From positions 149,960 to 210,508 of the forward strand of contig PLZD01000058.1 in assembly GCA_003151975.1 (NCBI GenBank): a stretch of 60,549 bases of DNA. Direction: 5' to 3'. Within the stretch, counting starts at the first letter, position 1, and each line of letters begins with the position of its first letter. This document shows positions 1-60,549 of the stretch, piece by piece. The DNA is from Elusimicrobiota bacterium. Its GTDB lineage: Bacteria; Elusimicrobiota; Elusimicrobia; UBA1565; UBA9628. Both the position numbers and the translations under genes were made by a program. Below the pieces are notes generated by a model, which saw nothing but the letters and a program-made list of their open reading frames with translations, searched no databases and had not been told where the DNA came from.

Positions 1-477
1 GGCGAGTGCAAATCCTTCGAGGAGAAGGCTTTGGCGGGCACGATCGAAGTGGAGTGGAATCCGCAAGGCACTCTGGCCGAGCGCATCCGCGCCGGCGGCG
101 CCGGCATCGGCGGGTTCTTCACGCCGACGGGCTACGGCACGAAGGTGTCCGAGGGCAAGGAGACGCGCCAGATCGACGGCCGCTGGTATGTCTTCGAAAA
201 GCCGCTCAAGGCCGACTTCGCCTTGATTCGCGCGCACAAGGGCGACTCGCTGGGTAATTTGCAGTACCGAAAGACCGCGCGCAATTTCAACCAGGCGATG
301 GCGACCGCGGGCATCGTCGTGATCGCCGAAGTCGAGAAGCTCGTGCCGGTCGGCTCTATCGAGCCGGACTCGGTCCACACGCCCGGCGTCTACATCGACA
401 TGATTTTCCAGGGCCGCTCCTACGTCAAGCCCATCGAGAAGCTCACCGTGCGCAAGCGCGAGCCGGCCAAGGCTTAA
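1..477 (+). CDS. scoA: 3-oxoacid CoA-transferase subunit A (5' truncated)
   Basis: Alpha subunit of a succinyl-CoA:3-ketoacid (or acetate:acetoacetyl) CoA-transferase, which moves CoA between an acyl-CoA and a 3-oxoacid during ketone-body or short-chain acid use. The reading frame is open from base 1 and continues family sequence ([19 protein letters not shown]), so the gene starts outside the window; the TTG at 31 is not its start. The region around '[20 protein letters not shown]' and the following 'TPTGYGT' are typical of the family. It stops at 475-477, one base before the ATG of the beta subunit, so the two are translationally coupled. The substrate (succinyl-CoA, acetate or other) cannot be told from sequence alone. 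Confidence 0.93.
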
Positions 478-478
478 C

Positions 479-1144
479 ATGGCCAAGGACATGGACAAGC
501 GCTTCACCATCGCCAAACAGGCCGCGCGCCAGCTCAAGGACGGTGACTACGTGAACCTCGGCATCGGCGTTCCCACCCTCGTTCCGAACTATTTGCCGGA
601 AGGCATAGAGATCGTCCTGCACACCGAAAACGGCATGCTCGGCTACGGGCCTTATCCGTTCGAGGGCGACGAAGATCCCGATCTCATCAACGCCGGCAAG
701 GAAACCATCACGGAGCTTCCCGGCTGCAGCTACTTCGGCTCGCACGACTCGTTTGCGATCGTGCGCGGCGGCCACCTCGACGCGACCATCCTCGGCGCGA
801 TGGAAGTCTCCGAAAAAGGCGACCTGGCCAACTGGATGATCCCGGGCAAGAAGGTCAAAGGCATGGGCGGCGCGATGGACATGGTCGCCGGCGCCAAGCG
901 CGTGATCGTGGCCATGGAGCACACGACCAAGGAAGGAAAATCTAAGATCTTGAAGGAATGCACCTTGCCGCTGACCGGCAAGGGCGTCGTCTCGTGCATC
1001 ATCACCGAGCTCGCCGTTTTCGACGTATTAAAGGAAGGCCTGCTGCTCCGGGAGCTGGCCGCCGGCACTCCCCTCGACGCGCTTAAGAAATTCACCGAAG
1101 CGTCCTTCAAAGTCGCGCCCGACTTGCGCGCCTTTCAGCCTTAA
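479..1144 (+). CDS. scoB: 3-oxoacid CoA-transferase subunit B
   Basis: Beta subunit (221 aa) of the same CoA-transferase. It carries the catalytic glutamate in the HTENGMLG motif (about residue 49), the residue that forms the glutamyl-CoA thioester in this family, and the early [10 protein letters not shown] segment. The length is usual for a free-standing beta subunit. The start ATG lies one base after the alpha-subunit stop. Together with the glyoxylate-shunt enzyme near the right end it suggests use of acetoacetate or acetate, but the two loci are far apart and the link is inference. Confidence 0.95.
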
Positions 1145-1178
1145 CACGCCGCGTCTGGCGGTCTTTTCCCAATCCTGC

Positions 1179-1184
1179 TACACT
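1179..1184 (+). promoter_or_regulatory. candidate housekeeping -10 box of the sigma gene
   Basis: TACACT preceded by TG (TGCTACACT, extended -10 form) lies 21 bases before the sigma-factor ATG. No convincing -35 box is seen 16-18 bases upstream. It may give basal transcription beside the ECF-like motif at 1187-1214. Confidence 0.4.
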
Positions 1185-1186
1185 TA

Positions 1187-1214
1187 GGGAACCTTTTTCA
1201 AATTTATGGTGTCC
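1187..1214 (+). promoter_or_regulatory. ECF-type promoter motif upstream of / in the start of the sigma gene
   Basis: GGGAAC at 1187-1192 and GTGTCC at 1209-1214 are 16 bases apart and resemble the GGAAC / GTC elements of ECF sigma promoters. The same pair occurs at 3063-3089 and 4632-4658. Here the -10 part overlaps the first codons, so a transcript from it would begin near 1221, where an in-frame GTG could serve as a leaderless start. This site is the weakest of the three because of that overlap. Confidence 0.4.
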
Positions 1215-1751
1215 AAACCAGTGTCGGAAAGCGAGTTCCTCGAGAAGCACGCGCCGCTCGTTTACAACTTGGCGCTGCGTCTCGTGGGCAACGCCCACGA
1301 CGCGGAAGACTTGGCGCAGGACGCGCTCCTTCGAGCGCTGAAGGCCCTGCCCAACTTCCGCGGCGAGTCCGCGCTTTCGACCTGGGTGTACCGCATCACG
1401 GTCAACACCTGGAAGAACCGGGTCCGCTCGGAGAAGCGGCGCGGTCTTTGGAAGATGGTCCCTCTGAGCCTTTTTAAAGGCGATGACGAAGACGAAGAGC
1501 CCAACTTCAAGGACGGCGAGCCGCCGCTCGACACGGGCCTCGAGAAGGATGAGAAAGGAGCCATGGTGCAGAAGGCGTTGCTGGAACTCGACGAGGAGAG
1601 CCGCGCGGTCGTAGTCCTGCGCGAGATCGAGGGACAGTCCTACCAGGAGATCGCGTCCGCCCTCGGGATTCCCGAGGGGACGGTCAAATCGCGGTTGTCC
1701 CGGGCTCGCGATACTCTCAAGGAGAAGCTGCAGAAGTTCGTCGTGCCCTGA
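1206..1751 (+). CDS. ECF RNA polymerase sigma factor
   Basis: Sigma-70 family, extracytoplasmic-function group, 181 aa. Region 2 is at about residues 10-75 (NAHDAEDLAQDALLRA, then STWVYRITVN) and region 4 at about 120-178, with the helix-turn-helix SYQEIASALGIPEGTVKSRL. An acidic linker (DDEDEEP) lies between them. It directs polymerase to envelope-response promoters and is held off by the anti-sigma factor, whose ATG overlaps this stop codon by one base (TGATG at 1749-1753). The ATG at 1206 is taken as start; a GTG at 1221 is possible if the ECF-like promoter is used. Confidence 0.95.
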   Translation: MVSKPVSESEFLEKHAPLVYNLALRLVGNAHDAEDLAQDALLRALKALPNFRGESALSTWVYRITVNTWKNRVRSEKRRGLWKMVPLSLFKGDDEDEEPNFKDGEPPLDTGLEKDEKGAMVQKALLELDEESRAVVVLREIEGQSYQEIASALGIPEGTVKSRLSRARDTLKEKLQKFVVP

Positions 1752-3061
1752 TGGACTGTAGAAACTTTAGAGAGCGACTTTCCGAGTTCCTGGACCGCCA
1801 GCTGGCGGCCGCAGACCTTGCCGGCGCCGAGGCGCACGTCTCGGCCTGCCCGGGCTGCCGTTCGGAGTTCGAGGAAATCAAAGGGATTTCGCAGATGGTC
1901 TCCGGCGTCGGGCGCAAGCCCTTGCCGCCGGGCTTCATGCAGAGGCTCGAGCGCCGCAGGCAAGCCGAAGGCCAGCCCGCCGCGACTGAGCGCTCCTTCT
2001 TCCTGCTCCCGCCGGGACTTCCGCGCATCGCGGCCTTCGCGCTCTCATCTTTGGTCGTCATCTTCCTCGTCATGAACCAAACAAAGACGATGATGCAGCC
2101 TCAGCGCACGGAGTCGATCTCGGTCATAAGCCCCACGCAGAATGCTTTCGAGGGCGTCGCGCGACGGGCTGGCGACGGCGCCGGCGGCGCGCTCTCCAGC
2201 GTCGAAGGCGTCGCGGCGGGATCGGCGGGCGAATCGGTGAACGTGCAGACTTTGGACATGCTGAAGAAAGCCGCGGCGGGACAGGCGTCGGATTTCAATC
2301 GCTCGGGGGCCTCGGGTGGCGCGTCGCTCGATCAGGCCGCGAGCCGGACCATGGCCAAAGCCGAGGCCAGCTCGTTTACGAGCACGGGAAAGAAGCTCGC
2401 GCGGGCCCGGGGAGAGCCGGTCGGCGAGAGCAGAGGCGGCCTCGCGGCGATGAACGCGCCCGCGGCACCCGCCGCAGCGGCCGCGCCCCAAGCGCACCAA
2501 TACACGAACGAAGAACTCGCGGCCGCCATCGAATCCGAGAAAGCGAAGATGCGGATCATTCCTCCGAGCTCCGGCCAAAACGGTCTGCAGCTTGCGATGC
2601 TGCGCGCCCAGGGAAGAGGACCTTCCGCCAACTCCGAGCGCGAGTTGCTAGACGGAGCTCCCGAAGCCACGCCGCTGTCAGGCGACACGCCGGCCATGCT
2701 CGGCACCGGCGGCGGCGCCGCCGTCCGCGGCTCGGCGCTCGATGCCAAGGCTCCCCTCGACGAGGCGCCGGGCGTGATCATCCGCTCGGAGGCCGAGCGC
2801 CAAGACCTCTGGCACAAATACCAGATGACCGCCGACGCGCCGAAAGTCGACTACGCGACCCAGATGTTGGCCGTCGTCTTCGCGACGAGCCCCAGCACCG
2901 CGATCTCGATCTCGCGCGTTTCCCCCAACGAGGACCGCATCTCGATCTACTTCCACGAAGTACCGCTCCCGCAAAATGCCGCCGCAGGCTCGTCTCCCAC
3001 CTATCAGTTCCGCGTGATCCCGAAGACCGACAAGCCCGTCGTCTTCGAGAAACTCCCCTAG
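1751..3061 (+). CDS. membrane anti-sigma factor with C-terminal PrcB-like domain
   Basis: Residues 1-45 form a zinc-finger anti-sigma (zf-HC2) domain with the H-x3-C-x2-C signature (HVSACPGC). One membrane helix follows at about residues 88-107 (AAFALSSLVVIFLVMN). The remaining roughly 325 residues are outside the cytoplasm: a Gly/Ala/Ser-rich linker carrying the segment TLDMLKKAAAGQASDFNRSG, and a C-terminal domain of about 75 residues (from APKVDYATQMLAVVF) that resembles PrcB-type C-terminal domains. It should hold the adjacent sigma factor at the membrane until an envelope signal releases it. The long outer part is unusual for the family and may be the sensor. The linker segment recurs in the next gene. 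Confidence 0.85.
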   Translation: MDCRNFRERLSEFLDRQLAAADLAGAEAHVSACPGCRSEFEEIKGISQMVSGVGRKPLPPGFMQRLERRRQAEGQPAATERSFFLLPPGLPRIAAFALSSLVVIFLVMNQTKTMMQPQRTESISVISPTQNAFEGVARRAGDGAGGALSSVEGVAAGSAGESVNVQTLDMLKKAAAGQASDFNRSGASGGASLDQAASRTMAKAEASSFTSTGKKLARARGEPVGESRGGLAAMNAPAAPAAAAAPQAHQYTNEELAAAIESEKAKMRIIPPSSGQNGLQLAMLRAQGRGPSANSERELLDGAPEATPLSGDTPAMLGTGGGAAVRGSALDAKAPLDEAPGVIIRSEAERQDLWHKYQMTADAPKVDYATQMLAVVFATSPSTAISISRVSPNEDRISIYFHEVPLPQNAAAGSSPTYQFRVIPKTDKPVVFEKLP

Positions 3062-3062
3062 C

Positions 3063-3089
3063 GAGAACTTTTTTTCCGCGTGCGTGTCC
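3063..3089 (+). promoter_or_regulatory. ECF-type promoter of the DUF4349 gene
   Basis: GAGAAC (3063-3068) and GTGTCC (3084-3089) are 15 bases apart, the same pair as at the VIT/vWA gene. Transcription would begin near 3096, giving a leader of about 24 bases with a GGGGG ribosome site before the ATG at 3120. Confidence 0.55.
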
Positions 3090-3119
3090 CATGTTGAACG
3101 ATCGCATGGGGGCAACGTC

Positions 3120-4103
3120 ATGAACCAATGGGGAGCCGTGAAGCTGGGAATGGTCGTCGCGACGGCCGGCGCGCTGGGAATACTCGGATCGGGCAAGAAC
3201 TCCGCTCAAACGCACAGCACTCCGAGCTATGCGCTATCCTCCTTCCGGGGATTCCATACCATGCAGGGGATGGTCGCTGGCTCGGCAAACAATCTGGGCG
3301 ACGGGCAAGCAAGCTCCAGCGGCGGACTCGACATGCTCAAGGCCGCGGCTTCGCGCGGCGGCAGCGATTTCAACAGAAGCGGCGCAGCACCCGGTCGTGC
3401 GCTGGTCCCGCAGGGGGCCGTGCGCAAAATCGTGCGCAGCGCGTCGGTGTGCTTCGAGGTCAAGGACCAAAGCAAGGCGCGCGCGCTCGTGCACGGCGTC
3501 GCGATCCGCAATGGGGCGGAGATCTTCTCCGAGGAAAGCGCCGGCAGCGGGGAGAACGAAAGCGGCGTCATCGTCATCCAAGCATCGCCTGACAAGCTCG
3601 ACGCGATCCTAAAAGAACTCGAGCCGCTCGGCCGGGTCGTCTCGAGGTCGGTCGCGTCGGACAATATGAGCGAGGAATACGTCGACTTGAACTCGCGCCT
3701 GCAGAACTTCAGGAAGGTCGAGGCGCGGCTGACCAACCTCATGCAGTTCAAGACCAACAAGCTCTCCGACATACTCGAGCTCGAGCGCGAGCTCGACCGC
3801 GTCGGCGGCGAGATCGAGCAGACCATCGGCCGCATGAAGTACATCGACACGCTGGCGGCGAGCTCGCGCATCACCGTGCGCATGGCTCAGCCCGTCGTCG
3901 TGCAGGCCGAGCAGGCCGCGGCGGCGACCGGCATAATCGCTCAGGTCCGCAATTCGTTCGTGGGCTCGTTCAACACCTTCGTCTCGACGGGGCTGACCTT
4001 GCTCAGCATGACGGGATTCTTGCTCGCGCTCGGGCTGTGGACCTTGCCGGTGGCCGGCGTCATCTGGCTGCTTAAGACCAAGCTCTTCAGCTCGCATCAG
4101 TAA
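3120..4103 (+). CDS. DUF4349 envelope protein
   Basis: Secreted or inner-membrane protein of the DUF4349 family, 327 aa from the ATG at 3120. An upstream in-frame GTG at 3084 lies inside the -10 element of the promoter, and a GGGGG ribosome site precedes 3120, so the later start is preferred. It has an N-terminal signal or anchor (VKLGMVVATAGALGILG). A linker follows with the segment LDMLKAAASRGGSDFNRSGA, nearly the same as in the anti-sigma factor. The DUF4349 domain covers about residues 90-270 and includes a coiled-coil hairpin. A C-terminal membrane helix (TGFLLALGLWTLPVAGVIWLL) ends it. The biochemical role of the family is unknown; the position suggests a target or partner of the sigma/anti-sigma pair. 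Confidence 0.88.
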   Translation: MNQWGAVKLGMVVATAGALGILGSGKNSAQTHSTPSYALSSFRGFHTMQGMVAGSANNLGDGQASSSGGLDMLKAAASRGGSDFNRSGAAPGRALVPQGAVRKIVRSASVCFEVKDQSKARALVHGVAIRNGAEIFSEESAGSGENESGVIVIQASPDKLDAILKELEPLGRVVSRSVASDNMSEEYVDLNSRLQNFRKVEARLTNLMQFKTNKLSDILELERELDRVGGEIEQTIGRMKYIDTLAASSRITVRMAQPVVVQAEQAAAATGIIAQVRNSFVGSFNTFVSTGLTLLSMTGFLLALGLWTLPVAGVIWLLKTKLFSSHQ

Positions 4104-4113
4104 GCAAGACGCG

Positions 4114-4146
4114 AAGAGGCTCCGCGCGCGTGCGCGGGGCCTCTTT
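4114..4146. terminator. bidirectional intrinsic terminator
   Basis: AAGAGGCTCCGCGC (4114-4127) pairs with GCGCGGGGCCTCTT (4132-4145), 14 bp with one G-U pair and a 4-base loop. It has A's before and T's after, between the convergent DUF4349 gene and the lipoprotein gene. Confidence 0.8.
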
Positions 4147-4591
4147 ATTGCAGGATCTGCTCGACCTGCACCGACAGGAAATCGCGCAAGGAGGGCGTCA
4201 TCTGCGTGGCGCTGAGGCTTTGCGAGACGCCGGCGCGGTCCAACACGCACAGCGACCACGCGGGCCCGCCTTCGGGCCTCTGCCAGCGCGAAGTGATGCG
4301 TTGGCCCATGAGCTTCACGTGCGGAATCGTCGCCGCGTCTTCGGTCGCCGGGAGCATGGCGACCAAGCGCTTGGCCAGGATGCGCGAAACCTCAGCGCAC
4401 GCCGCGGCGTCGGCGGCGCTCGCGGAACCTGCGGCCGCGATGCCCTCGATCAAGCCCGCGCCCCCGGGCGCGGGAAACACGCCCGACGCGCGGCCGATCC
4501 AATCGGGATTGCCCTCGAAACGCGGCTTGGGCTTGGGCGCCCCGCAGGCGACGAGGACCGCGCAGAAAAGAACCGGCAAGACGCTCTTCAC
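4145..4591 (-). CDS. putative lipoprotein of unknown function
   Basis: 148 aa from a GTG start at 4591. The N-terminus is a lipoprotein signal (KSVLPVLFCAVLVAC) with lipobox LVAC at about residues 14-17. The mature part includes GNPDWIGRASGVF and an Ala-rich helix followed by CAEVSRILAKRL, a pattern seen in LPP20-like lipoproteins, but this is weak. The frame extends upstream to 4675, but that would run under the divergent VIT/vWA gene and bury the signal peptide, so the GTG is chosen. It is divergent from the VIT/vWA gene and convergent with the DUF4349 gene. Confidence 0.75.
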   Translation of the reverse strand: MKSVLPVLFCAVLVACGAPKPKPRFEGNPDWIGRASGVFPAPGGAGLIEGIAAAGSASAADAAACAEVSRILAKRLVAMLPATEDAATIPHVKLMGQRITSRWQRPEGGPAWSLCVLDRAGVSQSLSATQMTPSLRDFLSVQVEQILQ

Positions 4592-4631
4592 GAGAGTATT
4601 TTGGCAAATTTTCGGCAAAAGCCGCCGGTTC

Positions 4632-4658
4632 GGGAACCTTTCGGGACCCCGCGTGTCG
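4632..4658 (+). promoter_or_regulatory. ECF-type promoter of the VIT/vWA gene
   Basis: GGGAAC (4632-4637) and GTGTCG (4653-4658) are 15 bases apart. The predicted start of transcription near 4665 leaves a leader of about 22 bases with GGAGG at 4676-4680 before the ATG at 4687. Confidence 0.6.
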
Positions 4659-4686
4659 TAATGGCATGACCGCACGGAGGCTCGCC

Positions 4687-7086
4687 ATGCAGACCCGCTC
4701 GCTCGCCAAGTTCAACGTCTTCTGGTCGCTCGTCGTCACGGTGCTCTTCGCCGCGCATCCTGCGAAATCCCAGCAGCTGATCGCCTGGCCCGTGGGCGAA
4801 GTCAACCCGATGCGCATGATCATGCCGGGGTTCCCCATAAGACCTCTGCCTCCGCGCCCGATCCTTCCTCCCACGCCGCATCCGATGCCGATGCCCCAGC
4901 CCATCGCGATCCCGCCGCAGACCACACCGATCACGCTGTCGGGCTATCAGGTGGAAGGCAAGATCGACGACCAAGCCGCCGATCTCACCTACCGCATCAC
5001 CTTCCATAATCCCACGGGCTCGCGCCTGGAGGGCGTGCTGATCGTGCCCATACCAGCCGACACGGTGCTCTCGGGCTTTTCGATGACCGTCGGCGGCAAG
5101 AACATGAAAGGCGAGCTGCTGGAATCCGGGCAGGCGAGCACGATCTACGAGAACATCGTGCGCCAGCTGCGCGATCCCGGGCTGCTCGAACTGGTCGGCG
5201 AGCGGATGTTCCGCGCGCGCGTCTTCCCGATCGAGCCCAACTCGGACGTCGAGGTGCGCCTGAACCTAACGCAGGTCCTGCACAAGAGCGGCGATCTCGT
5301 GAGCCTCACCGTTCCCCTGCGCTCGGCGCAGATGATCCAGGGCGCCTCGGGCCGCGGCAGAATCTCGCTCGACCTGAACACGAGCAAGCCGCTGCGCACG
5401 CTCTACTCGCCCAACTCCGCCGTCGCGATCACTAAGGAATCCGACACGAAGGCAAAGATTACCTACGAGCCGGCGTCGGCCGCGACCGCCGAGGACCTGA
5501 GCCTCTTCTACTCGATCGCGCAGGATCCGCTCGCGGCCGGCCTCTTGACCTTTAAAGAGGAAGGCGAGGACGGCTACTTCATGCTCTCGCTCTCGCCGAA
5601 GACGCAAGTCGATGAAAAGGTCGTCACGCCCAAGGACGTCGTGTTCATCGTGGACCGCTCGGGCTCGATGGAGGACGACGGCAAGATCGAGCAGGCCCGC
5701 GCGGCTCTGACCTACTGCTTGAAGCGCCTGTCGGCGCGCGACCGCTTCGGCATCGTGGATTTTGCCACCGACACCAATTCGTTCGAGGACAAGCTCGTCG
5801 CCGCGACTCCCGAAAACAAGGCGCGCGCCCTCCGCTATGTTGAAAGAATCGAGGCCGCGGGCGGCACCAATATCGAGGGCGGCCTCCAGCAGGGCTTGAA
5901 ACTGCTCAGCCGCGAGGAAGGCCGCGTGCCGATGGTCTTCTTCATGACCGACGGCCTGCCGACCGTCGGCCAGACCGACATCAACGCCTTGCTGACAACC
6001 GCCGCGCAGAGCAACACGGCCCTTCGCTCGCGCTTGTTCACCTTCGGCGTGGGCTCGGACGTCAATACTTTATTCCTCGACAAGCTCGCCGACGAGAACC
6101 GCGGCGCGCACGACTACGTGGCGCACGGCGAGAACATCGAGAATAAAGTCTCGACGCTTTATCAAAAGATCGCCAAGCCCGCGCTGACCGACGTGAAGAT
6201 CGACTGGCAAGGGGTCGACGCGATCTCGGTCTACCCGCGGCCGATCACGGATCTCTTCTACGGCGGCGAGCTCACGCTCATGGGACGCTACAAAGGTCAC
6301 GGCAAGGGCAGCCTCGTCGTCACGGGCCGCGCGGGCGGCAAGGAGGCGCGCTTCGAGTTTCCTGTGGAGCTTCCCGCGAGCGCCGGGCGCGACGCCTTCC
6401 TGCCGCGGCTTTGGGCCAACATGAAGGTCGCCCATGAGCTCGACGCGATCCGCCTCTCGGGCGGCAACGCCCCGCCCGAGGTCGTCGACGAGATCGTGAA
6501 ATTAGCCAAGCGCTACGGCATCGTCACACCTTACACCTCCTACCTGATCACCGAGGAGGGCATGAACCTCCAGAACGCGCACGGCCAGCAGGTCCGCATG
6601 CTGCGCGAGATGGCTAATGAGGCGCAAAACAGCGGCTTCACAGGCGGAGGGGCGGCCTCATTCAGAGCGCAAAAAGCCTCCGGCTTCCTGACCGCGATGT
6701 CGGCCGCGCCCGCGGCTTCGGCATCATTGGACTCGGCCGCCAGCAGAGGGTCGTCACTTAGCGCCGTTCGCGGCGGTGGATTCGAGGCGATGAAAAAGGC
6801 CGAGGTCCAAGTCCGTCAGGACTTCAAGGACGAGGGCAGGACCGTGACCGACACGCGCAGCGTCGCCGGCAAGACCTTCTACCGCCGAGGCTCGTCGTGG
6901 ATCGACGGCGAGTATGAGCTGGCCGACAAGTCGAGCATGACCGTGACCAAGGTCCAGTATCTCAGCGCCGAGTATTTCGAGCTCGTGTCGGCGCACCCGG
7001 GCTTGGGGCGGTATCTCGCCGTCGGCTCGGACCTCACCGTCGTCTTCGAAGGCAAGGCCTACCAGATCGTTCCCGGCGCCCCCTGA
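4687..7086 (+). CDS. secreted VIT and von Willebrand A domain protein
   Basis: 799 aa. The ATG at 4687 is preferred over 4666 because GGAGG precedes it at 4676-4680. A signal peptide ends near AAHPAKSQQ; a Pro/Met-rich stretch follows (about residues 30-80). A VIT (inter-alpha-trypsin inhibitor) domain covers about 85-220 and a vWA domain about 310-480, with an intact metal site (DRSGS in VVFIVDRSGSMEDD). No C-terminal membrane helix is seen, so it is probably periplasmic or surface-bound. Near residues 660-720 it has Ala/Ser-rich segments (SLDSAASRGSS, GGFEAMKKAEV) that resemble the linker motif of the anti-sigma factor. The protein probably binds another protein or surface; no enzyme activity is implied. 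It is the largest member of the proposed ECF regulon. Confidence 0.9.
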   Translation: MQTRSLAKFNVFWSLVVTVLFAAHPAKSQQLIAWPVGEVNPMRMIMPGFPIRPLPPRPILPPTPHPMPMPQPIAIPPQTTPITLSGYQVEGKIDDQAADLTYRITFHNPTGSRLEGVLIVPIPADTVLSGFSMTVGGKNMKGELLESGQASTIYENIVRQLRDPGLLELVGERMFRARVFPIEPNSDVEVRLNLTQVLHKSGDLVSLTVPLRSAQMIQGASGRGRISLDLNTSKPLRTLYSPNSAVAITKESDTKAKITYEPASAATAEDLSLFYSIAQDPLAAGLLTFKEEGEDGYFMLSLSPKTQVDEKVVTPKDVVFIVDRSGSMEDDGKIEQARAALTYCLKRLSARDRFGIVDFATDTNSFEDKLVAATPENKARALRYVERIEAAGGTNIEGGLQQGLKLLSREEGRVPMVFFMTDGLPTVGQTDINALLTTAAQSNTALRSRLFTFGVGSDVNTLFLDKLADENRGAHDYVAHGENIENKVSTLYQKIAKPALTDVKIDWQGVDAISVYPRPITDLFYGGELTLMGRYKGHGKGSLVVTGRAGGKEARFEFPVELPASAGRDAFLPRLWANMKVAHELDAIRLSGGNAPPEVVDEIVKLAKRYGIVTPYTSYLITEEGMNLQNAHGQQVRMLREMANEAQNSGFTGGGAASFRAQKASGFLTAMSAAPAASASLDSAASRGSSLSAVRGGGFEAMKKAEVQVRQDFKDEGRTVTDTRSVAGKTFYRRGSSWIDGEYELADKSSMTVTKVQYLSAEYFELVSAHPGLGRYLAVGSDLTVVFEGKAYQIVPGAP

Positions 7087-7105
7087 CCGTCACGCCGGAT
7101 TCATC

Positions 7106-7145
7106 GCCCGCCCCGCCGCCCACCCGCGACGGGGCGGGCCCTTTT
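7106..7145. terminator. bidirectional intrinsic terminator
   Basis: GCCCGCCCC (7106-7114) pairs perfectly with GGGGCGGGC (7131-7139), followed by CCTTTT. It lies between the convergent genes ending at 7086 and 7144. Confidence 0.8.
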
Positions 7146-8559
7146 AGTAGGAAAGCTCGAGCGCCGGCAGGTCGGCGCGAGGATGCGCCTTCGAGAGATG
7201 GACGTCGCCTCGGTGGCCGCGCAGGCGGATCTTCTGAGGCACGCGCCCGCGGTCGAAATCAAGATAAAGCGCCAGGAAGTAATCGCCCGCGGCCAAGCCT
7301 TTGAACTCGAAGCGTCCGGCGCGGTCGGTCGTCATCGCGTCGACGAGCTGGCCCGGCCCCAAGGCGTACGGCGCGCTTGGATTGCGATGCGCGTAGAGGC
7401 CCACGCGCGCGCTCCTGCGCGCGCCGCGGATCTGGCCGCGAATGAGCCCGGGCTTCAAAGGGCCGCCCGGCTCGGGTTTCGAGAAAAGTCCCTCGGGTAT
7501 TTCGGAGCGCTGCCGCCAGTAGGCGGCCTTCTCGGAATCTCCCAGGTGTTCGAAGGCAACCGCGAGCTGAGCCGCGGCCAGAGGCCCGATCCGGTACTCG
7601 TCTTCCCGCGACAGCAAGGACAAGGCGTGGGCCGCCGCCTCATTGGGCGGGGCGAAGGCGAGATTCTCGAGCAGAAGAACGCGGGCGGCGGGATCGCCGA
7701 GAGTGTGCCCGGCGGCAAGTGCTGCGCGCAGGCCCGCCGGGTCCATCTCCATGGTGCAGCCGCCGTAAAGATAGCGCAAGCCCGCCAGGCGGAACACGCT
7801 CGGCCGAGTCATGACGTAGCGAGCGACGGCGCCCAAGCTCTCGGGAGAAAATTCGCTTTGGCCCGGGACGCCGATCTCGAGCTGATGGACCTCGTAATCG
7901 GGCGCGCCGGACTTCTCGGTCAGCACGACGAAGGTCCGCGTGAACCGGGAGCCCGCGGAAAGGCCCGCGGCCTCCCGCAGAGAGTTCTTTCCCGCGTCGT
8001 AGCGGTTGAAAGACAGCGCCCTGACCGACAAGCCGAGCGCCAAGAGGGCGGCAGACCACGCCGCGGCCCGCGCCTTCGCATCGCGGTCCAATGACCACGC
8101 CAGGACGGAGCCTGCCGCGCGCAGGAAAAGAAACAACGCGCAGAAGCAGAGCGCCCAAGTCAGGAGCGGCTCGCGCAAATCGACCGACTCCGGCAGAAAC
8201 CACGCGTTCTGGATCAGGTCGACGGCCGCCGCCACGCAAAGCCGCCCGATGAAGACCAGGCCCACAAGCCAGAGCAACGCGGCGCCCGCTCGCTTGCTTG
8301 CCGCCGCCGCGCGCAGATTGCGCCGCCGCTTCCACAACGGCACGGCCGCCGCGATCAAGGACAGCGCCAAGAGGCCGAGAGCCCCGATCTCCAGTCCGTT
8401 CTTGCGGGACATCGCCGCGGAAAACAGCCAGAACCCCGCGCGGCGCGGCAGGATCATATCCAACGAGGGCGGCAGCCGCGGGAGGACGAAGACGGCGGTC
8501 AGGGCGAGGCTTGCCGCAAACGCCTCGGGCAGAAGCCGGCTGGGTGATGCGTCCTTCAC
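7144..8559 (-). CDS. multi-spanning membrane protein with C-terminal carboxypeptidase-regulatory-like domain
   Basis: 471 aa, family not recognised. The first 200 residues hold about five hydrophobic segments. The middle part (200-370) is soluble and partly helical (LAVAFEHLGDSEKAAYWRQR looks like one TPR-like hairpin). The last 95 residues resemble a carboxypeptidase regulatory-like beta-sandwich (IRGQIRGARR, then DRAGRFEFKGLAAGDYFLAL), a fold common in outer-surface proteins. The start ATG overlaps the stop of the upstream methyltransferase by 4 bases, so the two form an operon. Confidence 0.75.
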   Translation of the reverse strand: MKDASPSRLLPEAFAASLALTAVFVLPRLPPSLDMILPRRAGFWLFSAAMSRKNGLEIGALGLLALSLIAAAVPLWKRRRNLRAAAASKRAGAALLWLVGLVFIGRLCVAAAVDLIQNAWFLPESVDLREPLLTWALCFCALFLFLRAAGSVLAWSLDRDAKARAAAWSAALLALGLSVRALSFNRYDAGKNSLREAAGLSAGSRFTRTFVVLTEKSGAPDYEVHQLEIGVPGQSEFSPESLGAVARYVMTRPSVFRLAGLRYLYGGCTMEMDPAGLRAALAAGHTLGDPAARVLLLENLAFAPPNEAAAHALSLLSREDEYRIGPLAAAQLAVAFEHLGDSEKAAYWRQRSEIPEGLFSKPEPGGPLKPGLIRGQIRGARRSARVGLYAHRNPSAPYALGPGQLVDAMTTDRAGRFEFKGLAAGDYFLALYLDFDRGRVPQKIRLRGHRGDVHLSKAHPRADLPALELSY

Positions 8560-9386
8560 CGCCGCGACTTCGAGCGGCCCTTGATCTTGATGGCGACCTC
8601 GAGCTCCTCGGTTTTCTTCGCGGGGGGCGCGGCCTTTGGCTTGACCGCGAGCACGATCATGCGCCGGCTGTCCATGCCGTAGGCCGAGCCGTCAAAGCCT
8701 CCCCACACGCGCCGGAAGACGAGGCCCGCGCTCTCGATGAGCCGCTTGATTTCCGTGAGCGTGTAGACCCGCAGGCCCGACGACGACGGAGTGCGGCTTC
8801 CGTCCTTGCCAAGCACGGTGCGCTGGTTTTCCAGCCGACCTGTTTCGAAGTTAAATGAAATCTGATCGAGCACCACGCCGCCCGAGGCATCCTCCTGCTG
8901 CTCCCAAAGCTCGCTTTCGAAATTGCGCATGAGCCATTCTTTATTGAGCAGGTCCATGAGGAGCTTGCCCTCGGGCTTGAGGCCTTTGGCCACGCCCTCC
9001 AAGGTCTTGAGATCGTCGCGCTCGTTGGAGGTCAGCCCGAAGGATGAATAGAAATTGACGACCGCGTCGAACTCGGCGCGGTAGCCGAGCTGGCGCGTGT
9101 CGCCCTTGAGAAAATGCGCGTTGAGCTTCTCGGCTTTCGCGGAGTTGCGGGCCTCATTCAGCGTCGCCTCGAGCGAATCCATGCCGAGCACGCGGTGCCC
9201 GCGGCGCGAGAGCTCGAGCGTCTGCCGGCCGGAACCGCAGGCCAGGTCGAGCACGCGGGAGCGCGGCTCCAAGCACAGGAATTTCTCGACGCCGTCGATG
9301 TGCGCTTTGACCTGAGTCCCCGGACGGCGCGTGGGGTCTCCGTCGAAACGGGCGCGCCACCAATAGCCTTCTTCCTTCTTCGTCAT
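8556..9386 (-). CDS. class I SAM-dependent methyltransferase
   Basis: 276 aa with a Rossmann methyltransferase core. Motif I is VLDLACGSGRQT at about residues 45-56, then GMDSLEATL and the motif around FDAVVNFYSSFG. The substrate is unknown. A Lys/Arg-rich C-terminal tail (KIKGRSKSRR) may bind nucleic acid, which is only a guess. On the minus strand TAGAAT (9398-9393) is followed by just 6 bases and then the ATG, so the transcript may be leaderless. It is coupled to the membrane protein downstream by a 4-base overlap. Confidence 0.88.
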   Translation of the reverse strand: MTKKEEGYWWRARFDGDPTRRPGTQVKAHIDGVEKFLCLEPRSRVLDLACGSGRQTLELSRRGHRVLGMDSLEATLNEARNSAKAEKLNAHFLKGDTRQLGYRAEFDAVVNFYSSFGLTSNERDDLKTLEGVAKGLKPEGKLLMDLLNKEWLMRNFESELWEQQEDASGGVVLDQISFNFETGRLENQRTVLGKDGSRTPSSSGLRVYTLTEIKRLIESAGLVFRRVWGGFDGSAYGMDSRRMIVLAVKPKAAPPAKKTEELEVAIKIKGRSKSRR

Positions 9387-9440
9387 CGAGAAATTCTACA
9401 AAAATGGCTTCGCCGGGGCTCGGCGCGGGCGCGATAACGA

Positions 9441-9460
9441 TATAGGCCTTTGGGCCTATA
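9441..9460. repeat. perfect inverted repeat
   Basis: TATAGGCC (9441-9448) and GGCCTATA (9453-9460) are perfect complements around TTTG. Another palindrome, GGCCTAGGCC, lies at 9476-9485. The repeat sits between the divergent methyltransferase and the RNA/nitrilase region and could be a regulator-binding site or part of a promoter (TATACT at 9457-9462). Confidence 0.6.
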
Positions 9461-9539
9461 CTGCGCTTCCCTTTTGGCCTAGGCCCAGCTTCCCTTAATG
9501 GCCCAAGCGCCGGAACCCCAATCCGCCTACACTAAAAAC

Positions 9540-9697
9540 AAGGAAGGGTTACCCCCCTACCCGACTGGAGACCCCCAAACGGGGATCGTTCAACCAGACG
9601 GGATTCCGGGTGACCAAGCCCCGCCAAGAGGCGTAACGCCCCTCAAAGGCTTGATGGACAAAAGTCCGCCTCACTCCCAGGGAGGCGGACTTTTTTT
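9540..9697 (+). ncRNA. candidate structured RNA (unknown family)
   Basis: The 324-base gap between 9387 and 9710 has no convincing gene but has strong nested helices. P1 is 9547-9554 with 9608-9615 (8 bp, one G-U). P2 is 9560-9568 with 9594-9602 (9 bp around one A-A mismatch). P3 is 9573-9576 with 9581-9584. P4 is 9616-9620 with 9648-9652, enclosing an inner hairpin 9628-9633/9637-9644. A strong terminator follows at 9661-9697. TACACT at 9528-9533 could start transcription near 9540. It resembles a small RNA gene or a terminating leader before the nitrilase. I could not match it to 6S, SRP, tmRNA, RNase P or any riboswitch I know. The extent is approximate. Confidence 0.5.
9661..9697 (+). terminator. 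strong intrinsic terminator
   Basis: A 12-bp perfect stem (9661-9672 with 9682-9693) is followed by a run of seven T's (9691-9697). It ends 13 bases before the nitrilase ATG, so it closes the RNA unit or acts as an attenuator. Confidence 0.9.
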
Positions 9698-9710
9698 GTA
9701 CCATTGCCGC

Positions 9711-10487
9711 ATGTTCAAAATCGGGCTCGTTCAAAACAACCCCAAGTTCCTCAAGGGCAAGGAAAATCTCGCCGCGGCGCTCGAGCTCATGGACAAGCTC
9801 GAAGCGGACCTTTGGGTCCTTCCGGAGCTCTTTCATTCGGGCTACAACTTCAAAACGAAGAAAGAAGCCGCCAAATGCGCCGAGACCGCCGACGGCCCCC
9901 TGGCCAAGATCCTGCAGGCTTGGACCGCCTCGCGCGGCTGCGCTGTCGTCGCCGGCGTCGCCGAGAAGGCCGGCGCCAAGCTCTACAACTCCGCGTTCTT
10001 CGTCAACGGCCCCAAGCTCCGGGTTTATCGGAAAACCCACCTATTCGGCAACGAGAAAAAGTTCTTCTCCCCGGGCGACACGGGCTTCTGGGTCGAACCG
10101 GTCAAGGGCGTCAAGGTTGGCGTGATGATTTGCTTCGACTGGTTCTTCCCCGAATCGTGCCGCACTCTGGCGCTCAAAGGAGCGCAGGTCGTCGCGCACA
10201 GCGCCAATCTCGTCCTGCCGTGGGGTCCCGAGGGCATGAAGATTCGCAGCCTCGAGAACCGGGTCTTCTCCGCGACGGCCAACCGCGTCGGCTCCGAGCG
10301 CGGCTTGCGCTTCATCGGCCAGTCTCAGGTGGTCGCGCCCAACGGCGGGTTATTGGTACGGCTCGGAGAAGCCGAGACGCGGGCCTGCGTCGTCGAATGC
10401 GATCCGTGGACGGCCAAGGACAAGAAGGTCCACCCGCAGAACGATCTCTTCAAGGACCGCCGGCCGCGGAGCTACTCCCTTGCCTGA
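9711..10487 (+). CDS. carbon-nitrogen hydrolase (nitrilase superfamily)
   Basis: 258 aa amidohydrolase that cleaves C-N bonds such as those of omega-amides or N-carbamoyl compounds. The catalytic Glu-Lys-Cys triad is visible: Glu in LPELFHSGY, Lys in YRKTHLFGNEK and Cys in GVMICFDWFFPE. The precise substrate is unclear; YafV-like omega-amidases are the nearest type. The frame is open back to 9498 across the structured RNA, but family homology begins at MFKIGLVQNN, so the ATG at 9711 is used. No Shine-Dalgarno is seen; TACCAT at 9698-9703 could be a -10 box for a leaderless transcript. The stop overlaps the thioesterase start by 8 bases. Confidence 0.92.
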   Translation: MFKIGLVQNNPKFLKGKENLAAALELMDKLEADLWVLPELFHSGYNFKTKKEAAKCAETADGPLAKILQAWTASRGCAVVAGVAEKAGAKLYNSAFFVNGPKLRVYRKTHLFGNEKKFFSPGDTGFWVEPVKGVKVGVMICFDWFFPESCRTLALKGAQVVAHSANLVLPWGPEGMKIRSLENRVFSATANRVGSERGLRFIGQSQVVAPNGGLLVRLGEAETRACVVECDPWTAKDKKVHPQNDLFKDRRPRSYSLA

Positions 10488-10947
10488 GCTCAAGGCCAAG
10501 CCCGTCCGCGCGTCGCTGACCTATCTCTCGGATTTGATGTCGCCGCCCGACGCCAACGCTTACGGCTCGGTCTTCGGCGGCAAGATTCTCGCGATGATCG
10601 ACAAGGCCGCCGCCGTCTGCGCCATGCGCCACGCGGCCCAACCCTGCGTGACCGTCGCGATGGACCGCGTCGAGTTCATGGTCCCGATTTTCGTGACGGA
10701 TCTCGTCACCGTCGAGGCGCGCATCAATTACGCGGGCAAGACTTCGATGGAGATCGGCGTCGAGGTCTTCTCCGAGAACATGGCCAAAGGCACGCGCGTG
10801 CACACCAACGCGTGCCTGGTCACCATGGTCGCGGTCACCAAGGACCGCAAACCCGCGCGCGTTCCCGGGCTCATTCTCGAAACTCCGGGAGACAAGTCCC
10901 GCTATGCCGCAGCCGTTGCGCGCCGCAAAGCCCGGAGCCGAGCATGA
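10480..10947 (+). CDS. acyl-CoA thioesterase, hotdog fold
   Basis: 155 aa, YciA/BFIT-type acyl-CoA hydrolase that frees CoA from acyl-CoA. The hotdog features are the N-terminal LMSPPDANAYGSVFGGKILAMID, with the conserved Asn-x-x-Gly-x-x-Phe-Gly-Gly pattern carrying A/Y at the middle positions, and the strand VTVAMDRVEFMVPI. The start is a TTG at 10480 inside the nitrilase end, which keeps the conserved N-terminus. It overlaps mscL by 4 bases. Confidence 0.9.
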   Translation: MPELKAKPVRASLTYLSDLMSPPDANAYGSVFGGKILAMIDKAAAVCAMRHAAQPCVTVAMDRVEFMVPIFVTDLVTVEARINYAGKTSMEIGVEVFSENMAKGTRVHTNACLVTMVAVTKDRKPARVPGLILETPGDKSRYAAAVARRKARSRA

Positions 10948-11372
10948 AAATCTTCGACGAGTTCAAGGAATTCGCGGTCAAAGGCAACGTCGTCGACATG
11001 GCCGTCGGCGTGATCATCGGCGGCGCATTCGGCAAGATCGTGTCCTCGTTTCTCAACGACATAATGATGCCCCCGCTGGGCCTGCTCACGGGCGGCGTCA
11101 ACTTCAACGACCAGAAGCTCGTGATCAAGTCGGTGCCGGGACTCGACAAAGGCGTGACGATCAATTACGGCTCCTTCATCACCGCGGTCGTCGATTTTAC
11201 CATCGTGGCGTTTGCCGTCTTCATGCTTGTGAAGGGAATCAACATGCTCAAGCGCTCGGAGGCCTCGGCCCCCCCGCCGCCCAGCGAGAAGCACTGCCCC
11301 GAATGCCTCATGAACATACCGCTCAACGCCAAACGCTGCGGCCACTGCGCCCAGCTCCAGCCCGCCCCCTAG
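10944..11372 (+). CDS. mscL: large-conductance mechanosensitive channel with C-terminal zinc ribbon
   Basis: 142 aa. Residues 1-95 are a standard MscL: amphipathic MKIFDEFKEFAVKGNVVDMAVGV, the glycine-rich first membrane helix, and a second helix (FTIVAFAVFMLVKGINML). The usual C-terminal helix bundle is replaced by a Pro-rich linker and a four-cysteine ribbon (CPECLMNIPL, KRCGHC). It opens under membrane tension to release solutes during osmotic downshock. MscL versions with such a ribbon are known in some bacteria; its role is unclear. The ATG overlaps the thioesterase stop (ATGA). Confidence 0.95.
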   Translation: MKIFDEFKEFAVKGNVVDMAVGVIIGGAFGKIVSSFLNDIMMPPLGLLTGGVNFNDQKLVIKSVPGLDKGVTINYGSFITAVVDFTIVAFAVFMLVKGINMLKRSEASAPPPPSEKHCPECLMNIPLNAKRCGHCAQLQPAP

Positions 11373-11381
11373 GAGATCCCC

Positions 11382-12323
11382 ATGAACCACGTCATCATTT
11401 CACTGCTCGCCGCAGCCCTCATCTCGGCTCCCGCATACGCTGACGACCTCACCGGCCGCCTCGGCGTCGGAGGCAATGTCGGAGCGGCGATTCCGACCGG
11501 CTCGAAGTGGCTTCGCGACAACGCCGGCGCGGGCGTAGGCGAGGGCGGCTGGCTGCGCTACGGCCTCGATGAGCACTGGAGCGCCGCGCTCGCGTACGAC
11601 TACCTCGGCTTCGAGAATGCGAAGGCGGGCTCCTACATCGAGATGATCACGCTCTCCGGCGCGTACAACATCGATCCCGAATCCGTTTGGAACCCGACCA
11701 TCCACGCGGGCGTGGGCCCCGCGGGCGTGCGCTCGGTCGAGTCCGGGAAACCGACCCAGTTCGGGCTCACGACGGGCTTCGGCTTCGAGCGCTTCGTCTG
11801 CCCGGGTTTCAGCGTCGGGACCTCGATGGACTGGTTTTACTCCGCGAAGAACATGGCGCCCAATCACGACGCCAGCGCGCTGCGCCTCGGGCTCAACGTG
11901 GGTTTTTGGTTTGGCGGAGCTCAGGCGCCCAAGAAGGTCGCCGAGACGCCCGCGCCCGTGCGCGCGCCGGCTCCGGCCCCCAAGAAGGTCGAGATCGCGC
12001 TCGACGTCCAGTTCGACACGGACAAGTCCGAAGTCAAGACGCAGTACGACGCCGAGCTCTCCAAGGTCGCCGACTTCATGAAGGAGTACCCGTTCACGCG
12101 CGGCGAGATCGAGGGGCACACCGACAACGTCGGCGGCGCCGATTACAACCGCGGGCTCTCCCAGCGCCGCGCCGACGCCGTCCGCCAGGCCCTCATCGAC
12201 CGCTTCCACATCGACGCAACAAGGCTGACCGCGAAGGGTTACGGCCAGGACAAGCCCATCGCCGACAACGGCACGGAAGAAGGCCGGGCCAAGAACCGGC
12301 GGGTCGTCGCAAGCTTCGAGTAG
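11382..12323 (+). CDS. OmpA-family outer-membrane protein
   Basis: 313 aa. A signal peptide ends at SAPAYADD. Residues 20-180 look like an eight-stranded beta-barrel with alternating hydrophobic residues. A Pro/Ala-rich linker (PAPVRAPAPAP) leads to an OmpA/MotB peptidoglycan-binding domain (about 205-313) with the typical IEGHTDNVGG and LSQRRADAVRQAL. It anchors the outer membrane to peptidoglycan and may form a small pore. AGGAG at 11371-11375 precedes the ATG, 9 bases after mscL. Confidence 0.93.
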   Translation: MNHVIISLLAAALISAPAYADDLTGRLGVGGNVGAAIPTGSKWLRDNAGAGVGEGGWLRYGLDEHWSAALAYDYLGFENAKAGSYIEMITLSGAYNIDPESVWNPTIHAGVGPAGVRSVESGKPTQFGLTTGFGFERFVCPGFSVGTSMDWFYSAKNMAPNHDASALRLGLNVGFWFGGAQAPKKVAETPAPVRAPAPAPKKVEIALDVQFDTDKSEVKTQYDAELSKVADFMKEYPFTRGEIEGHTDNVGGADYNRGLSQRRADAVRQALIDRFHIDATRLTAKGYGQDKPIADNGTEEGRAKNRRVVASFE

Positions 12324-12381
12324 GACCTTTGCTTTCGCTCGGCTAGGACCTCCGACACCTGCCTTTGAGGGGTTAACCCGC

Positions 12382-12387
12382 TACACT
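12382..12387 (+). promoter_or_regulatory. -10 box, probable leaderless promoter
   Basis: GCTACACT is followed by 8 bases and the ATG at 12396. The same GCTACACT with the same 8-base spacing precedes the unknown secreted protein gene on the minus strand at 51445. No clear -35 box is seen. Confidence 0.45.
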
Positions 12388-12395
12388 CATCGTAT

Positions 12396-13823
12396 ATGAG
12401 GAAAGCGCTCGCAGCGGCGCTGGCCTGGCTGGTTTTTCTCGGCCCGGCGGCGTCAGCCGCGAATTTCGACGCGGGCCGCATACCCACGGTGCCCGTCGTC
12501 CCGATGACGGCCGCCTTGCAGACGGCTCTGCCGAGCTTGAATCTGCCCGCGGCCGAGCAAGGCACGCTCAACATACTCCTCGACCGCCTGCAGATCGCAG
12601 GCCCGGCCTCGATTCCACAAGCCGAAGCGCAAGCGCCGGCCGCTGACCCGCGCGCCGTGCTCGCTTCGGTGCAGAGCTTGCGCGAACAATACTCCGACGA
12701 CGCGCTCAAGAATCTCCCGGCGGCCGAGCTCGGACAAGTCGCCGCGCAATTTTTCGACCGCATTCAATCGGGCGTTTCAGCGGCTCCTGCGGTCGACACG
12801 CCCGCGAGAGCCGCGTCGACGGGCCTGGAGCGCGCGGGCGTCGCGGCCGCGACGGAAAAGAAGGTTCCGGCCCCGCGGCGCTCGCTCTATTTGCTTTCGA
12901 AACCGCTCGAGGTCTCGGCCAAGCTCGGGCCCGTGGCGCAGATCGGCCATTACGCCTTCGAGATCGGGTTCCACGCCGTGAAGTCCTACCTGCTGTGGCG
13001 CGCCGGCGTGCACGTCGCCGCGGTGGCCGCGGAGTTCGCGTGGTCGGCCGCCAAGGGGCCCGCGATGATCTCGATCCAGAGCATGGGCGACCTGCAGGCG
13101 CGATATTGGTGGACCAAGCTCAAGACGCTCAAGGCGCTGGCGCGCATCCCGAATGTGGAGCGCATCGCGGTGCTCACCGGCACCGAGACGCACTTCAAGA
13201 AGGTCGTCGCCTCGCGCCAGGACAACCGCGGCCTCATCTTTCTCGAAACCTCCGAACCGCTCGACGCGATGGCGACCCGCGGCCACGGCACTCCGCTTCT
13301 CATCAGAGACCCCCGGGCCGCGCGGATCAAGCTCTCCCTGGAGGTCGCGGGCCAGGAGCATCCCTCGTCATGGACGCCGTCGCTTCAGGACCTGCTCGAC
13401 CGCAAGAACATCCCGCCGGCGGTCGCCAAGGCTTGGCGCGAGCGCCTCGACGAGGCCAAGAAAGACATGACGCCGTGGAGACGCTTCTTCGATCTCGATT
13501 TCGAGCGCAACCTGAAAGTCCACGCCGTGCTGATCGACCCGTCCGGCAAAGAGATGCCGCTGGGCGCGCTCTCTCAAGGCCAGAGCACCAAGCACCTCCT
13601 CGGGATCACGCGCACGGACCAAGCCGTACGCTGGGTCAAAACGGCCTTGGGCATCTCGCCGGCGCGCATCTCGACGCTCTTCACCGAGATCACACCTTAC
13701 CCGGAGCGCAGCATACCGCTGGGAGACACGACTGTCGAACACGAACGGGCTCCCTTCTCGCTGCGCGAGCTGCCGTCTCGGCTATGGCGCCGCCTTTTGG
13801 GACGCCTCATCCGAGAGCCATAA
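12396..13823 (+). CDS. secreted protein of unknown family
   Basis: 475 aa. A clear signal peptide (MRKALAAALAWLVFL, cleavage near AASAANF) is followed by an Ala/Pro-rich low-complexity part (to about residue 165) and a globular part. The latter includes possible membrane-interacting segments near 190-225 and the pattern IAVLTGTETHFKKVVASR. I do not recognise a family. TACACT lies 8 bases before the ATG, suggesting a leaderless transcript. The architecture (signal, Ala/Pro linker, unknown globular domain) is like that of the gene at 49601-51445, though the globular parts do not obviously match. Confidence 0.8.
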   Translation: MRKALAAALAWLVFLGPAASAANFDAGRIPTVPVVPMTAALQTALPSLNLPAAEQGTLNILLDRLQIAGPASIPQAEAQAPAADPRAVLASVQSLREQYSDDALKNLPAAELGQVAAQFFDRIQSGVSAAPAVDTPARAASTGLERAGVAAATEKKVPAPRRSLYLLSKPLEVSAKLGPVAQIGHYAFEIGFHAVKSYLLWRAGVHVAAVAAEFAWSAAKGPAMISIQSMGDLQARYWWTKLKTLKALARIPNVERIAVLTGTETHFKKVVASRQDNRGLIFLETSEPLDAMATRGHGTPLLIRDPRAARIKLSLEVAGQEHPSSWTPSLQDLLDRKNIPPAVAKAWRERLDEAKKDMTPWRRFFDLDFERNLKVHAVLIDPSGKEMPLGALSQGQSTKHLLGITRTDQAVRWVKTALGISPARISTLFTEITPYPERSIPLGDTTVEHERAPFSLRELPSRLWRRLLGRLIREP

Positions 13824-13876
13824 TGTCCATATTTTATTATCTTTTATCGTTATGTTTCATCAACGTGCCTTCCGTT

Positions 13877-13916
13877 CGGTTTCTAGCCCGAAACCGCCCG
13901 GCTTTTCTGGTATAAT
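13877..13916 (+). promoter_or_regulatory. cold-shock gene promoter with inverted repeat over the -35 region
   Basis: An extended -10, TGGTATAAT (TATAAT at 13911-13916), lies upstream of the cold-shock gene. No canonical -35 is seen. In its place CGGTTTC (13877-13883) and GAAACCG (13890-13896) form a perfect 7-bp inverted repeat, which could be an operator or the remains of an upstream terminator. The leader to the ATG is about 60 bases. Confidence 0.6.
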
Positions 13917-13981
13917 CTCTTAACCCGATACGGGCCGCCTCGCAAGGGGCTACAGACAGACACAAGAGGTTACACAAGCAC

Positions 13982-14188
13982 ATGAGCATGAAAGGTAAAG
14001 TGAAGTGGTTCAACGACCAGAAGGGCTACGGTTTCATCACCCCGGACGACGGCAGCGCGGACGTTTTCGTGCACCACACGTCGATTCAGGGACAGGGATT
14101 CAAGACCCTGGCCGAGAACCAGGCGGTCGACTTCGACATCCTCCAGTCGGACAAGGGACCGAAGGCCGCCAACGTCGTCAAGATCTAA
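13982..14188 (+). CDS. cspA: cold-shock protein, CspA family
   Basis: 68 aa single cold-shock domain that binds single-stranded RNA and DNA. RNP1 (KGYGFI) and RNP2 (VFVHH) are intact. An in-frame second ATG at 13988 (MKGKVKW) is the family-typical start, so translation may begin at either; the first keeps only two extra residues. The gene is alone, between its own promoter and terminator. Confidence 0.96.
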
Positions 14189-14209
14189 CTGATCCAAGCG
14201 ACAACAGAG

Positions 14210-14240
14210 ACCCCGTCCTGCGCGAGCAGGGCGGGGTTTC
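14210..14240 (+). terminator. intrinsic terminator of the cold-shock gene
   Basis: ACCCCGTCCTGC (14210-14221) pairs with GCAGGGCGGGGT (14226-14237), one G-T pair, loop GCGA, then TTC. The T-run is short. Confidence 0.75.
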
Positions 14241-14269
14241 GATTTCATAGGATATCAATCGACGATGAT

Positions 14270-15151
14270 ATGACCGCAGACGACGCCCCTCTAGGTTCCC
14301 GCCCCATCGCCTTGGTCCTGCCCGGCGGCGCCGCTTTCGGCGCCTGGCAGGGCGGCTGCCTCTACGGCCTGGCGGCGAAGGGCCTGACCTTTCACAGCAT
14401 CTTCGGCACCTCGATCGGCTGTTTGAACGGGGTCGGCTATTTTCAGGATACGCTCGAACGCCTAAATAAGGTTTGGCATTCGGTCTCGGCCTCGGATTTC
14501 TTCAGCTTCAGACCGCGCCTCACGCCGCCCAGCCTCTTCTCACAGAGCGCCTTGCGCGACTACCTCGCCAATCACATCGACGAGGAGCGCGCCCGGCGCC
14601 TGAAGCGCTGCTGGTTCTACGCGATCTCGACCGACATCGCCCACGGCACCACGCACCAGGCGGAATACTCGCCCGAGCCAGAAGGTCACTGGGAGGGTCA
14701 GCTCCTCGACCACGTGCTGGGCTCGATCTCGATCCCCTTCATCTGGCCGCCGGCGAAAGTCGACGGCAACGGCTCGGGCCCGCGCTTGCTGTTGGATGGC
14801 AACGCGAAATCCTACGTGAATCTGCTGCCCGCCATCGAGCGCGGAGCGCGAGACATCGTTTTCCTGAGCGTCGTGCACCCGCACGAGCTCAAGACCCCGG
14901 AGTTCGGCCCGCGCTCCTACATCGGAACGCTCATCAACCAGCTTCTGCAGGGACAAGTCCAGCACTCGCTGCACGCGCCGGGACTGCTCGCGAAGGAGAA
15001 CGGCCTGCGCGCTTTCGTGTTCCATCCCGAACAACCGCTCAAGGTGAGAGCCCTGGCCTTCGACACCAAGGAATGCGGCAACGCCTTCGATCTCGGCGAG
15101 AAGGACGCCGCGCGGCTTTTCGCTAATCCCGGGCCGTACCGGGTGCTATAG
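14270..15151 (+). CDS. patatin-like phospholipase
   Basis: 293 aa patatin-family serine hydrolase acting on lipid acyl esters. The oxyanion loop is PGGAAFGAWQGG (about residues 18-29), the nucleophile serine sits in GTSIG, and the aspartate of the Ser-Asp dyad is in LLLDGNAKSYVN. No signal peptide is seen, so it is probably cytoplasmic. Its last 29 bases overlap the convergent RmuC gene. Confidence 0.92.
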   Translation: MTADDAPLGSRPIALVLPGGAAFGAWQGGCLYGLAAKGLTFHSIFGTSIGCLNGVGYFQDTLERLNKVWHSVSASDFFSFRPRLTPPSLFSQSALRDYLANHIDEERARRLKRCWFYAISTDIAHGTTHQAEYSPEPEGHWEGQLLDHVLGSISIPFIWPPAKVDGNGSGPRLLLDGNAKSYVNLLPAIERGARDIVFLSVVHPHELKTPEFGPRSYIGTLINQLLQGQVQHSLHAPGLLAKENGLRAFVFHPEQPLKVRALAFDTKECGNAFDLGEKDAARLFANPGPYRVL

Positions 15152-16265
15152 GCAGGGACAGCGGCTTGGGCGCTGCGGGGAGTTCCTTCTCGGATTCTCC
15201 TTTTCGCGCCTTGTCGATCTTGGCGACCGCGGAATCCAAACGCTTGAAGCTCGTCTGACTGATCTCGTCGTAGGCCGCGCGCGTCTTGTCGAGCTCGTCG
15301 CCGAGCTTATGAAAGCGTTCGCGGAACTTCTCGTAGACCGCCGCGAAATTCGAGATGAGGCTCAGGACCTCTTGGGTGGCGCGCGCGAAGTGAAAATTGT
15401 CGAAAGACTGGCGCACCACGGACAACACGGCGTAAAGCGTGAACGGCGAGCAGAGCACGACTTTCTGCGCGAGCGCCTCGTCGACCAAGCCCGGCACGGC
15501 CTCGTGAATGAAGCCGTAAACCTGCTCGTTGGGGATGAAGAGCAAAACGTAGTCGAGAGTCTTCTCCTCGGGGTTGATGTAGTCGCGCTTCTGGATTTCC
15601 TTGATGCGGTTCTTGACGTCGCGCAGGAACTGATCCTTAAAGCGCCCGCGCTCGTCGTCGGTCTGCGCGTTGGTCAGGCGCAGGTAGTTGTCGAGCGGGA
15701 ATTTGACGTCCATGTTGAGCTTGTGGCCGTCGGGCAGCAGGAAGGTGAAGTCGGGGCGCGAGGCGCTGGTCTCCTGGGCGCGGTTCTTGAGGTACTGCAC
15801 GTTTTCCTGCAGGCCGCTGGCGCGCAGTATGTCGTCGGCCATGCGCTCGCCCCATTGGCCTCTCGCTCTGGAGTTATCAAGCAGAGAGCGCAGGCCCTCG
15901 GTCGTGGCCGTCAGCTTCTGCGTCGTCTCGGAGGCGTCCTTGAGGCCTTTTTCGAGCGAGCCGTACTTCTGGCCGCGCTCGGCCTCAAATTCCCGCATGA
16001 GCTTTTCGTAATCCTTGAGCTGGTCGGAGAGCCGAGACACGGCCGTCTCGACGGCCTTGCGCTTCTCGTCTAGTTCGGCGCTTTGCTTGACGCGCTCGGT
16101 GGCGAACTTCTGCTCGGCGAGCTCGAGCAAGCTGCGCAGCTCTTCTTTGGACCTCGCGCGCTCGGCTTCCTCGTTCTTGCGCGCGGAAAAGAAAACCAAA
16201 TAGAAAACGACGCCCGAGATGGCGGCACCCCCCGCGACGGCGAGCAGAAGGATTGCGACGCTCAC
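15123..16265 (-). CDS. rmuC: RmuC-family DNA recombination protein
   Basis: 380 aa from a GTG at 16265. The upstream part of the open frame lies over another gene and is not family-like. There is an N-terminal membrane helix (VSVAILLLAVAGGAAISGVV), then a long coiled coil (about 30-140) and the RmuC nuclease-like domain (about 150-340; RGQWGERMADDILRASGL, DFTFLLPDGHKLNMDVKFPL). RmuC limits DNA inversions in E. coli. The GTG overlaps the SRPBCC stop by 4 bases. Its 3' end overlaps the patatin gene by 29 bases. Confidence 0.93.
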   Translation of the reverse strand: MSVAILLLAVAGGAAISGVVFYLVFFSARKNEEAERARSKEELRSLLELAEQKFATERVKQSAELDEKRKAVETAVSRLSDQLKDYEKLMREFEAERGQKYGSLEKGLKDASETTQKLTATTEGLRSLLDNSRARGQWGERMADDILRASGLQENVQYLKNRAQETSASRPDFTFLLPDGHKLNMDVKFPLDNYLRLTNAQTDDERGRFKDQFLRDVKNRIKEIQKRDYINPEEKTLDYVLLFIPNEQVYGFIHEAVPGLVDEALAQKVVLCSPFTLYAVLSVVRQSFDNFHFARATQEVLSLISNFAAVYEKFRERFHKLGDELDKTRAAYDEISQTSFKRLDSAVAKIDKARKGESEKELPAAPKPLSLPIAPGTARD

Positions 16266-16843
16266 TTGGAAGCTCCGAGCAGAGTCTTGACGCCCGAGAA
16301 AGTCAGGATCTGCGCCTTGCAGGTCTTGCCGGTCTCGAGATAAAGCTTGAGCTTGGCCAGGCAATCCTCCCAGCCCTCGGCGCAGCCCGCGAACAATTTG
16401 TCGGCCGGCTCCCGGCTCGAAAATCCCCCATGCACGAGCGTGACCTCGCAGCCCCTGCCGGACGGCGTGATGAAAAAAGAAGAGAGCGGCGGCACGCCGC
16501 TGCGGCGGCGCGGCTTCCAAAGCCAGGCGACCTTGCGCCCGGGCTCGAGATCGACGAAACACCCCTCGCTGTCGCCGACGGCCACGTGCGGAGGAAAGGC
16601 CTTCGCGGCGCGCCCGTTGCCGTTGCCCGCGCAATGGACTTTCGGCCAGATCATCCGGAAGCGGCCGGCGTTGCGCGCGTCGGTCTCCGCGCCGTGAAGC
16701 CACCAGCGGCAGAGCTCGGTGGCCGAGGTCAGGGCGCGGTAGACGGCTTCGGGCTTGGCCTTTATCCTCAGGGAAAACCGCAGGTCGCGGGTCTTCGAGC
16801 GCGGACGCCGGGAAAAAGCGGGGGCCATCGTGGACGCGGTCAT
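16262..16843 (-). CDS. SRPBCC/AHSA1-type START-like protein
   Basis: 193 aa with the helix-grip fold of Aha1/SRPBCC proteins (RIKAKPEAVYRALTSATELCRWW near residues 26-49 and a C-terminal AEGWEDCLAKLKLYLE helix). Such proteins bind hydrophobic ligands in a cavity. The exact role is unknown. It is coupled to rmuC by a 4-base overlap. Confidence 0.85.
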   Translation of the reverse strand: MTASTMAPAFSRRPRSKTRDLRFSLRIKAKPEAVYRALTSATELCRWWLHGAETDARNAGRFRMIWPKVHCAGNGNGRAAKAFPPHVAVGDSEGCFVDLEPGRKVAWLWKPRRRSGVPPLSSFFITPSGRGCEVTLVHGGFSSREPADKLFAGCAEGWEDCLAKLKLYLETGKTCKAQILTFSGVKTLLGASK

Positions 16844-16900
16844 TGGGATATTTACCGAAATAGAAAGGCCCTATAGTTTAGCAGACACGGAGACTTCCGG

Positions 16901-17602
16901 CTAGGGGTGAAGCTTGTACGGCGCCGAGGGGGCCGGCGGGCCGTCGGGCCCGTCCTTGAGCGCCTGGAAGGAATGCACGAGCTGGTTGAAGAGCGCCTCG
17001 TAGACCGGGTAGCCTTCCTTGCCGTTGTCGTCCTTGGTCGCCGGATAGATGAGTACGTAAAAGCCGCGCTTCATCGGAACAAGCACGTAGGCGTGCTCGC
17101 GGACGTTGTAGGGCTTGCCCGAATCGGCGTCGAGCACGGTGCCCCACTTGAGGTCCCCCGGGACGCGCACCGGCGAAGTGACGACGAAGTGCTTCCCCGA
17201 ACGGCCGTCGAGCAAAGTGTCGGCGGGCAGATCTTTCACGTCGTCGATCATTTTCGCGTGAGGCTGATAGACGTCGCGCAGGACCTGCTTGACGTAGTCG
17301 TCGACGCTCTCGTAGATCTCGAGTTGGCCGTCCGGCAGGCGATGCGCCTGGTTGTAGCCGTGCCAGCGCACGCTCAAGCTTGGGGCGCCCATCAGGAAGT
17401 TGGGATCGAAGGGGCCGATGAAATCGGTGTTCGTGAAGCGCCCGGCGTCTCCCTCGGTCACGACGCGCCAGCCCCAGGGCACGTCGGCGCGCCAGTCGCC
17501 CCAGATGGAGGCGTAGTGGGCGTACTTCGGATTGCTGCAGCCCGGCAAAAGAAAAGCGCCGGTCAGCAGAAGAGCCGCGTAGATACCAGTTCTTCTATTC
17601 AT
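16901..17602 (-). CDS. putative lipoprotein of unknown function
   Basis: 233 aa. The ATG at 17602 is chosen over a GTG directly before it because GAGAG lies about 6 bases upstream. A lipoprotein signal ends in LLPGC at about residue 22, then a globular domain of no known family follows (IWGDWRADVPWGWRVV, later VLIYPATKDDNG). It seems to contain an alpha/beta domain like those of PsbP/DUF1795-type proteins, but this is only an impression. TATACT lies about 18 bases before the start, on the minus strand. Confidence 0.75.
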   Translation of the reverse strand: MNRRTGIYAALLLTGAFLLPGCSNPKYAHYASIWGDWRADVPWGWRVVTEGDAGRFTNTDFIGPFDPNFLMGAPSLSVRWHGYNQAHRLPDGQLEIYESVDDYVKQVLRDVYQPHAKMIDDVKDLPADTLLDGRSGKHFVVTSPVRVPGDLKWGTVLDADSGKPYNVREHAYVLVPMKRGFYVLIYPATKDDNGKEGYPVYEALFNQLVHSFQALKDGPDGPPAPSAPYKLHP

Positions 17603-17658
17603 CACTCTCGGCGCCTGCTGAGTATAACAGGACGAGGGCGGTTTGTCCAGACCATTGC

Positions 17659-19563
17659 CTAATCTTCCGGAACGGCCGCCGACAGCCGCCGCGCGCGGGC
17701 TTCATAGCCTTTGGCCCGCTCGCCGTCGCCCAACGCCGCCGCGGTCTTGGCGAGCTGAAGCAGGATCTGCGACTCCAAAGCCGAGTCGCCGCGACGGCCG
17801 GCGAGCTGGGCTGCGCCCAAATACAGCTTCTCGGCCTGATCGTTGCCGCCGCGGCGCGCGTAGAAAAATCCGAGCTCGGCCGTGAGCTCCGGATCGGAAT
17901 TGGCGCGCCGTCGTTCGGCCATGGAGATCCAGCGGTCGGCCTTCTCGGCCAGCGACAAGCGATCAAGCGCGTACGCCTTCCAGATGAGCGGCTGAGCCGC
18001 GTCCGGGGCCTCGAGCACCCAGCGATCGAGCTCGGCCAGCGCCTTGGGCGCGAGCTTGGGGTCCTTCATCAGGGCGTCAAGCGCCTCCGGCCAAAGCTGG
18101 TTGGGCGCCAGCAGCCGCGGCGGCGCCGTCTCGAAGAGGGGGGCGTTCACGCCGAAGCGCCGCAGGTAAATCAGCGCCGCGTCGTCGGCGTAGGCCAGCC
18201 GCCAAGCCGGGTCCGAGTCGAGGACCCGCGCCGGATAGCCCGCGCGGCGATTTAGGATCAAGGCGTAATCGAAATGAAAGCCGTCGGTCAGCTGGCCTAA
18301 TGTTTCGGGCCAGCGTGCGGCGTCCCTGACGAGGGCGGCCTCATTCTCGCCGTAGAACGACAGGCGGTCGTCGATGAACACGGGCCGCGCGCTGCCGCCG
18401 ATGATGTAGTCGCCTGACTCCGCTTCGTTGAACATGCGGCCGCGCACGCCGTTGTCCTGCAGGAAATGCAGCGCGCCCTCCAACGACACCGCGCCGTAGC
18501 CGCGCGCGGTCCCCAGCGGCGCGTAGATCGCCGTCCAATGCAGCCAGAAAAAAGCCGCCATCAGCGCCGCCCAGCGCGCGAAGCGCGCGAGGTTGACGGG
18601 CTTGGGCGCCAGATAGTGCCCGACCGCCAAGGCGATGACGGGGCAGGACGCCAGAATATACGCCGTGCGCCAGCCCGGGACCAGCAGCGAGAGCACGAGC
18701 AAGGTCGCGGCCGTGATCGTCAGGAAGAATTCCTGCTGCAGCACGATAAAGCACGAGGCAAGGCCTGCCACCGCGAAAAGCGAGTAGAGATTAAACCACA
18801 CCGAGAGCGGCTGCCAGGACGAGCCGTAATTACCCAGGCCTCCGAGCGCCTGCGTGATGACTCCCAGGCCCAAAGGGTTGCATGCCAGCCCCAGCAGGGC
18901 CGCGGCGGGCGCGGCCGCGTATTTTAGGCGCTCGCGCTGCGTCGTGCGCATCGAGGTCTTGAAAGTCTTGAGCATCGCCAGCCACACGCCCAGCGGCGCT
19001 CCCGCGCCGTGCAGATTGACCCAGACAAGCTCGATGAGCGCGGCCTGCGCCAGCACGCTCCAGCGGAAAGGCTTGCGCGGCCGCAGCAGCCGGATGAGCA
19101 GAGACAGCATCAGCAGGTCGAAGACGGCGGGATTCTCGGTCAAGCCCGTCCACGACGCGAGAGCGCCCAGCCCCAAGACGGTCACGGCGGTCAAGGGGCT
19201 GGCCGGATTGATCGGCACCAGCATCGCGAAGGCGGCCGCGGCGATCAGCGCCTTAAAGATTACCAGCCCCCGCGCCCCGAAGCCCTTGTTGAGCAGAGAG
19301 AACAGCACGTCGGACAGCCACGAGCCCGTCGTCCAAGGCCGCCCGGCCATCGTGTAGGAGAAAGGGTCGACGCGCGGCAAGGCGCCCTCTGTGAGTATGC
19401 GCGCGCCGGTCTTGATGTGGATCCAGGTGCCCGCCTCGTGCACCGAGTAGAGGCCGAGCAAGAATACGAAGATGAAAAGCAGCGCGGCCAAGGGCCAGTG
19501 CGGGTGGTGCGGCTTCTCGTGCGGATGGGCCTTGGCGTGCCCGTGCGCCGGGTGGGAGGTCAT
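17659..19563 (-). CDS. multi-spanning membrane protein with TPR-like C-terminus
   Basis: 634 aa. A His-rich N-terminus (HPAHGHAKAHPHEKPHHPHW) is followed by about ten membrane helices up to residue 360. Next comes a soluble part with VRGRMFNEAESGDYIIGG and FIDDRLSFYGE, which resembles the C-terminal region of many bacterial glycosyltransferase-like membrane proteins. TPR-like helices end it (about 530-625, AELGFFYARRGGNDQAEKLY). Probably works on surface glycans or protein glycosylation, but no catalytic motif is firmly identified. Unrelated in detail to the three TPR proteins at 34493-40577. TAGAAT lies 12 bases before the start on the minus strand. Confidence 0.75.
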   Translation of the reverse strand: MTSHPAHGHAKAHPHEKPHHPHWPLAALLFIFVFLLGLYSVHEAGTWIHIKTGARILTEGALPRVDPFSYTMAGRPWTTGSWLSDVLFSLLNKGFGARGLVIFKALIAAAAFAMLVPINPASPLTAVTVLGLGALASWTGLTENPAVFDLLMLSLLIRLLRPRKPFRWSVLAQAALIELVWVNLHGAGAPLGVWLAMLKTFKTSMRTTQRERLKYAAAPAAALLGLACNPLGLGVITQALGGLGNYGSSWQPLSVWFNLYSLFAVAGLASCFIVLQQEFFLTITAATLLVLSLLVPGWRTAYILASCPVIALAVGHYLAPKPVNLARFARWAALMAAFFWLHWTAIYAPLGTARGYGAVSLEGALHFLQDNGVRGRMFNEAESGDYIIGGSARPVFIDDRLSFYGENEAALVRDAARWPETLGQLTDGFHFDYALILNRRAGYPARVLDSDPAWRLAYADDAALIYLRRFGVNAPLFETAPPRLLAPNQLWPEALDALMKDPKLAPKALAELDRWVLEAPDAAQPLIWKAYALDRLSLAEKADRWISMAERRRANSDPELTAELGFFYARRGGNDQAEKLYLGAAQLAGRRGDSALESQILLQLAKTAAALGDGERAKGYEARARRLSAAVPED

Positions 19564-19635
19564 GGAATCGCGCTTATTCTACAACAATACTCCGCGCCGT
19601 TCCCAAGACGGGCGCAGGAATGCTATAACGCCGCC

Positions 19636-20505
19636 ATGAACAAATATTTTTTCCTTCTGCTGCTGGCCGCGGGCGTGCCCGCGCGGGCCGGCATTTTGGT
19701 CCACGGCCACCGCGGCACGCGCGGACTGCGCCCCGAGAACACCTTGCCGGCGTTCGAGGAGGCGATCCGCGTCGGCGCCGACGTCATCGAGCTCGACATG
19801 CACGCCACCAAAGACGACAAGATCGTCATCTCGCACAACCACATGATCCCCGCCGAGCTCTGTCTTGCGCCAGGCGGCAAGAAACTCGATAGCGAGCCCA
19901 TCATCCGCTCCTTGACCTTCGACGAGGTCCGCTCCTACGACTGCGGCACTTTGCCCAACCCGCGCTTCCCGCGCCAGGTGCATGTGCCGGGCACGAAGAT
20001 GCCCACGCTGGATGAGGTCTTCGAGCTCGCCGAGCGCTCGACTTACCCCGGGGCCAAAACCCTGCAATTTAATATCGAGACCAAGATCGTCCCCGGCCAT
20101 CCGGAGCTCGCTCCCGAGCCCGAAGCCTTCGTCGCGCTGGTGGCCCCGATCATCGAGCGTCATCACATGGCCTCGCGCGTGATCCTTGAATCGTTCGACG
20201 ATCGCACTTTGATCGCCATGCGCAAGCGCCTGCCGAAAGTGCGCCTGGCGCTTCTGACTTCCGACAACCATCTGGATTTTGTCGCCGCGGCCAAAAGCTG
20301 TCACTGCGAGATCATCAGCCCCGATCAAGACTGGATCACCAAGGACGACATCGCGCGCCTTCACAAGATCGGCGTGCAGGTCGTGCCCTGGACGGTCAAC
20401 GAGGAGAAGGACTGGGCGCGCATGATCGATATCGGAGCCGACGCGATCATCAGCGACTATCCCGAAGACCTCATCGCTTACCTTAAGAAGCGCGGACTTC
20501 GCTAG
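19636..20505 (+). CDS. secreted glycerophosphodiester phosphodiesterase
   Basis: 289 aa. A signal peptide ends at PARAG, then a GDPD TIM barrel with the catalytic and metal motifs HGHRGTRGLRPENTLPAF, VIELDMHATKDDKIVISHN, ETKIVPGH and a C-terminal VVPWTVNEEKDW. It hydrolyses glycerophosphodiesters to glycerol-3-phosphate and an alcohol, in the periplasm or outside. TATAAC (19624-19629) stands only 6 bases before the ATG, so the transcript may be leaderless. Confidence 0.95.
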   Translation: MNKYFFLLLLAAGVPARAGILVHGHRGTRGLRPENTLPAFEEAIRVGADVIELDMHATKDDKIVISHNHMIPAELCLAPGGKKLDSEPIIRSLTFDEVRSYDCGTLPNPRFPRQVHVPGTKMPTLDEVFELAERSTYPGAKTLQFNIETKIVPGHPELAPEPEAFVALVAPIIERHHMASRVILESFDDRTLIAMRKRLPKVRLALLTSDNHLDFVAAAKSCHCEIISPDQDWITKDDIARLHKIGVQVVPWTVNEEKDWARMIDIGADAIISDYPEDLIAYLKKRGLR

Positions 20506-20512
20506 CAGGAAG

Positions 20513-22666
20513 CTACAGCTTCGGCGTCCAGACGCGCACGACCGCGCGCTCTTGGATGCCGCGTTGCGGGACCGCGACGCGATAGCCGTTGAGCGCGGGG
20601 ACATATTCCCCTTCCACGAGTTTGCCGTCGACCTCGATCTTGGCCGCGCGGCCCAGGCCCGGAAGCTCGATGACGTAGTCACGGCGCGAAAGTTGGCCCG
20701 CGAAGGTCATCAAACTTGGCGTTATAGACACGGTGACCTGGCCCTTTTCCTTTAGATACTCGAGGCGCGTGTAGTTGAAGGCGCCGGTGCTGTAAGCCAG
20801 GCTCACGCCGTCGTCCTCATAAAGGAAGAAGGTTCCCGTCTTGCCTTCCTCGCCGGGATAGGCGCGCACGATCAAAGTCGGGAGTGCCGCCGTCGTCATG
20901 CGCGGCGTGTAGGGCTGCATCGGGATGGGCAGGCCGCCGCGCGCGAACACCGGGAATGAGCTGATGTCGGCCGAGAATTTTTTCTCGAGCGGGCCCGTGA
21001 ACTTGCGGCCCGAAAACCAGTCGTACCACAAGCCGTCCGGCAGCCAGACTTTCTGCGCGGCGATGTGCCGCTTGCCGAGTCCCGGCGAAACGATGGGCGC
21101 CACCAGAAATGCGTCGCCGTAAAGATATTCCTGCGGGTTCTTGTAGGCGCGCTCATCCGATGGATATTCTAGATAGAGCGGCCGCAACAGCGGCAGGGAG
21201 TCGGCGTTACTTTGATGGACGCTCGAGTACGTATAAGGGAAGAGCTCGGAGCGCAGATGAAACGCGACGCGCATCGAGTCCTCGATGTCCTTGGGATACG
21301 ACCACGGCCGCTTGTCGAGCCACGGCTTGTTCATCGAGTGCAGGCGCAGCGCCGCCGAGAAGGCGCCGAACTGCGTCCATCGCGCCAGCAGCTCGCCGTT
21401 GCGCTGGCCCTGATAGCCGCCGATGTCGTGCGCCCAGAAAAACGCGCCGACGTTGCCCGCGTTGGCCGTGAACGGAACTTGGAATTTGAGCGTCGACCAG
21501 AGAATGAACGTATCGCCCGAGAAATTGATCGGCTGGCGGTGATTGCCCCAAGTGTCCCAGCGGCTGAAGATCATGCCGCGCAGGCCGTCCTTCTGCGAGT
21601 GCCGGAAATAAAGCTCGTTGACCCAGGAGAGCCGGTTGAGCAGTTTCTTCTCGTCGTCGGGCCAGTAATCGAGCCACCAAAAATCGACCCCGGCCTTTTC
21701 GACTGGCGCGTAGACATCGGCGAATAGTTCCTGCATCTGCCAGCGATTGCCGGCGTCCCACGGCAGGACTTCCTTCTTGTCCGGGTCGCGGTCCATGTCC
21801 TTCATGAACTCGGCGTAATGGTCCTCGAACGGGTGGACCGAGCCCTCGAGATGATCGTTGAGCGTCGCGAAGAGTCCTTGGTCATGCGTCCACTTCAAGA
21901 AACCCTCAGGATCGGGAAAGAGCTGCTTGTTCCAGGAGTAGCCGGTCCAATCGTCCTTCTTGTGCCAGTCCATGTCCATAACGAGAATGTCGAGCGGAAA
22001 ATCGTGCTCTTTGTATTCGCCGACGATGCGCTGATACTCCAAGGCCGAATGCGGCCACCAGCGCGAGTACCAGGAGCCCAGCGCGTAGCGGCGCGGCATG
22101 GGCACGCGGCCTCCGATCAAGGTCAGGGCTTTGAGCGCGGCCTTATAATCTTCGCCGTAGCCGAAGAGATACCAGTCGAGCCCGGCATTCTCGGGACGCA
22201 GCTCGACCCAGTCTTTATGCAGCAGCGGCGTCTGCGAGTCGTCGATCAGGTGCCAGCCGTCGCGCGAGAGCAGTCCTTGCTCCATCGGCGCGGGGCCTTT
22301 CGTGCCGTCGAGGTTGCGCGCGCCGCCGAGATCCCTCTTGCTCCACGCGCCCGGCTTCCACTCTGATTCCGTGCCGCTGATGATCGCGCGCAGATTGTCC
22401 GGGGAAAAGGGCTTGCCGTCGGGCACGTAGATCAGGCGGATGCGGCCCGTGTCGAGAATGAGGCGCTTGGTCGAGAGGTCCTCGCGGTAGCCGTCGTAGC
22501 GCACTTCGCGGTCGACGGCGAACAACGACTTGTCGTCGATGAAATGCCCATCTTTCTGGTATTCGAGGCGGATGAGCTCCGGGGAGATGACGGTAAAGCG
22601 CGCGGGTCCCAGAACGGTCTGAGAGAACGCGAGTGAGGGCGCGAGCAGCAACGCGAGGAGGTTCAT
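20513..22666 (-). CDS. secreted glycoside hydrolase family 31 enzyme
   Basis: 717 aa, alpha-glucosidase/alpha-xylosidase-type GH31. The ATG at 22666 gives a signal peptide (MNLLALLLAPSLAFSQ); an upstream in-frame TTG overlaps the tRNA boundary and is not used. The catalytic nucleophile is probably Asp333 in WWLDYW and the acid/base Asp385 in FSGDTF. N-terminal beta-sandwich, barrel (about 175-500) and C-terminal beta domains are all recognisable. Substrate is not predictable. It lies 12 bases downstream of tRNA-Thr on the same strand and may share its transcript. Confidence 0.92.
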   Translation of the reverse strand: MNLLALLLAPSLAFSQTVLGPARFTVISPELIRLEYQKDGHFIDDKSLFAVDREVRYDGYREDLSTKRLILDTGRIRLIYVPDGKPFSPDNLRAIISGTESEWKPGAWSKRDLGGARNLDGTKGPAPMEQGLLSRDGWHLIDDSQTPLLHKDWVELRPENAGLDWYLFGYGEDYKAALKALTLIGGRVPMPRRYALGSWYSRWWPHSALEYQRIVGEYKEHDFPLDILVMDMDWHKKDDWTGYSWNKQLFPDPEGFLKWTHDQGLFATLNDHLEGSVHPFEDHYAEFMKDMDRDPDKKEVLPWDAGNRWQMQELFADVYAPVEKAGVDFWWLDYWPDDEKKLLNRLSWVNELYFRHSQKDGLRGMIFSRWDTWGNHRQPINFSGDTFILWSTLKFQVPFTANAGNVGAFFWAHDIGGYQGQRNGELLARWTQFGAFSAALRLHSMNKPWLDKRPWSYPKDIEDSMRVAFHLRSELFPYTYSSVHQSNADSLPLLRPLYLEYPSDERAYKNPQEYLYGDAFLVAPIVSPGLGKRHIAAQKVWLPDGLWYDWFSGRKFTGPLEKKFSADISSFPVFARGGLPIPMQPYTPRMTTAALPTLIVRAYPGEEGKTGTFFLYEDDGVSLAYSTGAFNYTRLEYLKEKGQVTVSITPSLMTFAGQLSRRDYVIELPGLGRAAKIEVDGKLVEGEYVPALNGYRVAVPQRGIQERAVVRVWTPKL

Positions 22667-22677
22667 CGGAAAGTTCA

Positions 22678-22749
22678 AGCCCGCGGGGAGAGTCGAACTC
22701 CCGACCTACCGCTTACAAGGCGGTTGCTCTACCGCTGAGCTACGCGGGC
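22678..22749 (-). tRNA. tRNA-Thr (anticodon TGT)
   Basis: Cloverleaf on the minus strand. Acceptor GCCCGCG (22749-22743) pairs with CGCGGGC (22685-22679). The D arm is GCTCAGCGGTAGAGC; the anticodon stem ACCGC/GCGGT encloses CTTGTAA (anticodon TGT); the T arm is GGGAGTTCGACTCTCCC. CCA is not encoded. Position 22678 is taken as the discriminator base. Confidence 0.97.
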
Positions 22750-22803
22750 GACGGCGCATTGTATCAAATACGCTCTCGCGGCTTCGCAGCGGCCCGGCGC
22801 TCT

Positions 22804-23238
22804 TCAGTAGGAGCTCCAGGTCGTGCCTTTGGTGTCGGTGTGGGTGCAGTTGATCCAGACTTGTCCGACATTCGGGTCGCTGGCTAAGTCGTCGTAGATC
22901 CAGCCCCCGAAATCGGAGAAGACCGAACTGACGCTGAAAATCTGCTCGCTCTGGGTGGCGGCGTGGTAATTCGGCGCCCGCGAAAACGGAATCGAGGCAA
23001 GATACTTTCCGTTGGTGGTCAGTGCCAAGAGATTGCCGGGATACTGCCCCTCCATGTCGCCGTAGTAGATGCCCAGCGCGCTGCGCAGGGAGCCGAGATT
23101 GCCTTTAGTGGAGCCTTCCGTCGACTTCCGGATCAGATCGGCGAACTTCGGGATCGCGATCGCGGCCAGGATGCCGATGATGGCGACGACGATCATGAGC
23201 TCGATGAGGGTAAACGCGGCCTGGGCCGATCGTCGCAT
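22804..23238 (-). CDS. type IV pilin-like / pseudopilin protein
   Basis: 144 aa. The prepilin N-terminus AAFTLIELMIVVAIIGILAA has Glu5 conserved, but the residue before the cleavage point is Ala rather than the usual Gly. The helix is followed by IPKFADLIRKS and NLGSLRSALGIYYGD, very like pilin-like proteins of Elusimicrobiota. The last third contains two Trp-rich segments and one Cys. It would be processed by PilD and built into a type IV pilus or type II secretion pseudopilus. No assembly genes lie near. TATAAT (23250-23245, minus strand) is 6 bases before the ATG, a probable leaderless promoter. Confidence 0.93.
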   Translation of the reverse strand: MRRSAQAAFTLIELMIVVAIIGILAAIAIPKFADLIRKSTEGSTKGNLGSLRSALGIYYGDMEGQYPGNLLALTTNGKYLASIPFSRAPNYHAATQSEQIFSVSSVFSDFGGWIYDDLASDPNVGQVWINCTHTDTKGTTWSSY

Positions 23239-23244
23239 TTGGGA

Positions 23245-23250
23245 ATTATA
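23245..23250 (-). promoter_or_regulatory. pilin -10 box, probable leaderless promoter
   Basis: A perfect TATAAT on the minus strand is followed by TCCCAA and the pilin ATG. Transcription would begin at or next to the start codon. Confidence 0.55.
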
Positions 23251-23385
23251 GACTTACTGTGCTCACCCGGAGCTTCCATTCTGTGCCGCTCGGCCTGCGC
23301 GCCGCGTCGCCGCCGTAAAGGCTCAGTCCCAAGGCGGCGGCACACCGGCATTGCGGATTTTTGGATCGCCTGATATCCTTAGCCG

Positions 23386-23910
23386 GTGAGCTTGATGGAT
23401 CTAGTGCCTTTCAACCGTTGGGGGTCAGACCCGCACAACTTCTCGGTACGCGAAGGAGGCAATCTGATCGCCGAGCTGAGGATATCGAGCGACTTCGCCT
23501 CGGCGGAAATAACCATCGGCGATTGTCGGCCTCAGGACGCCGCTTGCCGCGGATCATACACGGTCACTCAGAAATCGTGGGAATGGGACGCTCCGATACA
23601 CCTGACTCTCGGTGGCACACAGATCGCCAGCGCAAAGAAAGAGCACACTTTTTCTCGCTCGTTTCGAATCACTTATGGGGACCAAATTTACCGCATCAGC
23701 CCGAGATGGTTTCTCAGTGGAAAGCACCAAGTTCTTTGGCAGGGAGAATTGGCAGGATCCATCGACCTTACGCTCGCGTTTTTCATTTATAACAGGAACA
23801 TTCGTTTCGATTTCCCAAACACACTTTCATTACCCCTGCAGCTTTTCATGGTCTATTTGCCTCTTGGAAATTCGTTACGGCGGCGGGAGGCCTCGGGTGA
23901 TTACAGCTAA
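23386..23910 (+). CDS. hypothetical protein in AT-rich patch
   Basis: 174 aa from a GTG. TATCCT (23374-23379) lies 6 bases before it, as in other genes here. The family is not recognised. Alternating strands around LRISSDFASAEITIGD and the order Trp-strand-Trp recall tubby/LURP-like beta-barrels, but this is weak. It may end in a hydrophobic segment (LPLQLFMVYLPLG). Codons and base content from about 23600 on are visibly richer in A and T than the neighbours, which suggests recent transfer or relaxed selection. Confidence 0.5.
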   Translation: MSLMDLVPFNRWGSDPHNFSVREGGNLIAELRISSDFASAEITIGDCRPQDAACRGSYTVTQKSWEWDAPIHLTLGGTQIASAKKEHTFSRSFRITYGDQIYRISPRWFLSGKHQVLWQGELAGSIDLTLAFFIYNRNIRFDFPNTLSLPLQLFMVYLPLGNSLRRREASGDYS

Positions 23911-23934
23911 CAGGGATCGCCTCAGAACACGGCC

Positions 23935-24075
23935 ATGATCAGATTCTTCTTCGACCTTTTTGAGCCCTGGCGCGGGAATGGTTGCCGTGGCGACAAGGTG
24001 AAAGCGACCGTCGCGCTCATAGCGCTTTTAGTGGTGGCCTCCTGGCTTTGGTCCTGCATCTCGCCGGGCCGCTAA
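23935..24075 (+). CDS. small membrane protein (46 aa)
   Basis: A short frame starting at the ATG at 23935 (MIRFFFDLFEPWRGNG) with one membrane helix (VKATVALIALLVVASWLW) and a Cys near the end. It stops at 24073-24075 and overlaps the convergent DUF805 gene by 4 bases. There is no clear ribosome site. The hydrophobic pattern and the overlap typical of this genome support it, but it could be chance. Confidence 0.4.
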   Translation: MIRFFFDLFEPWRGNGCRGDKVKATVALIALLVVASWLWSCISPGR

Positions 24076-24671
24076 CCCAGCGGATCGGGGCCGTAGGTGT
24101 TCGGGCCCTCGGTCCCCCGAAGACAACCGCACTCGATGAGAGTCCACAGGTTTCCTATGACGGGGACGAAAACCAGAAGAACCCACAGGGCGGATTTGTC
24201 CCGGTCATGCCAGCGTTTGGTGAGAACGGCAAGCAGCGCCCACAGACCGGCGATAGCGTATGCGATCAGCGCCAGCGCACCAAGGAGGGGGCCCATCGTC
24301 TTGGCCATAAGGTGAACCGCGATCCAACAGGCGGCGTTGCCTAGAAGGAACAACACAAAGTATGTGACGCTGATTCGTCCTTCGAAAGAAAACAGGAACC
24401 AAATAGGACCCGAATGCGCGGGAGCCGCGGGAGGAGCGGGCGCGGAGTCCGGCTCGGGGGTCTGACCAGGATACGCCGGCGGCGTCGCGGCCGCCCATGC
24501 GTTAGGCATCGGAGCGGCCGGCGCGGGAGTGGGAGGCGCCGAGGCAAGATTGACGGCCTCATCCGCCTCGGCCGCGGTCGCTCCCGCTTGGATCAAGGCC
24601 TGCTTGATCGCGTCTATCGCATACTTGTCGCGATTGGCGCGGACATAGTCGACCCAGTGCGGCTGCAGCAT
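24072..24671 (-). CDS. DUF805-like membrane protein
   Basis: 199 aa from the ATG at 24671, which is preceded by AAGGAGG about 6 bases upstream; a longer open frame to 24734 is not used. The first 50 residues are a helical soluble segment (HWVDYVRANRDKYAIDAIKQ). A Pro/Ala-rich linker leads to a DUF805-type domain: IWFLFSFEGRISVTYFVLFLL, more helices and KRWHDRDKSALWVLLVFVPVIG. Function unknown; the soluble segment with 'IKQALIQAGAT' resembles repeats that bind partner peptides. Confidence 0.85.
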   Translation of the reverse strand: MLQPHWVDYVRANRDKYAIDAIKQALIQAGATAAEADEAVNLASAPPTPAPAAPMPNAWAAATPPAYPGQTPEPDSAPAPPAAPAHSGPIWFLFSFEGRISVTYFVLFLLGNAACWIAVHLMAKTMGPLLGALALIAYAIAGLWALLAVLTKRWHDRDKSALWVLLVFVPVIGNLWTLIECGCLRGTEGPNTYGPDPLG

Positions 24672-24794
24672 GCGCGCCTCCTTGGTGGATCGCTCCACTG
24701 ACCAGAGTTTGACCCTCAAACGACCGCGCGTCAAGATGCAAAATACCAGCCGACGCCTTGACGCGGACGAGATTCTAGTGCAAACTTCTTATCA

Positions 24795-25565
24795 GTGAAC
24801 CGCTACTGGATCTACCACCCCAACAGCAACAAGGCCGTCGGCCCGTTCGCCGTCAAGCGGCTCAAGAGCATCAAGGGCTTCTCGCTCGACGCTCTCGTCG
24901 CGCCCGACGGCACGCAGGATTCCGGCGCGTGGAAGCCGGCCAGCGACTACGAGGACATCCGCCGGCTCTTCCCGAGGCCTCCCCCGCTGCCCGGCGAGGC
25001 GCAGCCCGCGGCATACGCTAGGGCTCATGCTCCAAAATTATCCGCCGGGCTTATCGGGATCGTTTTCGCGGTGCTCACGACAGCCAGCCTGATCGTCTAC
25101 GAAGTCCTCTCGCGCCAAAGCGCTTCGGCGATAGCCTTCGCGCAGAATTTCCCCGTGGGCGACGACACGCTCGGCGCGATTCTCTCCCAACAGACCGGAT
25201 CCTGGACGACGGAGATCCAACTTCCCCCCCACGTCTGGAGAGTGATCTATCGCTCCAAGCGTGACGTTACCTGGATCGTCGATCTCACGCAGCAACAGCT
25301 TCAGCCGCGCACGATCGACGCGCTCACATTCAGCATACCGGTACTCTACGCTCAGTATTCGAAGCGAGTCGAAGCGAAGATCGCAGGCACGGATCTTGGC
25401 CCTATAAAGGAATTCGAGCGCTACAAGTGCGGCAATCAGGATTGCCTCGAGGCCTCCGCCGGATTGTACGCGCGGACGGCCGAGTTCGACACTTTGCCTT
25501 GGTTCAAGGTCTCGAAGGCCGCGCCGCCGGAAGAGCCCGAAGCGTCCTCCGAACCCGCGCCCTGA
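24795..25565 (+). CDS. GYF-like domain membrane protein
   Basis: 256 aa from a GTG. Residues 1-60 look like a GYF_2 domain (RYWIYHPNSNKAVGPF, then DALVAPDGTQDSGAWKPAS), a fold that binds proline-rich peptides. A membrane helix lies at about 84-105 and an outer domain of about 130 residues with two Cys (KCGNQDC) follows. Stops directly beside the convergent GH5 gene (25565/25566). The function is unknown. Confidence 0.75.
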   Translation: MNRYWIYHPNSNKAVGPFAVKRLKSIKGFSLDALVAPDGTQDSGAWKPASDYEDIRRLFPRPPPLPGEAQPAAYARAHAPKLSAGLIGIVFAVLTTASLIVYEVLSRQSASAIAFAQNFPVGDDTLGAILSQQTGSWTTEIQLPPHVWRVIYRSKRDVTWIVDLTQQQLQPRTIDALTFSIPVLYAQYSKRVEAKIAGTDLGPIKEFERYKCGNQDCLEASAGLYARTAEFDTLPWFKVSKAAPPEEPEASSEPAP

Positions 25566-26564
25566 TCAGGGGCCGAGCAAAGCGTCCAAGAGCGGCTTGC
25601 GCCACGACTCCGCCTGAGGATCGTAGACGCCGAAGCCCGCGCAGAATTCCCAATAAGTCCAGCTCATGCCGCGCGAGGAGGCCGCGCGTGCCACCGCCCG
25701 CGTCCACCGCGCGCGTGATTCCATGTCGGCCTTGGAGTATGCGCCGAACTCGCCCATATAAAGCGGCCGTCTATTTTTCTTTCCCCACGCCGCGGCCATG
25801 TCGAAGTCCTTGTCCAAGACCGCGAGCTGCTCGGGAGTCTCGGTCCAATGCGTCCCTTTCCATTTCTCGCTGCCTTTGACCCAGCTCGCCGTTTGGTGGG
25901 TGAAAGGCATCGGCGTATAGTAATGGATGGTCGCGATGAGCCGCCGGTCCGCTTCCGGCAGGTTTAGTTTGTAGAGCCGCCCAATATTGTTCCATTGTCC
26001 GGGGCCGACGATCACGATGCGGCGGGGGTTGCTTTGGCGGATCACGCCGAGCAGTTGCGGGACGATCTCGTTCCAAAGATCGTCGCCGAGTTTTCCGTTG
26101 GGCTCGTTGAGCAGTTCGAAAGACAAAGCGTCGGGCCGATCGCGGTAGCGCAGCGCTATCTGCTTCCAGATGGCCTTGAGTCGCGGCAGGGACTCTTTCG
26201 GCGCCTGCTCCATGCCCGCGTCATGGTGGTCGTCGACCACGGCGAGAAGTCCATTGGCGAGGGCTTGGTCGATCGCCCAGTCCACGCGTGAAAAGAACGC
26301 GGGCTCGATGGCAAACGGCGGCTGCGCCCCGGCGTGCGTCGACCAGCTGACCGGTATGCGCACGGAATCAAAACCAGCCGCCTTGATCGTCTTGAAATAA
26401 TCTTCCTTGAGCGTGACGCCCCAGGCGCCCTCCTTGGGCGCATCGAGCGCGTTGCCCAGATTGACCCCGCGACCCAGGCGCCGATTGTAGTCGAAGGCCT
26501 CGTCGGCGGCGTATGCGCTTGCCGCCGCCAGGAGCAATCCCAGCGCCAAGAGCAGGCCTCTCAT
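25566..26564 (-). CDS. secreted glycoside hydrolase family 5 enzyme
   Basis: 332 aa. A signal peptide (MRGLLLALGLLLAAASAYA) is followed by a GH5 TIM barrel with the acid/base Glu154 in LLNEPN, the nucleophile Glu272 in YMGEFGAYS, and conserved RGVNLGNALD and VRIPVSW. Endoglucanase or related beta-glycanase. It is the last gene of a three-gene operon; its ATG directly follows the SDR stop. Confidence 0.94.
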   Translation of the reverse strand: MRGLLLALGLLLAAASAYAADEAFDYNRRLGRGVNLGNALDAPKEGAWGVTLKEDYFKTIKAAGFDSVRIPVSWSTHAGAQPPFAIEPAFFSRVDWAIDQALANGLLAVVDDHHDAGMEQAPKESLPRLKAIWKQIALRYRDRPDALSFELLNEPNGKLGDDLWNEIVPQLLGVIRQSNPRRIVIVGPGQWNNIGRLYKLNLPEADRRLIATIHYYTPMPFTHQTASWVKGSEKWKGTHWTETPEQLAVLDKDFDMAAAWGKKNRRPLYMGEFGAYSKADMESRARWTRAVARAASSRGMSWTYWEFCAGFGVYDPQAESWRKPLLDALLGP

Positions 26565-27329
26565 TTATTTGCGCTTGAAGGCGAACGGCGCGAAGGCCTG
26601 CATGACGGGCATCAGCTGAAGGCGGTTGACGTTGACGTGGCGCGGCAAGGTGCAGGTCCAGTAAACGGTTTCGGCGATGTCGTCGGCCGTCAGCGGATCG
26701 AGGCCGGCGTAGGGCGCCTTGGCCTTGGCCGCGTCGCCCTTAAATCTCACCAGCGAGAACTCGGTCTCGGCCAGACCCGGCTCGATGTCGGTCACGCGGA
26801 TATTAGAGCCCAACAGATCGGCGCGCAGATTCAGCGCGAACTGCTTGACGAACGCCTTGCTCGCGCCGTAGACGTTCCCGCCGGGATACGGGAAATCGCA
26901 GGCGGTAGATCCCATCAACACCACATGCCCTTCGTCTCTGGCCACCATGCCCGGCAGAAAAGCGCGCACCGTGTAGAGCAGGCCGTTGATGTTGGCGGCG
27001 ACCATCGCGTCCCAGTCGGCGAGATCGGCCTCATGCGCGGGAGACAAGCCCAGCGCCAGACCCGCGTTAGCGACGACGACGCTGACTTTGGAGAACTCCG
27101 CGGGCAAATTCTTGACCAGCGCTTCGGTCGCCGCGCGATCGGTGACGTCGAGAACCGCGGTGTGGCAGGACGCCCTCAAATCTTTTTTGAGCGCGGCAAG
27201 ACGGTCGAGCCTTCGGCCCGTGGCGATGACCTTGGCGCCCTCCTTCGCGAAGCGCCGGCAGATCGCCTCGCCGAAGCCGGACGTCGCGCCGGTCACGAGA
27301 ACGACGAGCTTCTTCGCGTCGACTTTCAT
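26565..27329 (-). CDS. short-chain dehydrogenase/reductase
   Basis: 254 aa from the ATG at 27329. The NADP-binding TGATSGFGEA (near residue 13), VVANAGLALG, the catalytic Ser in MGSTACDFP and YGASK are all present. It is nearest to the YdfG type, which oxidises serine-like 3-hydroxy acids or reduces malonic semialdehyde. The start overlaps the cyclase-like gene by 4 bases (ATGA). Confidence 0.93.
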   Translation of the reverse strand: MKVDAKKLVVLVTGATSGFGEAICRRFAKEGAKVIATGRRLDRLAALKKDLRASCHTAVLDVTDRAATEALVKNLPAEFSKVSVVVANAGLALGLSPAHEADLADWDAMVAANINGLLYTVRAFLPGMVARDEGHVVLMGSTACDFPYPGGNVYGASKAFVKQFALNLRADLLGSNIRVTDIEPGLAETEFSLVRFKGDAAKAKAPYAGLDPLTADDIAETVYWTCTLPRHVNVNRLQLMPVMQAFAPFAFKRK

Positions 27330-28462
27330 TTCTTCGCCGCGAGCGCCTTCTGCCACAGCGGCTCGCACGCCTGCCGGCACGCGGACTCAAGCTCGCTCTT
27401 TTGCTCCCAAAGGCAGTTGAAGACGTGGCCCTGGCCCGCAGTGACCGTCGCGCAGAACTTTCGCACATCCTTGTCGCAGATGTCGTAGGCGACTTTCGAG
27501 AGCTCGGGGTCGACGGCGGTCGGGTCCCAATCCGCGGGAGGCGCCATGCCGTGCTCCTTGGCCCAGGCCGGGTGCTTGGCCGCGTAGTCCCGCATAAAGC
27601 CATGCTCGGTGCACTCGCGCGTGAGCTCGGAGAGATGATCGCGCAGGCACTCGGCCTGCTTGCCGCCGCCGTGCGGTATGCCGGGGCAGAATTTTTTCAA
27701 GTCTTCTTGGCACGCGCCTTGGTCGATCTTTTCCTCTGATAAGGGCGCCGCGACGGAAGTCGTTTCGCGCGCGACCCGCGCTGGCCGACGGTAGTTGAAC
27801 AGGATCATGCCGCCCAAAACCAGCAAAGTCGCGCCGGCGGTCATCATGCGCCGGCCGGCGAAGGGAATGTGCAGCGGGAGCTTGGGCATTCTCTTGAGCA
27901 CCGCTTTCACGGGCCCCGTGCGCGGCGCCTCGGGCGCGCCCGCCTCGCGCAACAGCTTGTAGAGCTTGATCTTTTCGGCTGAGCCCGGCACGTCGAAGAG
28001 CCCGACCTCGCCCGAGCTGATTTCGACCTTATTCATCGAGAGTTGCGCCGACTCGGTAAGAAATACTTCGCCCGGCTCGGCCAAGCCGACCAAGGCCGCG
28101 GCCACGCTGACGGGCTCGCCGATGATGTCGTCGTGCAGGAGCGTGACCTCGCCGACGTTGATGAGGACGCGCAGCTCGAGCCGGTCGGAGAGCGCCTTGT
28201 AGGAGTTGTAGCGAACAAGCTCGTCTTGCACCGCCGCCCCGGCCAGCGCCGCGTCGGTCGCGCTGTCGAAGATCAATGCCAAGGTGTCGCCCATGGATTT
28301 CACGAGGCGGCCGCCGTGCTTCTGCATCGCGGGCACGACGATGAGCTTGTGCTTCTCTGCCCACGCCAGCGCGTCGGAGCGCGTGGCGCGCGCGCCCACT
28401 TCGCCGGCGCCCCGCATGGCGCTCAGCATGATCGTCAAGACCCGCGAGTCGGCTTGGTCCAT
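27326..28462 (-). CDS. degenerate class III cyclase-like protein with Cys-rich (GLG1-type) tail
   Basis: 378 aa from the ATG at 28462. Residues 1-170 have the class III nucleotide cyclase fold (LVKSMGDTLALIF, LRVLINVGEVTLLHDDIIGE). The first metal-binding aspartate is replaced (TIMLSAMRG where FADIxGFT is usual), so it is probably inactive as a cyclase. A membrane helix lies near 205-225 (MMTAGATLLVLGGMILF). The outer part contains two Cys-rich repeats (CQEDLKKFCPG..., CDKDVRKFCATV...) that resemble the cysteine-rich repeat of Golgi GLG1 proteins. A transmembrane sensor is likely. It is divergent from the GH75 lipoprotein gene. Confidence 0.75.
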   Translation of the reverse strand: MDQADSRVLTIMLSAMRGAGEVGARATRSDALAWAEKHKLIVVPAMQKHGGRLVKSMGDTLALIFDSATDAALAGAAVQDELVRYNSYKALSDRLELRVLINVGEVTLLHDDIIGEPVSVAAALVGLAEPGEVFLTESAQLSMNKVEISSGEVGLFDVPGSAEKIKLYKLLREAGAPEAPRTGPVKAVLKRMPKLPLHIPFAGRRMMTAGATLLVLGGMILFNYRRPARVARETTSVAAPLSEEKIDQGACQEDLKKFCPGIPHGGGKQAECLRDHLSELTRECTEHGFMRDYAAKHPAWAKEHGMAPPADWDPTAVDPELSKVAYDICDKDVRKFCATVTAGQGHVFNCLWEQKSELESACRQACEPLWQKALAAKK

Positions 28463-28545
28463 TGCGCGTATCTTACTCAATGCCGCAGAGCCCGTCTAGG
28501 ACTAAAGGCCCAGGCGGGCTTCCGCGATTCTGGCCACACTATCTG

Positions 28546-29379
28546 ATGGGCCGCGCGCTTTCGCTGAGTTGGGCCGTTGTGGCCGTCTTCGTCTTGGCCG
28601 GCTGCGATCAAAAGCAGGCCAAGTCCACGACGACCTTCGATGCCTCCGATCCCAAGAACGCGCCGGAGCCCGTTCGTTTCGGCGCGAAGGAACAACCGGC
28701 TTGGCAGGCCGGACCCGAACCCGAGTCGACGCCCGCGATCAAAGCGCTTCAGACCGCTGCGTCTCCCGCGCCGCAGACCGAGGGAGATCCCGCCGGCAAG
28801 AAATTGTTCGACGGAGCCCGCGTCACCCAAGCCTCCTTTACGCCGCCCGCGAAAGCCAACGGCCCCGCGCCCGTCGTTGTTTCCAACCGCAAGATGAGCA
28901 TCGACACCGATGGGCGGATCAAGGACCCCGCGGTCGCGCGGCAGGTCAAGAGCCGCGACCGGTGGCACCAGGACGACACCGCTTATCATTACGCCGGCGG
29001 CGCGCCGCTCGACGCCACCACGACGCCCTACATCGTTTTGCCGCTCGATTTTCACGGCGCCCAGATGGGAGACCTGGCGCTCGTCGAGTACAACGGCCGC
29101 AAGGTTTGGGCGGTCTGCGGCGACCGCGGTCCCGCCGGGCAATTCGGGGAAGCCTCGCCGGCGGTGGCCGAAGCGCTTGGCATCAACCCCGACGGGCGCA
29201 GCGGCGGCGTCAGCCGCGGCGTGACTTACACGGTTTTCCCCGGCTCGCACGGCGCTCGGCCGCGCGACGAGACTCAGCTGGCCGCCTTCATCGACAGCAG
29301 CGCGCCGGTCCTCTTGGCCCGCCTCAACGGCGGAGCGCCCACCATGCTGGCCTCGGGCGTTACTTCGTCGTCGCTGTAA
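28546..29379 (+). CDS. lipoprotein with chitosanase-like (GH75) domain
   Basis: 277 aa from the ATG at 28546, which starts a lipoprotein signal ending in VLAGC. A linker of about 95 residues is followed by a domain matching fungal-type GH75 chitosanases: TPYIVLPLDFHGAQMGDLAL, VWAVCGDRGPAGQFGEAS and GVTYTVFPGS, with the catalytic Asp and Glu both in the GD...GE segment. It would cut chitosan-like or peptidoglycan-like polymers at the surface. The last 20 bases overlap the convergent CHASE2-cyclase gene. Confidence 0.85.
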   Translation: MGRALSLSWAVVAVFVLAGCDQKQAKSTTTFDASDPKNAPEPVRFGAKEQPAWQAGPEPESTPAIKALQTAASPAPQTEGDPAGKKLFDGARVTQASFTPPAKANGPAPVVVSNRKMSIDTDGRIKDPAVARQVKSRDRWHQDDTAYHYAGGAPLDATTTPYIVLPLDFHGAQMGDLALVEYNGRKVWAVCGDRGPAGQFGEASPAVAEALGINPDGRSGGVSRGVTYTVFPGSHGARPRDETQLAAFIDSSAPVLLARLNGGAPTMLASGVTSSSL

Positions 29380-31618
29380 AAGTCCCGTCCCAGTCCGCGG
29401 CGGGAGGTTCGGCGCGATAGGCGGCGATGCGCTTCGAATACAAGTCGTAGAGAACCTTCAGGTTGAAGGGAGCCTCGCGGCATTTCTTGATTAAATCCTC
29501 AGCCTCATCCCAGTTCTTCGAACGGTACGCCTTGAGCATCTCGGCGTGCTTGGCCGCGAGGTCTTTGAACTCAGGCGACTCCGCGATCTTCGAATCGCCC
29601 ATGAGCCCGAAGATGTTCACGGGGCGCGTCTTGCCTTTGACGCGGATGCAGTCGAGCTCGATGGCCGCGAATTCCGGCGCCAGCTCCCGCGTGCCGGGTC
29701 CGATGACGGTCTGCGCGCCGTAGGTCTTCGACTGGCCCTCGAGGCGCGAGGCCAGGTTGACGTCGTCGCCCAGCACCGAGTAGTTGAACTTTTGGTCGGA
29801 GCCCATGTTGCCGACGAGGCAGGGCCCGGTGTTTAAGCCCGCGCCGATGTGGATCGGAATGAACTTGCGGCCTTCGGCCTTGTCGGACTTTTCCCACTCG
29901 GCGTTGAGCTCGTCGAGCCGGCGGTGCATCTCGATGGCCGAGCGGCAGGCGTTCTTGGCGTGCTCCTTATCGTCCTCGGGCGCGTTCCAGAAGGCCATGA
30001 TGCAGTCGCCGATGTACTTGTCGATGGTGCCCATTCGATCCATGATGATGCCGCTCATGGGCGTCAAGAAACGGTTGATGACCTGCGTCAGGCCGTGGGC
30101 GTCGTACTGCTCCGAAATGGTCGTAAAGCCCCGGATATCGCAGAAGAGAATCGTCATCTCGCGGATGACGCCGCCGAGCTGAAGCTTCTCGGGGTGCTTG
30201 GCGAGCTCGGCCACGAGCTTCGGGTGCAGGTACTGGCCGAAGGCGCCGCGGATCTGCTTGCGCTCGGCCTCGCTCTTGAGATAGCTGATGAGCGAGGACG
30301 ACATGTAGATCAGCAGCACGGTCACGCTGGGAAACACGGGATCGACCAGGTACCGGTTCCGCGTGAATTCGTGCCATGAAACGCCGAAGGCGGCGGCGAT
30401 GCCGCAGGCGGCCACGCTGGCGCACAACGCGGCGCCCAACAAGGGCAGGAGCAGCAGAAGCAGAACCCCGAACACGACCATGAAAAGGATTTCCGCCAGC
30501 AGCGCCCAAACCGGACGTATCAAGAATTCGTGGGATAGGATCATCTCCGCGATGTTGGCGTGGACCTCAACGCCCGCCGCGTTGGGATTGACCGGGGTCG
30601 CGCGCAGGTCCTTGAGTCCCGCCGCGCTCGTCCCGACGAACGCGATGCTGCCCTCCAGCTTATCGGCCGCGCACTTCTTGTCGAAAACGCACCACGCGGG
30701 GACGACCCGGCCGGGCGACGCCGCGGTGTAGTAGACCCAAAACTCGCCGTGGCTGTCGGTGGGAAACTTCAGCGCGCCGACCTTCATCTCGCGCACGCCC
30801 TCCTCGGCCCCCCAATCCTCGACGGCATGAGCGCCCGAGGATTTCACCCCGATGGTCCCGACGCCTTGAGCCACGCGCAGGGCTTCGATGGAGAGGCCGG
30901 GCACGATCGTCCGGTCCTTCATGAAGAGCAGCGGTACGCGTCTGATGATCGAGCCCTCGCGCACGAAGCCAAAATTGCCGTTGCCCGCGGCGGCCTTCTC
31001 CAGGATTGGAAGGTTGGTGACCGCTCCCGCGAAATTCCACAGGAACGGATGCGGAGGAGCGCCGGCAAATCCGAAGTGGGTCTTGATATCAGGCGTCTTG
31101 CTGGTTGCGGCACTGATCAACGCGAAGCCCAGCACCACATTGTCTCTCGCGATGGCTTTCGCGAAGACGCCGTCGTGGTCCGGCATGCGCATCACCTGTT
31201 TCTTGAGCCCGCTCAGCTCTCCGCTCTCGGGCCAGAGAGCGGCCACCTGGGCCGGCGAGGTGCGGTCGGCCTCCGCGAAGACGCTGTCAAAGGCGATCGT
31301 CGCGGCGCCGCGGTCGTGCGCTCGGTCGATCAAGCGCGCCAGCAGGTCGCGCGGCCACGGCCATTGCCCGAGCTTGGCGAGGCTGTCCTCGTCGATGTCG
31401 ATGATGCGGACTGGAGCGGGTTGATAGGCGCGCGGACGCAGGCGCTGATACTCGTCGAACACCTGGTTGCTCATCGCCTCGTCAAGACCTCCGGAGGTCC
31501 TCCTCATTTGAACGGCCGCGGCGAGAATGGCCAAGGGGATGATGAGGTGCGCCCAGCGATAAATGATGTTGGCGCGGCGCTTGAGGAAGCTGGCGGCGCC
31601 CTTATAATAGGAAAGCAC
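29360..31618 (-). CDS. CHASE2-domain adenylate/guanylate cyclase
   Basis: 752 aa from a GTG at 31618. An N-terminal membrane helix (about 22-36) leads to an extracellular CHASE2 sensor (about 60-370; VRIIDIDEDSLAKLGQWPWPR, FVGTSAAGLKDLRATP). Three membrane helices (about 375-455) and a class III cyclase domain (about 490-670) follow. Both metal aspartates are present (TILFCDIRGFTT, KYIGDCIMAFW), so the enzyme should be active. A helical tail follows. It is divergent from the TPR-barrel and FecR genes; CHASE2 cyclases and FecR proteins are known to co-occur. Confidence 0.95.
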   Translation of the reverse strand: MLSYYKGAASFLKRRANIIYRWAHLIIPLAILAAAVQMRRTSGGLDEAMSNQVFDEYQRLRPRAYQPAPVRIIDIDEDSLAKLGQWPWPRDLLARLIDRAHDRGAATIAFDSVFAEADRTSPAQVAALWPESGELSGLKKQVMRMPDHDGVFAKAIARDNVVLGFALISAATSKTPDIKTHFGFAGAPPHPFLWNFAGAVTNLPILEKAAAGNGNFGFVREGSIIRRVPLLFMKDRTIVPGLSIEALRVAQGVGTIGVKSSGAHAVEDWGAEEGVREMKVGALKFPTDSHGEFWVYYTAASPGRVVPAWCVFDKKCAADKLEGSIAFVGTSAAGLKDLRATPVNPNAAGVEVHANIAEMILSHEFLIRPVWALLAEILFMVVFGVLLLLLLPLLGAALCASVAACGIAAAFGVSWHEFTRNRYLVDPVFPSVTVLLIYMSSSLISYLKSEAERKQIRGAFGQYLHPKLVAELAKHPEKLQLGGVIREMTILFCDIRGFTTISEQYDAHGLTQVINRFLTPMSGIIMDRMGTIDKYIGDCIMAFWNAPEDDKEHAKNACRSAIEMHRRLDELNAEWEKSDKAEGRKFIPIHIGAGLNTGPCLVGNMGSDQKFNYSVLGDDVNLASRLEGQSKTYGAQTVIGPGTRELAPEFAAIELDCIRVKGKTRPVNIFGLMGDSKIAESPEFKDLAAKHAEMLKAYRSKNWDEAEDLIKKCREAPFNLKVLYDLYSKRIAAYRAEPPAADWDGTFTATTK

Positions 31619-31726
31619 GGTCCATTGTCGATAATTTGGCGTAAATGATCAATATTGACTCGCTAGCCGCCGAACTGGCATCATCTACACTCGGTTTATA
31701 TTTCAACGACAAAAGAGAGACAACCC

Positions 31727-33142
31727 GTGATGAGATCATCCTTTCAGGTCCTGTTGGCGCTGGCTTTAGGGCTTTCCACAAGCCTCGCCTCGGCGCAGGG
31801 CCCCAACCAGAACTTCGAGCAGGAGGCTCAGACCCCCGCCCGGACCGAGCAGACCCAAGCCCAAGCCGCGCAAAGCGCCGCCGAAGCTTCGAAACTCGAA
31901 GCCTCCGAGGCGGACATGTCGATCACCTACGACCAGATTCTCGCCAAGCCCGACGACGTCGAGCTCAACTACCGCTACGCCCGCGCCCAGATCGCGCGCG
32001 GCGAGCTCAAGAGCGCGGCGGCCACTTTGGAGCGCGTCCTGCTCGTCAACCCCGACCTCGCCAAGGTCCGCCTGCTCTACGCGGTCGTGCTCCTGCGCCT
32101 GGACAACTTGATCGAAGCCCAACAGGAACTCGAAACGCTCAAGGCCTTGCCGATGCCCGACAGCCTGCGCCAAGAGATCGACCTGTACCTGTCGATGATC
32201 AAGAAGGCCCGCAAGCGGACGCATCTCTTCGGGGCCCTGAGCTTCGGCATCGAGAACGACGACAACCGCAACGCGACTCCGTCCAACGACACCATGCTTT
32301 TCTTCAACGCGCCTGTGACTCTGACGGGCCCGACCGCCATGCGCCACGACGACGCGTCCACCCTCTATCTGGCCAGCGTCGGACTGCTCCACGATCTGGG
32401 CTACCAGGAAGGCCACACGATCTTCGCCAACTATTCGTACTACCGCGCCGAGCAGGCCTCGGTCAAGAACCTCAACCTCCAGGCCCACTCGGTCAACGGC
32501 GGCGGTACCTACAAGTCCTCCTGGGTCAACGTGACTCCCAGCATCGTCTTCGACCACATCGTCCTGGCGCAGACCACCTTTATGCGCGATTGGGGCGGCC
32601 GCGTACGCTTCGACAAGCAGATCAACCGCAACTTCTCGGTCTACATGGACTACAAGGACGTGGAGCAGCAGTATCAGCCCACCGTGATCGTCCCCACGGG
32701 ACCGCAGCGCGACGGCGCCGAAATGGACTTCCTCTGGGGCGGCGACTACGTGCTCAGCCCCACGATGAAGCTCGGGGCGGCCTACGGCTACACGATCAAG
32801 AACGCCAACCTCGAATCGCTGTCCTACAACCGCAACTTGATCATGCTGACCCATCAGTGGCTGCTGCCCAAGGGCATGTTCCTGTTCACGAGCCTCGCTT
32901 TCAACTACGACCAGTACGACCAGCCCGACTTCACCGTCAGCCCGCTCTTCCGGCGCGACATCTGGGGACGCGTCTCGATCAACTACGGCATCCCGCTGGC
33001 GCTGGCCCATCCCGCGCTCAAGGACTTCCTGGCGACGGTGAGCTACGAATATTTCGAAGCCAACTCGACGATCATGAACTATTCGTACACCAACAACAAG
33101 GAAATGCTGATGCTGACGTATCGTTGGGACGCCGCATTCTAG
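31727..33142 (+). CDS. TPR and outer-membrane beta-barrel protein (Slam-like)
   Basis: 471 aa. GTG at 31727 (next codon ATG at 31730) with GAGAGA 6 bases before it. A signal peptide ends at ASAQ. Two or three TPR helices (about 70-155; NYRYARAQIARGELKSAA) precede a beta-barrel of about 300 residues with alternating aromatic residues and a final Tyr-Arg-Trp strand (MLTYRWDAAF). The order matches surface lipoprotein assembly modifier (Slam) proteins, which move lipoproteins across the outer membrane. That assignment is by architecture only. Its neighbour encodes a FecR protein. Confidence 0.8.
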   Translation: MMRSSFQVLLALALGLSTSLASAQGPNQNFEQEAQTPARTEQTQAQAAQSAAEASKLEASEADMSITYDQILAKPDDVELNYRYARAQIARGELKSAAATLERVLLVNPDLAKVRLLYAVVLLRLDNLIEAQQELETLKALPMPDSLRQEIDLYLSMIKKARKRTHLFGALSFGIENDDNRNATPSNDTMLFFNAPVTLTGPTAMRHDDASTLYLASVGLLHDLGYQEGHTIFANYSYYRAEQASVKNLNLQAHSVNGGGTYKSSWVNVTPSIVFDHIVLAQTTFMRDWGGRVRFDKQINRNFSVYMDYKDVEQQYQPTVIVPTGPQRDGAEMDFLWGGDYVLSPTMKLGAAYGYTIKNANLESLSYNRNLIMLTHQWLLPKGMFLFTSLAFNYDQYDQPDFTVSPLFRRDIWGRVSINYGIPLALAHPALKDFLATVSYEYFEANSTIMNYSYTNNKEMLMLTYRWDAAF

Positions 33143-33152
33143 GTGAACTGAA

Positions 33153-34496
33153 ATGAAACTAACAAAAACTTTGGCGATCCTCCTCACTCTCGGCCTCTCG
33201 GGCGGCCCGGCTTGGCCCGAACTCACGCGCATCGGCGGCGCCGGAGCGGTCAAGGGCGGCGTCAACGCGGTGGCACCCGACACCCAGGTCGGCCGCGTCA
33301 TCGAGAGCGGCAAGCCCCTCTACCTCAACGACCACGTGACGACCAAGAGCGACGGCCGCCTGCAGGTCATGCTCCTCGACGAATCGGTCTTCACCTTGGG
33401 CCCCGACAGCGACATGGTCCTCGACGAGTTCGTCTACGATCCCGCGACCTCGGCGGGCAAAGTCACCGCCAAGCTCACCAAGGGCGTGTTCCGCTTCGTG
33501 ACGGGCAAGGTGGCCCGGCAGGCGCCCAGCAACATGAAGGTGACCGTCCCGACCGGCACCATCGGCATCCGCGGCACCAGGCTTTTGGTCTGGATCACGC
33601 CGGCCCAGTCCAAGGTCATCCTCGAAGGCGCAGGGAAGAACAACACCGCCAACGAGACGCCGGGACGAGTGGAGGTTTTCGGGCAGAAAGGACCCTCGCA
33701 GATGCTCACACGCGAGGGCTTCGGCTCCGACTTGGCCGCGGGCCAACCTGCCACCACGCCCTCCGACCACTCGGCCGACCTGCAAAAAATCGACGGCATT
33801 CTCAACCCCAAGCCCGTCAAGACCGACGCTCCCAACGGCGGCGGAGCCGGCGGCAAGAAGACCGACGCGGCCAAAGAGACAGGCGGCGTCATCCAGGCTT
33901 TGGGCAGCCTCTCCAACACCCAAAACACGGGCCAGCAGACCAGCCAGAACTCGCAGACCACCAACCAAGCGAGCCAGTCCGCCGCCAACACCACCCAGTT
34001 CTCCAACGGCACGATCACCTGGGACTCGCTGCGCTCGGCCATCCTCTCCGGCATCGTCACGGGAACCGGGCTCTACAGCAACTCGGCCAACCCCGTGTCC
34101 GTGAGCTGCACGGGCTGTTCGGGATCGGCGACTTCATACTTCATGATGATGGTCGACTTCGGCGCCAAGACGATTGGAGACAGCGGAGCGAGTTCCTGCA
34201 TCCATCTCACCGACGCCGGCGGCACGACCGACCAACTCTTCAGCAGCGCCATCAGCTTCGCGTCGCTGACCGGGCCGGCGACGATCTCGTTGTCCGGACA
34301 TCTCCAAAACGCAACCACCACGGGCGTCGGCTACAACGGCGCCGGCGCGACCCAGCCGTTCCAAAACAGCACGGTGACCTTGCAGAACGCCGGCGGAGTC
34401 CCGGCCAAGATCGCGCTGGTCAACGCCGTGTTCCTCGGCTCCACGTCGAGTTCGACTCCCGTGACCTTCAACGCGACCTACTCCGTTTCGCGCTAG
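33153..34496 (+). CDS. secreted FecR-domain protein
   Basis: 447 aa. A signal peptide (TLAILLTLGLSGGPAW) is followed by a FecR domain at about residues 45-150, with GRVIESGKPLYLNDHVTT, the LGPDSDMVLDEFVYDP strand and VPTGTIGIRGT. Then a Gln/Asn/Thr-rich linker (about 250-290) and a C-terminal beta-rich domain of about 150 residues with a Cys pair (SCTGCSG). Unlike FecR of siderophore systems it has no cytoplasmic part, so it is a periplasmic or surface protein. It lies 10 bases after the TPR-barrel gene and is a candidate cargo or partner of it. It overlaps the convergent TPR gene by 4 bases. Confidence 0.9.
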   Translation: MKLTKTLAILLTLGLSGGPAWPELTRIGGAGAVKGGVNAVAPDTQVGRVIESGKPLYLNDHVTTKSDGRLQVMLLDESVFTLGPDSDMVLDEFVYDPATSAGKVTAKLTKGVFRFVTGKVARQAPSNMKVTVPTGTIGIRGTRLLVWITPAQSKVILEGAGKNNTANETPGRVEVFGQKGPSQMLTREGFGSDLAAGQPATTPSDHSADLQKIDGILNPKPVKTDAPNGGGAGGKKTDAAKETGGVIQALGSLSNTQNTGQQTSQNSQTTNQASQSAANTTQFSNGTITWDSLRSAILSGIVTGTGLYSNSANPVSVSCTGCSGSATSYFMMMVDFGAKTIGDSGASSCIHLTDAGGTTDQLFSSAISFASLTGPATISLSGHLQNATTTGVGYNGAGATQPFQNSTVTLQNAGGVPAKIALVNAVFLGSTSSSTPVTFNATYSVSR

Positions 34497-36520
34497 CGCC
34501 GCAGAAGCCGCCGGACCGCGGCGAGATTGGCCCTGGCCTCTTTGAGGCCGGGGCTTTTCTTTAGAGCGGCCGAGTATCGCGCGACCGCTTCCGCCAATCG
34601 GCCTCGTCGGACCAAGATGTTTGCGAGATTGACCTGCGCCTCGGCCAGGTTTGAGTCGATCCTCACGGCCTCGCGGTAATGCCGCTCGGCAAGGTCCAGG
34701 CGACCCTGCCCGAACAAGACGTTGCCCCAGTTGTAGTTCGCCTCGGCGCGCGTCTCGAAGCCATAGAGCGCCGACCGGTAATGCGCGACCGCCTCGCCAT
34801 CGCGGCCTTGGCGCGCGAGCAGCAGGCCCCAATTGTTTTGGACGCGTTCAAGACGCGGGTCCAACTCGGCCGCGGCGCGATACTCGCTCTCGGCCTGCCC
34901 GGCATTTCCGGCGCGCGCCAGCGCGTCGGCGAGATCAAGCCTAAAGGACGCGCGTGCCGCCTTCAAGGCGACTGCGGCGCGCAGATGCCCCAAACCCTCC
35001 GCCAGCCCGGAATCGGGGCCCTGGGCCAACGCGGCTCCCAGATGGGCGTGAAGATCGGATTGGTCGTCATGCGTCAGGCCCTTTGTCCAAATCTCGATAG
35101 CCCGCTTTTCCTCGCGGCGGCGCGCGAGCACGACGCCGAGATTGTCGTAGCCGATCCACTCATCGGGATACGAGGCCACGGCTTCTTCAAGCCTCGCCAT
35201 GCCCTCCGCGTCCCTGCCGTCCTTGGCCAGCGCCACGCCCAGCGCGCTCAGCGCGAATCCGTTTCGCTCGTGGTCCAGCGCCGCCGACCAGAAGGTCGTG
35301 GAATCGCACCAGACCCCGCACTGACGCCAAGAAGCGACGCCCAAGGCGATGAGCCAGGCCGCGGCCAACGCCTTGGCGCCGCGCCCGCGGCCGCTGAGCG
35401 CCGCGCCGAACAAGACCGCAAAGCCCAGACAAGGAAGATAGCTGTAGCGGTCGGCGGCGCTCAAGACCATGCCTTGCTGCACGAGCCCCGACATCGGCGA
35501 GAGCATCACGGCAAAGCACGCCGCGGCGGCGGCGAGCGCGGGCCGGCGCCGGATCGCGGCGGCCGAGGCCGCGAGCATTCCCGCGCAGCCGACAAACTGC
35601 CAGGACCAAGCCGCAAACCAAGGCCTCGGCGGATAGTACGGCGAAAGGCCGGAGGGCCAGAGCGTCTTGATCGGATAGAACAAGAGGCCGTAGGCCGCCT
35701 GGCTCAGGCGCCAACAGAGTCCGTGCGCGGACAAACCCTGCAGAACGCCGGCCTCGGTCGCCGTCGCGGCGTTGAGCGCCAGCGTGATCGCGGTCAGCGC
35801 GCAGTACGGGACCAGCCCAAGCCACAGCGGCCGCAGATTTTTCTCGCGCCATCTCCGCGGATCGGCGGGCAGCCGCCGCAGCGGATAAATCTCGAGTATG
35901 AGCACGACGACGGGCAAAGTCACGCCCGTGCCTTTCGCCGACAAAGAGAGCGCAAACGAGACAAGAGCCGCGGCCTCCCAGATTCGCTTTCTCCGGGCGC
36001 CCATGGCGTTTAGCCGGCACAACAGGACCGCCATGAAAAAGACGCCGGAGAGCACGTCCTTGCGCTCGGTCGCCCACGCCACGGACTCGACGCGCAGGGG
36101 ATGCACGGCGAAAAACAGCGCGGCCAACGCCGCGCCGACGGCCGCTTGGCCGCGTGCGAGCTCCGGCCGCGCGCGCGCGAAAAGCCCGAGGCAGACGGCG
36201 TAGAACAAGCCCGCCGTCGCGGCGTGAAGGACGATGTTGACGAAATGAAATCCCCAGGGATCAAGGTTCCAGAAATGATAGTCGACGGCAAAGCTCAGCC
36301 AGGTCAACGGCTGCCAGAGCCCGCCTTTGGCGGCCGTGAGCATCCAACTCAAGTTCTCGAAGCGAAGGCCGCGAATCCAGGGGTTGTCGAGGATGTAGAT
36401 GCCGTCGTCGAAATCGACGAAGCCGTTGCCGAGCGCGGGCAAGAAGGCCGTCGCCGCCGCCAGGACGACGAGCGCGCCCAGCGCCCAAACCTCCAGCCTA
36501 TCTTGCTCCCGCGTCTTCAT
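34493..36520 (-). CDS. membrane protein with C-terminal TPR repeats (TMTC-like), copy 1
   Basis: 675 aa. About ten membrane helices occupy residues 15-410, with NGFVDFDDGIYILDNPWIRG and FFAVHPLRVESVAWATERKDVL, both typical of TMTC-like proteins. About seven TPR-like repeats follow (about 430-670). Eukaryotic TMTC proteins are O-mannosyltransferases; bacterial ones are mostly uncharacterised. An acidic DD in the first loop resembles the catalytic Asp of GT-C glycosyltransferases. It is the last gene of the operon; its ATG overlaps the stop of copy 2 (TGATG). Confidence 0.88.
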   Translation of the reverse strand: MKTREQDRLEVWALGALVVLAAATAFLPALGNGFVDFDDGIYILDNPWIRGLRFENLSWMLTAAKGGLWQPLTWLSFAVDYHFWNLDPWGFHFVNIVLHAATAGLFYAVCLGLFARARPELARGQAAVGAALAALFFAVHPLRVESVAWATERKDVLSGVFFMAVLLCRLNAMGARRKRIWEAAALVSFALSLSAKGTGVTLPVVVLILEIYPLRRLPADPRRWREKNLRPLWLGLVPYCALTAITLALNAATATEAGVLQGLSAHGLCWRLSQAAYGLLFYPIKTLWPSGLSPYYPPRPWFAAWSWQFVGCAGMLAASAAAIRRRPALAAAAACFAVMLSPMSGLVQQGMVLSAADRYSYLPCLGFAVLFGAALSGRGRGAKALAAAWLIALGVASWRQCGVWCDSTTFWSAALDHERNGFALSALGVALAKDGRDAEGMARLEEAVASYPDEWIGYDNLGVVLARRREEKRAIEIWTKGLTHDDQSDLHAHLGAALAQGPDSGLAEGLGHLRAAVALKAARASFRLDLADALARAGNAGQAESEYRAAAELDPRLERVQNNWGLLLARQGRDGEAVAHYRSALYGFETRAEANYNWGNVLFGQGRLDLAERHYREAVRIDSNLAEAQVNLANILVRRGRLAEAVARYSAALKKSPGLKEARANLAAVRRLLRR

Positions 36521-38538
36521 CAGCGCAAGAAGCCCGCGACCGCGGCGAGATTGGCCTTGGCCTGCGGCAAGCCGGGGGCGCTCTTGAGCGCCGCGCGATA
36601 GCGAGCGGCGGCCTCGGCATAACTGCCGCGCCCAGCGAGAATATTCCCCAAGTTGACCTGCGCCTCGGCAAGACCGGGATCGATGCGCAGGGCTTCTCGG
36701 AAATGCCGCTCGGCCTCCGCCGGCCTTCCAGCGTCCAGCAACAGGTTCCCTAAATTATGGTTGGCCTGCGCGCGCGTCCGGACGTCGCAGAGCGCCGCGC
36801 GATAGCGCAGGACGGCGTCCGCCGGCCTGCCGGCCCGCGACAGCAGCAATCCCCAATTGTTCCACGCGCGGCCCAGCTGCGGATCGAGTGAGACCGCGGC
36901 GAAAAATTCGCGGTCGGCGGCCGCGCCGAGACCCGCGCGCGCGTAGGCTTGAGCCAGTTCGGCCCGCCATGGGGCCACGCCCGGCGCCTGCAGCACGGCG
37001 GAACGCAGGAGCCCGATGCCTTCTTTTAGATCGCGGCCCGGACCTTGCGCCAGAGACATGCCGAGGTGAGCCGCGAGCTCTTCCGTCGGCGCCTGCGCCA
37101 GCCCGCGCCGCCAGACCGCCCGCGCCCCGGCCTCGTCGCCGCGGCTCTGATGGATCACGCCGAGCTTCCCGTAATTAAGATCGAACCGAGGGTACAAAGA
37201 AATCGCCCGCTCAAGCAGCGGCTCGGCCTCCCGCACGCGCCCGGCGTCCACCAAGACTCCCGCTAGGTTCGAGAGCGCGACCTCCCCGGGCCCGCGCTCA
37301 TAGGCCGAAGACCACAGCGTGACCGAGTCGCGCCAAACGCCGCACTGCGTCCAAGACGCGCAGCCCAACGCGATGAGCCAGGCGGCCGCCGCGGCCCGCC
37401 GCGCGCGGCCCGCCGAGAACGCCGCGCCAAACATCAGCGCGAAGCCCAAGCACGGCAGATAGCTGTACCGATCGCAGGCGCTCACGGCCATTCCCGACTG
37501 GACCAGCCCCAGCATCGGCAGCAGGAGCACCGCGTAAATCGCGAACGCCGCGGCGAGCGCGGGCGCGCGCCGCGCGAAACGCCCGACGACCGCGGCGACG
37601 GCGGCCGCCAAGCCCGCGCAGGCGAACAATTCCCAGGACCAGCTTCCAAACCAAAGCTTTGGCGGATAGAACGGCGAGAGCGCCGCCGGCCAAACGGTTT
37701 TGAGCGGGTAGAACAGAATCCGGAAAGCCGCCTGCCCCACGCGCCATGAGAGCCCGCGCGACGCCGTATCCTGAAGCGCTCCGCCGAGCCGGGCCGCGAC
37801 GATCGTCACGGGAACTGCGGCGGCGCTCAAGACAAAAAACGGCGAAAGCTCAGACCAGATGGGCCGGTAGGCGCGCTGCCGCCAGCGCCAAGGACCCACG
37901 GGCAGGCGCCGGAGCGGATAAACTTCCAAGATGGCCAGCGCGGGCGAGAGCATCAGCCCCGCGGGTTTGGCGGCCAGCGAGAGCGCCAGCGCCGCCGCGC
38001 CCGCGGCGTTCCATAATTTACGCCCCGACTCGACGGCCTTCAAACGAAACAGCAGCGCGGCCACGACGAAGATGCCCGAGAGCACGTCCTTGCGCTCCGC
38101 GGCCCAAGCCACCGATTCGACTCTCAGCGGATGCACGGAGAAGAACAAGGCGGACAGCGCCGCTCCGACGACGGCATCCTTGGCGCCGGCGAGACGAAAC
38201 AGCCGGAGGCAGACAAAATAGAAGAGCACCGCCGCGACGGCGTGCAGGACGATGTTGGTGCAGTGAAATCCGCTGGGCTCGAGGCCCCAGGCCCGGTAGT
38301 CGAGCGCGAAGCTCAGCCAAACCAGGGGATGCCACAACCCGCCCTTGACGGCCGTGAGCATCCAGCGCATATTGGCCGCGCCCAAGCCGCGAATCCACGG
38401 ATTGTCGCGGATGAAAATGCCGTCGTCGAAATCGACGAAGCCGTTATCGAGCGCGGGCAGGAAAGCCGTCATCGACGCCAAGAAGACGAGAACTCCAAGC
38501 GCCCAGACCTCCAGCCGCTCTTTGGCAAACGCTTTCAT
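36520..38538 (-). CDS. membrane protein with C-terminal TPR repeats (TMTC-like), copy 2
   Basis: 672 aa from the ATG at 38538; the longer open frame to 38883 would cover copy 3 and is rejected. Same architecture as copy 1: NGFVDFDDGIFIRDNPWIRG, FFSVHPLRVESVAWAAERKDVL, membrane helices to about 410 and TPRs to the end (AWNNWGLLLSRAGRPADAVL). The TPR part is much closer to copy 3 than to copy 1. ATGA overlap with copy 3. Confidence 0.88.
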   Translation of the reverse strand: MKAFAKERLEVWALGVLVFLASMTAFLPALDNGFVDFDDGIFIRDNPWIRGLGAANMRWMLTAVKGGLWHPLVWLSFALDYRAWGLEPSGFHCTNIVLHAVAAVLFYFVCLRLFRLAGAKDAVVGAALSALFFSVHPLRVESVAWAAERKDVLSGIFVVAALLFRLKAVESGRKLWNAAGAAALALSLAAKPAGLMLSPALAILEVYPLRRLPVGPWRWRQRAYRPIWSELSPFFVLSAAAVPVTIVAARLGGALQDTASRGLSWRVGQAAFRILFYPLKTVWPAALSPFYPPKLWFGSWSWELFACAGLAAAVAAVVGRFARRAPALAAAFAIYAVLLLPMLGLVQSGMAVSACDRYSYLPCLGFALMFGAAFSAGRARRAAAAAWLIALGCASWTQCGVWRDSVTLWSSAYERGPGEVALSNLAGVLVDAGRVREAEPLLERAISLYPRFDLNYGKLGVIHQSRGDEAGARAVWRRGLAQAPTEELAAHLGMSLAQGPGRDLKEGIGLLRSAVLQAPGVAPWRAELAQAYARAGLGAAADREFFAAVSLDPQLGRAWNNWGLLLSRAGRPADAVLRYRAALCDVRTRAQANHNLGNLLLDAGRPAEAERHFREALRIDPGLAEAQVNLGNILAGRGSYAEAAARYRAALKSAPGLPQAKANLAAVAGFLR

Positions 38539-40577
38539 CGGGGCAAGAACCGCGCGACGGCCGTCAGATTGGCCCGGGCTTGGGTCGAACTTGGATCGTT
38601 CTTGAGGGCGATGCGATAGCGCGCGGCGGCCTCGGCGTATCGGCCGCGCCGCGCGAGAATGTTTCCCAAGTTGATCTGCGCTTCCGCAAGGCCCGGATCG
38701 ATGCGCAGAGCCTCGCGGAAATGCCTCTCGGCCTCGGGCAGCCTTCCTTGGTCCAGCAGAAGATTGCCCATATTGTGGTTGGCCTGGGCGCGCGTCCGGA
38801 TGTCGCAGAGCGCCGCGCGGTAACGCAGCATCGCGCCGCCGGCATCTCCGCGGCGCGCCAACGCCAGCCCCCAATTGTTCCACGCCCGGCCCAGATGCGG
38901 ATCCAGCGAGACCGCGGCGGCAAATTCATGGTCGGCCGGGTCGAGCAGGCCGCCGCGCGCGTAGGCCTCGGCGAGCTCCGCCCGCCAGGACGCCTCGCCC
39001 GGATTCTGAAGAACCGCGGCCTCCAGAAGCTTGGCGCCCTCGTCGAACTGCCGGCCGGGACTTTGGACCAGCGACAGCCCCAGGCGAGCCTCGATGTCCG
39101 GCGTCGGACTGAGCGCCAGTCCCCGCCGCCACTCGACGCGCGCCCCAGCCTGGTCCCCGAGATCCGAACGAACGACCCCGAGATTCAGATAATTGAGCGC
39201 GAACTTCGGGTACGCCGCGAGGCCCCGTTCGAGCAAAGGCACGGCGTCCCGCCCGCGGCCGGTTTCGATCAAGCTGCCGGCCCAGTTGGCGAGCGCGAGT
39301 TCCCCGGGCGCCCGCTCGTAGGTCTGCGCCCAAAAATCGACCGGGTCCCGCCAGACGGCGCATTGGCGCCACGACGCGGCGCCCAGCATCGCGAGCCAAG
39401 CCAGCGCCAACACCCGCGCGGCGCGCGGCGCGCGGGCAAACGCCGCGCCAAAAATTGCTGCAAAGCCCAAGCACGACAGATAGCTGAACCGGTCGCCGGC
39501 GGCGTAGAGATGGCCCTGCTGAAAGAAGCCGAGCATGGGCGAGACCAGCACGGCGCAGCAGGCAAACGCCGCCGCAAGCCAAGGCCGGCTCCGCCGCCAC
39601 CGCCACAACAGCGCGGCGCAAGCCGCGACCGCGATCGCGCAGGCGAACAATTCCCAAGACCACAATCCGAACCAGGGCCGCGGCGGATAGAGCGGGGCGA
39701 GCGCGGCGGGCCACAAAGTCTTGGATGGATAGAAGCACAGACCGTAGAGAATCCTGCCGACGCGCCACGCTGATCCCAATGAGCCGATGTCCTTGATCGT
39801 TCCTTGGTCGATGGAGGCCGCCATGTTGAGCAGGGCGCCGGCGGCGGCCAGGATCAGGTAGTAGAGCGGCGCGACCAACACGCGACGGGACGGAGGCTTG
39901 AGCCATTTCCGGGGATCGGCGGCCAGCCGCCCGATCGGATAGATTTCGAGTATCAGCAGAACCACGGGAAATGTCATGCCCATGCCCTTGGCCGAGAGCG
40001 ACAGCGCAAAGCAAGCAAGTCCCGCCGCTTCCCACCGCGCGCCGCGCCGCGGCGCGCGAGCGGCCTTGAGATGCGCCGCCAAAGCCGCCACGCAGAAAAA
40101 ACCGGCGAGCAGGCCTTTGCGCTCCGTGGCCCAGGCCACCGATTCGACGCGCAGCGGGTGCACGGCGAAAAACAGCGCGGCAAGCGCGGCTCCCGCGGCG
40201 CGGTCGTCATCGGCGAGACTCGGCGCGGCGAGCTTAAAGAGGCGCAGGCAAACGCCGTAGAAGAGCAGCGCGGTGGCCGCGTGAATGAGAATGTTCGTCA
40301 AATGATAGCCGCAGGGCTCGAGCCCCCAGACCGCGTGGTCGAGCGCGAAGCTCAGCCACGTCAAAGGCTGCCAGAGCCCGCCGCGAAAATCCGTCAGCAT
40401 CGCGTAAAAATTCTTCAGGCCCAGGCCGTAGATCGCGGGGTTGCGCACGATGTAAAGCCCGTCGTCCCAATCGACGAAGCCGTTGCCGAGCGCGGGAGCA
40501 AACGCCGTCAGCGCCCCGGCGGCGACGAGTAAGGCGAGTGTCCAGCGCCAGAGCCTCTCATCGGAACGGGAAGTCAC
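38535..40577 (-). CDS. membrane protein with C-terminal TPR repeats (TMTC-like), copy 3
   Basis: 680 aa from a GTG at 40577 that overlaps the upstream oxidoreductase by 4 bases. It has the conserved NGFVDWDDGLYIVRNPAIYG loop, FFAVHPLRVESVAWATERKG, and the TPR segment AWNNWGLALARRGDAGGAML, nearly the same as in copy 2. The three copies likely arose by tandem duplication and now transfer different sugars, act on different targets, or form a complex. Confidence 0.88.
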   Translation of the reverse strand: MTSRSDERLWRWTLALLVAAGALTAFAPALGNGFVDWDDGLYIVRNPAIYGLGLKNFYAMLTDFRGGLWQPLTWLSFALDHAVWGLEPCGYHLTNILIHAATALLFYGVCLRLFKLAAPSLADDDRAAGAALAALFFAVHPLRVESVAWATERKGLLAGFFCVAALAAHLKAARAPRRGARWEAAGLACFALSLSAKGMGMTFPVVLLILEIYPIGRLAADPRKWLKPPSRRVLVAPLYYLILAAAGALLNMAASIDQGTIKDIGSLGSAWRVGRILYGLCFYPSKTLWPAALAPLYPPRPWFGLWSWELFACAIAVAACAALLWRWRRSRPWLAAAFACCAVLVSPMLGFFQQGHLYAAGDRFSYLSCLGFAAIFGAAFARAPRAARVLALAWLAMLGAASWRQCAVWRDPVDFWAQTYERAPGELALANWAGSLIETGRGRDAVPLLERGLAAYPKFALNYLNLGVVRSDLGDQAGARVEWRRGLALSPTPDIEARLGLSLVQSPGRQFDEGAKLLEAAVLQNPGEASWRAELAEAYARGGLLDPADHEFAAAVSLDPHLGRAWNNWGLALARRGDAGGAMLRYRAALCDIRTRAQANHNMGNLLLDQGRLPEAERHFREALRIDPGLAEAQINLGNILARRGRYAEAAARYRIALKNDPSSTQARANLTAVARFLPR

Positions 40578-41890
40578 GGAAGCCCCGCGATGTAGTCCTT
40601 GGCCAGGCGGAGTTGGTCGTGCAGATGGCTGTAGTAAAAAGATCCCGCGCGTCCGAGCGTGTCGAGATTGGAGACGCGCGACAAGGCGCCCGTGATGACT
40701 TTCACCTGTTTCTCGTAGCCGACGGTGTAGACGGGATAGGCGTGAGGCAAAGCGATGTGCCGCCGCTCAAGGACGCTCTCGCGGGAGATGAGGCCGATCG
40801 CGGTGAGCTCGCCCGCGACCCTCTCGCCCAGAGTCTCGTCGGATAGCCGGTCCAGCTCGTCGCCGGAAAAGCACGGCACTTCGGCAACCAGCGACGTCTC
40901 GCCCTCGGGCGCCATTTGCGCCGAGCGGTTCTTGGGCTCGTAGACGCGGCAGACGCAGTACTTGGACTCGGGAATGTAGATCGAAGCGTTCTTCGAGACG
41001 CGCGGGACATTCAAGCGCAGGAAGATCAAGCGGATCTTGCGGAAACGCAGGGCCGCCGCCGCCGCGCGCGCATCATTCGGCAGCGCGTCTCCCAAAAGCC
41101 GGACGAGCAAGGTGACCGGCAAGGTCGAGACCACGCGGCCGGAGACCTCGGCGGATTTTCCGTTGGCAAAGCCCACGCGCACGACCTTGCCGCCTTTGAG
41201 CTCGAAGGAGCCCACCTCGAAACCCGTCTGGAGCGCTTCGCGCGGCACGGCGGAGGCGAGCCGCTCGCTGATGGCCCCGTAGCCGCCGCGGGGGTAGAGG
41301 AACTGGCCGTCGATGTGCGCGGACTTGCGGCCCGGGAGCAGCACCTCCATCAGCAGAGAGCGCCAGGTCATCCCGCCCAGCCGCCGCGTGGCGACGTCGG
41401 GCGAGAGCTGGCAGGCCGGCAGGCCCCAGAGCTTCTCGGAATAGTTCAGCAGCAGCTCCTGGGCCAAAGTCGCGCCGAAGCGCGAGAGCGCGAAGTCCTC
41501 GAAGCTGACCACGGGCAGCGGACGCAGACGGGCGGCCAGCAGTTCAAGGCCGATGCGCACTGACCCCGCGACGCCGTAGGAGAATGCGGCATTGAGCGGG
41601 GTCGGCGGAAAATCGATGAGGCGCCCACGGCTCCAGACTTGGCTTGGCGCCTTGACCGGCAAAAGCTCCTCGCCCATGAGCGCGCGCAGATCCGCAGTCA
41701 CCTCGGCGTCGCGGTCGTGGAAGCGGTGCGCGCCCGCGTCGAAGCGATGCGCGCCGTGCTCGAGGGTCCGGCACATGCCGCCCAGCGCCTCGGACTTCTC
41801 GTAGAGAACGAAAGGCCGGCCCGCGCGCTGCGCGTAATAGGCCAAGCCAAGCCCCGCCGGCCCGCCGCCGAGAATGGTCAGCTCGGTCAT
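40574..41890 (-). CDS. FAD-dependent oxidoreductase (UDP-galactopyranose mutase / amine oxidase-like)
   Basis: 438 aa from the ATG at 41890. The N-terminal dinucleotide motif TILGGGPAGLGLAYYAQRAG and a second FAD motif (EKSEALGGMCRT) followed by HRFDAGAHRFH are typical of the UDP-galactopyranose mutase and protoporphyrinogen-oxidase-like family. In this context, between a methyltransferase and three TMTC-like membrane proteins, a role in sugar or lipid-carrier modification is plausible. Overlaps at both ends (ATGA, GTGA) place it in the operon. Confidence 0.9.
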   Translation of the reverse strand: MTELTILGGGPAGLGLAYYAQRAGRPFVLYEKSEALGGMCRTLEHGAHRFDAGAHRFHDRDAEVTADLRALMGEELLPVKAPSQVWSRGRLIDFPPTPLNAAFSYGVAGSVRIGLELLAARLRPLPVVSFEDFALSRFGATLAQELLLNYSEKLWGLPACQLSPDVATRRLGGMTWRSLLMEVLLPGRKSAHIDGQFLYPRGGYGAISERLASAVPREALQTGFEVGSFELKGGKVVRVGFANGKSAEVSGRVVSTLPVTLLVRLLGDALPNDARAAAAALRFRKIRLIFLRLNVPRVSKNASIYIPESKYCVCRVYEPKNRSAQMAPEGETSLVAEVPCFSGDELDRLSDETLGERVAGELTAIGLISRESVLERRHIALPHAYPVYTVGYEKQVKVITGALSRVSNLDTLGRAGSFYYSHLHDQLRLAKDYIAGLP

Positions 41891-42570
41891 GGCGCTTTGA
41901 TCGGCAGAGAGGAGATGAACGCCGCATCGCGCAGGCCCGCCTCGCGGTGGACCGCAGGAGCGCGAGCTCCCGACGGCAGGAAGCTCGTGACCTGCTCCAA
42001 GCTCATGAAGCGCGGCCGCACCGCGCGCGGCCGCGCCAGCGCGTCGATCCAACGGCAGGCGCGGTGCAGCAGCTGGCGGGGACTCCCGCGGCGCTCGGAG
42101 AATGTGTGCAGGAAATCCGCGCCGTCGTGGCGCGAGAAGAACGCCCGCAATTCCTCGTCGCCGAGCCAGTCGAGCAGGCCGAGCGAGACCACGATCTGCG
42201 TGCCCTTCGGCAGCTCGCCCGCGGAACCGACCTCGAAACTGATGCGGGATTCTCCCGCGTATCGTCGTCGCGCTTCTTCTATCGCCACGCGGGAATGATC
42301 GAGCCCCAAGTAGGCCGCGGCCCCCGCCTCGAGGAAGAGCGCGGCAAGCCGTCCCGTGCCGCAGCCGACCTCCGTCACTTTCTTGCCGTTAAGAAACGGC
42401 GCCAGCAGCTCGAGGCACCGCTGCCGGCGCAGGCGCGTGGGCCCGGAGAGCGCGCCCGCGAGCCACTCGGACGGACCGAGCGCGATTTTCCACCGCCCCT
42501 CGTAACGGGAGGCTTCCCAGTCCAATATCCGTTGGTCCCAAAATTGCGCGCTCGCGCGGGGGCTTTGCAT
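41887..42570 (-). CDS. SAM-dependent methyltransferase
   Basis: 227 aa, first gene of the five-gene operon. Motif I is VTEVGCGTGRLAALFLEAGA (about 65-84), followed by LGLDHSRVAIEEARRR. The C-terminal part (FLHTFSERRGSPRQLLHRAC) resembles methyltransferases of the ubiE/magnesium-protoporphyrin type. The substrate is unknown. Directly coupled to the FAD oxidoreductase. Confidence 0.87.
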   Translation of the reverse strand: MQSPRASAQFWDQRILDWEASRYEGRWKIALGPSEWLAGALSGPTRLRRQRCLELLAPFLNGKKVTEVGCGTGRLAALFLEAGAAAYLGLDHSRVAIEEARRRYAGESRISFEVGSAGELPKGTQIVVSLGLLDWLGDEELRAFFSRHDGADFLHTFSERRGSPRQLLHRACRWIDALARPRAVRPRFMSLEQVTSFLPSGARAPAVHREAGLRDAAFISSLPIKAP

Positions 42571-42630
42571 GGTGTCCGACGTAGATTTTACCGGATTTCG
42601 ACGTCTCCCCGCCTAGGTCCAAAGACCCCT

Positions 42631-42658
42631 GGTCAAAACGCGGAATTCCTTTATACTA
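42631..42658 (+). promoter_or_regulatory. candidate promoter of the glycine-zipper protein gene
   Basis: TGGTCA (42631-42636) and TATACT (42653-42658) are 16 bases apart, giving a leader of about 15 bases with GGAGAG before the ATG at 42680. Confidence 0.5.
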
Positions 42659-42679
42659 TCGGTGCCCGGAGAGACCCCC

Positions 42680-43192
42680 ATGAAAAAACCCCTCGCCAGC
42701 GCCCTGGCCGTGCTGACCGTCTTTCTTTCCTTCCCTGCGTCGTCATTCTCCGACGATCCGCCCGGCAATCCTTCCCCGGCGCTCCAACAGGTCATCAGCA
42801 CTCTCAAAGGAGACGGCTGGACATTCGACACCGATAAGCAGGTCCTCACGAAAGACGGCAAGACCATCGACGTGCGCACCCTCAACGCGACTCCGCCGAC
42901 GACGCAGGCTCCGCCGAAGGCCGCCCCAAAAGAAGCGGGCTTGAAGACGACCGTTCCTCCCGAATCCCAAGGGGATTCCCACGTGATCTCGGGCGAGAAG
43001 AAATCGGGCGGCTTCCTGAGCGACCTCGCGCACAACGACGCGACTTGGATCCTCGGCGGCGGCCTCGCCGGCGCCGCTTTGGGCGGCTTAATCGCGGGGC
43101 CCATCGGTTTCATGGTCTTCGGCATCGCGGGCCTTCTGATCGGCCATTTCGCCCACGACAAGTTCATGGGCGGCTCGGACAAGAAGAAGTAG
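42680..43192 (+). CDS. secreted small protein with glycine-zipper hydrophobic region
   Basis: 170 aa from the ATG at 42680 (GGAGAG 7 bases before). A signal peptide (ALAVLTVFLSFPASSFS) is followed by a Pro/Lys-rich middle part and a hydrophobic Gly-rich segment (WILGGGLAGAALGGLIAGPI...) at about 122-160, ending in a Lys-rich tail. Such glycine zippers insert into or associate with membranes. Family unknown. Confidence 0.75.
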   Translation: MKKPLASALAVLTVFLSFPASSFSDDPPGNPSPALQQVISTLKGDGWTFDTDKQVLTKDGKTIDVRTLNATPPTTQAPPKAAPKEAGLKTTVPPESQGDSHVISGEKKSGGFLSDLAHNDATWILGGGLAGAALGGLIAGPIGFMVFGIAGLLIGHFAHDKFMGGSDKKK

Positions 43193-43215
43193 CATCCGCC
43201 CGTCGACAGCTCCCC

Positions 43216-43244
43216 TTGACAACGCAAGGTCTTTCTGTTATACA
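43216..43244 (+). promoter_or_regulatory. sigma-70-type promoter of the amidase gene
   Basis: A perfect TTGACA (43216-43221), 17 bases, then TATACA (43239-43244). Leader about 23 bases; no clear Shine-Dalgarno before the ATG. Confidence 0.85.
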
Positions 43245-43273
43245 TTTGACGCACTCTAACGCGTGTTCATCAT

Positions 43274-44047
43274 ATGAACCTTCAAAAACTGTCGATTTCG
43301 GCAGTATTTTTTTCTCTGGCGCTCCTGACGCCCAGAGACGCGCGCCCGCTCGCCCTGCTCGACGTCGAGGATCCGCAGAACCCCGTCTTTGAGAAAACGG
43401 ACGCCCAAGACCCCGGGCGCTTCATCTTGGTGCTCGATCCGGGCCACGGCGGCAACGATCTCGGCGCCGTCGTCGGCGGCCATCGCGAGAAGGACATCGC
43501 GCTCTCCATCGCCCACCGGCTGAAGAACATGCTCGAGGCGCGCGGCGCGGGAGCCGTGCGCATGACGCGCGAGAGCGATTCCTTCGTGCCGCTCGACCAG
43601 CGCATCGATGAGAGCCTCGAGTGGTCGGGCTCGGTCTTCGTGTCCTTGCACCTCAACCAGGTCCGCTACAAGAAGCTCAACGGGATCACCGTTTACGCTT
43701 TTGGCAAGGAACATTTCAAGAGCGCGGCGCGCGGCCGCCATCAGCGCAAGTACGCGCCCCTGCCGCCGCCGCCCAAGGAGATGGCTAAGGCCAGCGCGAG
43801 TCTTGCCGCCGGCATCGTCGATTCCCTGCGCCGCGAGGGTCTGCGCGTCGACGCGCCGGCCAAGGCCGGCTTCTACGTGCTCAAGAACCCCGGCATCCCG
43901 AGCGTGCTCATCGAGCTCGGCTATCTCAGCAACCCGCAAGAGGCGGCGCGCCTGATCGATCCCGCCTACCAGGACAAGCTGGCTGCGGCGTTGGCCGCGA
44001 GCCTGCAGTCCTACATAGCCCGGCTGCCCGCCGCTTCGCGGCCCTAA
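43274..44047 (+). CDS. N-acetylmuramoyl-L-alanine amidase (Amidase_3)
   Basis: 257 aa zinc amidase that cuts the peptide stem from peptidoglycan. A signal peptide of about 24 residues precedes the catalytic domain (about 50-250). The zinc ligands and catalytic Glu are recognisable: LDPGHGGNDLGA, HREKDIAL, SLHLNQV and VLIELGYLSN. The insert GKEHFKSAARGRHQRK is longer than usual. It is periplasmic and may act in cell separation or envelope remodelling. Confidence 0.95.
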   Translation: MNLQKLSISAVFFSLALLTPRDARPLALLDVEDPQNPVFEKTDAQDPGRFILVLDPGHGGNDLGAVVGGHREKDIALSIAHRLKNMLEARGAGAVRMTRESDSFVPLDQRIDESLEWSGSVFVSLHLNQVRYKKLNGITVYAFGKEHFKSAARGRHQRKYAPLPPPPKEMAKASASLAAGIVDSLRREGLRVDAPAKAGFYVLKNPGIPSVLIELGYLSNPQEAARLIDPAYQDKLAAALAASLQSYIARLPAASRP

Positions 44048-44054
44048 CAACGCC

Positions 44055-45074
44055 GTGCGGCGCATCGTCATCCGGCGTCCCGGCGGCCACGAGGCCCTGG
44101 AGCTCGTCGAAGAGGCCGAGCTTGCCGTGCCGACGGGCCGCGTGCGCGTGAGAGTTGCCGCCGCCGGAATCAACTACGCCGACGTCGTCGTGCGCATGGG
44201 CTACTACGAAGCCGCTAAAGGACTATATCCCATGACTCCCGGCTTCGAGTTCGCGGGCACCGTCGACGCCGTGGGCGCGGGGGTCTCCTCGTTTGCGGTC
44301 GGCCAGCGCGTGGTCGGCATCTCGCGCTTTGGCGGCTACGCGAGTTCGCTCGTCGTCGACCCCCGCCAACTCTGGCCTTGTATCGAGGGCTGGAGCTTTG
44401 AAGAGTCTGCCGCGTTTCCCGCGGTGTATCTGACCGCGTACTACGCATTGTTCAAGACGGCCAAAGTCGAGCCGGGAGAGCGGGCCTTGGTTCACTCCGC
44501 CGCGGGCGGCGTGGGCACGGCCCTGCTGCAGCTCTGCAAAGTGGCGGGATGTCCCGTCGTCGCGGTCGTGGGCAGCGCGAAAAAAACCGCCCTCTGCCGA
44601 GAGTTGGGAGCTTCGGCCGTCATCGACCGCTCAAGCATGGATCTTTGGGCCGAGGCCGACAAGGCGGCGCCGCACGGGTTCGATGCGATCTTCGACGCCA
44701 ACGGCGTGTCGACTTTGCGCGAAGGCTTCAAGCGCCTGTCGCCGGGAGGGCGGCTCGTCGTCTACGGCTTTGCCGACATCCTGCCGCGCGGCAAGGCGCG
44801 CCCGGGCCTGCTCGACCTCGCCTGGAATTATCTGCGCGTGCCGCGCTTCTCGGCCTTGGAGTTCCACAACCGCGCGGTCATGGGCTTCAACGTCGTCTAT
44901 CTCTTCGAGAAGCTCGACTTGGCTAATCAGTCCATGACCCGCATGCTCGAGTGGGCGCGCCAGGGGCGCATCAAGAAAATCCCAGTGACGGCCTTTCCCG
45001 TCGAAAAAGCCGCTTCGGCCCACGCGGCTCTCGAGTCCGGAACGACGCAGGGCAAACTCGTTCTGACGTTCTAG
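44055..45074 (+). CDS. medium-chain dehydrogenase/reductase, quinone oxidoreductase / VAT-1-like
   Basis: 339 aa from a GTG. The NADPH-binding motif is SAAGGVGTALLQLCK (about 150-164). The catalytic-zinc cysteine is replaced (AGINYADVVVRMGYY), so it belongs to the zinc-free quinone oxidoreductase branch, nearest to VAT-1-like proteins (long insert with LLDLAWNYLRVPRFS). It probably reduces quinones or enones with NADPH. It begins 7 bases after the amidase. Confidence 0.93.
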   Translation: MRRIVIRRPGGHEALELVEEAELAVPTGRVRVRVAAAGINYADVVVRMGYYEAAKGLYPMTPGFEFAGTVDAVGAGVSSFAVGQRVVGISRFGGYASSLVVDPRQLWPCIEGWSFEESAAFPAVYLTAYYALFKTAKVEPGERALVHSAAGGVGTALLQLCKVAGCPVVAVVGSAKKTALCRELGASAVIDRSSMDLWAEADKAAPHGFDAIFDANGVSTLREGFKRLSPGGRLVVYGFADILPRGKARPGLLDLAWNYLRVPRFSALEFHNRAVMGFNVVYLFEKLDLANQSMTRMLEWARQGRIKKIPVTAFPVEKAASAHAALESGTTQGKLVLTF

Positions 45075-45146
45075 GCCGAATGCGGGGCGAAAAAAGCCCC
45101 AAAGACCCATCTCCACGACGAGCCTTGCCGCTATAATATCTCCACG

Positions 45147-45725
45147 ATGAGAATCGCCGTTCTCGCTTGCCTTCTGGCACTGGCTCCCGCGCGCCTGCGC
45201 GCGCAGGCCACACCCACGCCTGAGGAGGCCAGCGCCCAGTTGGCCCAACAGATCCGCGAGCTGTCCTCGCCGACCGCCGGAAAGGCGATCCGCGACGCTC
45301 TGGGCACTTATCAGCAGGCTCAGAAAGAACGCGTCAAGCGCGACTTGGCGCCGCGCGCGGCCAAGGACACGACGCCCGCGAACTCTCCTTTCAGTCTCGG
45401 CAGGAACTCCGCGATGGACCCGATGTACCGCCAGAGCCTGCGCTTCAACACCGAGTCCGTCGACCTCAATCTGCTGCGGCCCTCAAAGCGCCTCATTCTG
45501 GGCGCGGGTGTCGCCGAGCGCAGCATGTCCGACCACGGCACGACGATCTACGACAAGAACGAAGCCTACGGCTTCATCAAGCTTCGGCTCGGCGCCAAGG
45601 ACGAAAAGTCCGCCAAGTTCGCGCTGCCCCCGACGGCGACCTACACCGAGCTCGAGCTCGGCCCCAACAAGGTCCGCGTCGACAGCGAAGAGCACGACCG
45701 CGGCCTCAAAGAATTAAAGCCGTAA
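45147..45725 (+). CDS. secreted protein of unknown function
   Basis: 192 aa. A signal peptide ends at RLRAQ. The rest is hydrophilic; NTESVDLNLLRPSKRLILGAG is the most compact segment. No family is recognised. A TATAAT (45132-45137) lies 9 bases before the ATG, so the transcript may be leaderless. Confidence 0.72.
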   Translation: MRIAVLACLLALAPARLRAQATPTPEEASAQLAQQIRELSSPTAGKAIRDALGTYQQAQKERVKRDLAPRAAKDTTPANSPFSLGRNSAMDPMYRQSLRFNTESVDLNLLRPSKRLILGAGVAERSMSDHGTTIYDKNEAYGFIKLRLGAKDEKSAKFALPPTATYTELELGPNKVRVDSEEHDRGLKELKP

Positions 45726-45818
45726 GCGCGGCCGTCCTTAACAAATTGGATATTGCGCCCCGCACGGGGGCCTGTTATCCTCCTCCCAGCACGACACCTT
45801 AGCGCCGAGGAGACAACT

Positions 45819-46211
45819 TTGAACAAAATTTTGCTGGGGCTGGCCGCCGCCGCGAGCATCGCCTACGCGCGGCTGTTCGGCGGCTCCATCGACGGCACCG
45901 CCTGGGACGTCAAGATCAAGGCCGATTCGCTGATCGCGTTCTCCCATCGCGGGACGCTGAGCTTCGACAAGGGCCGCCTGAACGCGGCGCTGCCGCTGGC
46001 TTCCGGCTTCGGCTCGGGCGACTACCAGTCGCAAAGCGTGAGCACTCCTGGCGGAACGGTTTGGACGGCCGCGCTCTCCGAGGCCTCGCAAGGCGTGCTG
46101 AGCTGGCAGGGCATCATCCTCGGCGACGAGATCCAAGGCATCGCGGTGCACTGGCGCCCGGACGGCAAACCCGAGCGCTTCTTATTCAAGGGCACCCGTC
46201 ACGGCGCGTGA
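45819..46211 (+). CDS. hypothetical protein (possible secreted or membrane-anchored)
   Basis: 130 aa from a TTG at 45819, supported by GAGGAG at 45808-45813; an upstream in-frame start at 45753 would have no ribosome site. It begins with a short hydrophobic segment (NKILLGLAAAASIAYARLF) and continues as a beta-rich domain (GTAWDVKIKADSLIAFSHRGTLSFDKG). Unknown family; the pattern resembles small beta-barrel domains. It overlaps the pseudouridine synthase gene by 4 bases (GTGA). Confidence 0.7.
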   Translation: MNKILLGLAAAASIAYARLFGGSIDGTAWDVKIKADSLIAFSHRGTLSFDKGRLNAALPLASGFGSGDYQSQSVSTPGGTVWTAALSEASQGVLSWQGIILGDEIQGIAVHWRPDGKPERFLFKGTRHGA

Positions 46212-46759
46212 TCGTCGCTTTCAATAAACCCTACGGCGTGGCCTGCCAATTCACGCCGCTCTCCGAGCACCGCACGCTCTCCGAGTTCAAGCTGCCCAAA
46301 ATGATTTACCCGTGCGGGCGTCTGGACACCGACAGCGAGGGCCTTCTGCTGCTGACCGACAACGGCATCATCCAAGCGCGCCTCTCCGACCCGAAACACA
46401 AGCTGCCCAAGACCTATTGGGCGCAAGTCGAGAGGATTCCCGACGACGACGCTTTGGCTCGCCTGAGCGGGGGGGTCAGGCTCAATGACGGTCCGACCAG
46501 GCCCTGCCAGGCGAGCCGCCTGGATTTCGAGCCCGAGCTGCCGCCGCGCGACCCGCCGATACGAGAGCGCAAGAACATCCCAACCGCATGGATCGAGCTC
46601 ACGCTGACCGAAGGACGCAACCGCCAGGTCCGGCGCATGACGGCATTCGTCGGCCATCCAACTTTGCGCCTGGTGCGCGTCAAAATCGGCCGCATCGGCC
46701 TCGAAGGGCTCGAACCCGGGAAGTGGCGCGCCGTCGACCGCGACGAACTCGGACTCTAG
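46208..46759 (+). CDS. rluE: rRNA pseudouridine synthase, RluE-like
   Basis: 183 aa from the GTG at 46208. The catalytic aspartate is in GRLDTDSEGLLLLTD. The start IVAFNKPYGV and the ends NRQVRRMTAFVGHPTLRLVRVKIG match the RsuA/RluE family. There is no S4 domain, as in RluE, which isomerises U2457 of 23S rRNA in E. coli; the exact target site here is inferred. It overlaps the convergent helicase by 4 bases. Confidence 0.93.
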   Translation: MIVAFNKPYGVACQFTPLSEHRTLSEFKLPKMIYPCGRLDTDSEGLLLLTDNGIIQARLSDPKHKLPKTYWAQVERIPDDDALARLSGGVRLNDGPTRPCQASRLDFEPELPPRDPPIRERKNIPTAWIELTLTEGRNRQVRRMTAFVGHPTLRLVRVKIGRIGLEGLEPGKWRAVDRDELGL

Positions 46760-47997
46760 CGCCCGAAGCGGCGGCCGGAGGAGCGCGCGATCGAGCGGCG
46801 GATGCGGAAGCCCGAGGTGGCCGAAGGCTTCCAGGTGGTGAGCAGCGGCGGCACGCGGTACGGGAAATCAGGCAGGGCCGCCCGCGGGATCGACTGGCCG
46901 ATGAAGGCCTCGATGGCGGTCACGAAGGGCTGCTCGTCGATCGTCATCAGCGTGATCGCGTCGCCGACCGAGAACGCGCGGCCGGTCCGGCCGATGCGGT
47001 GGACGTAGTCCTCGGCGTGCTGGGGCACGTCGAAATTGATCACGTGGCTGATGTGGGTGACATCCAGGCCGCGCGCGGCCAAGTCGGTGGCGACCAGGAT
47101 CTCTTGCTTCTGCTTGCGGAAGGAATCCATGGCCTGCGTGCGCTGGGCCTGCGTCTTGTTCGAGTGCATGACGACGACGCCGAAGCCCTTGTTGGTCAGC
47201 ATGCGCGCGATCATGTCGGCGCGGTCCTTGGTGCGGCAGAAGACGACCGCGGACGTGATCTGCGCGTTGCGGATGATCGCAATCAGGAGTTCGTACTTCT
47301 GGTCGAGCGTGATCGGATAAAGATTCTGCGTGATGCCGGCCGCCGGCGACTGGGCGCGGTCGACGGAGACCCGCACGGCGCCCTTGGTGAACTCCTTCAC
47401 CGCGCGCTCGACCTCGGGCGGAATCGTCGCCGAGAACATCAAGGTCTGACGGTCGGCGGGCAGAGACTGCATGATGCGCCGGATGTCGGGCATAAATCCC
47501 ATGTCGAGCATCCGATCGGCCTCGTCGAGGACCGCGAATCTCACGTCGCGGAAATGGATCGTGCGGCTGCGGAAATGGTCGAGCAGGCGGCCGGGCGTGG
47601 CCACCACGATCTCGGCGCCCTTCTTTAATTCTTGAACCTGATTATGGTAGCTCGTGCCGCCGATGATGAGCGCGCACTTCACGGGCGAGAAGCGGGCCAG
47701 ATCGCGCACCGCGGTCTCGACTTGCGCCGCGAGCTCGCGGGTGGGCACCATGATGATGGCCTTGACCGAGGGCTCCTTGCGCGCGTGGTCCTCCGCGCGC
47801 TCCTTGAGCAGCCTCTGCAGTATGGGCAGGACGAAGGCAACGGTCTTGCCCGAGCCCGTCTGCGCCGAGCCCAGCACGTCCTTGCCTTCCAGCGCGTGGG
47901 GGATGGCCTGGACCTGGATCGGCGTGGGCGTGGTGAAACCCATCGCCTTGACGGCCTTATTGAGGTCGGGCAAGAGGTCGAACTGTAAGAACGGCAT
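46756..47997 (-). CDS. rhlE: DEAD-box RNA helicase, RhlE type
   Basis: 413 aa. All helicase motifs are visible: the Q motif (FTTPTPIQVQAIP), GSAQTGSGKT, PTRELAAQ, TPGRLLD, DEAD, SAT, ATDLAARGLDV and HRIGRTGRA. The tail is short and basic. ATP-dependent remodelling of rRNA or mRNA. On the minus strand TAGAAT (48008-48003) is 5 bases before the ATG, another leaderless candidate. It lies next to an rRNA-modifying enzyme on the other strand. Confidence 0.95.
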   Translation of the reverse strand: MPFLQFDLLPDLNKAVKAMGFTTPTPIQVQAIPHALEGKDVLGSAQTGSGKTVAFVLPILQRLLKERAEDHARKEPSVKAIIMVPTRELAAQVETAVRDLARFSPVKCALIIGGTSYHNQVQELKKGAEIVVATPGRLLDHFRSRTIHFRDVRFAVLDEADRMLDMGFMPDIRRIMQSLPADRQTLMFSATIPPEVERAVKEFTKGAVRVSVDRAQSPAAGITQNLYPITLDQKYELLIAIIRNAQITSAVVFCRTKDRADMIARMLTNKGFGVVVMHSNKTQAQRTQAMDSFRKQKQEILVATDLAARGLDVTHISHVINFDVPQHAEDYVHRIGRTGRAFSVGDAITLMTIDEQPFVTAIEAFIGQSIPRAALPDFPYRVPPLLTTWKPSATSGFRIRRSIARSSGRRFGR

Positions 47998-48012
47998 GCG
48001 TCATTCTAGCAT

Positions 48013-48456
48013 TTAGCGGCCGATGTCCTCGTCCCAGAGCCCGGGATTGTCCGCGATGAACTTCTTCATCAGCGCGACGCACTCGGCGTCGTCGATGATC
48101 TCGAGGCGGACGCCGCGGCTTCGCGAGTAGTCCTCGGGACCGCGGAAGTTCTTATTCTCCCCGACGACGACCCGCGGGATCTTATAAAGGAGGACGGCTC
48201 CGGTGCACATGTCGCAGGGAGAAAGCGTCGAGTAGAGCGTCGAGGCCTCGTAGTCGCGGGCAGAAAGCCGCCCCGCGTTTTCGAGGCAGTCCATCTCGGC
48301 GTGCAAGACCGAACTCCCTTTCTGGATGCGGCGGTTGTGGCCGCGGCCGATGATCGCGCCGTCTTTGACGAGCACCGAGCCGATCGGAAGCCCGCCTTCG
48401 GCCAGCCCCTTCTTGGCCTCGTTGATGGCGGCTTTCAGAAATTCGTCTTGCGCCAT
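48013..48456 (-). CDS. cytosine/nucleoside deaminase
   Basis: 147 aa zinc deaminase. The signatures are HAEMDCLENA and SPCDMCTGAVLLYKIPRVVVGEN. The latter and the FRGPEDYSRSRGV segment are close to yeast Fcy1-type cytosine deaminase, so cytosine to uracil salvage is likely; a guanine or other deaminase cannot be excluded. Confidence 0.92.
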   Translation of the reverse strand: MAQDEFLKAAINEAKKGLAEGGLPIGSVLVKDGAIIGRGHNRRIQKGSSVLHAEMDCLENAGRLSARDYEASTLYSTLSPCDMCTGAVLLYKIPRVVVGENKNFRGPEDYSRSRGVRLEIIDDAECVALMKKFIADNPGLWDEDIGR

Positions 48457-48468
48457 GTCAGCTCCCCC

Positions 48469-49608
48469 TCAACGGATCGTATGATGAAAAAAGTAATGCA
48501 GCAAGAACTCGGAGCAAACGATCGCCAACGCTCCGGCGGAAAGGCCCGCGACAAGCAGATTGTGCCGCTTCTCGCGTGGCGTTATCACAATGCACGCGCC
48601 GCGCGCTTTGCACTCTTCGCGCAAACGGTGCTCCTTGCGCAGCGCGGCGAGGCTGCAAGCCGCCAGAATAGCCGTGGCAAGCAGGAGGGGCAGGCGCAGC
48701 ACCGAGCGGTCCAGGAGCAGAAGGAACGCCCTTACCGCGAGCAAGGCGCCGGAACCGACGCCCAAGGACAGCGCGAACGTGCCCGCGATCGGCGCGCCGA
48801 GACAGCCGGCGCCCAGGAGTGCCGCGATCAGCGTGCCCCAACCGATGGACGGGCGGCTGAGGACCGGCTCCGCGACCTCCGCCGAGGGAGTGCCGGAGGC
48901 GCCGTTGAGACGGCGCGCCGGAATCTTCTCGCGAAAGCCCTTGAGCGTGAGATTCTCCTGCGGCACGTCGAGAAAATCCTCGCGCACGGCTTGGTAGACT
49001 CCCTCCGTGACGAGAATCTCTCCGGCGCGGGCCTGCGCTTGCAGGCGGGCGGCTTGATTGACCACGTCGCCGATGGCCGTGTAATCCTTGACGTCGTCCG
49101 AGCCGAGCCGGCCGACACGAGCGAAACCCGTCGCGATGCCGACCGTGGCCTCAAGCTTGAGTCCCAGGCGCTCGGAGAGCTCGGGAAGCTTGCGCTGAAG
49201 CTCGCGCGCGGCCGCGACCGCGGCGCGCGCGTGATCGGCGCGCTTGACCGGCACGTTGAAGAACGCCATGACCGAATCGCCGACGTATTTGTCGATGTAG
49301 GCGCCGTGCGAGGTGAGCACGCCGGCGGCGAACCTCAAGTACGCGTCGACGACGTCATAGGTCGGCTCGGCCCCGAGGCGGTGGGTCATCTCGGTGAACG
49401 AGGAAAGATCGGCGAACATCATCGTCATCTCGACCAGCCGCCCTTCTTCGATGTGCGTGTTGCAGCGCGTGCAGCAGTTGGGATTGCGCGAGCTGCGTCC
49501 GATGCCGATCCATTGCAAGGCCCGGCCGAACCCGCCGGACAACGGCAGCTCGCAGACCAGGCATTGGTCGGACAGTGCGATGTCCGGCGCGGCGCGGGTC
49601 TCAGCCAC
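48469..49608 (-). CDS. class III adenylate/guanylate cyclase with N-terminal zinc ribbon
   Basis: 379 aa from a GTG at 49608, overlapping the upstream gene by 8 bases; the longer frame to 49704 runs into that gene and lacks family features. The N-terminal CLVC and CCTRC cysteines look like a zinc ribbon. The cyclase domain (about 60-235) has both metal aspartates (MMFADLSSFTEM, KYVGDSVMAFFNV). Four or five membrane helices end the protein (about 255-375), an unusual order since sensors are usually N-terminal. Confidence 0.88.
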   Translation of the reverse strand: MAETRAAPDIALSDQCLVCELPLSGGFGRALQWIGIGRSSRNPNCCTRCNTHIEEGRLVEMTMMFADLSSFTEMTHRLGAEPTYDVVDAYLRFAAGVLTSHGAYIDKYVGDSVMAFFNVPVKRADHARAAVAAARELQRKLPELSERLGLKLEATVGIATGFARVGRLGSDDVKDYTAIGDVVNQAARLQAQARAGEILVTEGVYQAVREDFLDVPQENLTLKGFREKIPARRLNGASGTPSAEVAEPVLSRPSIGWGTLIAALLGAGCLGAPIAGTFALSLGVGSGALLAVRAFLLLLDRSVLRLPLLLATAILAACSLAALRKEHRLREECKARGACIVITPREKRHNLLVAGLSAGALAIVCSEFLLHYFFHHTIR

Positions 49609-51445
49609 CGGAAGCCGCGGACGCGCGGAACAGGGCGCGCAATCTCTCCGCTGTTTGATTTTCGTAGCCGCGCGCCCAGGCGGCGTAGGCACTCCCGAAG
49701 ACATACGTGATGTTTTGCCGCTGGTCTTCGAAGCCGGCGCCGGCCCCGCCTAGAGCCCTCGCTCGGGCGGATTGCTCGAGGAAAACGTCGATCAAGGCGG
49801 CAAGCGCCGGCGAGTCGGCAGCCGAGGCCGCGAAAGGAAAAAGATAGCCCTGCGGAACGCCTGAGGCTCCCGAGAGGCGGGTGGAAAAATCCTCGATGCC
49901 GTAATACGCGTCAGGAGGGAACCCTCTCTGTCTCGCGCGAGCGTCAATCAAGGCGTTTGCCTTCCGCGCGTCGAGATCCAAGCGCGGCTCGCGCTGGCGC
50001 GGCGCTCGTCCGGCGTTAAGCTTCTCTGCATAGAGAGAAAGAAAGGTCAGATAGTACTGAACGCCGGAGTAATCGCGCTCGGGTAGAGACGCGTCGTCGA
50101 ACTCACTGCCGCGCACCATGGAGCTCTTGCGCCTCGACTTCCAAGGTATGCTCGCCCCCCTCAACTCGAAGGAAACAACCATCTTTCCGTTTTCCATTCC
50201 CCAATAACGCAGTCCCACGAAGGCGTGCTTCTCGCTGTCGGAGTCCTCGGCCGCAGACACATAAGGCTGGTCCCGAGCCTGCGCGATGAGCTCCGCCACG
50301 CGGCGCGACCTTCCTGCGTGCCACGGCAAGAGAGAAGGATGTGAGACGTTCGCGAAGTTCTCGACGGCCGTCGTCGCCTGCGCGAAGAGCAGGTTGTTGA
50401 CGAGCTGGAGCGCGGATTGGAGTTCCGCCATCTGGGCCAAGAGCCTCTGCGGGTCCGCCTTCAGAAAGACATGGTATTGAGTGCCGGCATGGCCGGTCTC
50501 GGCGATGATCATGCGGCTGCGGGAGATCGCCTCGTTGATCGTGGACGCGGGATGATCGCGGTCCGAGACGATTTCGGGCTGAAGGAATCGCGCGCCAGGC
50601 GTCTTCTCGTAGCCGGCCGGTGGGTTTTCCATGTGCGGGTTGATCGTTAGAAATTCGGGCGCGCCAGGCTTACGCTCGAGAATCAAGCTGACCTTGCCCT
50701 TCCACGCGGCGTCCTTGCTCTTCTCGGTTATTACGGCCGACTCGAGCTTGCCGAGGTACTCGAGCTTGGCGTTGATGGACCACGCGTTCCACACCTTGTA
50801 AGGATCCTTGTCCCAGAAATTGACGCTGCGCTTTAGGCCGTAGCCGATCTTCCCGAAGGCGCCGAGATTCTGCTTCACCTCGGCCATCAAGTCGGGCCGC
50901 ATCTCGACGGGGCGATAATACTTAAAGATGTTGCCGTAGGAGTCGCGCGGATCGGCGGCGATGAGGCTGCCTTCCTGCTCCTGCTGGATGAACACGCCCT
51001 GGAGCTTTCGAGATCCGTTCTGGCGCACGACTTCGTCGAGCGAGGTCGCAGCGCCCGCGGGAATCTCGGCGACAACGACTGCGCCGGGACCCAAGGCATG
51101 AGCTTGGTCGAACTGGACTTGCCCCGCCTCGACGCGGGACTCGCCGCCGGGCTCGGGCTGCCGCTCGAGAGCGGCCGGGCCGGCGCTCGGCAAGAGGGCC
51201 TGGTTTTCCGCCGGAACGATGGTCGGCGCGAGCGCGGGAGCGACAGCCGAGAGGTCCGTTTGCGGCGTCGGCAGGACGAGGGGATCCGCGACGATCGGGA
51301 TTAAAGTGCCTGTCAGCGTCGCGGCGGGCGCCGTCGCCTTGGCGTCGGGCCTCGGGACTTCAAGCTCGACGTGCGTCGGCTCGATGGCCGACGCGATGCC
51401 GAGGGCGCCGGCTAATAGCCAGAGGACGAGGGGTGCCTTCCTCAT
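49601..51445 (-). CDS. secreted protein of unknown family
   Basis: 614 aa from the ATG at 51445. A signal peptide (APLVLWLLAGALGIASA) is followed by a Pro/Ala-rich part (to about 110) and a large globular domain with many aromatic residues (SYGNIFKYYRPVEM, TINPHMENPPAGYEKTPG, MIIAETGHAGTQYHVFLKA). No family is recognised. TACACT lies 8 bases before the ATG on the minus strand, in the same arrangement as the other unknown secreted protein (12396). It is followed by the cyclase gene with an 8-base overlap. Confidence 0.75.
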   Translation of the reverse strand: MRKAPLVLWLLAGALGIASAIEPTHVELEVPRPDAKATAPAATLTGTLIPIVADPLVLPTPQTDLSAVAPALAPTIVPAENQALLPSAGPAALERQPEPGGESRVEAGQVQFDQAHALGPGAVVVAEIPAGAATSLDEVVRQNGSRKLQGVFIQQEQEGSLIAADPRDSYGNIFKYYRPVEMRPDLMAEVKQNLGAFGKIGYGLKRSVNFWDKDPYKVWNAWSINAKLEYLGKLESAVITEKSKDAAWKGKVSLILERKPGAPEFLTINPHMENPPAGYEKTPGARFLQPEIVSDRDHPASTINEAISRSRMIIAETGHAGTQYHVFLKADPQRLLAQMAELQSALQLVNNLLFAQATTAVENFANVSHPSLLPWHAGRSRRVAELIAQARDQPYVSAAEDSDSEKHAFVGLRYWGMENGKMVVSFELRGASIPWKSRRKSSMVRGSEFDDASLPERDYSGVQYYLTFLSLYAEKLNAGRAPRQREPRLDLDARKANALIDARARQRGFPPDAYYGIEDFSTRLSGASGVPQGYLFPFAASAADSPALAALIDVFLEQSARARALGGAGAGFEDQRQNITYVFGSAYAAWARGYENQTAERLRALFRASAASGG

Positions 51446-51494
51446 ATAGGGAGAGTGTAGCCCCAAGGGGCGTTCTTTGCCAGGGGTGCGCAAC

Positions 51495-51524
51495 TTGGGC
51501 CATTCGTTAGAAATCTGATATGAT
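51495..51524 (+). promoter_or_regulatory. promoter of the FKBP gene
   Basis: TTGGGC (51495-51500), 18 bases, TATGAT (51519-51524). GAGGAGG at 51537-51543 serves the ATG at 51549. Confidence 0.65.
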
Positions 51525-51548
51525 AGGCCCTCAATAGAGGAGGAAGCC

Positions 51549-52748
51549 ATGAACAAAATTTACGCCGTTCTGATGATTCCAATGCTCGCTTGCGCCGCGC
51601 TCAGCGAGGACGCGGCCGTAGCACCCGCAGTTCAGCCCGCGGCTGCGCCCGCCGCCAAGCCCGCCAAATCCGCCCCTAAAGGCGCGGGCCTCGAGACCGA
51701 AGACCAGAAGACGCTCTACACTTTGGGCGTCTTCCTCGGTCAGCGGCTCGGCCAGCAGATCGGCGTCTTCCATTTAGCGCCTAGCGAGCTCAAGATTGTC
51801 GAAGGCGGATTCCTAGACACGCTGCACGGCCGCCAGCCCAAAGTTGACCTCGCGGCCTACGGCCCCAAGCTCCAAGAAATGGCGCAGAAGCGCGCCGAGG
51901 CCGGCTCGAAGAAGGAAAAAGAAGTTTCGCAGGCATTCATGGACAAGATGGCCAAGGAGAAGGGCGCCGAGAAGACGGCCTCCGGTCTCATCTACATCCC
52001 GGTCAAGGAAGGTAGCGGCGCCGCGCCGAAGATCACCGACAACGTGAAGGTCAACTACGTCGGCACTCTGATCAACGGCAAGGAGTTCGACAGCTCGATC
52101 AAGCGCGGCACGCCGGCCGAGTTCCCGCTCAACGGCGTCATCCCCTGCTGGACCGAAGGCGTGCAGAAGATGAAGGTCGGAGGCTCGGCCAAGATCGTCT
52201 GCCCGTCCGAGCTCGCTTACGGCGACGGCGGCCAGCCCCCCACCATCCCCGGCGGCGCGACCCTGATCTTCGACGTCGAGCTGCTCGATATCGTCAAGCC
52301 CACCGGCGAGGCCGAGATGCCCAAGAAAGACGAGAAAGCGGCCAAGAAAGAAGCTAAGGAAGCCGACAAATTCCTCGCCAAGATGGCCAAGGAAAAGGGC
52401 GCCGAGAAATCCGACTCCGGGATGATCTTCATCTCCGAGAAGGAAGGCACCGGCGCCTCGCCCAAGGCCACCGACACCGTCAAGGTCAACTACGCGGGCA
52501 CGCTGGTCGACGGCACGGAATTCGACAGTTCCTACAAGCGCGGCCAGCCCGCGACGTTCCCGCTCAACCGCGTCATCCCGTGCTGGACCGAGGGAGTTCA
52601 GAAGCTCAAGATCGGCGGCAAGGCCAAGCTCGTGTGTCCGTCCAACATCGCCTACGGCGAGCGCGGCGCGCCGCCGTCGATTCCCGGCGGCGCGACCTTG
52701 GTCTTCGAGGTGGAACTCCTCGACATCGTCGGCGCGAAAGCGAACTAG
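51549..52748 (+). CDS. secreted FKBP-type peptidyl-prolyl isomerase with tandem FKBP domains
   Basis: 399 aa. A signal-like N-terminus (IYAVLMIPMLACAAL) and an Ala/Pro/Lys linker lead to an FKBP N-terminal dimerisation-type helix region (about 50-130). Two complete FKBP domains follow (about 140-243 and 290-395), both with VKVNY.GTL, EFDSS and the conserved end GGATL.F.VELLDIV. The domains are joined by a Lys/Glu-rich helix, and the stretch KMAKEKGAEK occurs before each, so the second copy is an internal duplication that includes the helix. It catalyses prolyl isomerisation during folding of envelope proteins. One domain is usual for FkpA/Mip proteins. Confidence 0.92.
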   Translation: MNKIYAVLMIPMLACAALSEDAAVAPAVQPAAAPAAKPAKSAPKGAGLETEDQKTLYTLGVFLGQRLGQQIGVFHLAPSELKIVEGGFLDTLHGRQPKVDLAAYGPKLQEMAQKRAEAGSKKEKEVSQAFMDKMAKEKGAEKTASGLIYIPVKEGSGAAPKITDNVKVNYVGTLINGKEFDSSIKRGTPAEFPLNGVIPCWTEGVQKMKVGGSAKIVCPSELAYGDGGQPPTIPGGATLIFDVELLDIVKPTGEAEMPKKDEKAAKKEAKEADKFLAKMAKEKGAEKSDSGMIFISEKEGTGASPKATDTVKVNYAGTLVDGTEFDSSYKRGQPATFPLNRVIPCWTEGVQKLKIGGKAKLVCPSNIAYGERGAPPSIPGGATLVFEVELLDIVGAKAN

Positions 52749-52766
52749 CTTCTTTCGGACCCCGGG

Positions 52767-54749
52767 ATGAGCGACGAGCCCGACCCTTCTTCCGACTTAG
52801 GAAAAACGGTCAATCAGCCCGACCAATCCCGGTCCGAATCGAAGAAGCTTTCTCAAAGCGCTCACCCAGCCCAACATCCGGAAGCGCCCGCCATCGCCGG
52901 CTACGTCCTGCTGGAGCCGATCGGCCGCGGGGCGTACGCGCAGGTCTGGAAAGCCAAGCAGCTCCGCACCCAGAAGATCGTGGCCGTGAAAATCTTCGCC
53001 AGCAAGACCGGCGTGAACTGGCTTCTCCTACAGCAAGAGATCGAGCGCCTCATCCGACTCGATAAGCATCCCAACGTCGTTTCCCTCCTGGATGCCGACC
53101 TCGCATGCGCGACCCCGTTCTACGCCATGGAATTCATGGAGGCAGGCTCGCTCGAAGGCTTCGTCGACCCGCTGCGGCCCGTCCCGCCGGAAACGGCCGC
53201 GCGTTGGATGGAGGAGATCGGACAAGCTCTCTCATTCGTCCATTCCAAGGGCATCATCCATTGCGACATCAAGCCGGCGAACATCCTGCTTGACGCAGAG
53301 GGCCGCGTTCGCGTCGCGGATTTCGGCCAATCCCGGTTCCTGACCGATTCCGCGGGAGCGCTGGGCACGTTGTTCTTCATGGCGCCGGAACAGGTACACG
53401 CCGGCGATGAGGAAGAGCGCGCGCAGCCCGACCAACGCTGGGATATCTACGCGCTGGGCGCCACGGTCCATGCCCTATTGACCGGCCAAGCGCCCCATGC
53501 GACAAAGGAGAACCGCGAACGCCTGCAGAAGACCGCATCCATTTCCGACAGACTGCGAACCTATGCGGAGCTCGTGCGAACCGAACCCATATCCGACTGG
53601 ACAACCGGCGCTGGCACCCCGGTGGACGAAGAGTTAGCCGCGCTGGCGGGCCAATGTCTGTCCTTCGATCCGGCGCGACGCCAGGGAAGCGTCTCCCAGG
53701 TTATCGGCGACCTTCAAGCTCGGAGAGAAAATCGCCCCGTCAGCGCGCTCAGTCACCGCAAAAGCTACGTCTTTTCTAAATTTCTTAAGCGCACCGTATC
53801 CTCCGCCGGGATACCGGCTCTGCTGGCCTCGGCGGCCTTGCTGCTGCTGCTCGGAGCATTGATCTTCCGCGCGCTTCTCATCTCGGTGCTGCAGGACGAG
53901 ATGATCCACGGGACGATGGACTCCGTCGAGATCCTCTCGGCGGACCTCGCCCGAGGGCTCGACCAGGATTCGACACTCCCCACGTTCGATGAATACGACA
54001 TCATGCAGCGCCTTCTCCGCGATAGTCGGATCGCCGACCTCGTCTATCTCAATCGCGATGGCTCCGTGCGCTGGCATCCCGACCCCGGCCTACTGGCTGA
54101 ACCCTGGGATCGATACGCGCGCGGCTCGGATTCGCCCAAGACCGACGCCGTATTCCAAACCGTGCGCGACCGGGCATCCCGAATCCGCCGCGTCGCCGGT
54201 CATGAATATTGGGAAGTCGCGATTCCCGTAATGGACCGCGGCAGTCCTCCGGCCGTGGTAGCTCTGGTGGTTGCTCGTGAGGCGGTCTTGGTCCGAGTCA
54301 GAGAGCATATGACCAAGTATTGGCTGTCGGCTCTGGGCTTGTTCTTCGCCGTGGGACTTCTGCTCGTTTGCTACGTGCCGGACCTTCGCGCCAACATGCC
54401 CCTGGTCCTTGGTTCGGGATTAATATTGCTGCTGACCGCCTCGACGGTCTTCCTATTCCGCGTGAGACCCGCCGACGAGCGCCCCGAGACGCCCGACGTC
54501 GGGGCCCATTGGCTCTCGAAGCGCGGCGGACTTAAGCGCGACGGCGCGGAGCTTATTCCCGGCTGGTCCCCGCGCCGTCTGGCCCCACCGAGCCCCAGCC
54601 TATATCTTCGGAAAGACGCCATCGCCCATTATCAGCGAGGAGATCTCGCGGCGGCCCGCTCTGGCTGGCAGCGCGTCGCCTCGCTCGATCCCCGGGACCC
54701 GCAAGCCCGCGACTGGCTCACCCGAATCGACTTCCTACCTAGACGCTAA
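52767..54749 (+). CDS. transmembrane Ser/Thr protein kinase
   Basis: 660 aa. The kinase domain is at about 45-325, with the Gly loop IGRGAYAQVW, Lys75 in VAVK, HCDIKPAN at 165-172 (HRD is HCD, so a non-RD kinase), ADFGQS and MAPEQ. TM1 is at 348-372, then an outer sensor-like domain of about 140 residues, TM2-3 (about 518-565) and a C-terminal tail with a TPR-like hairpin (AIAHYQRGDLAAARSGWQRV). It probably senses an outside signal and phosphorylates cytoplasmic proteins; its targets are unknown. It starts 18 bases after the FKBP gene. Confidence 0.92.
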   Translation: MSDEPDPSSDLGKTVNQPDQSRSESKKLSQSAHPAQHPEAPAIAGYVLLEPIGRGAYAQVWKAKQLRTQKIVAVKIFASKTGVNWLLLQQEIERLIRLDKHPNVVSLLDADLACATPFYAMEFMEAGSLEGFVDPLRPVPPETAARWMEEIGQALSFVHSKGIIHCDIKPANILLDAEGRVRVADFGQSRFLTDSAGALGTLFFMAPEQVHAGDEEERAQPDQRWDIYALGATVHALLTGQAPHATKENRERLQKTASISDRLRTYAELVRTEPISDWTTGAGTPVDEELAALAGQCLSFDPARRQGSVSQVIGDLQARRENRPVSALSHRKSYVFSKFLKRTVSSAGIPALLASAALLLLLGALIFRALLISVLQDEMIHGTMDSVEILSADLARGLDQDSTLPTFDEYDIMQRLLRDSRIADLVYLNRDGSVRWHPDPGLLAEPWDRYARGSDSPKTDAVFQTVRDRASRIRRVAGHEYWEVAIPVMDRGSPPAVVALVVAREAVLVRVREHMTKYWLSALGLFFAVGLLLVCYVPDLRANMPLVLGSGLILLLTASTVFLFRVRPADERPETPDVGAHWLSKRGGLKRDGAELIPGWSPRRLAPPSPSLYLRKDAIAHYQRGDLAAARSGWQRVASLDPRDPQARDWLTRIDFLPRR

Positions 54750-54754
54750 CGGGC

Positions 54755-55135
54755 CTAGGCTCGGTGACGGTGCTGGCGCAGCAGACAGTCGTCGGACACG
54801 ACGAGCAAGCCGGCTTTGCGCGCCAATTTTTCACCCTCGGAATGCGCCACGCCGTCTTGAAGCCACAGCGCCTTCGCCTTGATCTTGATGGCTTCCTCGA
54901 TCACGGGCAGGACGAATTCGGGATTGCGAAACACGTTGACGACGTCGATGGGGAACGGGATCGACGACAAATCCGGAAAGCATTTCTCGCCGAGGATCGT
55001 CTTGTGCCCGGGATTGACCGGGACGATCTTGTAGCCTTGCTCCTGCAGGTAGGCCGGGACGTAGTGGCCGGCGCGCTCGGGCTTGGGCGAACAACCGACG
55101 ACGGCGATGATCTTCATGGCGAGAATCTTCGCCAC
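54755..55135 (-). CDS. CoA-binding protein (YccU family)
   Basis: 126 aa from a GTG at 55135 that keeps the family-like VAKILAMKIIAVVGCSPKP; an ATG at 55117 would cut one turn. The Rossmann-type CoA-binding domain is shown by VGCSPKPERAGHYVPAYL, PVNPG and VVNVFRNPE. Function in the cell is unclear. No ribosome site stands out. Confidence 0.88.
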   Translation of the reverse strand: MAKILAMKIIAVVGCSPKPERAGHYVPAYLQEQGYKIVPVNPGHKTILGEKCFPDLSSIPFPIDVVNVFRNPEFVLPVIEEAIKIKAKALWLQDGVAHSEGEKLARKAGLLVVSDDCLLRQHRHRA

Positions 55136-55176
55136 GACATCACCGCCGTCGTCTCTCGACTCGAGGCGACAGGCTT

Positions 55177-55533
55177 CTACGATCTGTTCGCCTCGACCTG
55201 CAATTCCCCGTCTTCGACTTGGATATGCAGGGACATTGAACGCGAGCAGACCTGGCAATCCTGATAGATGCTTTGCCCGTCCTGCTCAGAGGTCAGGTGG
55301 ACCTCGAACGCCTCGTCGCAATAGGGGCAGGCGACCGAGACGTCTTCCTCTAAATGCTCGGTCTCGGGTTGGGCCGTGACTTCGGAGAGCACGGTCTCAA
55401 GCACCTTCGCCTGCCGTTTGTCCTCGTTGGCTTCCGCCCGCTCGGTGGTCCGGGCGGAATTAACGACGCGCGAGGGTTTCTTGCGCGTCGACGCCTTTTT
55501 TTCTGTGCTGCCCGGCTTGTCCTTCACAATCAC
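55177..55533 (-). CDS. CPXCG motif cysteine-rich protein
   Basis: 118 aa. A charged, Lys/Glu-rich N-terminal half (about 60 residues) is joined to a small zinc-binding domain with ACPYCDEAFEV and QDCQVCSRSM, the CPXCG family pattern (the fifth residue is D instead of G). Function unknown. The start is one of two GTG codons (55533 or 55527); the charged half has no homology to help decide. Confidence 0.82.
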   Translation of the reverse strand: MIVKDKPGSTEKKASTRKKPSRVVNSARTTERAEANEDKRQAKVLETVLSEVTAQPETEHLEEDVSVACPYCDEAFEVHLTSEQDGQSIYQDCQVCSRSMSLHIQVEDGELQVEANRS

Positions 55534-55594
55534 AATATACCCCCCCGCCTAATTTTGCGCAAGACCCAAATTCCCCGGGACCTACGACAAAACC

Positions 55595-58321
55595 TTAGGC
55601 CCCTTTCGACACTTTTTCGATCGTTAGCCAACGATTGGTGCCGGCGAACTTCTGGTGCATGCGGGTCGTGGGCTCACCGTCGGGGTTGCCGATTTCGGCG
55701 AGCTGGACGTCGGCCAGGGCGTCGAGGCCGCGGTGGCGGAATTTCTTGAGCGAATCCTCGAGAGCCATGCCGATCGTGCGGAACGCGAGCAAGGTCGAGA
55801 ACTGCAGGACGTAGCCGAGCTCGCCGAGCTGCTTGTTGGTGATGAGCTGGTGCTCCTTCTTGGCCTTGCCCCAGTGCAGCGAGGGCGAGAGGTTGAAGCC
55901 CAGCATCTGATCTGGGTAGTGCTTGTGCACGCCCTCGGCGAAGGCCTGCGGGCCGTCAATTTCGGTATTGTTGAATTCGGCCCAGATCACGTCCACCCCG
56001 AGCGAGGCGGCCTCGAGCGCGCGATCTACCGCGTGCTCGACGCTGCCGCCGCGCCCGCCGGGAACGGCGCCGTCCACGGCGTCGGTGCGCGCGATCGTGA
56101 CGAGATTGACGCCGGTGGCTTGCGCGGCCGCCTTGACCGCGATGAGCTTCTCGATCCACTTGTGCGTGGGCACGAGCACCTTCTCGCGCTTGACGCCGTG
56201 GTGCGCGATGATGTGCCCGCAGGTGCGCTCCGCGGGATCCTGGTCTTCCAAGTGCACGCCGGCAGCACCCGCCCGGATGAGCTCGCGCGTCAGCGTGAAG
56301 GTCTGCGTCGGCCCGCCGAAGCCCGCCTCGATGTCGGCGAATATGGGCGGCGTGTTGATGACTTCCCCGTTGTTGTCGTAGAAGTGCCGATCTCTGGTTC
56401 CCTCGATGCCGCGGATGAGCTCGCGCACGAGCTCGACCATCATGTGCGAGGGGTAGATGCCGATGTCGGGGTACATGTTGTGCGAGACGGCCAGCTGCCA
56501 GCCGCTGGCGTAAATGGCCTCGTACTTGAGGTCGGTCAGCATGGAGGCGGTCATGGCGTCGTAGGCGCCGGCGGTGTGCAGGAAGCAGCGCTCGGGGCGA
56601 TTCTTGCGCAGAGCGAACTTCTCTTGAAGAAGCCGGCGCAGCTTGTCGGATGGATGCCCGGTCTCGTGCGGAGCGTACATTTTGGCGAACTCGGCCTTCG
56701 GATAAATCCACTTCTTGACGCCCTCGGCGTTGCCTTTCTTCGACTCGTTGAGTTCCTTGATCATTTCTTGGCTCCATGCGCTCGCGCGCTGATATTTTTC
56801 CGCGACGGCGGCCGCGTCGGGATCCTTCTTGTGCTCCTTCAAAATATTCGCGAGCTCTTCGTCGAACAAGCGCGCGACCAGCTCCTCGGTGACGATCGTT
56901 CCGTCATTGGTCTTGACCGCGTGGCGGATGCGCTGGGCGGCCATCAGGCGATAGATGCGGTCGGTCGCAAGGTCTTCCATGAAATTGCCGATGAGCGCGC
57001 CCTTGGCATCATACCCTTTGATCATCCGCGCGCCGAGGCCCGAAAGCACGCCGAAGCGGTATTCGATCATCGTGCGGATCGCGTCCCGCGTGCCGGATAT
57101 GGAGACGATGCCGACGCCGGACGGCGTCGGAACCAAGTCCGGCTGGCGCGGCTCTTTGGGATGCGTCACGGAAAGCTGATTGGGCGCGGGAAACTGTCCA
57201 ATGGCGCCCTCGTGCTGGTCGGGGTGCCCCGTCCAAGCGCCGTCAAAGCCGAGCACGGCCTCGTTCTTCTTATCGATTTTGAGGCGCTCGACGGCCCGCG
57301 CGTTGATCTCCGGATTCTGCCGGTCGGGGAAAAGGGCCGTCATGCCGCCGATGGCGAGCGCCCCGCGGCGATGGCAGACGTCGACGATGCGCCGGCGGAT
57401 GTTCTGGAAGAACGGGATGTCGTGCGGGATCGTGTTGCGGTCGGGCAGGATCCAACCGGGGTCGGCGAGCTTGAAGTGAATCAGGCTCGCCATGTAGTCC
57501 CAGCGCCCAAGGTTGAGGCCGATGATGTGGCGCTTGGCGGCAAACAGAATCTCCTCCGCTTGGTAGGCCGCGGGCAGCGACTCGATCAGGAACATGACCT
57601 TGGTCGTTCCCGTGGGCAGGCCGATCGCCTTTTCCATGGCGGCCAGCGCGTCCGAGAACCAAGCGGCTTCTTCATGCGACTCGGTCTTGGGGATGTAGAA
57701 GCACAGCTTGCGTTTGAGCGACTCGTCCTTCAATGAGGCCAGGCGGACGTCCTTCGTGAAGAAAAATACGCAGGCCAGATCGAAGAGAGAGCCCGAGACC
57801 GCCTCGCCCGGCAGGCAGTGCGTTTCGTCGAGATGCAGGCCGCGCGGGCGGTAGAGCATGACCTGGTTCGAGGGCTTTATCTTCGAGACTTTCTTAGTCC
57901 CGGGACCGGTGCAAGTCAGAGTCCCCTTGATCGCGTCGATCGTGTTCTTGTGCGCGGCGGCGACATGCTCCCAGTCGGTCGTGATCGAGTCCTCGCCGTC
58001 GGGCATGCAGCCCGGGTCCCCCGCGTTGCACATGCCGACCAACAGCTTCGGATTATCGGCGGGACCGGTGATCTGGTTGCGCTGATCCTTGGCCCATTCG
58101 GGAAGCGCGATCTTCCATTTACCCTTGGTCGCCTCGGACTCGGGCAGGTAGCCCGGAAGCTTGCCCTCGTGCGCGAGAGCTAGCGCGCGGCGGCGCGCTT
58201 CCAGAAGTTCCTGGCGCCGCGCCTCGAAGGTCCGGTGCAGCGGCAGGAAAAATTCCTTAAGGCCCTTGGGCCAGGCGTCCTTCTCTTTTTTTGCGGCGGG
58301 TTTCTTCGCTGCGGTCGGCAT
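55595..58321 (-). CDS. malate synthase-isocitrate lyase fusion (bifunctional glyoxylate-cycle enzyme)
   Basis: 908 aa. The first ~540 residues are a malate synthase A domain: MLYRPRGLHLDETH, the signature KRHIIGLNLGRWDY (263-276), and Asp450 in NFMEDLATDR at the position of the catalytic Asp of that family. Residues ~570-908 are isocitrate lyase: YASGWQLAVSHNMYPDIGIY, IFADIEAGFGG, VHLEDQ, IARTDAVDG and NLSPSLHWGK. The lyase loop reads RTCGH (Cys701) where KKCGH is usual. One chain would thus cleave isocitrate and condense the glyoxylate with acetyl-CoA. Lys/Ala-rich N-terminus; no signal peptide. A TTGACC/TACTCT promoter lies upstream. Confidence 0.95.
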   Translation of the reverse strand: MPTAAKKPAAKKEKDAWPKGLKEFFLPLHRTFEARRQELLEARRRALALAHEGKLPGYLPESEATKGKWKIALPEWAKDQRNQITGPADNPKLLVGMCNAGDPGCMPDGEDSITTDWEHVAAAHKNTIDAIKGTLTCTGPGTKKVSKIKPSNQVMLYRPRGLHLDETHCLPGEAVSGSLFDLACVFFFTKDVRLASLKDESLKRKLCFYIPKTESHEEAAWFSDALAAMEKAIGLPTGTTKVMFLIESLPAAYQAEEILFAAKRHIIGLNLGRWDYMASLIHFKLADPGWILPDRNTIPHDIPFFQNIRRRIVDVCHRRGALAIGGMTALFPDRQNPEINARAVERLKIDKKNEAVLGFDGAWTGHPDQHEGAIGQFPAPNQLSVTHPKEPRQPDLVPTPSGVGIVSISGTRDAIRTMIEYRFGVLSGLGARMIKGYDAKGALIGNFMEDLATDRIYRLMAAQRIRHAVKTNDGTIVTEELVARLFDEELANILKEHKKDPDAAAVAEKYQRASAWSQEMIKELNESKKGNAEGVKKWIYPKAEFAKMYAPHETGHPSDKLRRLLQEKFALRKNRPERCFLHTAGAYDAMTASMLTDLKYEAIYASGWQLAVSHNMYPDIGIYPSHMMVELVRELIRGIEGTRDRHFYDNNGEVINTPPIFADIEAGFGGPTQTFTLTRELIRAGAAGVHLEDQDPAERTCGHIIAHHGVKREKVLVPTHKWIEKLIAVKAAAQATGVNLVTIARTDAVDGAVPGGRGGSVEHAVDRALEAASLGVDVIWAEFNNTEIDGPQAFAEGVHKHYPDQMLGFNLSPSLHWGKAKKEHQLITNKQLGELGYVLQFSTLLAFRTIGMALEDSLKKFRHRGLDALADVQLAEIGNPDGEPTTRMHQKFAGTNRWLTIEKVSKGA

Positions 58322-58345
58322 GATGTCGTTTTCGCGGCCTTAATT

Positions 58346-58374
58346 AGAGTAAGAAAAATTCCGAAGTCGGTCAA
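58346..58374 (-). promoter_or_regulatory. candidate promoter of the fusion gene
   Basis: On the minus strand TTGACC (58374-58369), 17 bases, TACTCT (58351-58346). The leader is about 20 bases; no strong Shine-Dalgarno. Confidence 0.6.
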
Positions 58375-58408
58375 GGAACTCGAGGACCTAGACGCGCGCT
58401 AAGATTGT

Positions 58409-58436
58409 GGCGGATCGCCCCGCAGGGGCGACCGCC
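58409..58436. repeat. GC-rich hairpin between OmpA-type gene and fusion gene
   Basis: GGCGG and TCGCCCC (58409-58413, 58415-58421) face GGGGCGA and CCGCC (58425-58431, 58432-58436), with an A bulge at 58414. There is no T-run on either strand, so it could be a weak terminator for the gene ending at 58448 or a plain hairpin. Confidence 0.5.
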
Positions 58437-58447
58437 GGAAGCGCGGA

Positions 58448-59434
58448 CTAGGACGCCGGCTCGACAACGAACACGATTCTCTTGTTGGCCGCGCGGCCCT
58501 CTTCGGTGGCGTTCGACTTGACCGGCCGGAACTCCCCGCAGCCCTCGGCCTGCAGCTTCATGGGATCCAAGCCCGCGTGCTCGTGCAGGTAGCGCGCCAC
58601 CGCGATGGCCTGCGCCGCGGACAAGTCCCAGTGGCTCGTGAAGCGGCCGAAGAGCTCCCACTTGATGGGCGCGTTGTCGGTGTGGCCCTGAATGTGGATG
58701 CTGCGCGCAGGCAGCGCCTTGAGCGCGTTGCCCAGACGCTCGAGGAGTGCTGCGCCCGTCTCGGTGAGCTTGGCTTGATTGGCCGGAAATAGCAGCGGCT
58801 CCTGCAAAGTCACCTTAATGGTCCCGCCATCCTGGTCGATCTTGGCGTCCTCGCTTTGCAGCTCCTTAAGGACGGCGTCGGCAAGCGTTCCCATCTCCTC
58901 GTGCGTGCGCGCAAGCCGCTCGCTGCGGGCCTTGTCCGCAGCGGCCGCCGCAGCCTTGATGTTGTCGAGTTGCGCCTGCAGATCGTCGCTCGTTTTTTTG
59001 AGCGCCGCGGAATCGAACGCGGCTTTCGCTAGCCGGGCGTTCAGCCGCGCTCTCAGTTTCTCGGCCTCGCCAAGCTTGTAAGACAGCGCGCTTTTCTGCC
59101 TGATCAGGTCGCGGACTTTTTTGGCGAGCTCGTCTTTGTTGGATTCGGCGCTCGTGTAAAGAGCCTCATTGTCTTTCTTTTCCTGATCGAGCTGGCCCTC
59201 GTAGGTCTTAAGATTGTCTGTGAGCTCCTGCACCTTGGAGTCGAGGTCCGCCTTGCCGTTCTCGAGGGCCGCGATCTGGTTGTCCTTGTCCTTGAGCTTG
59301 GCATCAAGCCCCTCGAGCTGGGTGTTTAAGTCCTTGATTTGAGTCTGCTGCTTCTTGATCTGGGCGCCGCCGCAGGCGCATAAGAAAACCGTCAGAATCA
59401 CAAAGGGAGAAATCTTTTTCACGCTGAAAGGCAT
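58448..59434 (-). CDS. OmpA-family lipoprotein with long coiled coil
   Basis: 328 aa. A lipoprotein signal ends in FLCAC (about residue 21). Residues 25-195 form a nearly continuous coiled coil (QTQIKDLNTQLEGLDAKLKD and so on). The OmpA/MotB peptidoglycan-binding domain is at about 205-325 (HIQGHTDNAPIKWELFGRF, WDLSAAQAIAVARYL). It ties the membrane to peptidoglycan, with the coil as a spacer. The start overlaps the stop of the MBL gene by one base (TAATG). Confidence 0.92.
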   Translation of the reverse strand: MPFSVKKISPFVILTVFLCACGGAQIKKQQTQIKDLNTQLEGLDAKLKDKDNQIAALENGKADLDSKVQELTDNLKTYEGQLDQEKKDNEALYTSAESNKDELAKKVRDLIRQKSALSYKLGEAEKLRARLNARLAKAAFDSAALKKTSDDLQAQLDNIKAAAAAADKARSERLARTHEEMGTLADAVLKELQSEDAKIDQDGGTIKVTLQEPLLFPANQAKLTETGAALLERLGNALKALPARSIHIQGHTDNAPIKWELFGRFTSHWDLSAAQAIAVARYLHEHAGLDPMKLQAEGCGEFRPVKSNATEEGRAANKRIVFVVEPAS

Positions 59435-60186
59435 TATATCTTAAGCCGCATGAGGTCGCGCGCGATCAGAATCCTTGAACCATGGGCCAATTTGCGCGCT
59501 TTCCTTGCCGACTCGACCGAGAGATGAGAAAGCAGGCCTCTCCGGCAGCCCGAGGCCTCGATCGTCGCGATCGCGAGCTCCGGAGTCAGATGGCCGAAGT
59601 CGGCGGCCTCGGACGGTTTGGTCACGGTGCATTCGATCACGAACAGATCGGCGCCCGCCGCAAATTCCGCGAGCTCGGGCGAAAATCCCGTGTCTCCCGA
59701 ATAAACCAAGCTCTTTCCTTTATATAGGAGCCGGTAGCTCAGCGCCGGCGTCGGGTGCGGAACGGACGCGCAGGTAAGCGTCCAATCGCGCCCCTGGGCT
59801 CTCGCGGCGGACTTAAGCTCCCGGATCTCCAGCGCGTAGTCTCGCGGTCCCAGCCAAGGCGCGTAGGCTTTGCTGAGATCAGAAATAAATCTCTTAATGC
59901 CGCGCGGCCCCCAAACGCGAAGCCTCCCCGACTTCGGCTTGAGATCGTAGCGCAAAGTGAAAAGCAAGGCGGCAAGATCGCCGACATGGTCGGGATGGCG
60001 GTGCGTGAGAAAAACATCCGTGACGCGGGAGGGATCGACCCCCGCGCGAAAGAGCTGCAGCAGATTTCCAAAACCGAGATCGAAAAGCAGCACGTCGCGG
60101 CCCAAGACAGCCGCATAGCCTGCTGGATTTCTGACGTCGCCCACGACCGGAAACGACGCCCCGGAGCCGAGAACTATCAATTCCAT
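59434..60186 (-). CDS. metallo-beta-lactamase-fold hydrolase (RNase Z-like group)
   Basis: 250 aa from the ATG at 60186. The zinc motif THRHPDHVGD, then YSGDTGFSPEL and the final LSHLS segment are of the MBL superfamily. The short LGSGASFPV start resembles ribonuclease Z/arylsulfatase-like members, but the RNase Z exosite is missing, so tRNA processing is doubtful. It is divergent from the aconitase gene (46 bases between starts). Confidence 0.88.
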   Translation of the reverse strand: MELIVLGSGASFPVVGDVRNPAGYAAVLGRDVLLFDLGFGNLLQLFRAGVDPSRVTDVFLTHRHPDHVGDLAALLFTLRYDLKPKSGRLRVWGPRGIKRFISDLSKAYAPWLGPRDYALEIRELKSAARAQGRDWTLTCASVPHPTPALSYRLLYKGKSLVYSGDTGFSPELAEFAAGADLFVIECTVTKPSEAADFGHLTPELAIATIEASGCRRGLLSHLSVESARKARKLAHGSRILIARDLMRLKI

Positions 60187-60232
60187 ATGATATAGAATAG
60201 AACAAACGACGCGTGATTTAGGAGAACCCACC

Positions 60233-60549
60233 ATGAACCGCCTCGACAGCTTCAAGACAAAGTCCACTCTTTCGGTCGGCAAGAAAAAATTCGGCTACTA
60301 CAGCCTCAAGGCGCTGGCCAAGCACGGCTTTGCCGTCGACAAGCTGCCATTCTCGCTGCGCATCTTCCTTGAGAACCTTCTGCGCCACGAAGACGGGACC
60401 GTCGTCAAGAAAGACGACATCGCAGCCGTCGCGTCCGCCGCCGGCAAGGCGCCTGAGGCGCGCGAGGTGTTCTTCGTGCCCGCGCGCGTGGTCCTGCAGG
60501 ATTTTACCGGAGTTCCCGCGGTCGTCGATCTTGCCGCCATGCGCGACGC
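60233..60549 (+). CDS. acnA: aconitate hydratase A (3' truncated)
   Basis: The first 105 residues of aconitase A are inside the window, with GKKKFGYYSLKALAKHGF, LPFSLRIFLENLLRHEDG and VPARVVLQDFTGVPAVVDLA. It interconverts citrate and isocitrate, the latter being the substrate of the fused lyase upstream. GGAG at 60221-60224 precedes the ATG. The [4Fe-4S] cysteines lie beyond the window. Confidence 0.95.
   Translation, partial: MNRLDSFKTKSTLSVGKKKFGYYSLKALAKHGFAVDKLPFSLRIFLENLLRHEDGTVVKKDDIAAVASAAGKAPEAREVFFVPARVVLQDFTGVPAVVDLAAMRD

Follow-up and report, generated by a model that had tools for sequence, protein, structure and literature searches.

We identified, in a metagenome-assembled genome of an Elusimicrobiota bacterium, a single gene in which a malate synthase (MS) A-like domain is followed by an isocitrate lyase (ICL)-like domain in one uninterrupted frame. 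We consider it probable (roughly 70%) that its product is bifunctional and catalyses both steps of the glyoxylate shunt, with an ICL that is divergent and has no lid; both activities are deduced from comparison with known enzymes. The gene lies in a window of 60,549 bp (the whole stretch of DNA analysed) at the end of a contig, and the genome (G000) is 4.64 Mb in size and 96% complete. The features of the window are collected in Table 1.

Table 1. Coordinates, within the window, of the fused gene, its parts and its neighbouring pathway gene
Feature	Position	Strand	Basis
Fused malate synthase A-like/isocitrate lyase-like ORF, ATG start, 908 aa	55595..58321	-	Pfam and PDB search
Malate synthase half, residues about 15-515	56777..58279	-	Pfam MS_N, MS_TIM-barrel, MS_C; TIGR01344
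Inter-domain linker, residues 501-537, poorly conserved	56711..56821	-	Between-genera identity
Isocitrate lyase-like half, residues 538-908, without canonical C-terminal lid	55598..56710	-	Pfam ICL, alignment, model
MS catalytic Arg R158 (= E. coli R166)	57848..57850	-	Alignment to E. coli AceB
MS catalytic E247 (= E. coli E250)	57581-57583	-	Alignment to E. coli AceB
MS catalytic D275 (= E. coli D278)	57497-57499	-	Alignment to E. coli AceB
MS catalytic D450 (= E. coli D447)	56972-56974	-	Alignment to E. coli AceB
Signature ERTCGH (residues 698-703) replacing xKKCGH	56213..56230	-	Alignment; invariant in all fusions
Core HHGVKR (residues 707-712) of 7-residue insertion after CGH motif	56186..56203	-	Alignments
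Aconitase gene start, cut by contig end, pathway partner	60233..60547	+	Named from sequence, not by family search

The two domains follow each other, MS before ICL, in one unbroken chain with a variable linker between them. Pfam matches to MS_N, MS_TIM-barrel (193 bits) and MS_C covered residues 18-515, and the match to ICL (156 bits) started from residue 558. A search against the PDB gave malate synthase A for residues 6-500 (E 1e-77) and isocitrate lyase for residues 545-904 (E 1e-48). Between genera, the linker is only 38-56% identical, against 71-83% in the two halves. The full-length AlphaFold model, built on an alignment of six sequences only, had a pLDDT of 34.

Identity to E. coli AceB is 36% for the MS half, compared with 50-55% for other Elusimicrobial AceB proteins, and the MS half forms its own clade in the tree (support 100/99). 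It passed the Pfam gathering scores (PF01274, 193.5 vs 26.4; PF20659 and PF20656 likewise above) and scored 336.7 bits with the malate synthase A equivalog TIGR01344, below the cut-off of 594.5 (controls 797-831 bits). All four catalytic residues (R158, E247, D275 and D450) are kept in every fusion; their catalytic roles are presumably those of R166, E250, D278 and D447 in the E. coli enzyme. On paper, the MS half looks like a normal catalyst.

The first-pass annotation had described both domains as full. The single frame, the MS A domain and the ICL family of the second half stood up in the Pfam and PDB searches, but the lyase is not a full one. In the alignment, the ICL half ends before the C-terminal lid (Mtb residues 411-428, ...GSTEEGQFH), lacks the TGERTxEGF segment of canonical ICLs and carries RTCGH in place of KKCGH, the latter in all fusions and in 3 of 4 standalone relatives. 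In E. coli numbering, K193-K194 are replaced by R-T, with Arg699 at the K193 position, and Q109 is replaced by Ile. Nearly every copy carries the pattern HHGxKR within the insertion that follows the CGH motif. In an earlier alignment of 23 ICLs, every sequence had K193, and the E. coli AceA K193 mutants made (R and Q) showed less than 20% activity (PMC13224001); the C-terminal lid region is considered important for ICL catalysis (PMC5430663). On the other side, 15 ICL substrate or metal positions are kept (S606, G607, W608, D619, D663, E665, E692, C701, H703, R745, E782, N810, S812, S814 and T843), and outside the KK pair Q109 is the only one changed among the active-site positions tested. The Cys, His and metal residues are invariant in all fusions.

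Profile scores placed the ICL half within the family and outside its canonical members: the Pfam ICL gathering score was passed (155.9 vs 26 bits), but the scores of 192 and 200 bits stayed under the NCBIfam ICL equivalog cut-offs (275.9 and 562 bits), which were passed by the controls (the E. coli AceB/AceA pair and two others from Elusimicrobiota). Identity to E. coli AceA is about 30%, against 56-62% for other Elusimicrobial AceA. The ICL half was modelled with a pLDDT of 79 and a pTM of 0.82 from an alignment that included canonical ICLs; the model's best PDB matches were all ICLs, and an ICL fold is accordingly predicted. A PrpB-like enzyme was rejected by profile scores (78 bits with TIGR02317, cut-off 354.4 bits; RTCGH rather than the KRCGH motif) and by the tree, in which the fusions and the standalone ICLs make up one clade apart from canonical ICLs (support 99/97 and 100/100). 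Going by its sequence, the ICL half belongs to a conserved, divergent, lid-less subfamily outside the canonical ICLs. Because the defining features fail, we do not file it as an AceA isocitrate lyase; most likely it works like one.

The fusion was found in 11 of 341 Elusimicrobiota genomes, all from one family and spread over 5 genera, with 71-78% identity. Eight of the 11 copies are intact with no stop, G014 has a run of N inside the gene, and the copy in G033 is incomplete. In the complete genome CP096137 (G230) the fusion copy is frameshifted, and the frameshifts look like long-read errors. A sequencing or assembly error joining two adjacent genes was a natural concern, since in some relatives (L012 and L013) the canonical aceB and aceA genes share a frame and are one stop codon apart, so that a single error could join them. 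Against this, the same ORF is intact in independent assemblies and in 5 genera, and identity between the fused type and canonical AceA and AceB reaches only 29-37%. We regard the chance of such an error as negligible and, because of the independent intact copies, as ruled out; a bacterial fusion with the MS first, as the first-pass annotation had it, is thus borne out. A split canonical operon was also rejected, as canonical aceBA forms a different clade. Codon analysis gave dN/dS values of 0.15-0.25 for the MS half and 0.05-0.17 for the ICL half: both are under purifying selection, with the stronger conservation in the lyase.

Outside the phylum, a scan of genome contigs with two MS peptides (CMPDGED and IGNFMED), which more distant fusions could escape, gave matches only in Elusimicrobiota. 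No member of the fusion's ICL type was found in IMG/VR, and no fusion was present among 80 canonical ICL contigs. Canonical isocitrate lyase itself is encoded on at least 470 IMG/VR contigs (loci include L095-L174), which are likely host DNA or auxiliary genes. On plasmids, the annotated best matches have separate aceB and aceA genes, all under 60% identity. Among the papers in the collection searched, none was found that links Elusimicrobiota to malate synthase or isocitrate lyase.

Standalone members of the fusion's ICL type occur in four genomes (G035, G042 and G230 at 75-77% identity, G033 at ~48%). The fusions group together with support of 62/84, and a test of the standalone copies as one clade gave p = 0.177. 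The standalone copies, that of G033 included, occur only in genomes with another ICL/MS set, and this constant company suggests a different role for them. Two of the RTCGH-type standalone genes, from two genera (L061:3680-4978 and L062:2143-4047), stand in an odd context, directly after a TPR and polysaccharide-deacetylase gene. The G033 relative (L063:3338-4495, G033:C81) is degenerate, with its CGH and metal-binding motifs lost, and is probably a pseudoenzyme or a decaying copy. Full canonical aceB-aceA pairs are present in G019, G026, G034, G035, G037 and G045, of the same family and order, and absent from the fusion-bearing genomes. Three relatives (G033, G042 and G038, at L079, L080 and L081, respectively) have a third and divergent pair of neighbouring MS and ICL genes, with identities to the E. 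coli enzymes of about 28-30% for MS and about 37% for ICL. In three loci, separate MS and ICL genes share one frame with a single stop between them (L012:1785-1789, L013:3000-3004 and L079:2408-2412), plausibly a precursor state for a fusion.

In its own genome, the fusion gene is the only ICL-family match. One other MS-family match, weak, partial and at the family cut-off (26.3 bits), was detected, which we take to be a CitE-like relative, leaving the fusion as the one clear malate synthase. In four genera the fusion has a conserved neighbourhood of aconitase, an FKBP-type gene and a Cys-rich CPXCG gene, joined in three of them by CoA-binding and MBL-fold genes. Synteny of aconitase with the fusion holds in genera g1, g3, g4 and g8, and with a fusion remnant in a fifth (g7). 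The remnant (G006:C28, L066:3280-3492) keeps just the final 71 residues of the fusion; it lies with the CPXCG gene on one side and aconitase on the other, and we read it as a deletion scar. Genes for citrate synthase, an isocitrate dehydrogenase-family protein and GTP-PEPCK are also present in G000, which fits a shunt feeding gluconeogenesis.

The bifunctional reading draws on the domain identities, conservation, selection, catalytic residues, the sole copy in the genome and the aconitase synteny; against it stand the change of K193 to Arg, the missing lid, scores of both halves below the equivalog cut-offs, and standalone copies only beside other sets. In such an enzyme, aconitase would supply isocitrate, the C-terminal half would cleave it to succinate and glyoxylate, and the N-terminal half would condense glyoxylate with acetyl-CoA to malate, so that the fusion would stand in for the separate AceB/AceA pair of other Elusimicrobiota. 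Compensation for K193 and the lid may come from Arg699, from the HHGxKR loop or from a partner subunit, of which the conserved loop would be the natural candidate. The fusion may also hold the two activities in equal amounts and near each other. Channelling of glyoxylate, which the first-pass annotation had suggested, is possible but unsupported.

Two other readings concern the C-terminal half. It may act, next to a working synthase, on another 2-hydroxy di- or tricarboxylate, as a lyase that yields glyoxylate (or another 2-oxo acid); the RTCGH signature, the inserted loop, the absent lid and TGERTxEGF segment, the scores below the ICL equivalog cut-offs and the coexistence of standalone members with other ICL/MS sets all point that way. 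We nevertheless find this unlikely, as all tested ICL substrate and metal positions but one are kept outside the KK pair, ICL profiles score higher (about 200 bits) than those of methylisocitrate lyase (78-99 bits), and the genome has no other ICL to serve the synthase. A C-terminal half with little or no catalytic activity, serving malate synthase in a structural or regulatory role, seems to us distinctly improbable: the loss of the catalytic Lys and the lid would agree with it, as would the standalone relative in G033 without CGH and metal motifs, but of the two halves the lyase has stayed the more conserved, at the low dN/dS given above, and its Cys, His and metal residues do not vary among the fusions. 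A bifunctional shunt enzyme is the reading we prefer.

Fusions of the two enzymes have been described before. The MS-first type is known from Euglena, Acanthamoeba, chrysophytes and a prokinetoplastid, and the source of the euglenophyte fusion was stated as unknown (PMC8219788); the ICL-first type is known from nematodes, and a bacterial ICL/MS fusion was reported from Anaeromyxobacter in 2006 and 2016 (PMC1630690, PMC4921024). The earlier suggestion that such fusions are rare in bacteria must allow for the case already reported; within the phylum, this fusion is confined to a single family. What is new is a conserved fusion with a divergent ICL; bacterial fusions and MS-first eukaryotic ones were already known. 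The Euglena-type protein also joins MS and ICL, in that order, in one chain (PMC1630690, PMC8219788), while the Elusimicrobial one is bacterial and short (908 aa), the two being likened by domain order and published distances only. The p-distance of the Euglena ICL to canonical ICLs (0.70-0.76; PMC1630690) is near the ~70% of the Elusimicrobial ICL half, which is only a lead. The proposal of the first-pass annotation, that a bacterial synthase-first copy may show the source of the eukaryotic fusion, is likewise a lead. The Anaeromyxobacter protein is likewise a bacterial fusion of both shunt enzymes, but an Anaeromyxobacter ICL was placed with the plant/fungal/mycobacterial type (PMC1630690), whereas the Elusimicrobial half, compared by description, falls outside canonical ICLs. 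The bifunctional glyoxylate cycle protein of C. elegans also has both activities in one chain, in the opposite order, and nematode ICL is more than 70% identical to alphaproteobacterial ICL (PMC1630690), against ~30% between the Elusimicrobial ICL half and canonical ICLs. The separate AceB/AceA proteins of Elusimicrobiota and E. coli share with the fusion the fold families, the MS-before-ICL order and most catalytic residues, and differ in being separate genes, with KKCGH, a lid and scores above the NCBIfam cut-offs.

Another multi-enzyme protein was observed in the phylum. Giant ORFs of 6,934 aa in G048 (L065:1054-19899, G048:C33) and 6,139 aa in G062 (L177:572-18988, G062:C16), about 80% identical over most of their length, combine in a single chain, behind a signal-like N-terminus, the domains of a GDH-like dehydrogenase, fructose-bisphosphatase, MS and ICL, and the giant ORF is also present in G064 (L178) and G065 (L179). 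The catalytic residues of its MS are conserved; its ICL retains KKCGH, has a lid-like end, passed TIGR01346 (318 vs 275.9) and, from its sequence, is apparently intact. A search of G048 and G062 for MS and ICL found none besides the giant ORF. To our knowledge, no known giant gene is built of central-metabolism enzymes. Giant genes as such are known in Elusimicrobiota (PMC12057145).

A far-reaching scenario, to which we give very little credence, is that the lid-less ICL active site is completed by the HHGxKR loop and/or the attached MS, so that the fusion would replace the lid and pass on glyoxylate, and that this lineage or a relative donated the MS-first fusion of Euglena, Acanthamoeba and chrysophytes. 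The Elusimicrobial protein is a compact, conserved bacterial MS-first fusion, suited to expression and structure solution; it represents an ICL branch that dispenses with two features believed to be needed for catalysis, and it supplies bacterial sequences with which the origin of the protist MS/ICL fusions may be tested.
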